From Campylobacteraceae bacterium (GTDB lineage: Bacteria > Campylobacterota > Campylobacteria > Campylobacterales > Campylobacteraceae): a stretch of 61,429 nucleotides of DNA. Below are positions 1 to 61,429 of the stretch, piece by piece. Under the pieces are notes generated by a model, which searched no databases, was not told the origin of the DNA, and saw only the letters and a program-made list of their open reading frames with translations. The stretch's first letter is position 1; the number at the start of each line of letters is the position of its first letter. Made by a program: the position numbers and the translations under genes. Location of the stretch: assembly GCA_012519705.1 (NCBI GenBank), contig JAAYPR010000004.1, positions 1 to 61,429 on the forward strand. The letters are read 5' to 3'.

Positions 1-120
1 GATAATTTTGTTTTGCATTTGAAAGAATGTGAATATAGGTACAATATTAAAAAAGATAATAAAGATTTATATAAGACTTTGCTAAAATTAATAAGAGAAA
101 ATCCGCTTAAGTTTAATTGA
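1..120 (+). mobile_element. 3' end of an IS1595-family (ISXO2-like) transposase gene, cut by the window edge
   Basis: Frame 1 is open from the first base to a TGA at 118-120 and encodes 39 residues. The segment LHLKECEYRYN followed by LLKLIRENPL resembles the conserved C-terminus of IS1595-family DDE transposases, which ends in a basic helix of this form. Only the tail is visible, so whether the element is intact cannot be judged. No clear terminal inverted repeat was recognised between the stop codon and petA. It is the only protein-coding trace of a mobile element in the window. The assignment is from memory of the family and could be wrong for so short a piece. Confidence 0.6.
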
Positions 121-166
121 GCCAAATAGTATATATGTTATTAGGGAATTTTAATCTTAGTTTAGA

Positions 167-172
167 TACAAT
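167..172 (+). promoter_or_regulatory. Candidate -10 box for petABC
   Basis: TACAAT preceded by GA lies about 32 bases before the petA start, in AT-rich DNA typical of Campylobacter sigma-70 promoters, which rely on the -10 box and upstream A/T tracts. There is no convincing -35 box. Confidence 0.4.
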
Positions 173-203
173 AAACGTTTAATATTTTCTTGAAAGGATG
201 TAA

Positions 204-704
204 ATGTCTATTAAGAGCGAAGAAAGAAGAGACTTTATAGGTCTCTCATTTGGTGCGGTTGCTGCAGCTGGTGGACTTGTAGGTTTAGGTGCTATGAAAC
301 AAGCATGGGATCCACTTCCAAGCGTAAAAGCAGCTGGGTTTACAACAGTTGATTTAAGTGCTACAACAGCGGGAGAGCTTTATCAAGTAGAGTGGCGTAA
401 AAAACCTATCTTTATACTTAAAAAAACTGCTGATATGAAAGCAGATGACACTAGAGATGTTGTTGTTGGAGATGATAGATATACTGTTTGTATAGGACTA
501 TGTACTCACTTAGGCTGTATCCCTAGTTATAAAAATAATCAATTCATCTGTGCTTGCCATGGTGGGATTTTTGATGAGAGTGGAAAAGTTGTTTTTGGAC
601 CACCTCCAAGAGCTATGGATATACCTCCATTTAAAATAGATGGCACAAGGCTAGTTTTAGGTGAAACTGGACCTGAGTACGAAAAACTTATAGCGAATGT
701 TTAA
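204..704 (+). CDS. petA: Ubiquinol-cytochrome c reductase, Rieske iron-sulfur subunit
   Basis: Rieske [2Fe-2S] subunit of the bc1-type complex, which passes one electron from quinol to the c-type cytochrome subunit on the periplasmic side. The 166 residues start with a twin-arginine type signal anchor (RR at 8-9, then a Gly/Ala-rich hydrophobic stretch to about 30), which would export the folded cluster protein. The two cluster-binding boxes are CTHLGC (100-105) and CACHGG (116-121). A GGATG-type ribosome site precedes the ATG. It is first in petABC, with 10 bp to petB. Length and motifs are normal for the family. Confidence 0.97.
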   Translation: MSIKSEERRDFIGLSFGAVAAAGGLVGLGAMKQAWDPLPSVKAAGFTTVDLSATTAGELYQVEWRKKPIFILKKTADMKADDTRDVVVGDDRYTVCIGLCTHLGCIPSYKNNQFICACHGGIFDESGKVVFGPPPRAMDIPPFKIDGTRLVLGETGPEYEKLIANV

Positions 705-714
705 GGAGAAATAA

Positions 715-1977
715 ATGGCAAATGTTAAAAAAGCTTCTAGCTTAGGGCAGTGGTTTGACGACCGCCTAGCTACAAGAAAATTTTGGAAAGTAATGGTTGC
801 TGAGTATTGGATACCTAAAAACATCAGCTTTTTATGGGCGATGGGTGTTATACTTATGACTCTTTTTGTTCTGCTTTTAATAAGTGGATTTATGCTTATG
901 TCATACTATAAGCCAGATATGGCACTTGCTTTTGATAGTGTAAATAGAACTATTATGCAAGAGGTTAAGTATGGCTGGCTTTGGAGAAACATCCACGCTA
1001 TTGCAGCTTCTGTATCGTTTTTAGTCATCTACATCCACACATTTACAGCGATTTACTACCGCTCATATAAAAAAGGCAGAGAGATGATATGGCTAAGTGG
1101 TATTTTACTTCTTATCCTATACTCATCGATTGCTTTTAGTGGATATATGCTTCCGTGGGGACAGATGAGTTACTGGGCAGCTCAAGTTATCACTCAGTTA
1201 TTTGGTGGAATTCCATTTATCGGTGATGCTATAGTTGAGTGGATGAGAGGAGACTATGCTGTAAGTGATGCGACATTAACTAGATTTTTCATGCTTCACG
1301 TATGTTTACTTCCATTAGCGATTATTGGGGCTCTTGCACTTCACTTCTATGCTTTAAGAATCCCACATGTTAACAACCTAACAGGTGAAGAGATAGACTT
1401 TGATTTAGAAGCTGAAAAATACCTAGAGGGAAAAACAAAAGAGAGTAAGGTTATACCTTTCTGGCCAGGATTTTTAGCAAAAGACTTCTTCTATGTAGCG
1501 ATATTTATGGTGTTTTTCTTCTACCTAGTAGGATTTAATTATAACTTTGCGATGGATCCGATTAACTTCGACCCAGCAAATAGTCTAAAAACTCCAAACC
1601 ATATCTATCCTGAGTGGTATTTCTTATGGCAATATGAAGTTTTAAGAGGATTTTTCTTTGACGTAGGGCCTTTAAAAGCAGCTGATATCGGGCTTATGGC
1701 TTTTGGTTTTGCGATGATTTCACTTGCACTTCTTCCGTGGGTTGATAGAAACGATATAGTTGCTCCAGCTCATGAGAGTAAAGGTTTCTTTGTTTGGTTT
1801 TGGGTGTTGTTAATAGATATGATACTTTTAAGTATATTTGGAAAACTTCCAGCAGATGGGTATATCTTTGGCATAGCTAACACTTATATAGGATTTGTAT
1901 TATCTATGATTTATATTTTACAAATTTTAGTTGTGCTACCGATCGTTACTATAGCTGAAAGAAAGAAAAGAGGTTAA
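715..1977 (+). CDS. petB: Ubiquinol-cytochrome c reductase, cytochrome b subunit
   Basis: Membrane diheme cytochrome b that carries the two quinone sites of the bc1 complex. The 420 residues include N-terminal (heme-binding) and C-terminal domains in one chain. Likely heme ligands are H94/H108 and H195/H210. The PEWY quinol-site motif is at 299-302. The second His pair is 15 residues apart, as in cytochrome b6, whereas mitochondrial-type cytochrome b has 14. An AAGGAG site precedes the ATG. It sits between petA and petC in one operon and has at least eight hydrophobic spans. Confidence 0.97.
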   Translation: MANVKKASSLGQWFDDRLATRKFWKVMVAEYWIPKNISFLWAMGVILMTLFVLLLISGFMLMSYYKPDMALAFDSVNRTIMQEVKYGWLWRNIHAIAASVSFLVIYIHTFTAIYYRSYKKGREMIWLSGILLLILYSSIAFSGYMLPWGQMSYWAAQVITQLFGGIPFIGDAIVEWMRGDYAVSDATLTRFFMLHVCLLPLAIIGALALHFYALRIPHVNNLTGEEIDFDLEAEKYLEGKTKESKVIPFWPGFLAKDFFYVAIFMVFFFYLVGFNYNFAMDPINFDPANSLKTPNHIYPEWYFLWQYEVLRGFFFDVGPLKAADIGLMAFGFAMISLALLPWVDRNDIVAPAHESKGFFVWFWVLLIDMILLSIFGKLPADGYIFGIANTYIGFVLSMIYILQILVVLPIVTIAERKKRG

Positions 1978-1978
1978 G

Positions 1979-3142
1979 ATGAAAGAGTTAAAAACACTTT
2001 TAATAGTTATATTTTTCACACTATTTTTATACTGGGGAATAGAGCCTTTTGCACACTCAAAGCTTCATCCTGCAGTTGAGCCAGCAAACTATGACTTTGC
2101 TGCTGAGGATATCTCACTTGCTAATTCAAATTTAGCAAAAGCGAAAAAAGCTTTAGAAGATTCACAAAAAGCTTTAGATAAAGCAAGTGCTGATGATAAA
2201 GAAAAAATGGAAGATTTAGTTAAAAGCAACCAAAAACTTCTTGATGAGGCACAAGGTAGCTTAGATAGATATACAGCGTTTTGGGATGAAATAAATGCTA
2301 TTGATTTAACTGTAGGTGATGTGGCAAGAGGCGAAGAGCTTATGATGACTGCTGGCTGTACAGGGTGTCACGGCATAGAGGTAGCTGGACTTGAAGCTCC
2401 GATGGATTCAATCTCATCAAGCCAAGCTTATGGTGTAAATCCACCAGATTTAAGTACTGCTGGTAAAATTTACGATGCTAAGTTTTTAGCAGCGGTTATT
2501 AAAAACCCAGTTATGGCTCAAAAACTAGACCATGTTTTTGGCGAGGATAAATTCCACTCTATGCCAGAGTTTTATGGTGTTGGTGGAGATATAAATGTAG
2601 AGCTAGCTGATATGGTTGCATACCTTAAATCTATCGCTATGAGCGATGATGATATCGTAAAAGCTCATGTTGAAAAAGTGGCAGAGGCTGAGGGGCTAAA
2701 CGAAGCTGATAAAGAGAAATTCTTTGCAGGACTAAGTGCTAAAGATAAAGCTTTTATAGTAAATAGACAGGTGTTTTTCGATGCGTGTGTAAGATGTCAC
2801 GATATGAAGTATGACGAGCTTTACACAGATGGCGATAAAACAAGTGTAGCTGCTTATCTTGGCTCAACTCCACCAGATCTTTCTATGTATATAAGATCAA
2901 GAAGCACAGAGTTTTTACATAACTTTATAAACGATACTCAAAAAATGCTTCCAGCAACAACTATGCCTAGAGTTGGTCTAACAAAAGAGGCTGAAACTCA
3001 GGTGATAGAATATATGGAAAGCATAGGAGATAGCACAAAAGATGAGAGACAAAGAGTGACTATATATATCATGATATACTTTGTTATCTTAGCTGTGTTT
3101 GCAGGTCTGTGGAAAAATAAAGTTTGGAGAGATTTAGAGTAG
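1979..3142 (+). CDS. petC: Ubiquinol-cytochrome c reductase, diheme cytochrome c subunit
   Basis: Takes the place of cytochrome c1 and accepts electrons from the Rieske centre. The 387 residues hold an N-terminal membrane anchor (about 5-20), a charged Ala/Lys-rich coiled-coil segment (about 46-100), two heme motifs CTGCH (127-131) and CVRCH (270-274), and a second membrane helix near the C-terminus (about 360-378). The diheme arrangement fits the epsilonproteobacterial PetC type rather than monoheme c1. Its start lies one base after the petB stop, so translation is probably coupled. A weak hairpin with a T-run follows at 3169-3206. Confidence 0.95.
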   Translation: MKELKTLLIVIFFTLFLYWGIEPFAHSKLHPAVEPANYDFAAEDISLANSNLAKAKKALEDSQKALDKASADDKEKMEDLVKSNQKLLDEAQGSLDRYTAFWDEINAIDLTVGDVARGEELMMTAGCTGCHGIEVAGLEAPMDSISSSQAYGVNPPDLSTAGKIYDAKFLAAVIKNPVMAQKLDHVFGEDKFHSMPEFYGVGGDINVELADMVAYLKSIAMSDDDIVKAHVEKVAEAEGLNEADKEKFFAGLSAKDKAFIVNRQVFFDACVRCHDMKYDELYTDGDKTSVAAYLGSTPPDLSMYIRSRSTEFLHNFINDTQKMLPATTMPRVGLTKEAETQVIEYMESIGDSTKDERQRVTIYIMIYFVILAVFAGLWKNKVWRDLE

Positions 3143-3168
3143 TTTTTTAAACCTATCTAGACTTTTTG

Positions 3169-3206
3169 TAGGGGATGTTGCTTTTATAGTAGCACCCCCC
3201 TTTTTA
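3169..3206 (+). terminator. Probable intrinsic terminator after petABC
   Basis: A G-rich arm at 3171-3174 can pair with the C-run at 3195-3200 around a TGCT/AGCA inner match, and TTTTT follows. The stem is imperfect, so the call is moderate. Confidence 0.45.
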
Positions 3207-3276
3207 AATTCTGTTTTTTCTTAAATTTACTCTTCACTCATTAATGCAAGAAATAAAAAATACCAAAACTACTATA

Positions 3277-3496
3277 GTCGTAATTGCGAACGTTAGTGAA
3301 GCAATCCATAAAATAAATCATAAAGAATTTATTTGATTTCTACTTGGTGAAATTTTAGCTTTAAATTTTTACAGAAAAAAGCTATTAAATTTAACTTAAA
3401 TTTTTATCTATAAATTTATAAGGAAAAACCTTGAATTTAAGTTCAAATTTCTCCAAATGGATTGCCACGATTTACTTCGTAAATTTCGCAATGACG
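3277..3496 (+). repeat. Composite hairpin repeat, family 1, copy A1
   Basis: A forward terminal hairpin at 3277-3308 (ATTGCGA arm to GCAATCCA) and an inverted one at 3458-3496 (TGGATTGCCACG to CGCAATGACGA) flank an AT-rich spacer of about 150 bp. The right hairpin has an inner stem ATTTAC/GTAAAT around TTC. The spacer matches the other family 1 copies in order of its short motifs (AAATAAATC, AATTTAT, TTTCTACTT). It lies in the 782-bp gap between petC and the convergent mnmG. I see no gene in that gap. Confidence 0.75.
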
Positions 3497-3579
3497 ATAT
3501 CGGTAGATAAAATTTCTAAGAGAATTAAGATTTTATACAAAATATAAACTTTTATAGGTAAAAACATTAAATCACTAGA

Positions 3580-3830
3580 GTCGTCATTGCGAGTTTGTGA
3601 AACAAACGAAGCAATCCAACAAATAAAATCTTAAAAAATTAGCCAAATTTCCACTTAAGAAAATTCTATCCATAATTTTATAAAAGATAAAATCTTAACT
3701 TCAGTTCAGAATTTCTTTAAATGGATTTTACTTCGCTCAGATTGCCACGTATTCACTCGCAACTAAAGACTGCCAAGACGCTTCGCTGCAGAGGCCGCGC
3801 CGGACTTCGTCCGTCTCGCAATAACGAATG
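3580..3830 (+). repeat. Composite hairpin repeat, family 1, copy A2
   Basis: The left hairpin at 3580-3618 has inner stem GTTTGT/ACAAAC around GAA and ends GCAATCCA. The spacer begins ACAAATAAAATC as in copy B3. The right end (about 3723-3830) is longer than usual and carries nested hairpins, including CGGAC/GTCCG around TTC. It ends TCTCGCAATAACGA. This copy sits head to tail with copy A1. Confidence 0.7.
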
Positions 3831-3899
3831 AATATTTTAAAGCGGTTACCACGACTTTTTGTTTTACTAAAAATCTCATAATACAACATAAAACGTGAG

Positions 3900-3932
3900 T
3901 AAAAACACAAGAAGTAGAATTAACCTACTTCT
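3900..3932 (-). terminator. Intrinsic terminator overlapping the mnmG stop codon
   Basis: AGAAGTAG (3910-3917) and CTACTTCT (3925-3932) form a perfect 8-bp stem with a 7-base loop. Read on the minus strand, a TGTGTTTTT tract follows. The mnmG stop codon (3925-3927) is inside one stem arm. Confidence 0.7.
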
Positions 3933-5793
3933 GCATTTTTATATAGATATGAAGCAGGCTAATCGCAGCTGGAGTTACACCGCTTATTCTACTAGCTTCA
4001 AAAAGAGTTGGAGGGTTAAATTTATTTAGTTTTTCAACTATTTCGTTACTAATGCCTGGGATTTTTTTAAAGTCCATATTAGCAGGAATTTTTACATCCA
4101 TCATCTCTTTCATTTTCTCTACTTCGCTAAGTTGCATATGGATATAGAAGTAGTATTTACACTCTATCAAAATTTGCTCAAGCTCTTCATCATCTAAATT
4201 TACAAAAAACTCACCCTCAAAAAACTTATCTAAAGCTTTCAGTTTCTCTTTTGTAAAGCTTTTTCTAGATACTATTTTTTGCAAAGAGATAACGTTTGAA
4301 ATCGGCTCTTCGTTTAGCTCTGCTAAGAAACTATTATTTTCATTTGAAGGATTTATTTCAGTTTTGGTTAGCAAATCCATCGCTTTTTGGATATTTTGCT
4401 TCATTTTAGCCGAAGCTTTATAAATTTCATCTTCTAAAGTTCCAAGCTCATGTCCGTATTTTGCAAGGCGAAGATGAGCGTTATCCTCTCTTAAAAGTAG
4501 CCTATACTCAGCTCTACTTGTAAACATCCTATATGGCTCTTTTGTGCCTTTTGTAACTAAGTCATCTATCATAACTCCGATATATGCCTCATCTCTTCTT
4601 AGTGTAAAAGGCTCTTTATTTTCCAAACTAAGAACCGCATTTATGCCAGCCATTAGCCCTTGAGCTGCTGCCTCTTCATATCCTGTGGTTCCATTTATCT
4701 GCCCTGCAAGATAAAGACCTTTTACTTTTTTAGTCTCAAGCGTATGATAAAGTTCAGTTGGTGCTACATAGTCATACTCTATCGCATATCCATGGCGGAC
4801 TATTTTAGCATTTTCAAAACCTTTGATTGTTTTAAGCATCGCTTTTTGCACCTCAAAAGGAAGCGATGATGAAAGCCCGTTTATGTAATACTCTGTCGCA
4901 TCAATCGTTTGTGGTTCAACAAAAAGATGATGCCTCTCACGCTCGCTAAACCTATTTACCTTATCCTCAATACTTGGGCAGTATCTTGGTCCAACTCCTT
5001 CAATCTGCCCTGTAAAAATCGGTGCATTTTCAAAATTTGCCCTTATGATATCGTGAGTTTCTTCGTTTGTGTAGGCGATATAGCAAGGAAGCTGAGTTGG
5101 GTTAAACTCTTTAGTTTTTAAACTAAAAGGCTTTGGATTTTCATCACCATCCTGTTTTTCTAAAACGCTAAAATCTATACTTGAACCAAGCACTCTTGAG
5201 CAAGTTCCAGTTTTGAGCCTACCAACTTCTAAGCCCAAATCTCTTAACGAATCAGATAGTCTTAAACTACTAAGTTCTCCAACTCTACCAGCCTCTAAAG
5301 TTTTTGTTCCAACGTGGATTAAGCCTTTTAGAAAAGTACCAGTTGTGATTATCAGTTTAGAAGTGTGATATACGCTATCAAGATGAGTTTTTACGCCCAC
5401 AACTTCGCCGTTTTCACTTAAAATTTCAGTTGCGATTTCCTGCGTGATATCTAAATTTGGAGTTTGTAAAAGAGCATTTCTCATGTAAATTCTATACTTA
5501 TCCATATCTATTTGAGCTCTACTTCCCCTAACTGCCGGGCCTTTACTCTCATTTAGAACGCGAAATTGAATCCCGCACTCATCAGTAGCAACTCCCATAA
5601 GTCCGCCAAGAGCGTCGATTTCTTTTACCAAATGTCCTTTTGCAAGTCCGCCAATGGCAGGGTTACAGCTCGCAGCTCCGATTTGTTCGGCAAGGATGGT
5701 TATAAGTAGGGTTTTTTTACCCATTTTTGCAGATGCTACGCACGCCTCAATCCCAGCGTGTCCACCACCTACAACGATTACGTCATAATTCAT
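3925..5793 (-). CDS. mnmG: tRNA uridine-5-carboxymethylaminomethyl modification enzyme, FAD subunit
   Basis: MnmG (GidA) works with the GTPase MnmE to modify the wobble uridine of several tRNAs, using FAD and a methylene-folate donor. The 622 residues are the normal length. The N-terminal dinucleotide-binding motif GGGHAGIEA starts at residue 9. [11 protein letters not shown] and the [12 protein letters not shown] motif near the middle are family hallmarks. The C-terminal helical domain, which binds MnmE and tRNA, is complete. The gene is single, faces petC, and diverges from ribE with a 93-bp gap that must hold both promoters. Its own terminator overlaps the stop codon. Confidence 0.97.
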
Positions 5794-5850
5794 TGTTTTG
5801 TTTCCTTAAATTTAAAAGTAGAGATTTTACCTAAATTTAGGTTAATTAAA

Positions 5851-5856
5851 TATAAT
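5851..5856 (+). promoter_or_regulatory. Candidate -10 box for ribE
   Basis: A perfect TATAAT lies 31 bases before the ribE ATG, within A/T-rich DNA of the divergent mnmG/ribE gap. No clear -35 box is seen. Confidence 0.55.
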
Positions 5857-5886
5857 AGCCAAAAATATCATAAGGTGGATTAAAAA

Positions 5887-6495
5887 ATGTTTAATGGACT
5901 GATAAGAGAGTTTGCAGAAGTTGTTAAATTTGATGGAAAAACTTTAAGTTTAAAGTCAAATTTGAATCCAAATTTAGGCGATAGTATAGCGATAAACGGA
6001 GCGTGTCTAAGCGTAACAGCTAAATTTAACGGCGGATTTGATGTGGAGCTAAGTAGTGAGAGTGAAGATGTCTTAGCAACTGAGAATTTAAAAGGTTTAG
6101 TTCACGCTGAGCCAGCTATAAGACTTGGAGATAAGATTGATGGGCATTTGATGCAAGGGCATATTGATTATATCGGTGAAATTTATCAAATTTCAAGGCT
6201 TAAAACAGGGTATGATTTTTATATCAGACTTCCAAAAGAGGCGATGAGTTTGGTGGCGAACAAAGGAAGTATTGGAGTGGATGGCGTAAGTTTAACGATA
6301 AGCGAAGTTTTAAAAGGCTCTATCCGTCTAACCATAATACCGATAACTATGAAAGATACTCTTTTTGGCTCATATAAAGTAGGTAGAAGGGTAAATATAG
6401 AAACAGATTTAATTGCTAGGTATGTTAAAAGAATTTTAAATCCAACAAAGGAGCTCTCATGGGCGGATGTAGAGAGAATAACAAGCTTGTATTAG
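5887..6495 (+). CDS. ribE: Riboflavin synthase, alpha chain
   Basis: Catalyses dismutation of two 6,7-dimethyl-8-ribityllumazines to riboflavin, the last step of the pathway. The 202 residues form two related lumazine-binding barrels: MFNGLIRE at the start, the first-repeat GDSIAINGACLSV, and the second-repeat NKGSIGVDGVSLTI. The stretch GDKIDGHLMQGHID lies at the junction. An AAGGTGG site precedes the ATG. It overlaps pgeF by 37 bp. The other riboflavin genes in this window, ribA and ribD, are far away, so the pathway is dispersed. Confidence 0.95.
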   Translation: MFNGLIREFAEVVKFDGKTLSLKSNLNPNLGDSIAINGACLSVTAKFNGGFDVELSSESEDVLATENLKGLVHAEPAIRLGDKIDGHLMQGHIDYIGEIYQISRLKTGYDFYIRLPKEAMSLVANKGSIGVDGVSLTISEVLKGSIRLTIIPITMKDTLFGSYKVGRRVNIETDLIARYVKRILNPTKELSWADVERITSLY

Positions 6496-7145
6496 ATAAC
6501 GCTCTTTTTACGACTAAACAAGGCGGGGTTTCAAAAGGGGTTTATGAGAGTCTAAATTTGGGACTTCACGTTGGAGATAACGCCAAAGACGTGCTTCAAA
6601 ATAGAGAAATTTTAAGGCAAAGTTTGGGTTTAAAAAAGCTCGTCTTTATGGAGCAAATTCATTCTAATCATGTGGAAATTTTAAAAGATGAAAACCAAGC
6701 TTTAAGTCCTTGTGACGCGGTTATCACAAATTTAAAAAACATAGGACTTTGTGCGATGGTGGCTGACTGTATGCCAATTCTTTTAGTCTCAGATAGTGTT
6801 GTTGCAGCAGTTCATGCTGGACGTGCTGGGATAATTCAGAAAATCACAAGTAAAACTATAAATTTAATGAGAGAGAAATTTAACGCTGGTGATATAAAAG
6901 TTATAGTTGGACCGCACATTAAAGGCAGTTGCTATGAGATAGGAAATTTAGACTTAGGTGAGTTTAATAAATTTGTTAAAAACTCTAAATTTGATATGAA
7001 AGAAGCTTTGTTGGATGAACTTAAAGATATCCCAAATTTAAGCGTCCAAATATCTGAAATTTGCACTCATTGTGATGAAAACTACTTCTCATATAGAAGT
7101 GAAAAAACCACAGGAAGATTTGTTGGGGTTTGTTATTTAAACTAA
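6459..7145 (+). CDS. pgeF: Purine nucleoside phosphorylase / multicopper-type YfiH (LACC1) family protein
   Basis: The family (YfiH, PgeF, DUF152, FAMIN/LACC1) acts on purine nucleosides and has also been linked to peptidoglycan editing; the older name polyphenol oxidase is common. The 228 residues carry the three metal-site regions: MEQIHSNHV, CAMVADCMPIL followed by AAVHAGRAG, and the C-terminal ICTHCDENYFSYR. AGGAG lies just before ATG 6459, which supports this start even though it overlaps ribE by 37 bp in another frame. Function in this organism is inferred from the family only. Confidence 0.88.
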   Translation: MGGCRENNKLVLDNALFTTKQGGVSKGVYESLNLGLHVGDNAKDVLQNREILRQSLGLKKLVFMEQIHSNHVEILKDENQALSPCDAVITNLKNIGLCAMVADCMPILLVSDSVVAAVHAGRAGIIQKITSKTINLMREKFNAGDIKVIVGPHIKGSCYEIGNLDLGEFNKFVKNSKFDMKEALLDELKDIPNLSVQISEICTHCDENYFSYRSEKTTGRFVGVCYLN

Positions 7146-7186
7146 AATTTAGCAACATTACGCTAAAATCTGCCCTTTATTTCACA

Positions 7187-7226
7187 CATGCAAATCCTTA
7201 TTTAGTTGCTTAGGCAAAGGTGCATG
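7187..7226 (+). promoter_or_regulatory. Candidate structured leader of the rpsB mRNA
   Basis: CATGCA (7187-7192) and TGCATG (7221-7226) can pair, enclosing about 28 bases, some 35-70 bases before rpsB. Ribosomal protein S2 represses its own operon through a leader in other bacteria. That makes an S2 site plausible here, but the structure is only a short stem. Confidence 0.3.
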
Positions 7227-7259
7227 GAGGTAAAAACTAAATTTATTAAGGAGAAACTC

Positions 7260-8045
7260 ATGGTTACAATGAGAGATTTACTAGAGTGCGGTGTTCACTT
7301 CGGTCACCAAACTAGAAGATGGAACCCAAAGATGAAAAAATTCATTTTTGGCGAGAGAAAAGGTATCTATATCATAGATTTACAAAAAACTATCAGATAT
7401 TTTAGACATACTTATAATATCGTTAGAGACGCAGCGGCTGAGGGAAAAACTATCCTTTTTGTTGGAACAAAAAAACAAGCTGGTCCAACTATTAAAGAAT
7501 ATGCTGAAAAATGCGGTATGCCATACGTAAACCACAGATGGTTAGGTGGTATGCTTACAAACTTTGGAACAATTAGAAAGTCAATTAGAAAACTTGAAGT
7601 AATCGAGCAGATGGAAGAAGATGGTTCAATCGACCTTCTAACAAAAAAAGAAGCTCTAATGCTACAAAGACAAAAAGAAAAACTAATCGCTTACCTAGGT
7701 GGTATTAGAGATATGCACAAACTTCCTGATATGATGTTTATAATCGACGTTGCAAAAGAAAAAATCGCTGTTCAAGAAGCAAACAGACTTGGCATTCCAA
7801 TCGTTGCACCACTTGATACAAACTGCGACCCAGACGTTGTAAAATACCCAATCCCAGGAAACGATGATGCGATTAGATCAATTCAACTATTCTGTTCAGA
7901 GATGGCAGATGCTATCAATGAAGGAAAAGCTTTAAGAGATCAAGATGAAGAAGGTGTAGAAAAAGCAACTGACGCTGAAAAAGAAGAAATTTTAGAAGAA
8001 CTTGCTGAGTATGATGATTTTGAAGATATTGAAGAAGAGGAGTAA
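7260..8045 (+). CDS. rpsB: 30S ribosomal protein S2
   Basis: Small-subunit protein at the head/body junction, needed for S1 binding. I place the start at ATG 7260 ([17 protein letters not shown]), which has AAGGAG nine bases upstream. An in-frame TTG at 7206 would add 18 residues not typical of S2. The product is 261 residues. [19 protein letters not shown] and [10 protein letters not shown] are classic S2 signatures. The C-terminus is very acidic. It is followed after 2 bp by tsf, the usual pairing. Confidence 0.97.
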
Positions 8046-8047
8046 TA

Positions 8048-9100
8048 ATGGCTATATCAGCAGCAATGGTTAAAGAGCTTCGCGAACTAAGCGGAGCTGG
8101 AATGATGGATTGTAAAAAAGCTCTTGTTGAAACTAACGGAGATATGGACAAAGCAGTAGAGTATCTTAGAGAAAAAGGTCTTGGTCAAGCAGCTAAAAAA
8201 GCTGACAGACTTGCAAGTGAAGGTCTTGCAGGACTTGAAATCAACTCTAACTTTACAAAAGCTAGCTTAGTTGAAATCAACTCAGAAACAGACTTCGTTG
8301 CTAAAAACGATACATTTGTAAGCTTAGTAAACAGCACTGTAAAGCATATCCAAGAAAGCGGTGTTAAAACTCTTGAAGAGTTAAACGCTAGCAAATTTGA
8401 TGGTAAAACTTTTGAAGAAGCACTAAAATCACAAATCGCAATCATCGGCGAAAACTTAGTAGTTAGAAGATTTGAAACTATTGAAGGCGAAGTTGTAAAT
8501 GGCTATGTTCACTCAAACGGTAGAGTTGCTGTTGCAATCGCTGCGAAATGTGGCAACGCTGATAAAGAAAAAGTTAGTGAGTTTTTAAGAAACTTAGCAA
8601 TGCACGCAGCTGCTATGAAGCCAAGCGTTATAAGCTACAAAGAGTTAGATGTAGATTTCGTGGAGAAAGAAGCAGTAGCACTTGCAGCTGAGCTTGAAAA
8701 AGAAAACGAAGAGCTAGTTAGACTAAACAAACCTCTTCACAACATCCCACAATATGCAAGTAGGATTCAACTAACTGACGCTGTTTTAGCACAAGCTAAA
8801 AAAGATATCGAAAAAGAACTTGCAGATGAGGGCAAACCTGAGAAAATTTGGGATAAAATCATTCCAGGAAAAATGGATAGATTTATCGCTGATAACACAG
8901 TGTTAGACCAAAGACTTACTCTTTTAGGACAGTTTTATGTAATGGATGATAAAAAAACTGTTGAGCAAGTAATCGAAGAAAAAAGCAAAGAACTAGGTGA
9001 CAAAATCGAACTTACGTCATATGTTAGATTTGAAGTGGGTGAGGGCTTAGAGAAAAAAGTTGATAACTTTGCTGAAGAAGTTGCGGCTCAAATCGGCTAG
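8048..9100 (+). CDS. tsf: Elongation factor Ts
   Basis: Guanine nucleotide exchange factor for EF-Tu (tuf is at 21423 in this window). The 350 residues start with a UBA-like domain containing SGAGMMDCKKAL, followed by the core motif SETDFVAKNDTF that contacts the EF-Tu G domain. The length is typical of Campylobacter-type EF-Ts, with the full repeated core. It is co-transcribed with rpsB (2-bp gap). Confidence 0.97.
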   Translation: MAISAAMVKELRELSGAGMMDCKKALVETNGDMDKAVEYLREKGLGQAAKKADRLASEGLAGLEINSNFTKASLVEINSETDFVAKNDTFVSLVNSTVKHIQESGVKTLEELNASKFDGKTFEEALKSQIAIIGENLVVRRFETIEGEVVNGYVHSNGRVAVAIAAKCGNADKEKVSEFLRNLAMHAAAMKPSVISYKELDVDFVEKEAVALAAELEKENEELVRLNKPLHNIPQYASRIQLTDAVLAQAKKDIEKELADEGKPEKIWDKIIPGKMDRFIADNTVLDQRLTLLGQFYVMDDKKTVEQVIEEKSKELGDKIELTSYVRFEVGEGLEKKVDNFAEEVAAQIG

Positions 9101-9114
9101 TAATCAGGTAAAAC

Positions 9115-9759
9115 ATGGAAATTTTAAGGGGCGTAAATTTAGGGCATAGCTTTGACTATACGCTCTTTAAAAATATAAATTTAACTATCAAAGAAAAAGA
9201 TAGTATCGCAATTCTTGGAGTAAGCGGTTGTGGTAAATCAACCCTTCTCCACATACTCTGTTCACTTCTAAAGCCAAATAAAGGTGAAGTTTTTTACAAA
9301 GATAGAAATTTATACTCACTAAAAAGCGATGAAATGCTTAAAATCAGACGCTATGATTTTGGGATAATCTTTCAGTCTCACTATCTTTTTAAAGGATTTT
9401 CTGCTTTTGAAAATATAGAGCTTTCAGCCATTATGGCAAAACAAGAAATAAATCCATACTTGCTAAAAAGACTAAAAATAGAAAATGTTATGTCTCAAAA
9501 AGTTGGTGAGCTAAGTGGCGGGCAACAACAACGCGTGAGCATAGCAAGGGTTCTAAGCAAAAAACCAAAGATAATCTTTGCTGATGAACCAACTGGAAAT
9601 TTAGACAAAGACACAGCAAATGATGTGATGGATGCTTTGTTTGAATATGTAGAAGAAAATAACGCAGGACTTATCCTAGTAACTCACGATGAGAGTCTGT
9701 CTAAAAAATGCTCCGAGATTTATAGACTTGATAACCAAATACTACAAAAAATAGAATAA
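9115..9759 (+). CDS. ABC transporter ATP-binding protein, LolD/MacB type
   Basis: ATPase subunit of an ABC system, 214 residues, with Walker [10 protein letters not shown] (35-43), Q-loop IIFQSHYLF, signature LSGGQ (133-137), Walker [13 protein letters not shown] ending in the D-loop, and the switch His in LVTHD. The sequence type fits LolD (lipoprotein release) or related MacB/FtsE ATPases. No permease gene is adjacent, so the partner must be encoded elsewhere. It starts 15 bp after tsf. C. jejuni has, as I recall, an ABC ATPase at this exact place (Cj1180c). The substrate is not known. Confidence 0.88.
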
Positions 9760-9845
9760 AACTTAAAATTTACTCAAAACTAAGCTATTAATAATCAAAA
9801 ATATCATAGAATAAGCAAAATACTATTTAAAAAGGGAGTTTGTTA

Positions 9846-11201
9846 ATGAAGGTTTTTTTGGAGAGCAATAATCCAGCTATAGTCTCAATCGTAGCAATTT
9901 GCTGTGAAAGAGCAGGAGCAAATTTAGTTGAAAACCAAGATGATGAACACAGTCTTTTTATAAAAGATTGCAACTCTTTAGAAGATATCCAAAAAGATAA
10001 AAAAACTCTTCTAATTCTTCCAAAATCACTTGAGAGTGAAGCAGATGAAAATAGCATTACGAAGCCATTTTTGCCCACAGAGCTTATAAATTTCTTACAA
10101 GAGTATAAAAAAATACTTATAAAAGATGAGAGTAAGCAAGCGGAGATAGATATGATAAGCAGTATCGTTAAAGAGATAGATGAGCTAGATGAAGATGCGT
10201 ATACTGATGAAATTCCTCTTGAAGAGATAGCTCTGCAACTTAGTAAAGAGGATCTTCCTCTTGAGGATTTGGCTCTTAGCTTAAATGAGGATGACATCCC
10301 GCTAGAAGAGCTAGCTCTACAACTTGATGAGAGCGATATTTTACTTGAAGATTTAGCTACAGATGATGTTCCGCTTGAGGAACTTGCTTTGAAGCTTGAG
10401 GGCGATGCTTTAGACATAGATGAGGATGCTACTCTAAAAAGTTTAAATTTAGAAGACTTAAGCACTGAAGATGAAGTAGAAGATAAAAGTTTAGAGGATA
10501 TCTCTTTAGAAGATTTAGCTCTGAATTTAGAAGATGATATTTCACTTGATGAACTAGCTCTAAAGCTGGAAGAGAGCGTTTCTGAAGAGAAAAAAGATGA
10601 AAGCTTAGAAGAGTTGGCAGAGAGTATTGATAACAATGTCTCGCTTGAAGATTTGGCTTTGATTTTTGAGGATAATTTAGAAGATTCAAACTTAGATGAT
10701 ATAAAAGAAGATGAGACGGGTGAAGATATTATAAATGAAAATCTTTTATTGGAAGAGGATTTTTCTTTAGACTTTTTAGGTGAACAAAAAGAAGAGGAAG
10801 TTAAGTATTTCTTGGACGAAGCTTTAAACGAGAGTAGTGCAAATAAAGAAGAGTCAAAAGAAGAACCTACCTCATATGTAAAACCTTACATGGAAGAAAG
10901 TAAGGAAAATTTATATAAAGAAGAGCCTGTTTCTTATATAAAACCTTATGTAGAGCCAACTTCTTATGTTCAGCCATATATTGAAGAAGAAGAGTCAAAA
11001 GAAGAAGAGTCAAAAGAAGAAATCTCACCTATTAAACTCGTTGAGCTTAAAGAAGAAGAGATTAATAAAGAAAAGATAAAAATCGAACTTGAAGATGAGA
11101 TAAAAAGTTCACTAGAAAAAACACTCCAAAACAGCAAATTAAAAGAAGCTTTAGAAGAGATGACTATCGAGATAAAAATAAAATTTAAGGAAAAAGAGTA
11201 A
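9846..11201 (+). CDS. Highly acidic protein with a degenerate receiver-like N-terminus and Leu/Glu/Asp repeats
   Basis: No function is known to me. The start is placed at ATG 9846, after AAGGGAG, rather than the in-frame TTG at 9840, giving 451 residues. Residues 1-95 look like a worn response-regulator receiver fold: VFLESNNPAIVSIVAICCE at the start, FIKDC where the phospho-Asp loop would be, and KPFLPTELINFL near the end. From about 118 to 280 there are imperfect repeats around PLEELALQL, PLEDLALSL and LEDLAL. Residues about 330-400 are rich in KEEP and SYVKPY motifs. The net charge is strongly negative. C. jejuni has, as I recall, a 'highly acidic protein' (Cj1178c) just before gmk, so the position is conserved. 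Confidence 0.8.
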   Translation: MKVFLESNNPAIVSIVAICCERAGANLVENQDDEHSLFIKDCNSLEDIQKDKKTLLILPKSLESEADENSITKPFLPTELINFLQEYKKILIKDESKQAEIDMISSIVKEIDELDEDAYTDEIPLEEIALQLSKEDLPLEDLALSLNEDDIPLEELALQLDESDILLEDLATDDVPLEELALKLEGDALDIDEDATLKSLNLEDLSTEDEVEDKSLEDISLEDLALNLEDDISLDELALKLEESVSEEKKDESLEELAESIDNNVSLEDLALIFEDNLEDSNLDDIKEDETGEDIINENLLLEEDFSLDFLGEQKEEEVKYFLDEALNESSANKEESKEEPTSYVKPYMEESKENLYKEEPVSYIKPYVEPTSYVQPYIEEEESKEEESKEEISPIKLVELKEEEINKEKIKIELEDEIKSSLEKTLQNSKLKEALEEMTIEIKIKFKEKE

Positions 11202-11813
11202 GTGCAAAAAGGACAAATTTTAGTAATATCAGGCCCAAGTGGAAGCGGGAAAAGTTCACTTATTGATAAGCTTATGAAAGAGGAAAAAAACATTTATTTT
11301 TCTATATCAAGCACCACAAGAGCCATTAGAGAAGGCGAAAAAGAGGGCGTTAATTACCACTATGTGAGCGTTGATGAGTTTAAAGAGGGGATTGAGAAAA
11401 ACCAGTTTTTAGAGTGGGCAGTAGTTCACAAAAACTACTATGGCACATCTTTAGTTCCTGTGATGGAAGCACTTGAAAGTGGTAAAAATGTTATCTTTGA
11501 CATTGACGTTCAAGGCTTTAAGATAGCAAGAGAGAAACTAAAAGGGGAACTTGTTTCTGTTTTTATAACTACAAAAAACAAAACTGAGCTTAAAAACAGA
11601 CTCGTTTCAAGAGGTACTGATGATGAGAAAAGCATCGAAAGACGCATAATGAACGCTGTTGGCGAGATGGAGCATATGAGAGAGTATGACTACTTAATCA
11701 TAAATGATAATTTTGACGATTCATACAGAGCATTTAAATCTATTTATAGATCTATGAAATTTAAAACTATAAATTTAAATTTAAGAGATATAATAGACGA
11801 TTGGATTTATTAA
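11202..11813 (+). CDS. gmk: Guanylate kinase
   Basis: Phosphorylates GMP to GDP with ATP. It starts with GTG directly after the stop of the acidic-protein gene, and AAGGAAAAAG lies upstream, so translation is probably coupled. The 203 residues include the P-loop [11 protein letters not shown], the GMP-binding [16 protein letters not shown] region, and [16 protein letters not shown] in the lid. The length is normal. The gmk-tatA-argS order matches Campylobacter. Confidence 0.96.
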
Positions 11814-11829
11814 TTTTAAGGAGAAAAAT

Positions 11830-12036
11830 ATGGGTATAAGTGCAACAAATTTAATTGTTATTTTAGTTATAGTGATTTTACTATTTGGTTCAAAAAAGAT
11901 TCCTGAGCTTGCAAAAGGCGTAGGTCAAGGCATAAAAGTATTTAAAAAAGAGATAGAAAGCGTTGACGAGCCAGCTAAAAAAGAAGAAGTGGCAGAAGAG
12001 ACAAAAGTAGAAGCTAAAGAAGAAACAAAGGCTTAA
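11830..12036 (+). CDS. tatA: Sec-independent protein translocase subunit TatA
   Basis: Pore-forming component of the twin-arginine translocase, which in this window would export PetA. The 68 residues consist of one membrane helix (about 7-20), the [20 protein letters not shown] amphipathic helix, and a Lys/Glu-rich tail. FG at the hinge is diagnostic of TatA. TAAGGAG precedes the ATG. tatB and tatC are not here. Confidence 0.94.
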
Positions 12037-12041
12037 TAACT

Positions 12042-13640
12042 TTGAAAGAGATAGTTTATAAAAGCATTAAAGATGTTTTAAACATAGACTTTGTCTTAGA
12101 AAAACCAAAAGACAAAAGTCTTGCCCATTACGCTACACCGGTTGCTTTTTCTTTAGCAAAAGAGTTTAGAAAAGCTCCAAAAGCTATAGCTGATGAGATG
12201 GCTCTCAAATTTAGTGATAGTGAAGTATTTGAAGTTAGTGCTTTAAATGGATATCTAAACTTTAGGCTAAAAGCTAAGTTTTTAGATGAAATTTCAACTA
12301 CTTCTTTAAAAGATGCTTCAAATTTTGCAAAAAGCGAAAGCAAAAATAACACTATTTTACTTGAGTATGTAAGTGCTAACCCAACAGGACCGCTTCATAT
12401 CGGACATGTTAGAGGTGCAGTTTATGGCGATACGTTGGCAAGAGTTGGTAGGCACATAGGACACGACATCACAACTGAGTATTATATAAACGATGCTGGA
12501 AACCAAGTAGAGATGCTTGGTCTTTCCATCCTTCTTGCTGGAAAAGAAAAATACCTAAATGAAAGTGTTGAGTTTATAGAAAACACTTACAAGGGTGAGT
12601 ATATCTACGACCTAGCGGATGAGGCAAACAAAGAGTTTGGAAGTGATGTTTTTAAAGACGATACAAATGCTTTAAAACTTAGCGTTTGGGGAAAAGACAG
12701 AATGCTTGAACTTATCAAGCAAAACTTAGCCGATGCAAATATCTACATAGAAAACTGGGTTAGTGAAAAAAGCTTTGAAAATGACTTAGAGCCAACTTTA
12801 GCTAAGCTTGAAAAAACAGGCGGAGTTTATAGAGAAGATGGTAAAGTCTGGATAAAGTCAAGCGAAATTGGTGATGAAAAAGATAGAGTTATAGTTAGAG
12901 ATGATGGGCGTCCGACATATCTGGCTGGAGACATTATCTATCATAATGATAAATTTGAAAGAGAGTTTGATCACTATATAAATATCTGGGGAGCAGACCA
13001 TCACGGCTATATCCAAAGGGTAAAAGCTAGTGTTCATTTCCTAGGCTATGATGAAAACAGACTTGAGGTGATTTTAGCTCAAATGGTTAGCCTTTTAAAA
13101 GATGGCGAGACATTTAAGATGAGTAAAAGAGCTGGAAATTTCATCCTTATGAGCGATGTGGTGGATGAGATAGGAAGCGATGCTTTAAGATTTATCTTCA
13201 TAACTAAGAAGTGCGATACTTCACTTGAGTTTGATGTTGATGAGCTTAAAAAAGAGGATAGTTCAAACCCTGTGTTTTATATAAACTATGCTCACGCTAG
13301 GATTAACCAAGTTTTTGGAAAAGCTGGCAAAAAAGAAGCTGATGTTACAGATGCTGATTTAAGCACTCTAAACGAAGACGCTTTAAACCTGCTTTTTGAA
13401 GCTTTAACTTTGAATGAAGTGCTAGAAGATGCATTTAGCAGTAGAAATTTACAAAAAATTCCTGAGTATCTAAAAACTCTTTCAGCTAGTTTTCATAAAT
13501 TCTACAATGAAAACAGAGTTGTAGGAAGTGTGAGTGAAGATGCCTTGCTTAAGCTTTTCGCTGTGGTTGGGTTAAGTATTAGAACAGCTCTTAGTTTAGT
13601 TGGTATAACAGCTAAAGAAAAAATGACAAAAGAAGACTAA
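12042..13640 (+). CDS. argS: Arginyl-tRNA synthetase
   Basis: Class I synthetase that charges tRNA-Arg. The start is TTG 12042, five bases after tatA; the protein begins with the expected Arg-tRNA N-terminal domain, so no ATG start fits as well. The 532 residues include the HIGH motif (GPLHIGH, 117-122) and KMSKRAGN (near 358), with the helical anticodon-binding DALR domain after about 400. The length is normal for epsilonproteobacteria. A tRNA-Arg gene lies at 39528. Confidence 0.96.
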   Translation: MKEIVYKSIKDVLNIDFVLEKPKDKSLAHYATPVAFSLAKEFRKAPKAIADEMALKFSDSEVFEVSALNGYLNFRLKAKFLDEISTTSLKDASNFAKSESKNNTILLEYVSANPTGPLHIGHVRGAVYGDTLARVGRHIGHDITTEYYINDAGNQVEMLGLSILLAGKEKYLNESVEFIENTYKGEYIYDLADEANKEFGSDVFKDDTNALKLSVWGKDRMLELIKQNLADANIYIENWVSEKSFENDLEPTLAKLEKTGGVYREDGKVWIKSSEIGDEKDRVIVRDDGRPTYLAGDIIYHNDKFEREFDHYINIWGADHHGYIQRVKASVHFLGYDENRLEVILAQMVSLLKDGETFKMSKRAGNFILMSDVVDEIGSDALRFIFITKKCDTSLEFDVDELKKEDSSNPVFYINYAHARINQVFGKAGKKEADVTDADLSTLNEDALNLLFEALTLNEVLEDAFSSRNLQKIPEYLKTLSASFHKFYNENRVVGSVSEDALLKLFAVVGLSIRTALSLVGITAKEKMTKED

Positions 13641-13641
13641 G

Positions 13642-13881
13642 ATGAGCGATAAAGAGATAATAGAAGAGCAGCTTAAGAAATTTGGTGAGTCAAGAGAGGA
13701 GTTTTTTAAACTTCTTGACTCTTTAGTTCCTAGGTTGACAAACACAGATGTTTTTGACTTTGAGAACTGTGAAGATAAAAACTTAAAAGAAATTTATGCA
13801 AAGTTTTACTCTTATGATTATGCGATAAGAAGAATTTTACCATTTGTATATAAGGCTTATGATATAAAATTTAGCGTTTAA
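13642..13881 (+). CDS. Small conserved-looking protein of unknown function
   Basis: Not recognised. The 79-residue product has acidic and amphipathic stretches, no signal peptide, no membrane helix and one Cys. It ends in an aromatic, basic segment (YDYAIRRILPFVYKAY). The start lies one base after the argS stop, and the next gene begins 13 bp after its own stop, so it is very likely a real, co-transcribed gene. Codon use is like its neighbours. Confidence 0.65.
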   Translation: MSDKEIIEEQLKKFGESREEFFKLLDSLVPRLTNTDVFDFENCEDKNLKEIYAKFYSYDYAIRRILPFVYKAYDIKFSV

Positions 13882-13894
13882 AAGGGGGTTTATC

Positions 13895-15235
13895 ATGAAA
13901 AAAACTGTTGTTGGAGTGTGCTGTTTAGCTTCGTTTTTATTTGGGACAAACACCCTAGACATCTACCTTGATAGAGCTATGATTAGCAAAAGTGTGGCTC
14001 CTAAAGATAAAACCGCGACCTTTACTGTACCTTTTGAGGTAAATAGAGCTGATATTGACATAAGTTCTGAAATTTTAGAGTTTAAATTTGATAACTTTAG
14101 AAAAATAGGCACAGATGGCATTAAAGAAGGACTTAAAAGCAGACTTGAAGCTCTTAGAGATAGCTATGAGTTAGCAAAAAAAGCGGAGCTGTCTGATTTA
14201 AAAGAGATAGAAAGTGTTACAAAGCTTTTAGAAAACAACCTAAATGAACAAAGGGATATCATCTCAAAAATAGAACTGCTTGATTTTACAGCTGATGATA
14301 GGGTTTATTTTGTGAAAGATTTAAGCCTACGAACAAATGCTCCAAACATCACTATAAGATATCCGCTTAGTTTTGTTTCTATTTATCCTAAAAACATCAT
14401 CACAACTGATTTAAAAACTTTGAAAATAAAACAAAACATCATCATTTCAGGGCTTAGAGAAGATATCGAAAAAGTTGATATAAATTTTTATCCTTACAAT
14501 ACCGGGTATGGAAATTTGCCGGGTAAATTTACTCCTATTTATTTAAGAAAAGAAGAGCAACGTGCACTTGACGCTCCTGTTACCATGGCTTATGAGAGTG
14601 CCCCTATGGCAAAAAGTGTAGATAACGCGGTAGTGGAAAAAGCAGTGGTTGAAAAAACTATCCACTCATTTAATTTTTGGAATGTTACGGGGTATGATTT
14701 AAAAAAAGATGAAGAAAATCACATCTCTTTAAATGAACAGGTTGTGGATGCAAATATAACAAACTATATCGACGGCTATGCTACAGCTAAAGCGTATGTG
14801 ATGGCGACTTTTACTCCAGAGTTTGACGTTCAAGAAGCAAACAGCTACTTTTACATAGATGATAATTTTATCACAGACTCATATCAAGGCAAACTTTTAA
14901 AAAGTAGTGAGGCAAAGTTCTTTTTTGGGCTTAATAACTTCATAGAGGTTAAAAAAGAGAATGTTGGCACAAAAAGTGATGATAACTTTTTAGGGACAAA
15001 AGAGACAACAAAAACTCTTAAAAGCTACACTATCACAAACAACTCAGATACGTCTCAACATATAACTTTTGTTGAGAGAGTTCCTGTTAGCACTCATGCT
15101 GATATAGTTGTAACTGTTTTAGGTGGTTTTCAGGCTGGACATGACGGCAAAGTAGAGAAAATCTTTAGCCTAAACCCAAAAGAGAGTATAAACTTTGAGT
15201 TTGGTTATACTGTGGTAAAACCGATTATAAAATAG
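13895..15235 (+). CDS. Exported DUF4139-like protein
   Basis: The 446 residues begin with a signal peptide (MKKTVVGVCCLASFLFG), with a short coiled coil at about 85-120. The C-terminal half resembles the DUF4139 / mucoidy-inhibitor A-like fold: TITNNSDTSQHITFVERVPV followed by a final beta-rich segment ending in FGYTVVKPIIK. It is probably a periplasmic or surface beta protein. No function is established for the family. AAGGGGG precedes the ATG. The 3' end overlaps the convergent unknown gene by 11 bp. Confidence 0.7.
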   Translation: MKKTVVGVCCLASFLFGTNTLDIYLDRAMISKSVAPKDKTATFTVPFEVNRADIDISSEILEFKFDNFRKIGTDGIKEGLKSRLEALRDSYELAKKAELSDLKEIESVTKLLENNLNEQRDIISKIELLDFTADDRVYFVKDLSLRTNAPNITIRYPLSFVSIYPKNIITTDLKTLKIKQNIIISGLREDIEKVDINFYPYNTGYGNLPGKFTPIYLRKEEQRALDAPVTMAYESAPMAKSVDNAVVEKAVVEKTIHSFNFWNVTGYDLKKDEENHISLNEQVVDANITNYIDGYATAKAYVMATFTPEFDVQEANSYFYIDDNFITDSYQGKLLKSSEAKFFFGLNNFIEVKKENVGTKSDDNFLGTKETTKTLKSYTITNNSDTSQHITFVERVPVSTHADIVVTVLGGFQAGHDGKVEKIFSLNPKESINFEFGYTVVKPIIK

Positions 15236-15584
15236 CAGCTTTATAAATAACAGTGTCAACTCTTAGGTTGATAGCGTTTTGTAGTTCGCTCTCATTTTCT
15301 ATAATGAGAGCGATTTTACTATCAAATAGGTAGTATTCCGCTAACTCCATAGCTTCTTTCGCTAAACTTTCATCATTTAAAATTATAAATTTCGCCCCAA
15401 AAGCATTAGCTAAAACTATCTCTCTTGTATCTTTTGCTATAACGCTAAACTCTTTATTTATAGCTTTTTCTATTAGACTCTCATCAAATTTAAAAAGAAG
15501 ATTATTAACTCCTACCATTTCCCTAGGGTTTTCTACCATAGTAAAATAGTCAAATTTAATTAGTCTATGACCGATTATTTTCAT
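15225..15584 (-). CDS. Unknown protein, third in the rsmG-linked minus-strand block
   Basis: Not recognised. I place the start at ATG 15584, whose ATGA overlaps the stop of the preceding PP0621-like gene; an in-frame GTG at 15596 would add four residues. The 119-residue product has alternating hydrophobic strands and helices (KFIILNDESLAKEAMELAEY, KIALIIENESELQNAINL), suggesting a small alpha/beta fold. It has no signal peptide, no membrane helix and no Cys. The ATGA junction implies translational coupling. Confidence 0.7.
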   Translation of the reverse strand: MKIIGHRLIKFDYFTMVENPREMVGVNNLLFKFDESLIEKAINKEFSVIAKDTREIVLANAFGAKFIILNDESLAKEAMELAEYYLFDSKIALIIENESELQNAINLRVDTVIYKAAIL

Positions 15585-15793
15585 TTTCTTATGCACTCTT
15601 TACAGATATATTTTCCACCACTCATAATAGCTTCATTTATCTCTATGTAAGTGCTACATTTATCACACTCTACAAAGTTTTGAATCTCTTTTTTATCATC
15701 TTTACTATCTTTTTTGGTACTTTTTCTAAAACTAGGAACTATAAAAAGATAGATAAAGCCAAGGATTAAAACCACCATTAAAATTTTTCCCAT
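15581..15793 (-). CDS. PP0621-like small membrane-anchored zinc-ribbon protein
   Basis: The 70 residues consist of an N-terminal membrane helix (about 3-20), a Lys/Asp-rich linker, and a C-terminal domain with CDKC and CKEC pairs, a likely zinc site with the strand GGKYICKEC. This layout fits the PP0621 family, which has no known function. It shares one base with the rsmG stop (TAATG) and overlaps the next gene by ATGA, so the block is tightly coupled. Confidence 0.75.
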   Translation of the reverse strand: MGKILMVVLILGFIYLFIVPSFRKSTKKDSKDDKKEIQNFVECDKCSTYIEINEAIMSGGKYICKECIRK

Positions 15794-16326
15794 TATTTTG
15801 CTCCCTCTATAACTATAAAATTTCTATTTTTTTCTTTAACGATTTCTTTTCTTTTTGCAACAATTTCTTTTATCTCTTCATTTGCATCTGAGCCTTTATA
15901 AAGAACAAAAAGAGTTTTTTCATCATAAAACCCATTACAAATTTCAAGTAGTAAGCGAGTTTTCATCAAAGCTCTTGATGTTATCAAATCAGCTCTAAAT
16001 TTAGGTGCTTCTTCGATTTTTTGTGAATGTATTATAACATTTTCAAGATTTAAATTTATTTTAGCGTAAGTTAAAAAGCTTGATTTTTTTAAATTTGGCT
16101 CAAACAGATGCCACTCACATTCACTCAAATACATAGCTAAAAAAATAGCTGGAAACCCAGCCCCACTTCCCACATCTATCGCAACTTTTGGCGAGTTTGT
16201 AATATACTTAAGCCCAAGCAAGCTATCATCAACGACAGGTTTTAAATCTTTGTAGTTTGTAAGATTGTGGATTTTATTAAATTTAAATAAAATCTCACTA
16301 AATTTAGCTATCTTCTCACTGTTCAT
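15793..16326 (-). CDS. rsmG: 16S rRNA (guanine-N7) methyltransferase RsmG
   Basis: Methylates G527 (E. coli numbering) of 16S rRNA with SAM. The 177 residues include the SAM-binding [17 protein letters not shown] and the later [17 protein letters not shown] region. It is slightly shorter than E. coli RsmG (about 207), which is common in Campylobacter. The start overlaps the ribA end by 11 bp. The ribA-rsmG order matches C. jejuni (Cj0996c-Cj0997c, as I recall). Confidence 0.94.
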
Positions 16327-16888
16327 CTAGCATATGCCCCATTTGTTGTTGTTTTATCTTTAAGTAGTCGCTGTTGTATTTGTTTGGTTTTATAACGATA
16401 GGCACTCTTTTTACGATTTCACATTTTAAGCTTTTTAGTTTTTCAGGGTTATTTGTAAGTAGGCTTACTTTTTTTATACCGTAGTGGTTAAGTATAAAAT
16501 CCACTATCTCATAAGTTCTTTCATCTGCCTCAAACCCAAGTTGGTGATTTGCCTCTATCGTATCTAAGCCCTTATCTTGCAGAGCATAAGCATTTATTTT
16601 ATTTAAAAGCCCGATATTTCGCCCCTCTTGTCTTAAATAAAGCACCATTCCGCTGTTTTTCTCTATATATTCCAGACTTTTTTTTAATTGCTCGCCACAG
16701 TCGCATTTTAAACTATGAAGAGTATCGCCTGTGATGCACTCTGAGTGAATTCTTATATTTACAACATCATCTAAAAATGGCTTTTTCATTATAACAAGAT
16801 GCTCTTTCTCACCTTCTTTAAAAGACTGAATTTGAAACATCCCATAAGTTGTTGGCAAATTTGCAATCTCTGATATCTCTATATTCAT
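16316..16888 (-). CDS. ribA: GTP cyclohydrolase II
   Basis: First enzyme of riboflavin synthesis from GTP. The 190 residues include the zinc ligands C51, C62 and C64 in [18 protein letters not shown] and the catalytic region [15 protein letters not shown]. There is no fused RibB (DHBP synthase) domain, so that activity must be encoded elsewhere. It is first in the minus-strand block and diverges from hemB across 118 bp. Confidence 0.95.
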
Positions 16889-17006
16889 ATTTTTTACTCT
16901 TTTATAATTAAATTTAACCCTGTATTATAGCTTAAAATCTTTATGTTTTATAAATAATTTACTACAGATATGTTAAAATGTAAAATTATTCATAAAAAGG
17001 AAAAAA

Positions 17007-17978
17007 ATGTTTAAAAGACAAAGAAGACTTAGAAGAAATAGTGCTATAAGAGATTTAGTTAGAGAGACAAGTTTAAGTGTAAATGATTTTATCTACCCGC
17101 TTTTTGTTGTTCCAGGAAATGGGGTTAGGAAAGAGACGGCTTCGATGCCAGGGGTTTTTCAACTAAGCCTTGATGAAATTTTAAAAGAGTGTGAAGAGGT
17201 TCTGAATTTAGGGATAAAATCTATCCTTCTTTTTGGGATCCCAGAAACAAAAGATAGTATCGGAAGCGATGCTTTAAGTAACGACGGCATTATCGCAGTT
17301 GCTTTAAGAGAGATAAAAAAGAACTTTCCAGACCTTTATGTTATAACGGATTTATGCTTTTGTGAATATACAGACCACGGGCATTGTGGGATATTAGACG
17401 GCGAAACTGTGGATAATGACGCAACACTAGAAATTTCAGCAAAACAAGCGTTAATCCACGCACAAAACGGAGCTGATATGATAGCACCAAGCGGGATGAT
17501 GGACGGCATCATTGAGACTTTAAGAACTGCTCTTGATGAAAATGGATATGAGAATTTGCCTATTATGTCATACTCAACTAAATTTGCATCATCATATTAC
17601 GGACCTTTTAGAGATGTGGCTGAGTCAGTTCCAAGCTTTGGCGATAGAAAAACTTACCAGATGGATCCAGCAAACCGCTTTGAAGCGATAACTGAGAGTT
17701 TAGAGGATGAAGTTCAAGGAGCGGATATTTTGATGGTAAAGCCAGCTCTTGCTTATCTTGATATCATAAGAGATTTAAGAGATAGAACCTTTTTGCCAAT
17801 TTGTGCTTATAATGTAAGTGGCGAGTATGCTTTACTAAAAGCAGGAGAGAAAGCTGGCGTGATAGAGTATGAAAAAGTGATGATGGAGACTTTGCTTAGT
17901 ATAAAAAGAGCGGGAGCAGACTTAATCATAACATACCACGCAAAAGAGGCTGCGAAGCTACTAAAAGAGTGCAAATGA
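17007..17978 (+). CDS. hemB: Delta-aminolevulinic acid dehydratase (porphobilinogen synthase)
   Basis: Condenses two 5-aminolevulinates to porphobilinogen in heme synthesis. The 323 residues contain the Cys-rich metal segment [16 protein letters not shown] and two Schiff-base lysine regions, [15 protein letters not shown] and [10 protein letters not shown]. The length is normal. AAAAGGAAA precedes the ATG. The stop overlaps argF by ATGA. With hemN at 19369 it makes a partial heme cluster, and heme is needed by PetBC and NrfHA. Confidence 0.97.
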
Positions 17979-18892
17979 GAGACTTTTTAACATTAAATGA
18001 CTATAGTAAAAGTGAAATTTTAGAAATTATCGAACTAGCCAAAAAGATAAAAAGCGAAGTTAAAAAAGGCATTTTTACGCCTTATCTAAAAAACCAAACT
18101 CTAGCTATGATATTTGAGAAAAACTCAACTAGAACAAGAGTTAGTTTTGAGGTTGGGATGTATCAGCTTGGCGGACATGCACTTTTCTTAGATAGTAAAA
18201 CCACTCAGCTTGGCAGGGGAGAACCGATAAAAGATACTGCTAGAGTGATTGGTAGTATGTGTGATATGGCGATGCTTAGAGTCTATAAACAAAGTGATTT
18301 AGAGGAATTTGCTAAATTTGCTTCTATTCCGGTGATAAATGGCTTAAGTGATGACTTTCACCCAGTTCAGTTAATGGCTGATTATATGACTATGGATGAG
18401 CTTTCAAGTGGAAACAGCGTTGCTTACGTTGGAGATGGGAATAATATGTGTCACTCTTGGCTTATGTTAGCAAGTAAATTAGGTCTTGATTTAAGAATCG
18501 CTACGCCTGATACAAATAAGCCAAATGATGAGGTTGTTAAGATTGCTTTAGAAAATGCAAAACTAAGTGGAGCAACTATAACGCTATCAAACGACCCAAG
18601 AAAAGCAGTAGAAAACGCAGATGTTGTTACAACAGATACTTGGGTGTCAATGGGCGAAGAAGCTGGGAAGCAAGAAAAACTTGCTAAATTTAGTGGATAC
18701 TGTGTTGATGATGAGATGATGAGTTTAGCAAATAAAAACGCTATTTTCTTACACTGTCTGCCAGCGTATAGAGACTATGAAGTAAGCGAGAGTGTTTTTG
18801 AAGCTCATGCAAAAGAGGTTTTCCTAGAGGCAGAGAACAGACTTCACGCTCAAAAAGGCGTGATGGTTTGGCTAGATAGAAATAGAAAGTAA
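17975..18892 (+). CDS. argF: Ornithine carbamoyltransferase
   Basis: Makes citrulline from ornithine and carbamoyl phosphate in arginine synthesis. I choose ATG 17975, which overlaps the hemB stop as ATGA; an in-frame GTG at 17969 would add two residues. The 305-residue product has the carbamoyl-phosphate motif [22 protein letters not shown] and the ornithine-binding [11 protein letters not shown]. The coupling to hemB explains the lack of a strong ribosome site. Confidence 0.97.
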
Positions 18893-18910
18893 AACAGGAA
18901 TAGGAAGATA

Positions 18911-19372
18911 ATGGATAAAACTATAGATGAGATAAACGAAGCATTAGGTGGCGAGAAAGAAAAAACTATCTTTGAGATAGTTGATGGGGATGATAAAAAC
19001 GAAAAGATGCTTACTTTAAAAAGTGGGTCATGGAGCAGTAAAGAGCCATGGTTTGGGATAGATAGTGAGCAAAACTTGCACACTATGGTTTCTATAAAAT
19101 CTTTAAATAGTTTAATTGAGGCATATAAACAACTAGCAAGAGAGAACTTTGACTTAAGGCTTGAAAAAAGCATCGCACATCACTTGCCGATTGATTTTGG
19201 TGATGTTTGGACGGTTTGCATGGATGAGATAAGAAATATCGCTATGACTAATCCAGAAAAACAAGTTGTAAGTCTAAATTTAGACCAAATCGTAAGCAGT
19301 GTTAAGAAAAAACATCCAAATTTATTTATAAATATAGAAAATCTTATGAAAGAAAGGGCAAATAGTATATGA
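18911..19372 (+). CDS. UPF0763 / DUF2603 family protein
   Basis: A 153-residue protein of a family that I know only from epsilonproteobacteria, with no known function. It has no signal peptide or membrane helix. The centre has an aromatic stretch (KSGSWSSKEPWFGID) and a helix with HHLPIDFGDVWTVCMDEI. An AGGAAG site precedes ATG 18911. The stop overlaps the hemN start as ATGA. Its fixed place between argF and hemN in Campylobacter suggests a tie to hemN expression, but that is inference. Confidence 0.88.
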   Translation: MDKTIDEINEALGGEKEKTIFEIVDGDDKNEKMLTLKSGSWSSKEPWFGIDSEQNLHTMVSIKSLNSLIEAYKQLARENFDLRLEKSIAHHLPIDFGDVWTVCMDEIRNIAMTNPEKQVVSLNLDQIVSSVKKKHPNLFINIENLMKERANSI

Positions 19373-20736
19373 AAAATCAAAATATTGACTTTGATGCCTA
19401 CACAAAGTATTCAAAACCAGGACCAAGATATACAAGCTATCCAACAGCTTTGGAGTTTAGTGAGAAATTTAGCTATGAAGCCTATATAAATGAGTTAAAA
19501 TCTCAAAAAAATGGTACCCCATTGTCGCTTTATTTTCACCTTCCGTTTTGTAGATCAGCTTGCTATTTTTGTGGCTGTAACGTTGTATATACCAGCAAAG
19601 TTGAAAAAATGGATAGGTATTTAGACTACCTAGAAAAAGAGTTAGAAATTTTAAGCAAGGTAGTTGATACCAAAAGAGTTGTAACTCAGATGCACTTTGG
19701 CGGTGGAACTCCTACATTTTATAATGATAGGCAACTTGATAGGTTGATTAAAAGTATAAAAAAGTATTTTACAAATTTTAGTGATGATGCTGAGATAAGC
19801 TGTGAGATAGACCCAAGGTTTTTGACAAAAGAGCAAGTTGATGTTTTGGTAGGGCATGGGTTTAACAGAGTTAGTTTTGGAGTTCAGGACTTTAACGAAA
19901 AAGTTCAAAAAGAGATTCATAGAATTCAACCTTATGAGATAACAAAAAACGCTGTTGATATGGTTAGAGCCAAAGGGATAAAGTCAGTAAATATGGATCT
20001 AATTTATGGACTTCCATATCAAACATTAGAGACTTTTAAAGAGACTTTGAGATTATCTTTAACTCTAGATACCGATAGATACGCTATCTTTAACTACGCT
20101 CACGTTCCGTGGATTAAAAAATCAATGCGTAAATTTGACGAGACAACTCTCCCAGCCCCAAGTGAAAAGCTTGAAATTCTAAAATTTACTCACGACTATC
20201 TAACATCACATGGGTATAAAATGATAGGGATGGATCACTACGCAAAACCTCATGATGAGCTTTTTAAAGCACTAGAAGATGGAAGTTTACATAGAAATTT
20301 CCAAGGCTATACTACAAAAGGCGGAGCTGATTTGATAGGCATAGGCCTAACTAGTATAGGCGAGGGGAAAAGCCACTATGCTCAAAACTTCAAAGATATG
20401 AAGCCTTATGAAGAAGCTATAGATAGTGGAAAACTACCTTTCTTTAAAGGGGTGAAACTAACTGATGAAGACCTGATAAGAAAAGCAGTTATCATGAGTC
20501 TTATGAGTAATTTTTATCTTGATATCGTAAAAATAGAAAAAGAGTTTGGTATAAATTTCAAAGAGCATTTTAGTGATAGTTTAGAAAAACTAAAAGAGCT
20601 TGATGAGTTTGTAGAAGTTAGTGATAAAGAGATAAGAGTAACTCCAACAGGAACTCTCTTAATTAGAAATATCTCAATGTGTTTTGATGAATATATGGCT
20701 GGAAAAGGTGAGAAAACATTCTCTAAAACTATTTAA
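19369..20736 (+). CDS. hemN: Oxygen-independent coproporphyrinogen III oxidase
   Basis: Radical-SAM enzyme that converts coproporphyrinogen III to protoporphyrinogen IX under low oxygen. The 455 residues have the cluster motif C61-X3-C65-X2-C68 followed by C70, the HemN pattern. HFGGGTPTF and the later IGLTSIGEG are also typical, and the full HemN C-terminal domain is present, which separates it from the heme chaperone HemW. The start overlaps the UPF0763 stop. Confidence 0.96.
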   Translation: MKNQNIDFDAYTKYSKPGPRYTSYPTALEFSEKFSYEAYINELKSQKNGTPLSLYFHLPFCRSACYFCGCNVVYTSKVEKMDRYLDYLEKELEILSKVVDTKRVVTQMHFGGGTPTFYNDRQLDRLIKSIKKYFTNFSDDAEISCEIDPRFLTKEQVDVLVGHGFNRVSFGVQDFNEKVQKEIHRIQPYEITKNAVDMVRAKGIKSVNMDLIYGLPYQTLETFKETLRLSLTLDTDRYAIFNYAHVPWIKKSMRKFDETTLPAPSEKLEILKFTHDYLTSHGYKMIGMDHYAKPHDELFKALEDGSLHRNFQGYTTKGGADLIGIGLTSIGEGKSHYAQNFKDMKPYEEAIDSGKLPFFKGVKLTDEDLIRKAVIMSLMSNFYLDIVKIEKEFGINFKEHFSDSLEKLKELDEFVEVSDKEIRVTPTGTLLIRNISMCFDEYMAGKGEKTFSKTI

Positions 20737-20746
20737 TTACGTTAAA

Positions 20747-20771
20747 TTCCAGCCTAAATTTTGGGCTGGAA
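20747..20771 (+). terminator. Possible weak terminator after hemN
   Basis: TTCCAGCC and GGCTGGAA form an 8-bp stem with a loop of nine bases. No strong T-run follows, so it may be only a stabilising 3' hairpin. Confidence 0.4.
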
Positions 20772-20812
20772 ACTTAAAGTTTGGTAAAATTCAAGTAAAT
20801 TTGCAAATTTAC

Positions 20813-20841
20813 TTGACAATTAAAAATTTTTGAGCTACAAT
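20813..20841 (+). promoter_or_regulatory. Promoter of the tRNA-Thr/Tyr/Gly cluster
   Basis: A perfect TTGACA (20813-20818) is separated by 17 bp from TACAAT (20836-20841), 28 bases before the first tRNA. A near-consensus -35 box is unusual in Campylobacter and fits a strong stable-RNA promoter. Confidence 0.75.
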
Positions 20842-20869
20842 ACCAACTTACAATTTAATTTTCTAGGAT

Positions 20870-20945
20870 GCTGGTGTAGCTCAGTTGGTAGAGCTACTGC
20901 CTTGTAAGCAGTAGGTCGGCGGTTCGAGTCCGTTCACCAGCTCCA
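20870..20945 (+). tRNA. tRNA-Thr (anticodon TGT)
   Basis: A 76-base cloverleaf with acceptor arms GCTGGTG/CACCAGC, D-arm AGCTCAGTTGGTAGAGCT, anticodon loop CTTGTAA between ACTGC and GCAGT, T-arm GGTTCGAGTCC, and an encoded CCA. It is first of three closely spaced tRNAs. Confidence 0.97.
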
Positions 20946-20984
20946 TTTTTTTAACAGTGTTTGACCAGATATAGCAAACTAAGA

Positions 20985-21069
<85 letters not shown>

Positions 21070-21078
21070 TTGCTAATT

Positions 21079-21155
<77 letters not shown>

Positions 21156-21242
21156 ATTTTTTAAGGATAATGAAACTGGGAGCTGTAGCTATATTTTTTA
21201 TGCAGTTACTACTTTCGTTTCCAAATAGTTGTTTGTGTATGT

Positions 21243-21248
21243 TATAAT
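21243..21248 (+). promoter_or_regulatory. Candidate -10 box for tRNA-Thr(GGT)-tuf
   Basis: TATAAT preceded by TGTATGT lies 30 bases before the second tRNA-Thr, in the 123-bp gap after tRNA-Gly. It could drive the tRNA-tuf transcript. No strong -35 box is seen. Confidence 0.6.
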
Positions 21249-21278
21249 ATGTTGTTTCTACTTTGCCATGAGATTAGT

Positions 21279-21353
<75 letters not shown>

Positions 21354-21422
21354 TCAAATTAGAGCAACTATAAGAGCACAAACTTTTGACATAGTAAAAA
21401 GATATCATTAATGGAGGAAAAG

Positions 21423-22622
21423 ATGGCTAAAGAAAAATTTACACGTACGAAGCCACACGTTAATATAGGTACTATCGGTCACGTTGACCATGGTAAAACA
21501 ACTTTGACAGCTGCTATTTCAGCAGTTCTGGCACAGCAAGGTCTAGCAGAGATGAGAGACTATGACAAGATAGACAATGCTCCGGAAGAAAGAGATCGTG
21601 GTATTACGATTGCTACTTCTCACATCGAGTATGAAACAGAAAGCAGACACTATGCTCACGTTGACTGTCCAGGTCACGCTGACTATGTTAAAAACATGAT
21701 TACTGGTGCTGCTCAAATGGACGGTGCTATCCTAGTTGTTAACGCAGCTGATGGTCCTATGCCACAAACAAGAGAGCACATTCTACTATCAAGACAAGTT
21801 GGTGTTCCATATATCGTTGTTTTCCTAAACAAAGCAGATATGGTTGATGACGCTGAACTTATCGAACTAGTTGAAATGGAAGTTAGAGAACTACTAAACG
21901 AGTATGAATTCCCAGGAGACGATACACCAATCGTTGTTGGTTCAGCTCTACAAGCTCTAGAAGAAGCTAAAAGAGGCGAAGCAGGCGACTGGTCAGCAAA
22001 AATTATGGAATTAATGGCTGCAGTTGATAGCTATATCCCAACTCCAGAAAGAGATACAGATAAAGCATTCCTAATGCCAATCGAAGACGTTTTCTCAATT
22101 TCAGGACGTGGAACAGTTGTTACAGGAAGAATTGAAAAAGGTACTGTAAAAGTAGGTGAAACTATCGAAATCGTAGGTATTAAACCAACTAGATCAACAA
22201 CTGTAACTGGTGTTGAAATGTTTAGAAAAGAGATGGAACAAGGTCAAGCAGGCGATAACTGTGGTATCTTACTTAGAGGTATAGGTAAAGATGACGTTGA
22301 AAGAGGTATGGTTCTAGCTAAACCTGGTTCAATTACTCCACATAGTAAATTTGAAGCTGAAGTTTATATCTTAAATAAAGAAGAAGGTGGAAGACACACT
22401 CCATTCTTTAATAACTATAGACCACAGTTCTATATCAGAACAACAGACGTTACAGGTTCTATTCACCTAGCTGAAGGCACAGAAATGGTTATGCCAGGTG
22501 ATAACGTTAAAATTACTGTTGAACTAATCTACCCAGTTGCTCTAGAGCAAGGTACAAGATTTGCTATCCGTGAGGGTGGTAAAACTGTTGGTTCAGGTGT
22601 TGTTTCTAAAATATTAGGTTAA
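21423..22622 (+). CDS. tuf: Elongation factor Tu
   Basis: GTPase that delivers aminoacyl-tRNA to the ribosome. The start is ATG 21423 ([16 protein letters not shown]), preceded by GGAGG; an earlier in-frame ATG at 21411 overlaps that site and is unlikely. The 399 residues have G1 GHVDHGKT, G3 DCPGHADY and G4 NKADM. Codon use is strongly biased as in other highly expressed genes. A clean terminator follows at 22633. tsf for its exchange factor is at 8048. Confidence 0.98.
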
Positions 22623-22632
22623 TTTATAAAAA

Positions 22633-22660
22633 AGAGTGAGGTTTCTCACTCTTTTATTTT
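22633..22660 (+). terminator. Intrinsic terminator after tuf
   Basis: AGAGTGAG-GTTT-CTCACTCT is a perfect 8-bp stem followed by TTTATTTT. It separates tuf from rpmG, perhaps as an attenuator rather than a full stop, since no clear promoter was found for rpmG. Confidence 0.75.
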
Positions 22661-22676
22661 AAAATAAGGAAAATTT

Positions 22677-22835
22677 ATGAGAATTAAAGTAGGTTTAAAA
22701 TGCAGTGAGAGTGGAGAGATTAACTACACTACATATAAAAACAGCAAGACAACTACAGAAAAATTAGAGCTAAGAAAGTATTGTCCAAGACTTAGAAAAC
22801 ATACTATTCATAAAGAAGTTAAACTAAAAAGTTAA
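22677..22835 (+). CDS. rpmG: 50S ribosomal protein L33
   Basis: A 52-residue protein ([17 protein letters not shown] at the start, [15 protein letters not shown] near the end) with the L33 pattern. AAGGAAAA precedes the ATG. Only C9 and C36 remain of the four zinc-ligand positions found in CxxC/CxxC versions, so it is probably a zinc-free or half-degenerate form. It lies between tuf and tRNA-Trp/secE, a classic bacterial arrangement. Confidence 0.93.
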
Positions 22836-22841
22836 ATTTAT

Positions 22842-22917
22842 AGGGCAATAGCTCCAATGGTAGAGCACCGGATTCCAAATCCGACTGTTGGGGGTTCGAG
22901 TCCCTCTTGCCCTGCCA
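22842..22917 (+). tRNA. tRNA-Trp (anticodon CCA)
   Basis: A 76-base cloverleaf with acceptor AGGGCAA/TTGCCCT, anticodon loop TTCCAAA between CCGGA and TCCGA, T-arm GGGGGTTCGAGTCCCTC, and an encoded CCA. It lies 15 bp ahead of secE. Confidence 0.97.
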
Positions 22918-22932
22918 GTAAAAGGTTTAGAT

Positions 22933-23112
22933 ATGGAAAAATTTAAAAGTTATATTAATCAATCAAAAATAGAACTTGACAAGGTAATCTTCCCAACAAA
23001 AGCTCAAATCAGAAATTCTTTTGTTATGGTATTGATAGTAGTTACTGCGATATCGCTATTTTTAGCTTTGGTTGATGTAATTATGTCTTTTACTATTTCA
23101 AAGATAGTGTGA
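22933..23112 (+). CDS. secE: Preprotein translocase subunit SecE
   Basis: A 59-residue single-span SecE that clamps SecY in the Sec channel. It starts at ATG 22933 (MEKFKSYINQSKIELDKVIF). The longer frame from 22888 would be read out of tRNA-Trp and is rejected. The hinge FPTKAQIRNSFVMVLIV leads into one membrane helix. AAAGGTTTAGAT lies upstream, with only a weak ribosome site. secE-nusG order is conserved. Confidence 0.93.
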   Translation: MEKFKSYINQSKIELDKVIFPTKAQIRNSFVMVLIVVTAISLFLALVDVIMSFTISKIV

Positions 23113-23119
23113 GGTAGGC

Positions 23120-23650
23120 ATGGCACACAGATGGTATGCTATCCAGACTTACGCTGGCTCTGAAATGAGTGTTAAAAATGCTATAGAGGCTTTAGCTAGC
23201 AATCAAGGACTAGAAGACAGAATTGAACAAGTTGTAGTTCCAACTGAAGATCTTATTGATATCAAAAATGGAAAACAAACTATAAAAGAAAAAAGTCTTT
23301 ATCCAGGGTATTGTTTTGCTAAACTAGACTTAGATACTGCTTTATGGCATAAAATTCAAAATTTACCAAAAGTTAGTCGTTTCATTGGTGAGTCAAAAAA
23401 ACCAACAGCTTTAAGCGAGCAAGATATTGAACTTATCCTTGATAAGGTCAACAAAAGAGGAGCACCAAAACCTAAAATTTCATTCGATGAGGGTGAAAAT
23501 GTTAGGATAATCGAAGGTCCTTTTGCAAACTTTATAGGCACAGTTGAAGAGTATGATATGCTACATGGAACTCTAAGGCTAAATGTCTCTATTTTTGGTA
23601 GAAGTACTCCAGTTGAGATACTGTATTCTCAAGTTGAAAAAATCGTTTAA
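23120..23650 (+). CDS. nusG: Transcription termination/antitermination protein NusG
   Basis: Binds RNA polymerase and links it to Rho or the ribosome. The 176 residues comprise an NGN domain ([26 protein letters not shown]) and a C-terminal KOW domain ([19 protein letters not shown]). GAGGTAGGC precedes ATG. It is followed 17 bp later by rplK. Length and domains are normal. Confidence 0.97.
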
Positions 23651-23667
23651 TAATTAAGGAGAAATCT

Positions 23668-24093
23668 ATGGCTAAAAAAGTTATAGGCGAAATTAAGTTA
23701 CAAATTGCTGCTACAAAAGCAAATCCAAGCCCACCGGTAGGTCCAGCACTTGGACAAAAAGGTGTTAATATTATGGAATTTTGTAAGGCATTTAACGAAA
23801 GAACAAAAGATATGGCAGGCTTTAATATACCTGTTGTTATCACAGTTTATGCAGACAAAAGCTTTACATTTATAACAAAACAACCACCTGCGACAGATTT
23901 AATCAAAAAAGCAGCTGGTATTCAAAAAGGTTCAGACAACCCTTTAAAAAACAAAATTGCAACTTTAACTAAAGCTCAAGTTTTAGAAATAGTTGACAAA
24001 AAAATTGCTGACCTAAACACTACAGATAGAGAGCAAGCTGCTAGAATCATAGCTGGTTCAGCAAAATCTATGGGAATTACCATAGTAGACTGA
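23668..24093 (+). CDS. rplK: 50S ribosomal protein L11
   Basis: Part of the GTPase-associated centre. The 141 residues have [20 protein letters not shown] in the N-terminal domain and the C-terminal RNA-binding [17 protein letters not shown] region. AAGGAG precedes the ATG. It is first of rplK-rplA-rplJ-rplL. Confidence 0.98.
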
Positions 24094-24103
24094 TATCCTT
24101 TCA

Positions 24104-24127
24104 CCACCAAGGATTAAATAAAGGTGG
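24104..24127 (+). promoter_or_regulatory. Possible L1-binding hairpin between rplK and rplA
   Basis: CCACC (24104-24108) can pair with GGTGG (24123-24127) around a 14-base loop in the 59-bp gap. L1 represses its operon through an rRNA-like site, placed in the L11-L1 region in various bacteria. The stem is short and the call is tentative. Confidence 0.3.
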
Positions 24128-24152
24128 AAGCAAATTTAATGCGGAGAAACTT

Positions 24153-24854
24153 ATGGGAAAAAATTCAAAAAGATTTCAAGAATTACTAAAAAAAGTAGAT
24201 TCTACTAAAAATTATTCAATAGAAGAAGCAGTTGAGACAGTTAAAACGCTTTCATCTGCTAAATTTGATGAGACAGTTGAAGTAGCTTTAAAGCTAAACG
24301 TTGATCCAAGACACGCAGACCAAATGGTAAGAGGTTCTGTTATTCTTCCAGCAGGCACTGGTAAGATTGTAAGAGTTGCAGTTATTGCAAAAGACCTTAA
24401 AGCTGATGAAGCTAAAGTTGCTGGAGCTGATATCGTAGGTGATGATGATTTAATCGAAGAGATTCAAAAAGGAAATATCAATTTTGATGTTTTAATAGCA
24501 ACTCCAAATTTAATGGGATTAGTTGGTAAAGTAGGTAGAATTCTTGGGCCAAAAGGCCTTATGCCAAACCCAAAAACAGGAACTGTTACAATGGATGTAG
24601 CTCAAGCTGTTAAAAACGCAAAAGGCGGTCAAGTAAACTTTAGAGTTGACAAACAAGGAAATATCCACGCAGGTATCGGTAAAGTAAGCTTTTCAAAAGA
24701 AGATTTACTATCAAACCTAACTGCATTTATAAAAGAGATAAATAGACATAAACCTGCTGCTGCAAAAGGTAGATATGTAAGAAACGCAGCACTTTCATTA
24801 ACTATGAGTCCATCTGTAAATATGGATACTCAAGAAGTTATTGATTTAAGATAA
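24153..24854 (+). CDS. rplA: 50S ribosomal protein L1
   Basis: L1 stalk protein and likely translational repressor of its operon. The 233 residues include [20 protein letters not shown] near the start and the L1 signature [24 protein letters not shown] precedes the ATG. The length is normal. Confidence 0.98.
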
Positions 24855-24879
24855 TTTAAATTTTAAATAGTTTTATTTT

Positions 24880-24958
24880 AGATTGGAGATAGCAAAAGGC
24901 TTAATGCTTAATTGAGTGCAAACTCTCTTTGCTTGAAATCACCGGTCGGAAAGGAGAA
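24880..24958 (+). promoter_or_regulatory. L10 leader-like structured mRNA upstream of rplJ
   Basis: In the 107-bp gap, AGCAAA (24891-24896) pairs with TTTGCT (24928-24933). Inside it, GAGT-GCAA-ACTC (24914-24925) forms a hairpin with a GNRA loop. The AAGGAG ribosome site follows. L10-L7/L12 binds such leaders to repress rplJL in many bacteria. Position and shape fit, but I have not aligned it to the Rfam model. Confidence 0.55.
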
Positions 24959-24961
24959 TAA

Positions 24962-25444
24962 GTGACTAAAAACGAGAAAATTGCTTTAGTTTCAAAACTT
25001 ACTGAAAGCTTTAAAGAGTCTGATGGGTTAGTTGTTGCTGACTTTAGAGGGCTAGAAGTTCCAAAACTTGAAGAGCTTAGAAAAGCTGCTAAAGATCAAG
25101 ATGTAAAAGTTATGGTTATTAAAAATACCTTAGCAAAAATCGCATTAGATCAAGCAGATAAAAGTGGACTAGAGTTAAAAGATACAAACATATTCTTATG
25201 GGGCGACCAGTTAAATGTTGCAAAAGTTTCTGTTAAATATGCAGAAAAAAATAAACAATTTATTCTAAAAACCGCTCATATAGATGGCGAAGTTTGTGGT
25301 GTGGATAAAGTTGAAGCGTTATCTAAACTACCAGGAAGAGAAGAGCTTATTGCTATGCTTCTTCAAGTTTGGAATGCACCAGTTCAGAATTTTACAATTG
25401 GTCTAAATGCGCTTAAAGAGAAAAAAGAACAAGAATCAGCATAA
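24962..25444 (+). CDS. rplJ: 50S ribosomal protein L10
   Basis: Stalk base that anchors L7/L12 dimers. It starts with GTG 24962, with AAAGGAG just upstream. The 160 residues have [17 protein letters not shown] and [11 protein letters not shown] in the rRNA-binding domain and a C-terminal helix for L12. The leader upstream suggests autogenous control. Confidence 0.97.
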
Positions 25445-25464
25445 AAAATTTAGGAGATAATAAA

Positions 25465-25842
25465 ATGGCAATTACAAAAGAAGATGTATTAGAGTATATC
25501 TCTAATCTTACAGTTTTAGAGTTAAGTGAATTAGTTAAAGAATTTGAAGAAAAATTCGGCGTTAGTGCAGCACCTGTAATGGTAGCTGGAGCAGCTGGAG
25601 CGGTAGCTGGTGGCGAAGCAGCAGAAGAAAAAACAGAGTTTGACGTTGTTTTAGTTGAAGCAGGCGATAAGAAAATCAACGTTATTAAAGTTGTTAGAAC
25701 TTTAACAGGTTTAGGTCTTAAAGAAGCAAAAGATGCGGTTGAGCAAACTCCATCTACACTTAAAGAAGGTATCAGTAAAGACGAAGCTGAAGAAGCTAAA
25801 AAACAACTTGAAGAAGCTGGAGCTAAAGTCGAGCTTAAATAA
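25465..25842 (+). CDS. rplL: 50S ribosomal protein L7/L12
   Basis: Multicopy stalk protein that recruits translational GTPases. The 125 residues have an N-terminal dimerisation domain, an Ala/Gly-rich hinge (about 37-52) and the C-terminal domain [20 protein letters not shown] with [20 protein letters not shown] precedes the ATG. Two hairpins lie between it and rpoB. Confidence 0.98.
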
Positions 25843-25872
25843 TTTGCAACAAATTATTTGTATCAAATTAGT

Positions 25873-34595
<8,723 letters not shown>

Positions 34596-34599
34596 AAAT

Positions 34600-34635
34600 C
34601 GGGAGATAAGTTCTCCCGAATCTCTTCTTTCTTAA
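34600..34635 (+). terminator. Intrinsic terminator after rpoC
   Basis: CGGGAGA-TAAGT-TCTCCCG is a perfect 7-bp stem, followed by AATCTCTTCTTTCTT. It closes the secE-rpoC unit. Confidence 0.7.
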
Positions 34636-34647
34636 TGCAAATTCTTG

Positions 34648-34653
34648 TATAAT
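34648..34653 (+). promoter_or_regulatory. Candidate -10 box for the DoxX-family gene
   Basis: TATAAT in the context TTGTATAATGG lies 28 bases before the ATG at 34681, just after the rpoC terminator. Confidence 0.6.
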
Positions 34654-34680
34654 GGCATAAATTTAGTTTAGGAGAAATTT

Positions 34681-35079
34681 ATGTCGAGATATCTAAATTT
34701 TCCAAGCTTTGGATTACTACTTCTTAGAGTCTTTCTAGGTATAAATGTGCTTTTTCACGGAGTTGCTAAAATAAAAAGTGGCGTTGGCGGAGTTGCTGGG
34801 ATGTTAGTTGCAAAAGGGATTCCTGCTTTTATAGCGTATGGCGTCTACATTGGCGAAATTATCGCTCCAATTATGATAATAGTTGGATTTTATACTCGTT
34901 TAGCATCTCTCATCCTTATAGGAACATGTGCTGTGATACTTTACGTTGGGCATGCTGACACACTGTTTGCTATAACGCCTTATGGCGGACTTTCACCTGA
35001 AATTGTTTATCTCTATCTTGGCGGAGCACTATGTCTGTTTTTCTGTGGTGGTGGTAAATTTAGTGCTAAGAATGATTAA
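34681..35079 (+). CDS. DoxX family membrane protein
   Basis: The 132 residues have four predicted membrane helices and the DoxX pattern LLLRVFLGINVLFHGVAKI and IGEIIAPIMIIVGFYTRLA. Family members are small inner-membrane proteins; some are linked to quinone-dependent redox or thiol stress, but most have no known function. TAGGAG precedes the ATG. It has its own promoter and lies upstream of iadA with 53 bp between, so it may or may not be co-transcribed. Confidence 0.85.
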   Translation: MSRYLNFPSFGLLLLRVFLGINVLFHGVAKIKSGVGGVAGMLVAKGIPAFIAYGVYIGEIIAPIMIIVGFYTRLASLILIGTCAVILYVGHADTLFAITPYGGLSPEIVYLYLGGALCLFFCGGGKFSAKND

Positions 35080-35132
35080 CTTAAAAATAGTAAAATTCAA
35101 AAATAGTTAACTTTAAACAATTAGGAGGAAAA

Positions 35133-36278
35133 ATGTTACTTATAAAAAATGCTCAAGTTTATTCGCCAAAATTTCTTGGCAAAAAAGATATTTTAGTTGA
35201 GGGCGAGAAAATTTCGCTAATCGACGACTCTATAAATTTAAATGTTCCAAATTTACACGTCATAGATGCAACTGGATGCGTGTTAACACCTGGATTTATA
35301 GATAAACACGTTCATATAACAGGCGGTGGTGGAGAAGGTGGTTTTTCATCAAGAGCTCCTGAAATTGGACTTTCAAAGTTAATCGAAGGTGGTATCACAA
35401 CTGTTGTTGGACTTCTTGGAACTGATGGAACAACAAGATGTGTTGAAAACTTAGTTGCAAAAGCTTATGCCTTAAGAGAAGAGGGAGTTTCATGCTACGC
35501 TCACACTGGAGCTTATGAACTTCCAGTCCCAACCTTAACAGGAAGCATTCAAAAAGATATAGTTTTCATAGACCCAATTATCGGCATAAAACTTGCTATA
35601 TCAGACCACAGAGCATCGAGCGTTACAAGAGATGAGCTTGCTAGAGTTGCGGGACTAGGAAGAGTAAGTGGGATGATAGGTAAAAAAAGTGGACACGTAA
35701 CACTTCACGTAGGAGATGGCAAAAAAGGACTTGGTTTAATTTATGATGTATTAAACGAGTATGACACTCCAATAACTCTGTTCCAACCAACTCATGTAAA
35801 TAGAAATCCTAAGCTTTTTGAAGAGGGAAAACAGTTTTTAAGAGATGGTGGATATGTGGATTTAACTTGCTATAGCCCAAGTAGATTTACCCCTGTGAAA
35901 GCATATAAGGAACTAAAGAGTGAAGATATCCCACTAGATAAGCTTACATTTAGCTCGGATGGATATGGAAGCTTTTCAAACTATGATAAAGATGGAAATT
36001 TGCTAAATATGGGAGTTGCTACGGTAAAAGCTCTATACTATGAGTTTTTAGAGTTTATGAAAGCTGGGTATAAGATAGAGGAAGTTCTACCTTTTATAAC
36101 CTCAAACGTTGCAAAAAGTATCGGACTTGGTAAGATTAAAGGTCAAATTTTACCAAACTATGACGCTGATATTTTGATTTTAGATAAAGACTTTGATATT
36201 AAATTTGTCATAGCAAAAGGTAAAGTTTTAAAAGATGATAAAGGTTATATAAAACAAGGAAACTATGAGCAAATTTAA
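35133..36278 (+). CDS. iadA: Isoaspartyl dipeptidase (beta-aspartyl peptidase)
   Basis: Binuclear zinc amidohydrolase that cleaves isoaspartyl dipeptides left after protein damage. The 381 residues keep every metal ligand at a constant shift of nine from E. coli IadA: H59, H61, the carboxylated K153, H192, H221 and D276. GFIDKHVHITGGGGEGG is the family signature. AGGAGG precedes the ATG. The E. coli positions are from memory. A C-terminal beta sandwich is present, so the enzyme looks complete. Confidence 0.93.
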   Translation: MLLIKNAQVYSPKFLGKKDILVEGEKISLIDDSINLNVPNLHVIDATGCVLTPGFIDKHVHITGGGGEGGFSSRAPEIGLSKLIEGGITTVVGLLGTDGTTRCVENLVAKAYALREEGVSCYAHTGAYELPVPTLTGSIQKDIVFIDPIIGIKLAISDHRASSVTRDELARVAGLGRVSGMIGKKSGHVTLHVGDGKKGLGLIYDVLNEYDTPITLFQPTHVNRNPKLFEEGKQFLRDGGYVDLTCYSPSRFTPVKAYKELKSEDIPLDKLTFSSDGYGSFSNYDKDGNLLNMGVATVKALYYEFLEFMKAGYKIEEVLPFITSNVAKSIGLGKIKGQILPNYDADILILDKDFDIKFVIAKGKVLKDDKGYIKQGNYEQI

Positions 36279-36360
36279 ACTTTACTTATTTTAACAAATT
36301 TTTAAGTAGGTTTTAGATAAAATCTATTTTTTTAATAAATTTATTGTGAAAGGAAAAATT

Positions 36361-36735
36361 GTGCCAACCATTAATCAATTGGTCAGAAAAGGACGCAAAA
36401 AAGTGGTTTATAAATCTAAATCACCAGCGTTGGAAAATTGTCCTCAAAGAAGGGGAGTTTGTACGAGAGTTTACACAACAACTCCTAAAAAACCAAACTC
36501 AGCTTTGAGAAAAGTTGCCAAAGTTAGGCTAACAAATGGATTTGAAGTTATTAGTTATATCGGCGGTGAGGGTCACAACCTACAAGAGCACTCTATCGTT
36601 TTAGTTAGGGGCGGAAGGGTAAAAGACTTACCAGGTGTTAAGTATCACATCGTTCGTGGTGCACTTGATACAGCAGGCGTAGCGAAAAGAACTGTTTCGA
36701 GATCTAAATATGGTGCTAAAAAACCTAAAAAATAG
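36361..36735 (+). CDS. rpsL: 30S ribosomal protein S12
   Basis: Decoding-centre protein. It starts with GTG 36361 (reads as [13 protein letters not shown]), with AAAGGAA just upstream; an in-frame GTG at 36346 overlaps that site and is rejected. The 124 residues contain [20 protein letters not shown], with the lysine positions linked to streptomycin response, and [12 protein letters not shown]. It is first of rpsL-rpsG-fusA. tuf is not in this operon. Confidence 0.97.
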
Positions 36736-36751
36736 GTTTTAGCTAAAGCAG

Positions 36752-36775
36752 ACTAGCCCGAAGATTTGGCTTAGT
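36752..36775 (+). promoter_or_regulatory. Possible S7-binding hairpin between rpsL and rpsG
   Basis: ACTAGCC (36752-36758) pairs with GGCTTAGT (36768-36775) with one bulge, inside the 73-bp gap. In E. coli S7 represses the str operon at exactly this intergenic site. The match here is by position and shape only. Confidence 0.35.
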
Positions 36776-36799
36776 TTGAGTAAAATTTAATAAATTTGA

Positions 36800-37279
<480 letters not shown>

Positions 37280-37291
37280 GAGAGAGACAAC

Positions 37292-39367
37292 ATGGCTAGA
37301 AAAACACCATTACACATGGTTAGAAACATAGGTATCGCGGCTCACATTGACGCTGGTAAAACAACGACAAGTGAAAGAATCCTTTTCTTTACGGGAGTAA
37401 GCCATAAAATTGGTGAAACTCACGAAGGAACAGCAACAATGGACTGGATGGCTCAAGAAAAAGAAAGAGGCATTACCATTACATCTGCTGCTACAACATG
37501 CTTTTGGAAAGACCACCAAATCAACCTTATAGACACCCCAGGTCACGTTGACTTTACTATTGAAGTTGAAAGATCTATGAGAGTTCTAGATGGTGCTATT
37601 TCAGTATTTTGTTCAGTTGGTGGGGTTCAGCCACAAAGTGAAACCGTTTGGAGACAAGCAAATAAATACTCAGTTCCAAGAATCGTTTTTGTAAACAAAA
37701 TGGACAGAGTTGGAGCAAATTTCTATAGCGTTGAAGAGCAAATTAGAGATAGATTAAAAGCAAACCCAGTTCCAATTCAAATTCCAATCGGTGCAGAAGA
37801 TAACTTCAAAGGTGTAATCGACCTAGTAGAGATGAAAGCTATCGTTTGGGAAGATGAAGCAAACCCAATGAACTATGAAACTACTGAAATTCCAGCTGAA
37901 CTTCAAGAAAAAGCTCAAGAGTATAGAGAAAAATTAGTTGAAGCAATCGCAGAAACTGATGATAAACTAATGGAAAAATACTTCAGCGGTGAAGAACTAA
38001 GCATAGAAGACATTAAAAAAGGTATTAAAAAAGGTTGTTTAAGCCTAAAATTAGTTCCTATGATGTGTGGAACTGCGTTTAAAAACAAAGGTGTTCAGCC
38101 ACTTCTTGATGCTGTTGTAGAGTATCTACCAGCTCCAGATGAGGTTCCAGCTATTAGAGGTGAGTATGAAGACGGTAAAGAAGTTTTCGTAGAGTCAACT
38201 GATGATGGCGAGTTTGCAGGTCTTGGATTTAAAATTATGACAGACCCATTCGTTGGTCAGCTAACTTTCGTTAGAGTTTATAGAGGCGTTCTAGAGAGCG
38301 GAAGCTATGTTTACAACACTGTAAAAGGCAAAAAAGAGAGAATCGGAAGACTTCTTAGAATGCACTCAAACAAAAGAGAAGAGATTAAAGAACTTTACGC
38401 TGGAGAAATCGGTGCTGTTGTTGGTCTAAAAGACACATTAACAGGCGATACACTAGCAAGTGAAAAAGATCAAGTAATTCTAGAAAAAATGGACTTCCCA
38501 GATCCAGTTATCTCTGTTGCGGTTGAGCCAAAAACTAAAGCAGACCAAGAAAAAATGGGTATAGCACTTCAAAAACTAGCTCAAGAAGACCCAAGCTTCC
38601 AAGTTAAAACTGACGAAGAAAGCGGTCAAACAATCATCTCAGGTATGGGTGAACTACACCTTGAAGTTCTAGTTGACAGAATGCTTAGAGAGTTCAAAGT
38701 TGACGCTGAAATCGGTAAACCACAAGTTGCTTATAGAGAAACTATTAGAAAAACTGTTGAGCAAGAGTATAAATACGCTAAACAATCAGGTGGTAGAGGT
38801 CAGTATGGTCACGTATATATCCGCCTTGAGCCACTTGAAGCAGGTGCTGGATATGAGTTTGTTAACGACATCAAAGGTGGTGCGATTCCAAAAGAATACA
38901 TCCCAGCTGTTGATAAAGGATGTCAAGAAGCAATGCAAGGTGGTGTTTTAGCTGGTTACCCAGTTGAAGACGTTAGAGTAACTGTTTATGATGGTAGTTA
39001 CCACGATGTTGACTCTTCTGAGATGGCATTTAAACTTGCAGCTTCAATGGGCTTCAAAGAAGGTGCTAGAAAAGCTGGTGCTGTAATCCTTGAGCCAGTT
39101 ATGAAAGTTGAAGTTGAAACTCCTGAAGAGTATATGGGCGATGTTATCGGCGATATCAATAAAAGAAGAGGTCAAGTTAACAACATGGGAGACCGTGGTG
39201 GAAATAAAGTAATTGACGCGTTCTGCCCACTAGCAGAAATGTTTGGTTACTCAACAGACTTGAGATCTCAAACTCAAGGACGTGCAACTTACTCAATGGA
39301 ATTTGACCACTATGATGAAGTTCCAAGAAACGTAAGTGAAGAAATCATCAAACAAAGAAATGGCTAA
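37292..39367 (+). CDS. fusA: Elongation factor G
   Basis: Translocation GTPase of 691 residues. G1 is [10 protein letters not shown]3 DTPGHVDF, G4 NKMD. Domain IV has the catalytic loop segment GGRGQYGHV, and the C-terminus is complete. GGAGAGAGAC lies upstream. Codon bias is strong. A strong terminator follows, ending the str operon. Confidence 0.98.
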
Positions 39368-39382
39368 TTAATTTCAAATTTT

Positions 39383-39412
39383 AAAAGGTGGGGATTTCTC
39401 CACCTTTTTTGC
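39383..39412 (+). terminator. Intrinsic terminator after fusA
   Basis: AAAAGGTGG pairs with CCACCTTTT around GGATTTCT, and the T-run continues to 39410. This is a strong rho-independent terminator. Confidence 0.85.
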
Positions 39413-39527
39413 TTTCTTTTTATAAAAACAAACTTTTGTCTTGCTTTTAAATTTAACTTTTTTATTAAAATCTTAGAAATTTCAATTAAATTTAATCCCA
39501 AATAAGATAAAATTTCACTCTCTTTAA

Positions 39528-39604
39528 GTCCTCATAGCTCAGCAGGATAGAGCACAAAATTCCTAATTTTGAGGCCGTGAGTTCGAATCTCGCTGGGGAC
39601 ACCA
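39528..39604 (+). tRNA. tRNA-Arg (anticodon CCT)
   Basis: A 77-base cloverleaf with acceptor GTCCTCA/TGGGGAC, anticodon loop TTCCTAA between CAAAA and TTTTG, T-loop TTCGAAT, and an encoded CCA. It lies alone. The 200 bp after it are AT-rich with no gene. Confidence 0.95.
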
Positions 39605-39766
39605 CTAAATTTATTAAATATATTAATAGATGTCTTTTTATTTGAGTAAATTTAATACTCACGAATCAAGATTATATTTAGTATTTTATAATCTAAAAAA
39701 TATCTTTTTGTTAAAAATTAATTTAATAATTTAAATTCATTAAGCCAAAATATACACTATTTTTGA

Positions 39767-39772
39767 TATAAT
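39767..39772 (+). promoter_or_regulatory. Candidate -10 box for the glcD-glcF pair
   Basis: TATAAT in TTTTTGATATAAT lies 33 bases before the glcD ATG, with an upstream A/T-rich run typical of Campylobacter promoters. Confidence 0.6.
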
Positions 39773-39804
39773 CACCAAATTTCATAACAATAATAGGATA
39801 TAAA

Positions 39805-41187
39805 ATGGACAAAAAACATTTTGAATATTTGGCAAGTATAGTTGGAAAAAAGAACGCTTACGATGATGAAGCTCGCCTTATGGCTTATAGCTATGATGCA
39901 ACTAGAGCTAGATATAAGCCTGATGCGGTTATATTTCCAAGAAATGAAGAAGATGTTAGTAAAGTTTTAAAATACTGTAATGAAAATAAAATTCCAGTCA
40001 CCCCAAGAGGAGCAGGAAGTGGCTTTACAGGAGGGAGTTTGCCAGCATCTGGGGGCATTGTTTTAAGCCTTGAAAGACATATGAACAAAATTCTTGAAAT
40101 CGATATGCAAAACTTAGTTGCAGTTGTTCAGCCTGGAGTTATAAATAAAGATTTGCAAAAAGAGGTAGAAAAAATCGGTCTTTTCTTCCCGCCAGACCCA
40201 GCAAGTGAGGACTACTCAACTCTTGGTGGAAACGTTAGCGAAAACGCAGGCGGTATGAGAGCTGCGAAGTATGGCATAACCAAAGATTATGTTATGGCGA
40301 TTCGTGCTGTACTTCCAAATGGCGATATCATTAGAGCAGGTAAGCGAACTATCAAAGACGTTGCAGGATATAACATAGCTGGTATTTTGATAGCAAGCGA
40401 GGGAACTTTAGCAGTTATTACAGAAATCACATTTAAACTTATCGCAAAACCTAAGATGAAACAAACTGCTATGGGAGTTTTTGACTCTGTAAATGAAGCG
40501 ATGAATGCGGTTTATAAAACTATGGCAGGCGGGGTTGTTCCAGTTGCGATGGAGTTTTTGGATAACTTAAGCATCAAAGCAGTTGAAGAGAAATTTAACA
40601 AAGGCCTGCCAAAAGAAGCAGGAGCAATTCTCATAACTGAAGTTGATGGAAACTCAAATGATGATTTAACCTATCAGCTTGACATTATAGAAAAAGCTTT
40701 TAAAGAGAATGGTTGCTCTAATTTTATAAGAGCAAAAGATGACGAAGAGGCTGCAAATCTTTGGTTTGCAAGAAGAAACGTAAGTCAGTCCATTAACATT
40801 TATGGAAATAAAAAGATAAATGAAGACATCACAGTTCCAAGGTCAAAACTTCCAGAACTTCTTGAAGAGATAGACAAAGTCGCGAAAAAATACGATGTGA
40901 AAATCCCTTGCTTTGGGCATACTGGTGATGGAAACGTTCATACAAACGTTATGGTTAAAGATGCTAGCGATAAAACTCAACTTGAAGAAGGTTATAAGGC
41001 GATAGAAGAGATTTTTAAAATAACTGTGGATTTAGGCGGAACTTTAAGCGGTGAGCACGGAATCGGACTAAGCAAGGCTGAGTTTATGCACCTTGCATTT
41101 AGCGAGGCTGAGATGAATCTTTTCCGCTCAATTAAAAAAGCTTTTGATCCAAACAATATCTTAAATCCTGGAAAGATGGGACTATGA
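39805..41187 (+). CDS. glcD: FAD-linked 2-hydroxyacid oxidase, GlcD type
   Basis: Oxidises a 2-hydroxyacid (glycolate or D-lactate) and passes electrons via an Fe-S partner to the quinone pool. The 460 residues have an FAD-binding 4 domain (TPRGAGSGFTGGSLPASGG, then GGNVSENAGGMRAAKYG) and a C-terminal FAD-oxidase domain with CFGHTGDGNVHTN and GTLSGEHGIG. The stop overlaps the Fe-S gene by 4 bp. The substrate cannot be told from sequence. C. jejuni Cj1213c is, as I recall, the matching gene. Confidence 0.9.
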   Translation: MDKKHFEYLASIVGKKNAYDDEARLMAYSYDATRARYKPDAVIFPRNEEDVSKVLKYCNENKIPVTPRGAGSGFTGGSLPASGGIVLSLERHMNKILEIDMQNLVAVVQPGVINKDLQKEVEKIGLFFPPDPASEDYSTLGGNVSENAGGMRAAKYGITKDYVMAIRAVLPNGDIIRAGKRTIKDVAGYNIAGILIASEGTLAVITEITFKLIAKPKMKQTAMGVFDSVNEAMNAVYKTMAGGVVPVAMEFLDNLSIKAVEEKFNKGLPKEAGAILITEVDGNSNDDLTYQLDIIEKAFKENGCSNFIRAKDDEEAANLWFARRNVSQSINIYGNKKINEDITVPRSKLPELLEEIDKVAKKYDVKIPCFGHTGDGNVHTNVMVKDASDKTQLEEGYKAIEEIFKITVDLGGTLSGEHGIGLSKAEFMHLAFSEAEMNLFRSIKKAFDPNNILNPGKMGL

Positions 41188-42455
41188 GTAAATTTGACTA
41201 TAAAGCTGTAGCAGACCAGTGTGTAAAATGTGGAAAATGCATCCCAACATGTACGATTTATCAAGTTAACCGCGATGAAGCGACATCTCCGAGGGGTTTT
41301 TTAGATTTATTAGCCGGGTATCAAAATGGAGATTTAAAACTTGATAAAAACCTTAGGTGGATTTTGGAAAAGTGTTTTTTATGTACAAATTGTGTAAGCG
41401 TTTGTCCAAACAGCCTCCCAGTTGATGCTTTAATAGAACAAGCAAGATATGAAATCGCTCAAAAATACGGCATAGCGTGGTACAAAAGACTTGCGTTTTT
41501 CTTTTTAAATAACCGTAAAGTTATGGATATAGCAGGGCGTTTGGGATATGTTTTCCAAAGTTGTGCATTTAAGCTAGACGGCGAGAGAAAATCTATGTAT
41601 CTAAGAAAATTTCCGCTTATTAGAATGAAAAGACTTATGCCAAGTCTTGCTAAAAAAAGCTTTTTAAACTCTTATGCTGATGTTATAGAAAATGGCGGCA
41701 AAGGTAAAGTTGGGATATTTATCGGCTGTATGGCAAACTATATGTATACAGATGTTGGCAAAAGTTTGCTTTATATCCTAAAAGTTTTAGAAATAGATGC
41801 TTATCTTATCAAGCAACAAAAGTGCTGTGGAGCTCCGCAGTATTTTACAGGGGATTTTAAAAGTGTAAATAAACTAGCTAAATTTAATATAGAGTATATT
41901 GAGGGTTTTGTTGGCAAACTTGATGCGGTAATCATCCCAGAAGCAACATGTTGTGGGATGATAAAAAATGACTATGAGCATTTCTTCCACGACCAGCCTG
42001 AGTGGAGAGATAGAGCTAAAAACTTAAAAGATTTCATCTTTTTAGCAACTGAGTATTTAAATAATAGAACAAATTTAGCTGAGGTTTTAGCAGCTCGTGG
42101 GGCTCAAAACTTCTCAGTTACTTACCACGACCCTTGTCATGCTAGAAAAATGCTTGGAGTTTATAAAGAGCCAAGAAATTTAATAGGTAAAAACTTTAAG
42201 CTAATCGAGATGAGCAACCCAAATCAATGCTGTGGTTTTGGGGGTGTTAGCATGCAGACAAATAACTACAAATTTGCAGTCGCTGCTGGCAAAGGAAAAG
42301 CTAAGATGATAGATGAAACTAACGCAAACTACGTAAGTGCGGAGTGTAGTGCTTGTAGAATGCAACTAGGTGATGCTATGCATAAAGAAGATGTTAAAAC
42401 TATCTTTAAAAACCCAATAGAGCTTATCGCTATGGCGTTAGGACAAAAAGATTAA
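41184..42455 (+). CDS. glcF: Fe-S oxidoreductase, GlcF type
   Basis: Electron-transfer partner of the FAD subunit. The 423 residues have two [4Fe-4S] motifs (C13/C16/C19/C23 and C64/C67/C70/C74) and two CCG-type domains (CCGAPQYF with ATCCGMIKNDY; DPCHARKMLG with NQCCGFGG). There is no membrane helix, so it would sit at the membrane periphery. It overlaps glcD by ATGA. Together the pair resembles GlcDF without GlcE. Confidence 0.88.
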   Translation: MSKFDYKAVADQCVKCGKCIPTCTIYQVNRDEATSPRGFLDLLAGYQNGDLKLDKNLRWILEKCFLCTNCVSVCPNSLPVDALIEQARYEIAQKYGIAWYKRLAFFFLNNRKVMDIAGRLGYVFQSCAFKLDGERKSMYLRKFPLIRMKRLMPSLAKKSFLNSYADVIENGGKGKVGIFIGCMANYMYTDVGKSLLYILKVLEIDAYLIKQQKCCGAPQYFTGDFKSVNKLAKFNIEYIEGFVGKLDAVIIPEATCCGMIKNDYEHFFHDQPEWRDRAKNLKDFIFLATEYLNNRTNLAEVLAARGAQNFSVTYHDPCHARKMLGVYKEPRNLIGKNFKLIEMSNPNQCCGFGGVSMQTNNYKFAVAAGKGKAKMIDETNANYVSAECSACRMQLGDAMHKEDVKTIFKNPIELIAMALGQKD

Positions 42456-42483
42456 ATTTAAAGGCTTTTTGTTTCTTCATATC

Positions 42484-42530
42484 AAGGGGGAAGAGGGCTT
42501 AAGTTACGAAGCTGCTCTCCCTTTTTATTT
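42484..42530 (+). terminator. Probable terminator after glcF
   Basis: A G/A-rich arm (42485-42497) pairs imperfectly with GCTCTCCC (42514-42521), and CTTTTTATTTTT follows. There is a bulge in the stem. Confidence 0.5.
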
Positions 42531-42729
42531 TTACTCCGAAAGTGCCGTATATAGGCACATTTTGCCCCACTCCGACGTTCAAAGCTTAACTTCGCCTACG
42601 GCTCGTTACGAGATGACGCTATGCGTCCCTACGAAAGCCGTGCTACGCACAGGTTTAATACATAAATACATAATATGCATTAGATACTATAAAACTTTTT
42701 TCTACTAAAGAAGGATTGTATTGATTTTT

Positions 42730-42774
42730 ATAAAAAAAGAAGTAAATTTAAGCCCGAATTCGGGCTTAAATTTA
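42730..42774 (-). terminator. Terminator of bamA built on a perfect 32-bp palindrome
   Basis: 42743-42774 reads the same on both strands (TAAATTTAAGCCCGAA and its complement, centred on GAATTC). On the minus strand it is followed by CTTCTTTTTTTATAAAAATC. It ends bamA transcription and could act in both directions. Confidence 0.75.
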
Positions 42775-42778
42775 TAAT

Positions 42779-45025
42779 TTAAAATCTTGCTCCGATTGTA
42801 AACTCAAAGCTATTTGTATCATCATACTCTTCATCATTAAGTGGTTTTACCCAGAACAGTTGAAGTGGTCCAACAGGAGTTCTCCACTCAATCCCCGCTC
42901 CAACGCTGTATCTTTCAACTTCATTCCAGCTATTATCGCCTATCATTCCATAGTCAAAGAATGTTACAAATCTCATATTGATTCTATCTATTAAAGGCAT
43001 GCTTAATTCAACCGAGTTATTAAAACTCTGCTTTCCACCCATTTCTATGTAGTCACATCTTGCTCCGCCATCCACACAAATTCTCTTTTGTGGTATACTT
43101 CTCCCATCATATCCTCTAATTGATCTCATACCACCAAGGAAAAGTTTTTTGTTAACAGGAAGCTCATCATCGCTAAAGAAATAGCCAACATTTGCTTTGT
43201 ATCTAAAGATTAAGTCCCAGCCGATATAGTCTCTCATCCCAAAGTACCAGTTAAAGCCAGCATTTCCTTTTAGATACTCCATATCCCCACCAAGCCCAGT
43301 ATAGTCAAGCGAAGCACTAGCTATGATACCGCTTCTTGGAAGATAGTAGTCATCCGTGTTATTAAATACAATTGATGGGCTTATAGCACTTCTTATGTTT
43401 TTGCCACTTTGATATCCAGCAGCTGCGTAAAACTCATTAAGTCCTTCTATCTTAGAGTCTTCTAATTCATAAGTTAGATATACGTTTGTGTATCTTCCTA
43501 GTTTTCTACCAAGAGTAAGACTAAGTCCATAAAGCTTTTCATCATAGTCATCCCAGTCCCAATCTCTTGCGTAAATTTGACCACTAAAGCTATACTCTGA
43601 GTTCCATATTCTTGGGTTTGTAAAACCTATCGCCCCGCTTAGTTCATCATCACTTTTCTCGGCACTTATGTGCCCACTAATTCCACTTCCAAAGATGTTT
43701 TTCTCAGAAACTGAAGCACTTATTAAAAATCCATCTTGACTTCCATACCCAATACCACCCGTAATGCTTCCAGTTGGTGCCTCTTCAACAACTATGTTTA
43801 AGTCTATTTCATTATCACTTATTTTATTTTCTACAACCTCAACAGAGTCGAAATATCCTGTTCTTCTAAGTGAGTTTCTTGAATCTACTAAGTCAGTTCT
43901 ATTATATCTCTCGCCTTCTGTTAGATACATCTCACGTCTTATAACCTCATCAGCTGTTTTTTCGTTTCCAGAAATAGTTACGTTTCTAACATAAATTTCA
44001 TTATTTGGTTTTACAACATAGGTAATTTTAACTGTGTGATTTTCTTCATTCGGTTCAAGGATAGGATCAACTTCAACATAAGCAAAGCCTTGGTCAGCTA
44101 CTAAATTTTCAAGTTTTTCCATATCTCTTTTAAGCCAGTCTGAGTTAAATCTATCCCCTTTTTCAAGTTTAAAGTCATCTATTATCTCATCAACATCAAG
44201 ATCTAGATATTCTGGCATATCTATTGCTACTTCGCTAACCCTATATCTCTCGCCTTCGTCTATATAATAGGTAAGGTTTGCTGTATAGTTGCTCATATTT
44301 GTATTTAAAAAAGGTGCTGAGATATTAGCGTTTAGATACCCTTTTTTCATATATTCGTTTTGGATTCTAGCTGGATCGCCTGGCAGGTCTATTGTTTTTA
44401 GTTTTCCATCATCAAAACCCCACATCCAACCAAGACTCTCTCTTTCTCTGTTTGCAATAGCTGGTCTTATATCTGAGTAGTCTAAGTTTTTAGCTCCAAC
44501 TAAGTTTACGTCTTCTATTATAATTTTCTCGCCTCTGTTTACGATGATAGTTAAGTGAAGTGAGCTTTTCTCTTCATCTAGGTATTTCTCTTCAGTTTCA
44601 ACTACTGTATCAAAGTATCCTTGAACCTCATAAAATTGACTAACTCTTTCTTTTACTTGTTTTAAGGCAACTTGGTCATAGCCTTGACCTGGTCTTAAGC
44701 CTACTATTTGCTCCATTTTTTCTCTATCGTTTGTAACAACACCTTCTATATCAAGCCTTGAAATAATTGGTTTTTCTTTAACGTGGATAGTTACGACTCC
44801 AGCGTTTTCTTTAATTAGAATATTTTCAAAATAGCCTTGACTAAAGAGTCTTGTAATAGCAGTGTTAGAACTTGCCCCTGTTAGAGTATCACCAACTTTT
44901 AACCCTGAGATACCCTCAGCAACTTGTGGTGAAATCTGCTTTAAGCCCTCAAATTCGATAGAACGGATAGTTGCTCCAAAGGCTAAATTTGACAGAATAA
45001 GTAAAGAAAGTACTGTTTTTTTCAT
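42779..45025 (-). CDS. bamA: Outer membrane protein assembly factor BamA
   Basis: Core of the beta-barrel insertion machine. I place the start at ATG 45025, which gives a signal peptide MKKTVLSLLILSNLAFGA; the longer frame from 45067 adds 14 residues that would spoil it. The 748 residues contain five POTRA domains (about 20-400), then a 16-strand barrel with the loop-6 motif RSIRGYDGRSI and a C-terminal Phe. C. jejuni has, as I recall, bamA (Cj0129c) next to tyrA in the same divergent layout. Confidence 0.96.
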   Translation of the reverse strand: MKKTVLSLLILSNLAFGATIRSIEFEGLKQISPQVAEGISGLKVGDTLTGASSNTAITRLFSQGYFENILIKENAGVVTIHVKEKPIISRLDIEGVVTNDREKMEQIVGLRPGQGYDQVALKQVKERVSQFYEVQGYFDTVVETEEKYLDEEKSSLHLTIIVNRGEKIIIEDVNLVGAKNLDYSDIRPAIANRERESLGWMWGFDDGKLKTIDLPGDPARIQNEYMKKGYLNANISAPFLNTNMSNYTANLTYYIDEGERYRVSEVAIDMPEYLDLDVDEIIDDFKLEKGDRFNSDWLKRDMEKLENLVADQGFAYVEVDPILEPNEENHTVKITYVVKPNNEIYVRNVTISGNEKTADEVIRREMYLTEGERYNRTDLVDSRNSLRRTGYFDSVEVVENKISDNEIDLNIVVEEAPTGSITGGIGYGSQDGFLISASVSEKNIFGSGISGHISAEKSDDELSGAIGFTNPRIWNSEYSFSGQIYARDWDWDDYDEKLYGLSLTLGRKLGRYTNVYLTYELEDSKIEGLNEFYAAAGYQSGKNIRSAISPSIVFNNTDDYYLPRSGIIASASLDYTGLGGDMEYLKGNAGFNWYFGMRDYIGWDLIFRYKANVGYFFSDDELPVNKKLFLGGMRSIRGYDGRSIPQKRICVDGGARCDYIEMGGKQSFNNSVELSMPLIDRINMRFVTFFDYGMIGDNSWNEVERYSVGAGIEWRTPVGPLQLFWVKPLNDEEYDDTNSFEFTIGARF

Positions 45026-45054
45026 GTGCTTACCTAAATTAAAATATAATTTTG

Positions 45055-45060
45055 TATAAT
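45055..45060 (+). promoter_or_regulatory. Candidate -10 box for tyrA
   Basis: TATAAT in TTTTGTATAATACC lies 35 bases before the tyrA ATG, within the 70-bp divergent gap with bamA. Another TATAAT lies at 45045-45050. Confidence 0.55.
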
Positions 45061-45095
45061 ACCACAATAAAATTAAAATTTAGTTAAGGAAAAAG

Positions 45096-45926
45096 ATGAA
45101 AATAGGGATAATCGGCTTAGGTTTAATAGGTGGCTCACTAGGGCTTTGCTTGAAAGATATGAAGCTAATAAGTGGAGTTTATGGGTATGATATAAGCAAA
45201 GAGAATGAAAAATTGGCTTTAGAGTTAGGATTAGTTCATGAAATTGTCTCATTTGAAGAGATGAAGGAAAAATGTAGTGTGATTTTCCTAGCTATTCCAG
45301 TTGAGGCAATTGTAGAGACTTTGCAAAACTTAAAAGATATAGACTCCAAAACCACTATAATAGACCTTGGAAGCACAAAAGCTAAGATTATCTTATCTTG
45401 TCCTAAAGAGATTAGACCAAATTTAGTTGCCGCTCATCCTATGGCAGGAACCGAGCATTCTGGCCCAAAAGCGGCCTTTAAAGAGCTTTTAAAAGATGCT
45501 GTTGTGGTAATTTGTGATGATGATAGGACAGGCGAGATGCATTTAAAAAGAGCGATTGAGATTTTTTCACACTCTGGAATGAGAATAGTATTTATGGATG
45601 CTTTAAAGCATGATCATCATGTTGCCATTATCTCTCATCTTCCTCACGTTGTAAGCTATGCTTTGGTAAATAGTGTTTTAAAAGAAGAAAACAGAAGAAA
45701 TATCATAAACCTAGCAGGTGGAAGCTTTTCAGATGTTGGAAGGATTGCTAAATCGTCCCCTGAAATGTGGAGTGATATTTTTAAACAAAATAAACAAAAT
45801 GTCATAAATGCGGTTGATGCTTTTAGAAAAGAGTTAGACATCTGCGAAGAGATGATAGAAAATGACAGATGGAGCGAGCTTGAGGAGTGGCTAGGTGACG
45901 CTAGGGTTATAAGGGAATTTTTATAA
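45096..45926 (+). CDS. tyrA: Prephenate dehydrogenase
   Basis: Converts prephenate to 4-hydroxyphenylpyruvate for tyrosine synthesis, using NAD. The 276 residues have the nucleotide-binding GLGLIGGSLG (7-16), LIPVEAI-like central strand (IFLAIPVEAI), AAHPMAGTEHSGP and HDHHVAIISHLPHVVSYAL, which are the classic TyrA motifs. There is no fused chorismate mutase domain. AAGGAAAAAG precedes the ATG. Confidence 0.95.
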   Translation: MKIGIIGLGLIGGSLGLCLKDMKLISGVYGYDISKENEKLALELGLVHEIVSFEEMKEKCSVIFLAIPVEAIVETLQNLKDIDSKTTIIDLGSTKAKIILSCPKEIRPNLVAAHPMAGTEHSGPKAAFKELLKDAVVVICDDDRTGEMHLKRAIEIFSHSGMRIVFMDALKHDHHVAIISHLPHVVSYALVNSVLKEENRRNIINLAGGSFSDVGRIAKSSPEMWSDIFKQNKQNVINAVDAFRKELDICEEMIENDRWSELEEWLGDARVIREFL

Positions 45927-45991
45927 ATTTACCGCTTATTTATCGCTACTGTATAAAATGAGAATTATTACAATATATTAAGGCAGGTTTA

Positions 45992-47371
45992 ATGAGAAGA
46001 TATGACAGAAGAGAAAGAGGTGGATTTGGCAAATTTTTTGCCCTATTTTTAGTTATTTTAATAGTTGGTGGCGGCTACTACGTATATAGCTCAAAAACTT
46101 TTGAAAGAAACGCTCCAACTATAAATTTACCAAACCAAATTTTTTGGAATTTAAAAACCCCTATAGCTTTAGAGTTGATGGACGATACGGGCATTAAGTC
46201 GGCTAAAATTTCATTAAGCGATGGAAAACAGACAATTGAGCTTATGAATCAAAAATTTGATTTAGCAAGAACTTCTATCCCGCTTGAAATCTCTTTGCCA
46301 AAAGGAACTCTTCTTGATAAAGATGCAAATTATAAACTAAGCGTAGAAGTTACCGATATAAGCAAGTGGAAACTAGGAAATAAACTCAGCCAAGAGATAA
46401 ATATCATAGTTGATACAAAAAGACCTGAAATTTACGTGGTAAATCAGTCTTATAAAATCACCAAAGGCGGTGCTGCTACGGTTGTATTTAGAGCGACTGA
46501 TGAGATGCTAAAAGAGGTCTATGTTGAGACAAACTCGGGTAAAAGATTTGAAGTAGTGCCATTTTATAAGGAAGGGTATTACACTACGCTTGTTGCTTGG
46601 CCTGTAACTGAAGAGAACTTTAGAGCAAATGTTGTAGCAAAAGATATGGCAGGAAATGAAAATCAAACTAGGATAAGATACTATTTACAAGACAAAAGCT
46701 ATAAAAAGTCTGAAATAGCTCTAAAAGATGACTTTATAGATGGGAAAATTACAGACTTAGTTCACAGATACGCTAAAAACCCAGATGAGTTTGATGGCAT
46801 AGGAAAGTTTAAATTTGTAAATGAGACTCTAAGAGAGCAAAACGAAGTTGTTGTAAACTCGGCTACGAATAAAATCATAGAAGATAGTTTAAGTGGTTTT
46901 TATCTAGAGAGATTCTATCCTTTAAAAGGTGGTGCAGCAGTTGCAAGTTATGGAGATCATAGATTTTATTCAAAAGATGACAAGCCAGTGAGTGAGTCTT
47001 GGCATTTAGGGCTTGACTTAGCAAGCACAGCAGGAGCTGAGATAGTTAGCTCAAATGACGGCGTAGTTGTTCTAGCAAAAGAAAATGGAATATATGGTAT
47101 AAATATCATCATTTACCACGGACTTGGGCTTTATAGCATCTATGCACACTGCACTCACTCAGCAGTTGAGCTTGGAGATCAAGTTAAGGCAGGAGATGTT
47201 ATAGGCACAACAGGAGTTACAGGACTAGCATTTGGAGATCACCTTCACTTTGGTATAAATATCCAAGGAGTTGATGTTAGGCCTGAGGAGTGGATGGATA
47301 AAAAATGGATGGAAGAAAACGTCTTTCAAATTCTTGAAAACTCTAAGAGTGTTATAGAGAATAAAAAGTAA
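45992..47371 (+). CDS. M23 family metallopeptidase, membrane anchored
   Basis: Likely peptidoglycan hydrolase. The 459 residues begin with a basic N-terminus (MRRYDRRERGG) and a membrane anchor (about 13-32), followed by a beta-rich periplasmic region (about 40-230), and a C-terminal LytM domain with the zinc motifs HLGLDLAS and GDHLHFG plus YAHCTHS. All three zinc-site residues appear present. AAGGCAGG precedes the ATG. The equivalent C. jejuni gene is, as I recall, Cj0131. Its part in cell shape is inferred. Confidence 0.9.
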   Translation: MRRYDRRERGGFGKFFALFLVILIVGGGYYVYSSKTFERNAPTINLPNQIFWNLKTPIALELMDDTGIKSAKISLSDGKQTIELMNQKFDLARTSIPLEISLPKGTLLDKDANYKLSVEVTDISKWKLGNKLSQEINIIVDTKRPEIYVVNQSYKITKGGAATVVFRATDEMLKEVYVETNSGKRFEVVPFYKEGYYTTLVAWPVTEENFRANVVAKDMAGNENQTRIRYYLQDKSYKKSEIALKDDFIDGKITDLVHRYAKNPDEFDGIGKFKFVNETLREQNEVVVNSATNKIIEDSLSGFYLERFYPLKGGAAVASYGDHRFYSKDDKPVSESWHLGLDLASTAGAEIVSSNDGVVVLAKENGIYGINIIIYHGLGLYSIYAHCTHSAVELGDQVKAGDVIGTTGVTGLAFGDHLHFGINIQGVDVRPEEWMDKKWMEENVFQILENSKSVIENKK

Positions 47372-47389
47372 GTATTTACTAAAATTTGA

Positions 47390-47395
47390 TACAAT
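47390..47395 (+). promoter_or_regulatory. Candidate -10 box for lpxC
   Basis: TACAAT preceded by TGA lies 31 bases before the TTG start, in the 54-bp gap after the M23 gene. It might be an internal promoter. Confidence 0.35.
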
Positions 47396-47425
47396 TTCAA
47401 ATTACTTAAATTTTAAGGATAAATT

Positions 47426-48313
47426 TTGAGACAAACAACGATAGCAAGAAAGGTTGAAGGAATTGGTATAGGGCTTCACAAAGGTGAGCCGATTAAAATA
47501 GTATTAGAACCTTTAAATGCTGATGCTGGGGTTCTGTTTTATAGAAAAGACGCGGGCGTTACTATAAAAGCCCAGCCGTCAAGCGTTATAAATACTCAAA
47601 TGGCAACTGTTATAGGAGACGGCAAGGGCGTTTATATCTCTACAATCGAACATCTTCTAAGTGCTATTAGAGGTTATGGGATTGATAACATCAGAGTAGT
47701 TTTAGATGCAAATGAAGTTCCTGTTATGGATGGTAGTTCAATTGGTTTTTGCATGATGCTTGATGAAGCTGGTAAAAAAGAGATTGACGCTAGTAAAGAG
47801 ATAATGGTTATAAAAAAAGAAGTTGAGGTTAGAGATGGGGATAAATTTGTAAGAATAGCTCCTTCAAGTAACCCTAAATTTAACTATACTATTAAATTCA
47901 ACCACCCAGTTATAGGCACTCAGAGCTACTCATTTGAGTTTTCTAAAGAGTCTTATATAAAAGAGATAGCAAGGGCTAGAACATTTGGGTTCTTAAAAGA
48001 TGTTCAAGCTCTAAGAGCTAAAAACTTAGCACTTGGTGGAAGTTTAGATAACGCTGTTGTGCTAGATGATAGTGGGGTTTTAAACCCAGGTGGGCTTAGA
48101 TTTCCTGATGAGTTTGTAAGACATAAAATTTTAGATGCTATTGGAGACTTAGCTCTTATAAAAACTCCAATGCTTGGAGACTACACATCATTTGCTGGAA
48201 GTCATGACTTAAACCATAAGCTAACTTTAGAAATTTTAAGTGATGCAAAAAATTATGAAATTGTAAAGCTAAACAAAAACACAGCCAAAGAGTTCGTTAA
48301 GGCTTTTGCATAA
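47426..48313 (+). CDS. lpxC: UDP-3-O-acyl-N-acetylglucosamine deacetylase
   Basis: Zinc deacetylase and first committed step of lipid A synthesis. It starts with TTG 47426, with TAAGGAT just upstream, giving MRQTTIARKVEGIGIGLHKG. The 295 residues keep the zinc ligands H76, H233 and D237 and the catalytic H260 (SHDLNHK), with E75 beside the first zinc ligand. A rare start may hold down expression of this tightly controlled step, but that is speculation. Confidence 0.96.
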   Translation: MRQTTIARKVEGIGIGLHKGEPIKIVLEPLNADAGVLFYRKDAGVTIKAQPSSVINTQMATVIGDGKGVYISTIEHLLSAIRGYGIDNIRVVLDANEVPVMDGSSIGFCMMLDEAGKKEIDASKEIMVIKKEVEVRDGDKFVRIAPSSNPKFNYTIKFNHPVIGTQSYSFEFSKESYIKEIARARTFGFLKDVQALRAKNLALGGSLDNAVVLDDSGVLNPGGLRFPDEFVRHKILDAIGDLALIKTPMLGDYTSFAGSHDLNHKLTLEILSDAKNYEIVKLNKNTAKEFVKAFA

Positions 48314-48322
48314 GGTTTTACC

Positions 48323-48778
48323 ATAAAAAAAGTTAGAGTTTTAGCCATAACCCTTACTAAACCTACTTTGGTAGGGGTTTATTTTGATAACAGATTGATT
48401 GACGAGCTTATAAGTAGTGATGATGAAAAAGCAAGCGAGTTTTTAGTTGAGGCTACTGATAAACTACTCCAAAAATATGAAATCCAAGAAATCATTTACG
48501 CAAACGGACCAGGTAGTTTTATGGGGATAAAAGTTGCATATATTATATTTCAAACTTTAAGCATCGCTTTAAAAATTCCTTTTCATTCAGTTAGCGGGTT
48601 TGATTTAAACGGTAAAAAACCGATTCAAGCTAATAAACATTTAAGCTTTGTTTTAGATGATGCTGGTAAAATCACACTCAAAAAATCCAAAGGCGAAAGC
48701 TTTGCTCTTCCTTTGGATATATCAAATTTAAATATAAGCAGTGACATACTTCCAAACTATGTAATAGATGCGATTTAG
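48323..48778 (+). CDS. tsaB: tRNA t6A threonylcarbamoylation protein TsaB, probable AUA start
   Basis: Partner of TsaD in making t6A37 on tRNAs. Only a TTG at 48368 is an ordinary start here, and it would remove the first strand. Reading back, the frame stays open to the lpxC stop, and KKVRVLAITLTKPTLVGVYF matches the usual TsaB N-terminus. That places initiation at the ATA at 48323, with AAGG (48312-48315) seven bases upstream. The body has the ANGPGSFMGIKVAYI motif, which stands for the family's GPGSFTGLR. At about 151 residues it lacks most of the second half, as is common in epsilonproteobacteria. Confidence 0.72.
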   Translation: MKKVRVLAITLTKPTLVGVYFDNRLIDELISSDDEKASEFLVEATDKLLQKYEIQEIIYANGPGSFMGIKVAYIIFQTLSIALKIPFHSVSGFDLNGKKPIQANKHLSFVLDDAGKITLKKSKGESFALPLDISNLNISSDILPNYVIDAI

Positions 48779-48785
48779 GAGAGAG

Positions 48786-49664
48786 ATGAAGATATTAGTT
48801 CCAGCTACTAGTGCAAATTTAGGTCCAGGTTTTGATGCTTTAGGGCTTAGTTTAAAGTTGTATAATGAAGTTGAAATCACTAGGCAAAATATTTTATCTA
48901 TTACAATAAAAGGCGAGGGAAGTAGCAAATCCTCTATCAAAAAAAACAATAGTTTTGTCAATGTTTTTAATGAAATTTACAGCTCTTTAACAGGCAGAAA
49001 TGACAACTTTCACTTCTCTTTTGTAAACAACATCCCTTTTTCAAGAGGGCTTGGAAGTAGCTCATCTGTTATCGTTGGAGCAATTGCTTCAGCTTATGAG
49101 ATGGCGGAGTTTAAAGTAGATAAAAAAACTATCTTAGATAGAGCTTTGTTTTATGAAAATCACCCTGATAATATCTCCCCAGCAACGCTTGGCGGCTTTG
49201 TTTCAAGCGTGGTTGAAAATGACAGAGTTTACTCTCAAAAAGCAAATTTAGGTGATGAGATAAAAGCTGTTGTGGTTATACCAAATAAAGCTATGTCAAC
49301 AAACGAGTCACGAACAAAACTTCCTAAAAACTTAAGCCTAAAAGATGCGGTTACAAACCTTTCTCACGCTGCTTTTTTAGCGTCTTGCTTTTTTTCAAAA
49401 GATTATGAAAGTTTAAAAATAGCAGGAAAAGATACCATTCATGAAAACTCTAGGATGGAGAGTTTGCCAGAGCTTTTTGAAGTAAGAGAGTTAGCTTATA
49501 AAAATGGAGCACTTTTAAGCACACTTTCTGGAAGTGGTTCAAGCTTTTTAAACATAACATACAGGGATGATGCAAAAAATTTATCAGAAATTTTATCTAA
49601 AAACTTCCCAGCGTTTAGGGTTGAAATTTTTGATTTTGATAATGACGGGTTTAAAATAGTCTAA
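48786..49664 (+). CDS. thrB: Homoserine kinase
   Basis: GHMP-family kinase for threonine synthesis. The start is ATG 48786 (MKILVPATSANLGPGFDALG), with AGGAGAG just upstream; a longer frame from 48768 overlaps tsaB without support. The 292 residues have the ATP-binding PFSRGLGSSSSVIVGAI, followed by HPDNISPATLGG, and the C-terminal STLSGSGSS. The length is normal. Confidence 0.95.
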   Translation: MKILVPATSANLGPGFDALGLSLKLYNEVEITRQNILSITIKGEGSSKSSIKKNNSFVNVFNEIYSSLTGRNDNFHFSFVNNIPFSRGLGSSSSVIVGAIASAYEMAEFKVDKKTILDRALFYENHPDNISPATLGGFVSSVVENDRVYSQKANLGDEIKAVVVIPNKAMSTNESRTKLPKNLSLKDAVTNLSHAAFLASCFFSKDYESLKIAGKDTIHENSRMESLPELFEVRELAYKNGALLSTLSGSGSSFLNITYRDDAKNLSEILSKNFPAFRVEIFDFDNDGFKIV

Positions 49665-49695
49665 AAAAGCAAAAAATAAAGAAAAAAAAGATATA

Positions 49696-49947
49696 ATGAA
49701 AAAATCAGTGCCCATTAGAACTTGCGTAGTCTGCAAAATAAAAGAAAAACAAGAAAATCTTTACAGGTTTAGAGTTAAAAATTTTAGGCTAAATAGCGAG
49801 AGTTCTTTTGGTAGAAGTTTTTACATTTGTAAAGAGTGTATAAAAAAAGAAGATAAAATTTTAAAAAAAATAGTTTCTAAATTTATAAAAACAGAAGATT
49901 TAGATGAATTAAAGGAGAGTTTCTTATATGGCAGTTCGCATAAGTGA
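49696..49947 (+). CDS. ylxR: YlxR (DUF448) family RNA-binding protein
   Basis: The 83 residues begin [27 protein letters not shown], the YlxR signature, with a second Cys pair (CKEC), which probably binds zinc. The family binds RNA and is nearly always found beside infB. It overlaps infB by 20 bp. There is no good ribosome site before the ATG, only an A-rich tract, and the ATG is within a TATAATG. It may be translated weakly. Confidence 0.85.
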
Positions 49948-52696
49948 AATAGCAGCTGAACTTGGTTACAGCAGTAAAGAGATTATAGAAAAAGCTCATG
50001 AAATGGGGCTTAAAAAAATAAAAGCAGCAAATAGTGCTGTGAGCTTAGAAGAAGCGGAGAACATATACAATTATGTTCAAACTGGGGAACTACCGCAACA
50101 AAAGTCTAAACCAAAAACTAAAGAGAAAAAGCAAGAAGTAGTTGTAGAATTAAAGCAATCCGCAGAAACAGAAGATAAAGCTGAGCAAAAAAACAAAGAG
50201 CCAGCAGAAAAAATTGCAAAAGAAGAAAAAGCAACAAAAGTAGAAAAAGTTACCGAGAGTGAAAAGGTGGTAAAAGCTCCAAAAGAAGAGATTAAAAAGA
50301 CTGAGCCAAAAAGAGAAGAAGCTAAACAACCAGTTGTAAAAAAAGTAGCAGAGCCAAAAAGAGAAGAACTGAAAAAAGAAGAGCCTAAACAACCAGTTGT
50401 AAAAAAAGCAGAAAAAACAGCAGAGCCAAAAAGAGAAGAAATCAAAAAAGAAGAACCTAAAATCAACACTATCAAAACCATAGATAACCCAATGCTTGGA
50501 AGAAGAAGAGGGCTTGTTATAGTTAAGAAAAAACAAGAAGAAGAGGAAGAAAAAACTCCTGCATCAGTAGCTAAAAAACAGCCAAACGAGAGACTAAATT
50601 TAGGACTTGAAGAGATTTTCTCAAACGCAGAAACAAACCTTAAAAAGAAAAAATCTACTAAAAAATTACAACCTGTAGCATCAAAAAAAGACGGCGTTAA
50701 AAAGATAGAAATTGATAGGGAGATGGCAGATACCTTCATAGATGATGAAGATGAGGTGATGCTGCCAGACCTTACCATCAAGCCAATAGAGGTTGAAGAG
50801 AGTGCGAAGACAAAAAGACAAGACTATAGAACAGCCACTCAAAATAAATTTATAAATCAAGAGTCAAGAAGCTTAAGCAGAGGCTCTAGAAAGAAAAGAA
50901 AAAAAGTTGTTAAAACCGAAGATAGCGAAGCTGTAAGCTCAGTAGATATCCCAAAAGAGATAAGAGTTTATGAGTTTGCTGATAAGTTAAACAAACAACC
51001 AAGTGAGATTATCTCAAAACTTTTCATGCTAGGACTTATGGTTACTAAAAACGACTTTTTAGATGAAGATGCTATCGAAATTCTAGCTGATGAGTTTAAT
51101 ATCGAAGTAAATATTGTAGATGCGGCTGAAGAGTTTGACTATGTAACTGAGTATGATAATTTAGAAGACGATGAGAAAGATTTAGAACCACGTGCACCGG
51201 TTATTACCATCATGGGGCACGTTGACCACGGTAAAACAAGCTTACTTGACTATATAAGAAACTCAAGAGTTGCCAGAGGTGAGGCTGGTGGTATCACTCA
51301 ACACGTTGGTGCATATATGGTTGAGAAAAATGGTAGAAATATAACATTTATCGACACTCCAGGTCACGAAGCATTTACAGCTATGAGAGAAAGAGGAGCC
51401 GAGGTTACAGACATCGTTATCATTATAGTTGCGGCTGATGATGGGGTTAAGATGCAGACAAAAGAGGCAGTTTCTCACGCAAAAGCAGCAGGCGTTCCAA
51501 TCATAGTCGCGATTAACAAAATGGATAAAGAAACAGCCAACCCAGACCTTGTTAAGACTGGGCTTAGCGAGCTTGAGATTATGCCAACAGAGTGGGGTGG
51601 AAGTCACGATTTTGTTCCGATCTCTGCAAAAACAGGTATGGGGATAGATGATTTACTTGAAATTGTTCTACTTCAAGCTGACTTATTAGACTTAAAAGCT
51701 AACCCAAAAAGAGATGCAAAGGCAACTGTTATTGAAAGTTCACTTCAAAAAGGGCTTGGAACAGTGGCAACTATCATCATGCAAAATGGAAGCTTGAGAG
51801 TTGGAGACAATGTTGTAGCAGGGATCGCTCACGGTAGAGTTAGAGCCATAAGAGATGACCAAGGAAACCCAATCGAAGTTCTAAAACCAGGCGAGTGTGG
51901 TGTTATCATAGGACTTAGTGAAGTTCCTGAAGCTGGGGAAATTTTAATAAGCGTTGAAAACGAAAAAGAAGCAAGAGAATACGCTCAGAAGAAATATGAG
52001 TATATAAGACAAAAAGAGCTTTCTAAATCAACAAAAGTAAGCATTGAAGAACTTAGTGCAAAAATCGCAGAAGGCGAGTTAAAAACTCTACCAGTTATCG
52101 TAAAAGCTGACGTTGGTGGAAGTTTGGAAGCGATTAAAGCAAGTCTCGCAAATCTTAGAAACGAAGAAGTTAAGGTTGATATCATTCATAGTGGTGTTGG
52201 AGGAATTACTCAAAACGACGTAGGTTTAGCAAGTGCGAGTGAAAACTGTGTGATTTTAGGCTTTAACGTTAGACCAACAGGCGAAGTTAAAGAAAGAGCT
52301 AAAGAAAGAGGCGTTGAGATAAAAACTTACAACGTTATCTACTCTTTGCTTGATGATGTAAAGTCTATCCTGGGCGGGCTTATGAGTCCGATTATTAGCG
52401 AAGAAGAGCTTGGTCAAGCTGAGATTAGAGAAGTTATCAATGTTCCAAGAATCGGTCAAATCGCAGGATGTTTAGTAACTGATGGGCATATCGTAAGAGG
52501 TGCAAAAATTAGAGTTATTAGGGATGGGGTTGTTAAGTTTGAAGGAAATATCAGCTCTCTAAGACGCTTTAAAGATGACGTAAAAGAAGTTGCGAAAGGC
52601 TTTGAGTGCGGGGTTGGAATCGAAGGGTTTGACAACATGCAAGTAGGAGACTACATCGAAAGCTTCAAAGAAAGAGAACAGCAAGCGAGTCTATAA
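49928..52696 (+). CDS. infB: Translation initiation factor IF-2
   Basis: GTPase that positions initiator tRNA. The ATG at 49928 follows AAAGGAG. The 922 residues have an IF2-N domain (about 1-52), a Lys/Glu-rich low-complexity linker with repeated AEPKREE and QPVVKK units (about 57-190), a second IF2-N domain (about 335-390), the G domain (GHVDHGKTS near 430, [12 protein letters not shown]) and domains II-IV. It overlaps rbfA by one base. The linker is expected to vary among species. Confidence 0.97.
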
Positions 52697-53058
52697 TGAG
52701 TGCAGAGATAAGAAGACTAAGAACCCAGAGTGTTTTAAAAGAGCTTATTCCTGAAGCTCTCGCATCGCTTAATGACGCCCTTTTAAGAGGGCTTTGCATA
52801 ACAGAAGTTGAGTGTAAACGTGGTAGATACGATGCTTTTGTTTATATAGATAAGATGATGTTAGATGAAGATGAACAAAGAGAGGTTCTTTATAAACTAA
52901 GTAAAGTTAGTAGATACTTACAAAACTACTGCATGGAAGCTGAGGGCTGGTTTAAAAGTCCAAAGTTTCACTTTAAATTTGACGATAGATTAGAGTATCA
53001 AAACCATATGGACAAACTTTTTGAACAAATTAGCAAGGATATAAACAAAAATGACTAA
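52696..53058 (+). CDS. rbfA: 30S ribosome-binding factor A
   Basis: KH-type protein that helps 30S maturation near the 5' end of 16S rRNA. The 120 residues have RTQSVLKELIPEALASLND at the start and ITEVECKRGRYDAFVYID, with a C-terminal helix. It starts in the infB stop and overlaps rimP by 8 bp, making a tight translation-factor operon. Confidence 0.92.
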   Translation: MSAEIRRLRTQSVLKELIPEALASLNDALLRGLCITEVECKRGRYDAFVYIDKMMLDEDEQREVLYKLSKVSRYLQNYCMEAEGWFKSPKFHFKFDDRLEYQNHMDKLFEQISKDINKND

Positions 53059-53470
53059 TTTAGACGCTTTAGTAAAAGAGTGTGGCGTTAGCCTTTATGA
53101 CACTGAGATAGCAAATGAAAACGGTAGGACAATTTATAGAGTTTATATCATAAAAAGTGGCGGTGTGAGCCTTGATGACTGTGAAAGAGTTAGTAAGCTA
53201 CTCTCTCCTATCTTTGATGTTGAACCGCCAATCGCTGGGCAGTATATGCTGGAAGTTAGTAGTCCAGGGCTTGAGCGAAAACTTACAAAACCAGAGCATT
53301 TTATAAATAGTATCGGCGAAAAAGCAAAGGTTACTACAGTAGCTAACGATAAATTTCAAGGTGAGATCGTTGGTTTTGTGGGTGATACACTTACCATAAA
53401 AGACACAGACACTCTGTTTGAAATCAAATTTAGTGATATTAAAAAAGCTAGAACTTATATAGAGTGGTAA
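53051..53470 (+). CDS. rimP: Ribosome maturation factor RimP
   Basis: Aids 30S assembly. The 139 residues have LVKECGVSLYDTEIANENG at the start, the SLDDCERVSKLLSPIFD motif, and YMLEVSSPGLERKLTKPEHF, which is diagnostic of RimP. It is the last gene of the operon, and its stop codon overlaps a terminator. Confidence 0.94.
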   Translation: MTNLDALVKECGVSLYDTEIANENGRTIYRVYIIKSGGVSLDDCERVSKLLSPIFDVEPPIAGQYMLEVSSPGLERKLTKPEHFINSIGEKAKVTTVANDKFQGEIVGFVGDTLTIKDTDTLFEIKFSDIKKARTYIEW

Positions 53471-53494
53471 CACTCTATAGCTTTTAAATTTTTC
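53458..53494 (+). terminator. Intrinsic terminator that contains the rimP stop codon
   Basis: TATAGAGTG-GTAA-CACTCTATA is a perfect 9-bp stem whose loop includes the TAA stop (53468-53470). GCTTTTAAATTTTTCTT follows. Confidence 0.75.
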
Positions 53495-53555
53495 TTAATC
53501 TATTATTGTAAATTTGTAAAATGAACAAAGCAAATTTACTAAAACACCTTCTATC

Positions 53556-53692
53556 CGTCATTGTGAGACGGACGTAGTCCGGCGTGGCAATCTAGATAAT
53601 GAATTCAAGTGGATTTTACAACCAAATTTGCTAAACAAAACTCTATAATTTCAAGAGCTAGATTACCACGTCGCTTCGCTCCTCGTAATGAC
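53556..53692 (+). repeat. Composite hairpin repeat, family 2, copy B1
   Basis: The left hairpin (53556-53595) has ATTGTGAG, inner stem CGGAC/GTCCG around GTA, then GTGGCAATCTAG. The spacer includes ACCAAATTTGCTAAA and AATTTCAAGAG. The right end is CTAGATTACCACG to CTCGTAATGAC (53658-53692). The ends are CTAG rather than CCA, which sets it apart from family 1. It is in the 761-bp gap between rimP and nrfH, which has no gene. Confidence 0.7.
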
Positions 53693-53740
53693 AGCTGGAG
53701 AGTAAATTTATAACCAAATTTACTAAAAACCACACTCTAC

Positions 53741-53780
53741 CGTCATTGCGAGACGGACGTAGTCCGGCGTGGCAATCTAG
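53741..53780 (+). repeat. Single terminal hairpin of family 2, copy B2
   Basis: GTCATTGCGAG, then inner stem CGGAC/GTCCG around GTA, then GTGGCAATCTAG, nearly the same as the left end of copy B1. No matching right end follows. It may be a solo remnant. Confidence 0.65.
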
Positions 53781-53858
53781 ACTTTAAACTAAAATTTGAT
53801 TTAAAGCTAAATTTATTAAAATAAATCTTAAAAACTAAATTCACCAAATCTTCCATAG

Positions 53859-54079
53859 TCGTCATTGCGAGGAACGAAGTGACGAAGCAATCCAACAAAT
53901 AAAATCATAAAGAATTTATAAGACTTTCATTTAAGAAAACTCTTATCTATATTTTAAGAAACAAAAACCTTAAATTTAACCAAGCTTTTATCCAAGTGGA
54001 TTGCCACGATTTTCCGCTTCGCTTCAAAACAAGAGAATCGCTCGGCGTTAGCCGATGTTTCTTTAGATCTCGTAATGAC
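53859..54079 (+). repeat. Composite hairpin repeat, family 1, copy B3
   Basis: The left hairpin (53859-53894) reads TCATTGCGAGGAACGAAGTGACGAAGCAATCCA in two parts around an imperfect inner stem. The spacer starts ACAAATAAAATCATAAAG and carries AATTTATAAG, AACCTTAAATTTAACCAAG and TTTTATCCAAGTGG as in copy D. The right end (53997-54079) holds an extra inner insertion before CTCGTAATGACC. Confidence 0.75.
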
Positions 54080-54159
54080 CGGTGGGAGAGTTATAAAATT
54101 TCTCTACCAACCTATCTTTATATTTACTAACCATTAAGTTATATTTCTTTTATAAATAA

Positions 54160-54173
54160 TTGATTCAAATCAA
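54160..54173 (+). promoter_or_regulatory. FNR/CRP-family-like operator upstream of nrfH
   Basis: TTGATTCAAATCAA matches the TTGAT-N4-ATCAA consensus of FNR/CRP regulators. It sits about 22 bases before the -10 box, close to the -40 zone used for activation. Campylobacter NssR-type and other CRP/FNR proteins control respiratory or nitrosative genes, so control of nrfHA by oxygen, nitrite or NO is plausible. The site is seen; the regulator is inferred. Confidence 0.55.
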
Positions 54174-54195
54174 CAAAACAAATTGTTAATAACTG

Positions 54196-54201
54196 TATAA
54201 T
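54196..54201 (+). promoter_or_regulatory. Candidate -10 box for nrfHA
   Basis: TATAAT in CTGTATAATCTCC lies 31 bases before the nrfH TTG. Upstream, TTGATTCAAATCAA (54160-54173) is a palindrome that resembles an FNR/CRP-type half-site pair (TTGAT-N4-ATCAA), centred about 32 bp before the -10 box. Confidence 0.6.
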
Positions 54202-54231
54202 CTCCAACCAATTTTAAGTAAGGAGGACTTT

Positions 54232-54732
54232 TTGAGCAATCTAATTGATAAAATCAAAAAAAGCCCTTCAACTTTCGCTGCCTTAGTGCTTATAGTTAGC
54301 TTTGGGGTGGTTATTGGACATGGTTTATTTACATTTGTTTACGCAAAAGGGTTCTCTTATTTTAGCGAAGACCCAGCAGCTTGTAAAAACTGTCACGTTA
54401 TGAACCAAGTTTATGAGAGTTGGATGAAGGGTGGACATCAACACGTTGCAACCTGTAACGACTGCCATGTTCCGCATGATTTCATTGGCAAGTGGATGTT
54501 TAAAGCAGAAAATGGTCTTCATCACGGATATGCAGTTACTTTCAAAGAAAACCCAGTTTCTTTTACCGCTACTGATAAAGGAAAAGGAATTATCCAAAAT
54601 AATTGTATATCTTGCCATGCTGATTATGCCGCACATTCTATAGATGCTACTATGAAGGCAGGTGCTCCAGGCAGTGAGCCGTTAAGTTGTGTATCTTGTC
54701 ACAGACAAGTTGGACACGCACATAATTATTAA
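54232..54732 (+). CDS. nrfH: Cytochrome c nitrite reductase small subunit
   Basis: Tetraheme NapC/NirT-type membrane quinol dehydrogenase that feeds NrfA. It starts with TTG 54232, seven bases after the strong AAGGAGGA. The 166 residues have one membrane anchor (about 12-35) and four heme motifs: CKNCH, CNDCH, CISCH and CVSCH. The order nrfH then nrfA is the epsilon/delta-proteobacterial type. An FNR-like palindrome lies upstream. Confidence 0.95.
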   Translation: MSNLIDKIKKSPSTFAALVLIVSFGVVIGHGLFTFVYAKGFSYFSEDPAACKNCHVMNQVYESWMKGGHQHVATCNDCHVPHDFIGKWMFKAENGLHHGYAVTFKENPVSFTATDKGKGIIQNNCISCHADYAAHSIDATMKAGAPGSEPLSCVSCHRQVGHAHNY

Positions 54733-54754
54733 GTAAAAAACAAGGAGAAAGGTA

Positions 54755-56434
54755 ATGAAAAAGTGGACTTTATACACTGTTGCATTTTTAGTAGCAGTTG
54801 TTTTAGGTGCAGGTATGTTTGCACTATTTGCAGATATAGGTGAAAAACTAGAAGAGGAAAAAAGCTATCCTATGATGCTTCATAAGGTAAGCGACACAAA
54901 CCCAGATATTAACGAGTGGGGTAAAAACTTCCCTTCTCAGTATGATAGTTTTGTAGCTATGGCTGACATTATGTTTGAGACTCCGTTTGCGGGCTCACTA
55001 CCATACAGCAAGCTTATTAGATGGCCAGCAGCGACTGAGTTTTGGAAAGGCTATCCATTTGCGGTTGACTACAACAGACCAAGACTACACTTCTACAACC
55101 AAATCGACCAAATGGAAACTATGAGAAACAACAAAGAGTATCTAAATGCTCACGGACTTCCAAATTTTAAAGGTCAAAGAGCAGCTTGTATCAACTGTCA
55201 CAGTGGGCACTTAACAGCTGTTATGAAAGACACAGATTATGGTTTAAGCAACGACCCAGTTGAGTCAGCAAGCAAACCAATGCCATTCTTTGATGTAAAA
55301 GGCGAAGAAGGGCAAAAAGAAAAAGCTGCTTGGACAAAAATGAACGCAACCCCGTACTTTGACGTTATGGCAAAAGTAGCCCAAAAACACGGCGAAGATG
55401 CTTATAAAGGTTCACATATGGGTTCAAGCTGTGCAGACTGTCACCATCCAGATGATATGAGCTTAAGAGTTACAAGACCAGCATTTGTTAACGCTATGGT
55501 TGAGAGAGGTTATGAAGCAGACGCAAAATCAGGCTTAAAAGCTACAAGGCAAGAGATGAGAAGCTATGTTTGTATGCAGTGTCACGTTGAGTACTACTTC
55601 CAAGGTAAAGACTTTACTCTAATTTTCCCGTGGGCAGACTGGGATAAAGATATGCCATTTAAGATAGAAATGTTTGATAAATACTATGACGATGCATTTG
55701 ATAGCGGTGCTTTCAAAGCTGACTATACTCACGCTACAACTGGTGCACAGATGATTAAAATGCAGCACCCAGAAGCAGAGCTTCACTCAACAAGTATCCA
55801 CGCAAGAAGCGGTGTTGGTTGTGCAGACTGTCACATGCCATATAAGAGAGAAGGTGCTCAAAAAGTATCAAACCACACTATGCAAAGCCCATATGCTGAC
55901 CTAAACGCAGCATGTAAAACTTGCCATATGCAAAGTGAAAGTGAGTTAGCTGAGAGAGTTAGCTTTATCCAAAACAGACATGCTCACGAGCTTAAAAACT
56001 GTGAAAACGCACTTTTAGCTCTTATCCAAGATATAAAAGTTGCAAGAGCAGAGCTTGCAAAACTTCCAGAGTTTGCTAGCCTTGGGGCTGATGATCAAAA
56101 AGCTAAGATAAATGAAGCTTTAAAAGGTTCACTATACGCTCATAGAAAAGCTCACATTAGATGGGACTTCGCATTTAGCGAAAACAGCTATGGATTCCAT
56201 GGTCCACAAGAAGCGATGAGAATCATAGGTCAATGTCAAGAAGAAGCTAGAAGCGGACAGATTGAGCTTGCTAACGAGGTGGCAAAATTTGGTATAACTC
56301 TTAACTTAACAAGAGTAGCTGATGAAATCCCAGCTCCAGAGCAAATCACTCTACATAAAGGAATGGTTGGAACACCTCCATCAGAGAGACTTCTAAAACT
56401 TGATGAAGATATCAAAAACCTAAACTTTAAATAA
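54755..56434 (+). CDS. nrfA: Ammonia-forming cytochrome c nitrite reductase
   Basis: Pentaheme periplasmic enzyme that reduces nitrite to ammonia with six electrons. The 559 residues start with a signal sequence or anchor (about 4-26). Heme motifs are C145-H149 (CINCH), C226-H230, C273-H277, C356-H360 and C387-H391. The first motif is CxxCH, not the CxxCK that supplies the catalytic-heme lysine in E. coli and Wolinella. The distal-His stretch STSIHARSGVGCADCH is kept. AAGGAG precedes the ATG. No nrfI/J follows. Confidence 0.96.
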   Translation: MKKWTLYTVAFLVAVVLGAGMFALFADIGEKLEEEKSYPMMLHKVSDTNPDINEWGKNFPSQYDSFVAMADIMFETPFAGSLPYSKLIRWPAATEFWKGYPFAVDYNRPRLHFYNQIDQMETMRNNKEYLNAHGLPNFKGQRAACINCHSGHLTAVMKDTDYGLSNDPVESASKPMPFFDVKGEEGQKEKAAWTKMNATPYFDVMAKVAQKHGEDAYKGSHMGSSCADCHHPDDMSLRVTRPAFVNAMVERGYEADAKSGLKATRQEMRSYVCMQCHVEYYFQGKDFTLIFPWADWDKDMPFKIEMFDKYYDDAFDSGAFKADYTHATTGAQMIKMQHPEAELHSTSIHARSGVGCADCHMPYKREGAQKVSNHTMQSPYADLNAACKTCHMQSESELAERVSFIQNRHAHELKNCENALLALIQDIKVARAELAKLPEFASLGADDQKAKINEALKGSLYAHRKAHIRWDFAFSENSYGFHGPQEAMRIIGQCQEEARSGQIELANEVAKFGITLNLTRVADEIPAPEQITLHKGMVGTPPSERLLKLDEDIKNLNFK

Positions 56435-56443
56435 TTCACTACC

Positions 56444-56472
56444 AAGAGGCTCAAATTTGAGCCTCTTTTTTA
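56444..56472 (+). terminator. Intrinsic terminator after nrfA
   Basis: AAGAGGCTCAAATTTGAGCCTCTT is a perfect palindrome followed by TTTTT. It gives a 10-bp stem with a small loop. Confidence 0.85.
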
Positions 56473-56562
56473 TTTATCTCTAATTTCAAAATTTAAAAAC
56501 TTTTTCCTACAGTTACACTCTATCATTATTGTAAATTTACGAAGCAAAAAACATTCTCTATC

Positions 56563-56738
56563 AGTCATTGCGAGCTTTTCGTAGAAAATCGCGGCAATCT
56601 AGGCTTTGAATTTTAAAACATGTTAGAACCAAATTTAAAAGAATAAGATTTAAAAAACTTAAAAACCAAATTTGCTAAAATTTACTACAGAATTTCAAGA
56701 ACTAGATTACCACGTCGCTACGCTCCTCGTAATGACGC
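56563..56738 (+). repeat. Composite hairpin repeat, family 2, copy C1
   Basis: The left hairpin (56563-56602) has CATTGCGAGC, inner stem TTTTC/GAAAA around GTA, and CGGCAATCTAG. The spacer carries ACCAAATTTGCTAAAATTTAC and AATTTCAAGAAC, as in copy B1. The right end is CTAGATTACCACG to CTCGTAATGACG (56702-56738). It is in the 705-bp gap between nrfA and ribD, which has no gene. Confidence 0.7.
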
Positions 56739-56809
56739 GTAGAGAGTGAATTTAAAACCAAATTTACTAAAAATAATCCTTAAAACCAAATCTAAAAACA
56801 CTCGCCACC

Positions 56810-57010
56810 CGTCATTGCGAGCTTGCGATAGCAAGCGTGGCAATCCATTTGGATAAAGGTTTTGTTAAATTGAGATGTTTTTGTTAAATTCAATAGTTTC
56901 CTTTCTTTTAAATTTAAAGCTAAAATTTATTCAAGTAGAAAACTTATAAATTTATAAAACTTTTATTTGATGGATTACTTCGTTTGTTGCACAAACTCTG
57001 GGTGACGACT
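56810..57010 (-). repeat. Composite hairpin repeat, family 1, copy C2, reversed
   Basis: The hairpin at 56810-56848 has inner stem GCTTGC/GCAAGC around GATA. Unlike other family 1 copies, its spacer is in reverse order: TTTGGATAAAGG comes first and AAAACTTATAAATTTATAA and TTTTATTTGATGG come last, which is the reverse complement of copy D. The distal hairpin (about 56970-57010) is worn, with GTTTGT/ACAAAC still visible. Confidence 0.7.
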
Positions 57011-57139
57011 ATGGTGGTTTTCGCACAGGTTTTACGTTTTTGTTACATAAATTCTCTCTGTTTTCAAAAACAAGCTAGAATTTATCAAATTTACAACAAA
57101 AAGACAAAACTATAAATACAAATTTTACAAAGGTATAAA

Positions 57140-58159
57140 ATGAATGATGAGTTTTATATGAAACTAGCTTTGGAAAAAGCGTGGAAATATCAGGTTTTAA
57201 CTTACCCAAACCCGCCAGTTGGGTGTGTGATAGTTGGTGGGAGTGGTGAAATTCTAAGTATAGAAGCCCACAAAAAAGCAGGCGAGGGGCATGCCGAACT
57301 AAATGCTGTAAAAAAAGCTCTTATAAATTTAAATAAAAGAAACAACAAAGGGTTAAATTTCCCACAAAACCCAAACGAAATTTATAACTTTATCTTAAAA
57401 AACCATAGTGGCTTACTAAAAAACGCAAAAGCTTATGTCACTTTAGAGCCTTGCTCGCATCATGGCAAAACTCCACCATGTGCAAATTTGCTAAAAGAGC
57501 TTGGGTTTAGCGAAGTCATCATCGGCACAAAAGATGAGAACAAAGTCGCAAGTGGCGGGGCTGAAGTGCTAAAAAACGCTGGCGTAAAAGTTAAGTTTAG
57601 CACTTTGGAAAAAGAGTGTAAGGATTTGATAGAGCCATTTAAACTTTGGCAAAATAGAAACTTTAGCTTTATAAAGCTTGGTATGAGTATAAACGGCGTT
57701 GTAGAGGGTGGAATTATAACAAATTTAGCTTCTAGAACTTTTGTTCACAAGCTTAGGGCTGTTATAGATGTTTTGGCAATCGGTGGAAACACCGTTAGAG
57801 TCGATAGACCAACTCTTGATACAAGGCTTTTAGATGAGAGCTTGCAAACCAAAAACCCAGACATTTTTATCTATTCAAGGAGAAGTGAGTTTGACAAAAC
57901 TATCCCTCTTTTTCAAATTCTAAATAGAAAAGTCACTATAAATAGCGATATAAACTTAGTTAAAAACTACAAACTAGCGATGTTTGAAGGCGGAGAGAAC
58001 TTAGTAAAAAACCTGCCTGAGTTCGTAACTCACGCTTTAGTTTTCTTCTCGCCAAATTTACTAAATAGAGCAAATTTAATGGCAGAGATGAATTTAGAAC
58101 CCCTATATTTAGGCAATTTAGATGATAATTTTTACGGTTGGTTTAAAATCAAGCGTTAA
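57140..58159 (+). CDS. ribD: Riboflavin biosynthesis protein RibD (deaminase/reductase)
   Basis: Bifunctional enzyme for the second and third steps after GTP cyclohydrolase II. The 339 residues have an N-terminal CDA-type deaminase with the zinc motif GHAELNAV and PCSHHGKTPPC, and a C-terminal reductase domain (about 175-339; KLGMSINGVVEGG and GGNTVRVDRPTL). The deaminase domain has an insertion at about 60-95 between the two zinc motifs. AAAGGTATAAA lies just upstream. The reductase is somewhat short compared with E. coli RibD (about 367 residues in all). Confidence 0.9.
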   Translation: MNDEFYMKLALEKAWKYQVLTYPNPPVGCVIVGGSGEILSIEAHKKAGEGHAELNAVKKALINLNKRNNKGLNFPQNPNEIYNFILKNHSGLLKNAKAYVTLEPCSHHGKTPPCANLLKELGFSEVIIGTKDENKVASGGAEVLKNAGVKVKFSTLEKECKDLIEPFKLWQNRNFSFIKLGMSINGVVEGGIITNLASRTFVHKLRAVIDVLAIGGNTVRVDRPTLDTRLLDESLQTKNPDIFIYSRRSEFDKTIPLFQILNRKVTINSDINLVKNYKLAMFEGGENLVKNLPEFVTHALVFFSPNLLNRANLMAEMNLEPLYLGNLDDNFYGWFKIKR

Positions 58160-58285
58160 ATTTAACAAAAACCTTACTTTTTGTAACAGATAAAGCGAAA
58201 TATATAAATTTAAAAGCTAAATTTATATATTTTTCTACTTTCTTTGGTTATACTCTGTCTGTATTTAATTTTTTAGGAGGCTACT

Positions 58286-59725
58286 TTGACAAAAGAAGTT
58301 CAATGCTCAGGTGGAATGACACCTGTTACAAAAAAAGGTCTGATTATCGTTGCTATAGCAGCAGTTCTGTCTGTTATACTATACAAAGTCTTACCTTACG
58401 ATGCTAACGTTAACAAGGGTTTAGCTCTGCTACTATTCATAGCTATTCTATGGTTAACTGAGGCGATTCACATCACTATCACAGCTCTTTTAATTCCTAT
58501 CGCTGGTGTGCTTATAGGGTTACAAAAAGCGTTTGATAAAGGTGCGTTTCTTGCTGAAGATAAAGTTTCAGCTATTTCTGTTGGTCAGATGTTTGCAAAC
58601 TTTTCAAACTCGACGATTTTCCTTTTCTTTGGTGGGTTTGCACTAGCTACTGCACTTCACGTTCAAAAGCTTGATACAAAAATCGCTATGAAGCTTATCT
58701 CTTTATCAAAAGAAAAGCTTGGTTATGCGACATTTGCAATATGCGGTGTTACAGCACTTCTATCGATGTGGATTTCAAACACAGCAACGGCAGCTATGAT
58801 GCTTCCACTTGCTATTGGTATGCTTTCAGGACTTGATAGAGAAAAAGATAAAGGAACTATAGTTTTCGTTCTTTTAGGTATCGCATACTCAGCAAGTATC
58901 GGAGGACTTGGAACAATCGTTGGTTCACCACCGAACGCTATCGTTTCAGCTGAGCTGAAATACAACTTCCTAGACTGGATGAAGATAGGACTTCCAATGG
59001 CTCTTATTTTATGGCCTGTTATGATGGCGACGCTATATTTTCTGTTTAAACCAAATTTAAGTGGAAAAATTACTCTAGATACAGAAACAGACATTCCATG
59101 GACGACAAATAGAATTATCACTATGGTTATATTTGGATTAACAGCGTTTTTATGGGTTTTCTCAGGTCCTTTAAAAGAGGCAACAGGCATTCCGTTTAAC
59201 GACGGGCTTATAGCTATGATGGCTGCTGTTTTAGTTGTAATGTTTGGAACTTGTACTTGGGATGATATATCTAAAAACACTGAGTGGGGCGTTCTAATGC
59301 TATTTGGCGGTGGTCTATGTCTAAGTATGATCCTTCAGTCAACTGGTGCTTCATATGTTTTAGGTAACGAAGTTGCTAAGGCATTTGGTGGTGCTCCAGA
59401 GATAGTTATTATCTTAGTTGTGACTATATTTATCATCTGTCTAACAGAGTTTACAAGTAACACAGCCTCAGCTGCACTTTTAGTTCCTGTTTTTGCAGGT
59501 GTTGCAACTCAAATGGGTATGCCAAAAGAAATTCTAGTTATCGTTATAGGTATCGGAGCAAGCTGTGCGTTTATGCTTCCAGTTGCTACTCCTCCAAACG
59601 CTTTAGTTTTTGGAACAGGGATGTTTGAGCAAAGAGATATGGTAAAAGCAGGATTTGTACTAAATATAATTGCAACTCTAATCATCGTAATCTTTGCTTA
59701 TATTCTACTTCAGTTTATAGGCTAG
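58286..59725 (+). CDS. DASS (SLC13) family anion/dicarboxylate transporter, copy 1
   Basis: Sodium- or exchange-driven carrier of dicarboxylates or sulfate. It starts with TTG 58286, five bases after TAGGAGG. The 479 residues have about 11 membrane helices and the two substrate-loop SNT motifs, at 164-166 (SMWISNTATAA) and 391-393 (FTSNTASAA), both followed by helices. It is a close paralogue of the next gene. A terminator with GU pairs follows. The substrate (succinate, fumarate, aspartate or sulfate) is not settled by sequence. Confidence 0.88.
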   Translation: MTKEVQCSGGMTPVTKKGLIIVAIAAVLSVILYKVLPYDANVNKGLALLLFIAILWLTEAIHITITALLIPIAGVLIGLQKAFDKGAFLAEDKVSAISVGQMFANFSNSTIFLFFGGFALATALHVQKLDTKIAMKLISLSKEKLGYATFAICGVTALLSMWISNTATAAMMLPLAIGMLSGLDREKDKGTIVFVLLGIAYSASIGGLGTIVGSPPNAIVSAELKYNFLDWMKIGLPMALILWPVMMATLYFLFKPNLSGKITLDTETDIPWTTNRIITMVIFGLTAFLWVFSGPLKEATGIPFNDGLIAMMAAVLVVMFGTCTWDDISKNTEWGVLMLFGGGLCLSMILQSTGASYVLGNEVAKAFGGAPEIVIILVVTIFIICLTEFTSNTASAALLVPVFAGVATQMGMPKEILVIVIGIGASCAFMLPVATPPNALVFGTGMFEQRDMVKAGFVLNIIATLIIVIFAYILLQFIG

Positions 59726-59734
59726 TATATTTAA

Positions 59735-59768
59735 AGAGTTTGGGCTTTTTAGTCCAGACTCTTTTTTT
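59735..59768 (+). terminator. Intrinsic terminator between the two DASS genes
   Basis: AGAGTTTGGG pairs with TCCAGACTCT, using G-U pairs, around CTTTTTAG. A run of seven T follows. The two transporter genes are therefore probably separate transcripts. Confidence 0.65.
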
Positions 59769-59831
59769 ATTTAAAAATTTACTTAAGCGTAAATTTCTTT
59801 TACGTTTTACTAAATTTTTTAAGGAGGTAGT

Positions 59832-61229
59832 ATGCAAATATCAGAAGGAATTTCACCTGCAACTAAAAAAGGCATAATCATTATGATTATAGCGACTATT
59901 CTGTCTTACATACTATACAAAATCTTACCATATGATGAGAATGTTAACAAAGGGCTTGGACTCTTGCTTTTTATAGCTATTTTATGGCTAACAGAAGCGA
60001 TTCATATAACTGTAACGGCTCTTTTGATTCCATTTTTGGGAGTTTTCATTGGGCTTGGTGCGTATAAAGGTGAGGAGTTTGTGCCACTAACCATTAGAGC
60101 GGCTCTAGCAAACTTTGCAAACCCGACAATTTTCCTTTTCTTTGGTGGTTTTGCACTAGCTACGGCACTTCACGTTCAAAAGCTTGACAAAAAGATAGCT
60201 ATGAAGCTTATCTCAATGTCAGGAAACAAGCTTGGTTATGCGGTTTTAATTATGTGTGGAGTAACAGCGGTAATGTCTATGTGGATATCAAACACAGCAA
60301 CAGCTGCTATGATGCTACCACTTGCTATCGGGATGCTTTCAAGCCTAGATAGAAAAGAAGATAAAGGAACTATAGTTTTTGTTCTTTTAGGTATCGCATA
60401 CTCAGCAAGTATTGGGGGACTTGGGACAATCGTTGGTTCACCGCCAAACGCTATCGTTTCAGCTGAGCTTGGATATACATTTACAGACTGGATGAAGATA
60501 GGGCTTCCATTTGCTCTGATTTTATGGCCTGTAATGCTTGGAGTTTTATACTTTTTATTTAAGCCAAATCTTAACAAAAAGATAGAGCTTGATGTGGAAG
60601 ATGACATTCCTTGGACAACGAGTAGGATTATAACTGGGGTAGTTTTTTTAGGAACTGCGTTTTGCTGGATTTTCTCAAAGCAACTTACTGCTCTAACAGG
60701 AGTTGTATTTAGTGATGCTTTAGTTGCTCTTGGTGCATCTATCGCGGTGGTGGTTTTAGGGCTTTGTACTTGGAACAACATCGTTGATAACACAGAGTGG
60801 GGAGTTCTAATGCTATTTGGTGGAGGTCTTACACTAAGTGCGATTTTAAGAGACTCAGGCGCTTCACTTGTTCTTGGAAACGAAGTTGCAGCTGCGTTTA
60901 CTGGTGCTTCACCTCTAATCATCATCTTTATGGTGACATTCTTCATCATCTGTTTAACAGAGTTTACGAGCAATACCGCTTCAGCAGCTCTTTTAGTTCC
61001 TGTTTTTGCAGGTGTTGCATCTCAGATGGGAATGCCAGCTGAAGTTTTAGTTCTAGTTATCGGAATAGGTGCAAGTTGTGCGTTTATGCTTCCAGTTGCT
61101 ACTCCGCCAAACGCTCTTGTTTTTGGAACAGGGATGTTTGAACAGCGAGATATGATAAAAGCTGGATTTGTATTAAATACACTTTGTATCTTACTAATAG
61201 CACTTTATGTATATATCTTCATATACTAA
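59832..61229 (+). CDS. DASS (SLC13) family anion/dicarboxylate transporter, copy 2
   Basis: The 465-residue product is very like copy 1 over its whole length, including SMWISNTATAA and FTSNTASAA, IGGLGTIVGSPPNAIVSAEL and LPVATPPNALVFGTGMFEQR. The main difference is a shorter, reworked loop after the third helix (GLGAYKGEEFVPLTIRAALA) and the region about 285-315. It starts with ATG 59832, after AAGGAGG. This is a recent tandem duplication, perhaps with a new substrate or expression pattern. Confidence 0.88.
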   Translation: MQISEGISPATKKGIIIMIIATILSYILYKILPYDENVNKGLGLLLFIAILWLTEAIHITVTALLIPFLGVFIGLGAYKGEEFVPLTIRAALANFANPTIFLFFGGFALATALHVQKLDKKIAMKLISMSGNKLGYAVLIMCGVTAVMSMWISNTATAAMMLPLAIGMLSSLDRKEDKGTIVFVLLGIAYSASIGGLGTIVGSPPNAIVSAELGYTFTDWMKIGLPFALILWPVMLGVLYFLFKPNLNKKIELDVEDDIPWTTSRIITGVVFLGTAFCWIFSKQLTALTGVVFSDALVALGASIAVVVLGLCTWNNIVDNTEWGVLMLFGGGLTLSAILRDSGASLVLGNEVAAAFTGASPLIIIFMVTFFIICLTEFTSNTASAALLVPVFAGVASQMGMPAEVLVLVIGIGASCAFMLPVATPPNALVFGTGMFEQRDMIKAGFVLNTLCILLIALYVYIFIY

Positions 61230-61233
61230 ATCT

Positions 61234-61264
61234 AAATTTGAGCCAGAAATGGCTCAAATTTTTG
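61234..61264 (+). terminator. Intrinsic terminator after DASS copy 2
   Basis: AAATTTGAGCC and GGCTCAAATTT form a perfect 11-bp stem with a 6-base loop, followed by TTG and T-rich DNA. Confidence 0.8.
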
Positions 61265-61275
61265 TTTCTTCTCTT

Positions 61276-61429
61276 GTTTTGTCATTGCGAGATTTACGAA
61301 GTAAATCGTGGCAATCCATCAAATAAAAGCTTGATAAATTTATAAGTTTCTACTTCGTAGAAATTTTATCTCTAAATTTAACAACAAAAATATCTTAAAT
61401 TTAACTAAGCCTTTATCCAAATGGATTGC
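61276..61429 (+). repeat. Composite hairpin repeat, family 1, copy D, cut by the window edge
   Basis: The left hairpin has CATTGCGA, inner stem GATTTAC/GTAAATC around GAA, and GTGGCAATCCA. The spacer contains TCAAATAAAAGC, AATTTATAAGTTTCTACTT, and ends TTTATCCAAATGGATTGC at the last base. The right hairpin is not included. It is the clearest full-length reference for the spacer. Confidence 0.75.

Follow-up and report, generated by a model that had tools for sequence, protein, structure and literature searches.

Mobile-looking CGTC-tagged REP hairpins that combine a constant outer frame with exchangeable inner stems in a Campylobacteraceae genome

The closest described relatives of the repeats reported here are the CGTC-tagged REPs, a superfamily described by Di Nocera, De Gregorio and Rocco in 2013 (PMC3733652), which carries an unpaired CGTC, TGTC or CCTC end tag and includes dRS3 of Neisseria and RPE-4 and RPE-6 of Rickettsia conorii. 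The published families have a stem of 8-9 bp and a loop of 4-5 nt, other loops being noted for some of them, and gave a transposase-negative result; that paper makes no mention of Campylobacter. Another group, the GTAG REPs and REPINs, is accompanied by a RAYT (TnpA_REP) that is flanked by REPs in the genome, and recognition of the single strand through the tag and a bulge has been established for it (PMC8266576). Loops of the GNA or GNNA type with a closing G-C pair have been reported to give extraordinarily stable, nuclease-resistant DNA mini-hairpins, and d(GCGNAGC) mini-hairpins of this type have been studied in vitro as a physical motif (PMC4686876).

In this study, we describe a repeat family found in a window of 61,429 nt (the whole of contig JAAYPR010000004.1, assembly GCA_012519705.1) and followed through the 1.72 Mb genome (99.2% complete) to which it belongs. 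The hairpins are confirmed as real and constitute a scattered family of short, mobile-looking palindromes, CGTC-tagged REPs in which the outer frame is fixed and the inner stem can be interchanged. Read on the CGTC strand, the unit is CGTC - ATTGC - GA - inner hairpin - GAA/GTG (or GCG) - GCAAT - CCA/CTA. It forms a two-storey hairpin composed of the unpaired tag, a fixed outer stem of 5 pairs, a fixed asymmetric 2x3 internal loop that sets GA on its 5' side against GAA, GTG or GCG on its 3' side, and an inner stem of about 2-9 pairs, as in the copy at 61283-61316, CATTGC-GA-GATTTAC(GAA)GTAAATC-GTG-GCAATC. These features were characterised in a set of 154 copies with at most one mismatch per end, drawn from 46 stretches around copies, which leaves out about 25 exact copies on later contigs. 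In this set the 3' side of the internal loop is GTG in 83 copies, GAA in 57 and GCG in 6. A C directly precedes ATTGC, followed further upstream by T (about 99%), G (96%) and C (80%), and the edge of the tag is sharp, with 0.37 bits at the base just outside, equally for outer and internal copies. The A-T, T-A and T-A pairs of the outer stem are nearly invariant, and the short unpaired 3' end after GCAAT is CCA or CTA in most copies.

The family is of the CGTC-REP kind, as judged by its tag, the start of its stem, its tail, the presence of heterodimers and the lack of a transposase, which bears out the comparison with REP elements made in a preliminary description of the window; its two-storey stem lies outside the published sizes. 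The repeats described here share with those of PMC3733652 the CGTC or TGTC end tag, the A-T stem start and an unpaired end of the CCA type; both form HH dimers and heterodimers, have stem variants in one and the same family, and lie in intergenic, gene-downstream positions with no associated transposase. The published stem and loop differ from the arrangement here of 5 bp, 2x3 loop and variable stem with a loop of 3-4 nt; since other loops are noted for some published families, this is a difference of size within the kind and no ground for exclusion. GTAG REPs and REPINs are alike in being tagged hairpins that are short and imperfect, keep a conserved irregularity in the stem, form inverted dimers and reach high copy number, but their tag is GTAG instead of CGTC and they have a RAYT. 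Integron attC sites are recognised as a folded single strand with conserved outer boxes and unpaired bases and a freely variable inner part. The likeness to attC may be one of working principle (folded strand, fixed outer parts, variable inner part), whereas the sequence is other and attC sites lie in cassette arrays, not in intergenic inverted dimers.

Table 1. Repeat units and neighbouring features in the window
Feature	Coordinates	Strand	Details
REP copy	3279..3306	+	short inner AC(GTTA)GT, tail GAA; HH partner of 3460
REP copy	3460..3496	-	inner AATTTAC(GAA)GTAAATC, tail GTG
REP copy	3582..3616	+	inner GTTTGT(GAA)ACAAAC, tail GAA
Composite partner element	3724..3829	-	several GAA-loop hairpins
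REP copy	53556..53592	+	inner GACGGAC(GTA)GTCCGGC, one A-G mismatch, tail GTG; HH with 53661
REP copy	53661..53693	-	compensated outer stem ATTAC/GTAAT, inner G-GA-GC(GAA)GC-GA-C, tail GTG
REP copy	53741..53777	+	inner GACGGAC(GTA)GTCCGGC, tail GTG
REP copy	53860..53892	+	inner G-GA-AC(GAA)GT-GA-C, tail GAA; HH with interrupted copy 53999-54080
Partner REP	53999..54080	-	inner hairpin replaced by a long stretch that contains TCGGCGTTAGCCGA
Intrinsic terminator after upstream cytochrome c552 gene	56444..56467	+	precedes REP array
REP copy	56563..56599	+	inner GCTTTTC(GTA)GAAAATC, tail GCG; HH with 56705
REP copy	56705..56737	-	compensated outer stem ATTAC/GTAAT, inner G-GA-GC(GTA)GC-GA-C, tail GTG
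REP copy	56810..56845	+	inner GCTTGC(GATA)GCAAGC, tail GTG; HH with degenerate partner near 56972-57010
Intrinsic terminator, upstream symporter gene	61234..61261	+	precedes REP at 61280
REP copy	61280..61316	+	tag TGTC, inner GATTTAC(GAA)GTAAATC, tail GTG; 5' unit of inverted (HH) pair
HH spacer of 61280 pair	61317..61420	+	class CATCAAATAAAAGCTTGATAAATTTATAAG...; partner end of CATTTGGATAAAGG class
Partner REP start (GGATTGC) of 61280 copy	61421..61429	-	cut by contig end

The preliminary description had proposed at least eight loci with an outer ATTGC/GCAAT pair. Eight exact ATTGC..GCAAT occurrences are present in the window against 3.3 expected, and eight or more were reached in 3 of 100 shuffles, so that the window taken alone is only suggestive. 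Genome-wide, the pattern ATTGCGAG-N(6-25)-GCAATC gave 125 exact matches, split 67 to 58 between the two strands, compared with 0 for the reversed control, and a covariance model built on 34 copies, the kind of search that had been proposed as a check, recovered at least 134 copies. The copies already named were all found in place, at 61283, 56813, 53559, 53744, 3585 and 3460, as were the inner stems said to vary by copy (GATTTAC/GTAAATC, GCTTGC/GCAAGC, CGGAC/GTCCG, GTTTGT/ACAAAC and ATTTAC/GTAAAT). The list of loops (GAA, GTA, GATA and TTC) needs one amendment: TTC stems from the copy at 3460, which lies on the minus strand and reads GAA on its own strand. The window holds 11 clear copies and 4 that are degenerate or cut. 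Four features had been missed, namely the CGTC tag, the unpaired GA / GAA|GTG|GCG, the inverted pairing and the start of a partner in the last 10 bases of the window (61420-61429); there the assembly broke at the repeat, the contig stopping inside the partner REP of the copy at 61280.

The sequence of the inner hairpin is free, further forms being GCTTGC(GTTA)GCAAGC, GGCGAT(GAA)ATCGCC and G-GA-GC(GAA)GC-GA-C, the last of which contributes a GA/GA mismatch pair. Its loop is restricted in type. The commonest are C(GAA)G (47), C(GTA)G (19), C(AAA)G (17), C(GTTA)G (17) and T(GAA)A (14), and GNA or GNNA closes 100 of 140 inner hairpins, against 0.9% of all shuffles of the inner sequences. Among triloops, C(GNA)G accounts for 67 of 108 in the copies and for 10 of 156 triloop hairpins (stem of at least 6) elsewhere in the same DNA, some of which 10 may be undetected relics. 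That these loops are of the stable-DNA type is the chief argument favouring a DNA over an RNA role. GC(GNA)GC, the sequence of the d(GCGNAGC) mini-hairpins (PMC4686876), is present exactly in the minimal cross-phylum form of the REP, although the units here are a repeat family and not an isolated physical motif. Generic folding energies favour the CGTC strand with RNA and with DNA parameters alike, and therefore cannot separate the two.

Covariation of the stems was strong. An alignment of 34 distinct, equally long copies has 97.1% of its cells paired against 82.5% after shuffling, and 7 of 12 pairs have changes on both sides. Lack of covariation, named beforehand as the result that would speak against a structured family, was not observed: the covariation score was 0.373 compared with 0.133 for shuffled copies, none of 500 shuffles being as high, and it fell to 0.135 or less with partners slid. 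In the 97 copies with an inner part of at least 15 nt, the inner six positions are Watson-Crick in 93.3% of cells, and redealing the 3' arms among these copies reduced pairing to 53.6% (maximum 60.5%). Restriction to unique arm pairs (n=35) gave 86.7% against 47.2% redealt, which is the fairer figure because shared descent among copies inflates such counts. The outer stem covaries as well (ATTGC/GCAAT to ATTAC/GTAAT), and in the GA-module type a change from G-C to A-T is found at the outer pair in 5 copies and at the inner pair in 8. Copies of the form GACGGAC/GTCCGGC retain a stem mismatch. The earlier statement that compensating change means that structure has been kept thus holds in that structure, not sequence, is conserved in the inner stem; "means" is too strong, as quasi-palindrome template switching, which is free of selection, can give matched changes in two arms. 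The tag and the unpaired loop are not so explained.

None of the 154 copies lies in an ORF of at least 120 aa. The units are mostly clustered, with only 15 solitary copies, and the 98 neighbour pairs within 250 bp comprise 41 HH (inverted, CGTC outside, with a spacer of about 55-160 bp), 36 HT and 21 TT. HT and TT pairs are thus common here; in the published CGTC families (PMC3733652) HH predominates, TT is rare and HT negligible. Of the 41 HH pairs, 32 combine the GAA and GTG loop classes, where 21.1 would be expected (p about 1e-4), and partners generally have dissimilar inner stems too. An inner arm common to both partners was found in 0 HH pairs against 1.9 expected, which is not significant. 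The flanks sort into recurring classes, and flanks that are 85-100% alike over 30 nt surround unrelated inner hairpins in 15 of 17 pairs of class 2a, 42 of 65 of class 2b and 29 of 57 of class 1. No clean empty site was found among 18 flank matches without a called copy in the stretches around copies; when read, these 18 proved to be units that are degenerate, have been rearranged or are cut by the end of a contig, one of them a flank fragment at such an end. Since near-identical flanks carry unrelated tips and an empty site is not seen, the tip appears to change while the element itself stays in place, whether through exchange, conversion or templated repair. The nearest sequenced relatives of this genome are about 72% identical in coding DNA.

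The composite element at 3724-3829 (-) is about 105 nt long and has several GAA-loop hairpins (CTGCAGCGAAGCGTCTTGGCAG..., AGTTGCGAG..CGTGGCAATC) fused to a REP half; with its kin at C12:44153 and C22:25147 it has at least three related copies. The long insert of the REP at 53999-54080 has a hairpin of its own, TCGGCGTTAGCCGA, and the string GCGATTCTCTTGTTTTGAAGCG, with a relative at C21:4259.

Within the genus, covariance-model matches were obtained in 6 of 14 genomes and none in the other 8, and among 150 relatives the number of exact-pattern copies ranges from 0 to 685. The maximum, in a genome of 1.9 Mb from the same family (G022), amounts to about one copy per 2.8 kb, and this genome has no Y1_Tnp or IS110 match. 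In a scan of 257 Gb, the tagged frame was present in at least 114 stretches of named genomes; as about 150 exact matches are expected there by chance on our own estimate, 30 genomes were checked one by one. All 30 are multi-copy, with between 13 and 508 copies each; the control pattern was absent from 28 of them and counted 1 and 2 in the other two. Judged by record titles they represent about 15 phylum-level groups, with the reservation that many are MAGs and that single taxon assignments may be wrong: Pseudomonadota, Campylobacterota, Bacteroidota, Chloroflexota, Bacillota, Planctomycetota, Armatimonadota, Fibrobacterota, Omnitrophota, Atribacterota, Riflebacteria, Electryoneota, Berkelbacteria, Deltaproteobacteria and ANGP1. 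The cross-phylum copies have the 3' tail GAA, GCG or GTG in 101 of 108 cases and a GNA or GNNA loop in 75 of 97, neither feature being part of the search pattern. The mention of similar repeats in unrelated bacteria in the preliminary description is therefore borne out. New relative to the published account, which covers 5 phyla, are the multi-copy occurrence of the exact frame in about 15 phylum-level groups, the GNA/GNNA inner loops and the unrelated inner hairpins within near-identical flanks. A plasmid DNA similarity search with one copy returned a single weak Fischerella match, and a literature search by sequence string returned primers and unrelated papers only.

A candidate enzyme was sought among known transposases. 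Y1 transposases (PF01797; RAYT/IS200) gave no match in this genome, control genomes such as E. coli being positive, and a resident RAYT/IS200 mobiliser was thus rejected. Y1_Tnp was also absent from all 21 Campylobacterota genomes of the relatives' set with at least 10 copies, this one included; Y1 is rare in the family generally (6 of 91), so its lack in 21 genomes is not significant by itself and amounts to absence, not proven exclusion. Of the 30 cross-phylum genomes bearing the repeat, 10 gave no Y1 match, and the complete chromosome of Sphingomonas daechungensis has 30 copies and no Y1 match. The existence of high-copy genomes without Y1 indicates that a resident Y1 enzyme is unnecessary for maintenance of the REPs, and a lost, visiting or different enzyme is possible. 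IS110 (PF02371) is absent from this genome and showed no association with the repeats, and several IS110 matches in the genus are a scrap of 25 residues.

Other explanations of the family were considered against these data. Chance palindromes of AT-rich DNA would fit the moderate excess over shuffles in the window, and can be dismissed as vanishingly improbable given the genome-wide count against the reversed pattern and the covariation. Neutral parasitic repeats, whose pairing is upheld by mutation and not selection because intrastrand template switching rewrites one arm to match its partner, could yield both the matched two-sided changes and the replacement of whole inner parts inside near-identical flanks, and the copies are intergenic and patchy across species. 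Such a process leaves the fixed GA / GAA|GTG loop, the CGTC tag and the GNA/GNNA loops unexplained and does not account for an identical frame in many phyla, and the mismatched subtype GACGGAC/GTCCGGC has spread uncorrected; we regard it as rather unlikely.

The structured-RNA alternative raised in the preliminary description, here taken as hairpins at transcript 3' ends that stabilise mRNA or attenuate or terminate transcription, was not supported. In its favour are the gene-downstream position of the arrays (22 between convergent genes, 25 between genes in the same direction and 1 between divergent genes), G-T pairs in some stems and one published proposal for REPs. Each of the four arrays in the window comes after the upstream gene's intrinsic terminator, which was predicted at 53458, 56444 and 61234 and is visible by eye near 3171-3205; both orientations occur, often as HH pairs, the loops bear the DNA-stability signature, and eight sister species are wholly devoid of the repeats. 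Rfam covariance models at gathering score detected only tRNAs in the window and nothing at the repeats, and known RNA families were rejected on this result. A role as RNA is accordingly unlikely. Still less probable, in our estimation, are immobile chromosome-level DNA sites that bind gyrase or nucleoid proteins, relieve supercoils between convergent genes or prime replication on a single strand: the enrichment between convergent genes and the published functions of E. coli REPs agree with them, and presence or absence within one genus and a range of 0 to 685 copies among related genomes fit a housekeeping role poorly.

The reading that we favour, with a probability of about 0.6, is that the repeats are CGTC-tagged REPs whose CGTC strand, when single-stranded, folds as DNA and is acted on in trans by a putative non-Y1 enzyme, the inner stem serving as a clip. 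The data show the architecture with its tag and loop type, the covariation, the dimers, the position after genes, the absence of a detectable Y1 transposase and the multi-copy occurrence across phyla; single-stranded action, the trans-acting enzyme and current mobility we infer. Where DNA becomes single-stranded, for example on the lagging-strand template, the CGTC strand would fold into a very stable hairpin; the putative enzyme, which would be no Y1 transposase of this genome, would recognise the tag, the outer stem and the internal loop, and would cut and then move or exchange the unit. The inner stem would be a mere clip, so that any self-complementary sequence with a stable DNA loop could serve. 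Counting against this mechanism are the common HT pairs, unlike the published CGTC families, the stem mismatch kept in some copies and the want of a clean empty site.

The agent that spreads CGTC REPs was left open in 2013 and is now narrowed. Three elements can be named as the part that is recognised, namely the tag, the outer stem and the internal loop; the sequence of the inner part is dispensable, and the substrate is probably the CGTC strand in DNA form. With the exact frame recurring in about 15 phylum-level groups, the idea of a shared factor becomes testable, and clean substrates for pull-down are at hand. It is conceivable, though doubtful, that one ancient single-stranded DNA hairpin system extends across most bacterial phyla, in which a putative widespread non-Y1 enzyme reads CGTC-ATTGC-GA...GAA/GTG-GCAAT and swaps the inner hairpin like a cassette; related units would then keep their flanks and exchange their tips.

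A possible strand skew was noted in the fragmented Lachnospiraceae MAG that carries locus L150 (G174), with 81 forward and 46 reverse copies. The frame also occurs, often as HH dimers, on at least 120 stretches of contigs from the IMG/VR viral collection (L201-L280), which may include the host flanks of proviruses.
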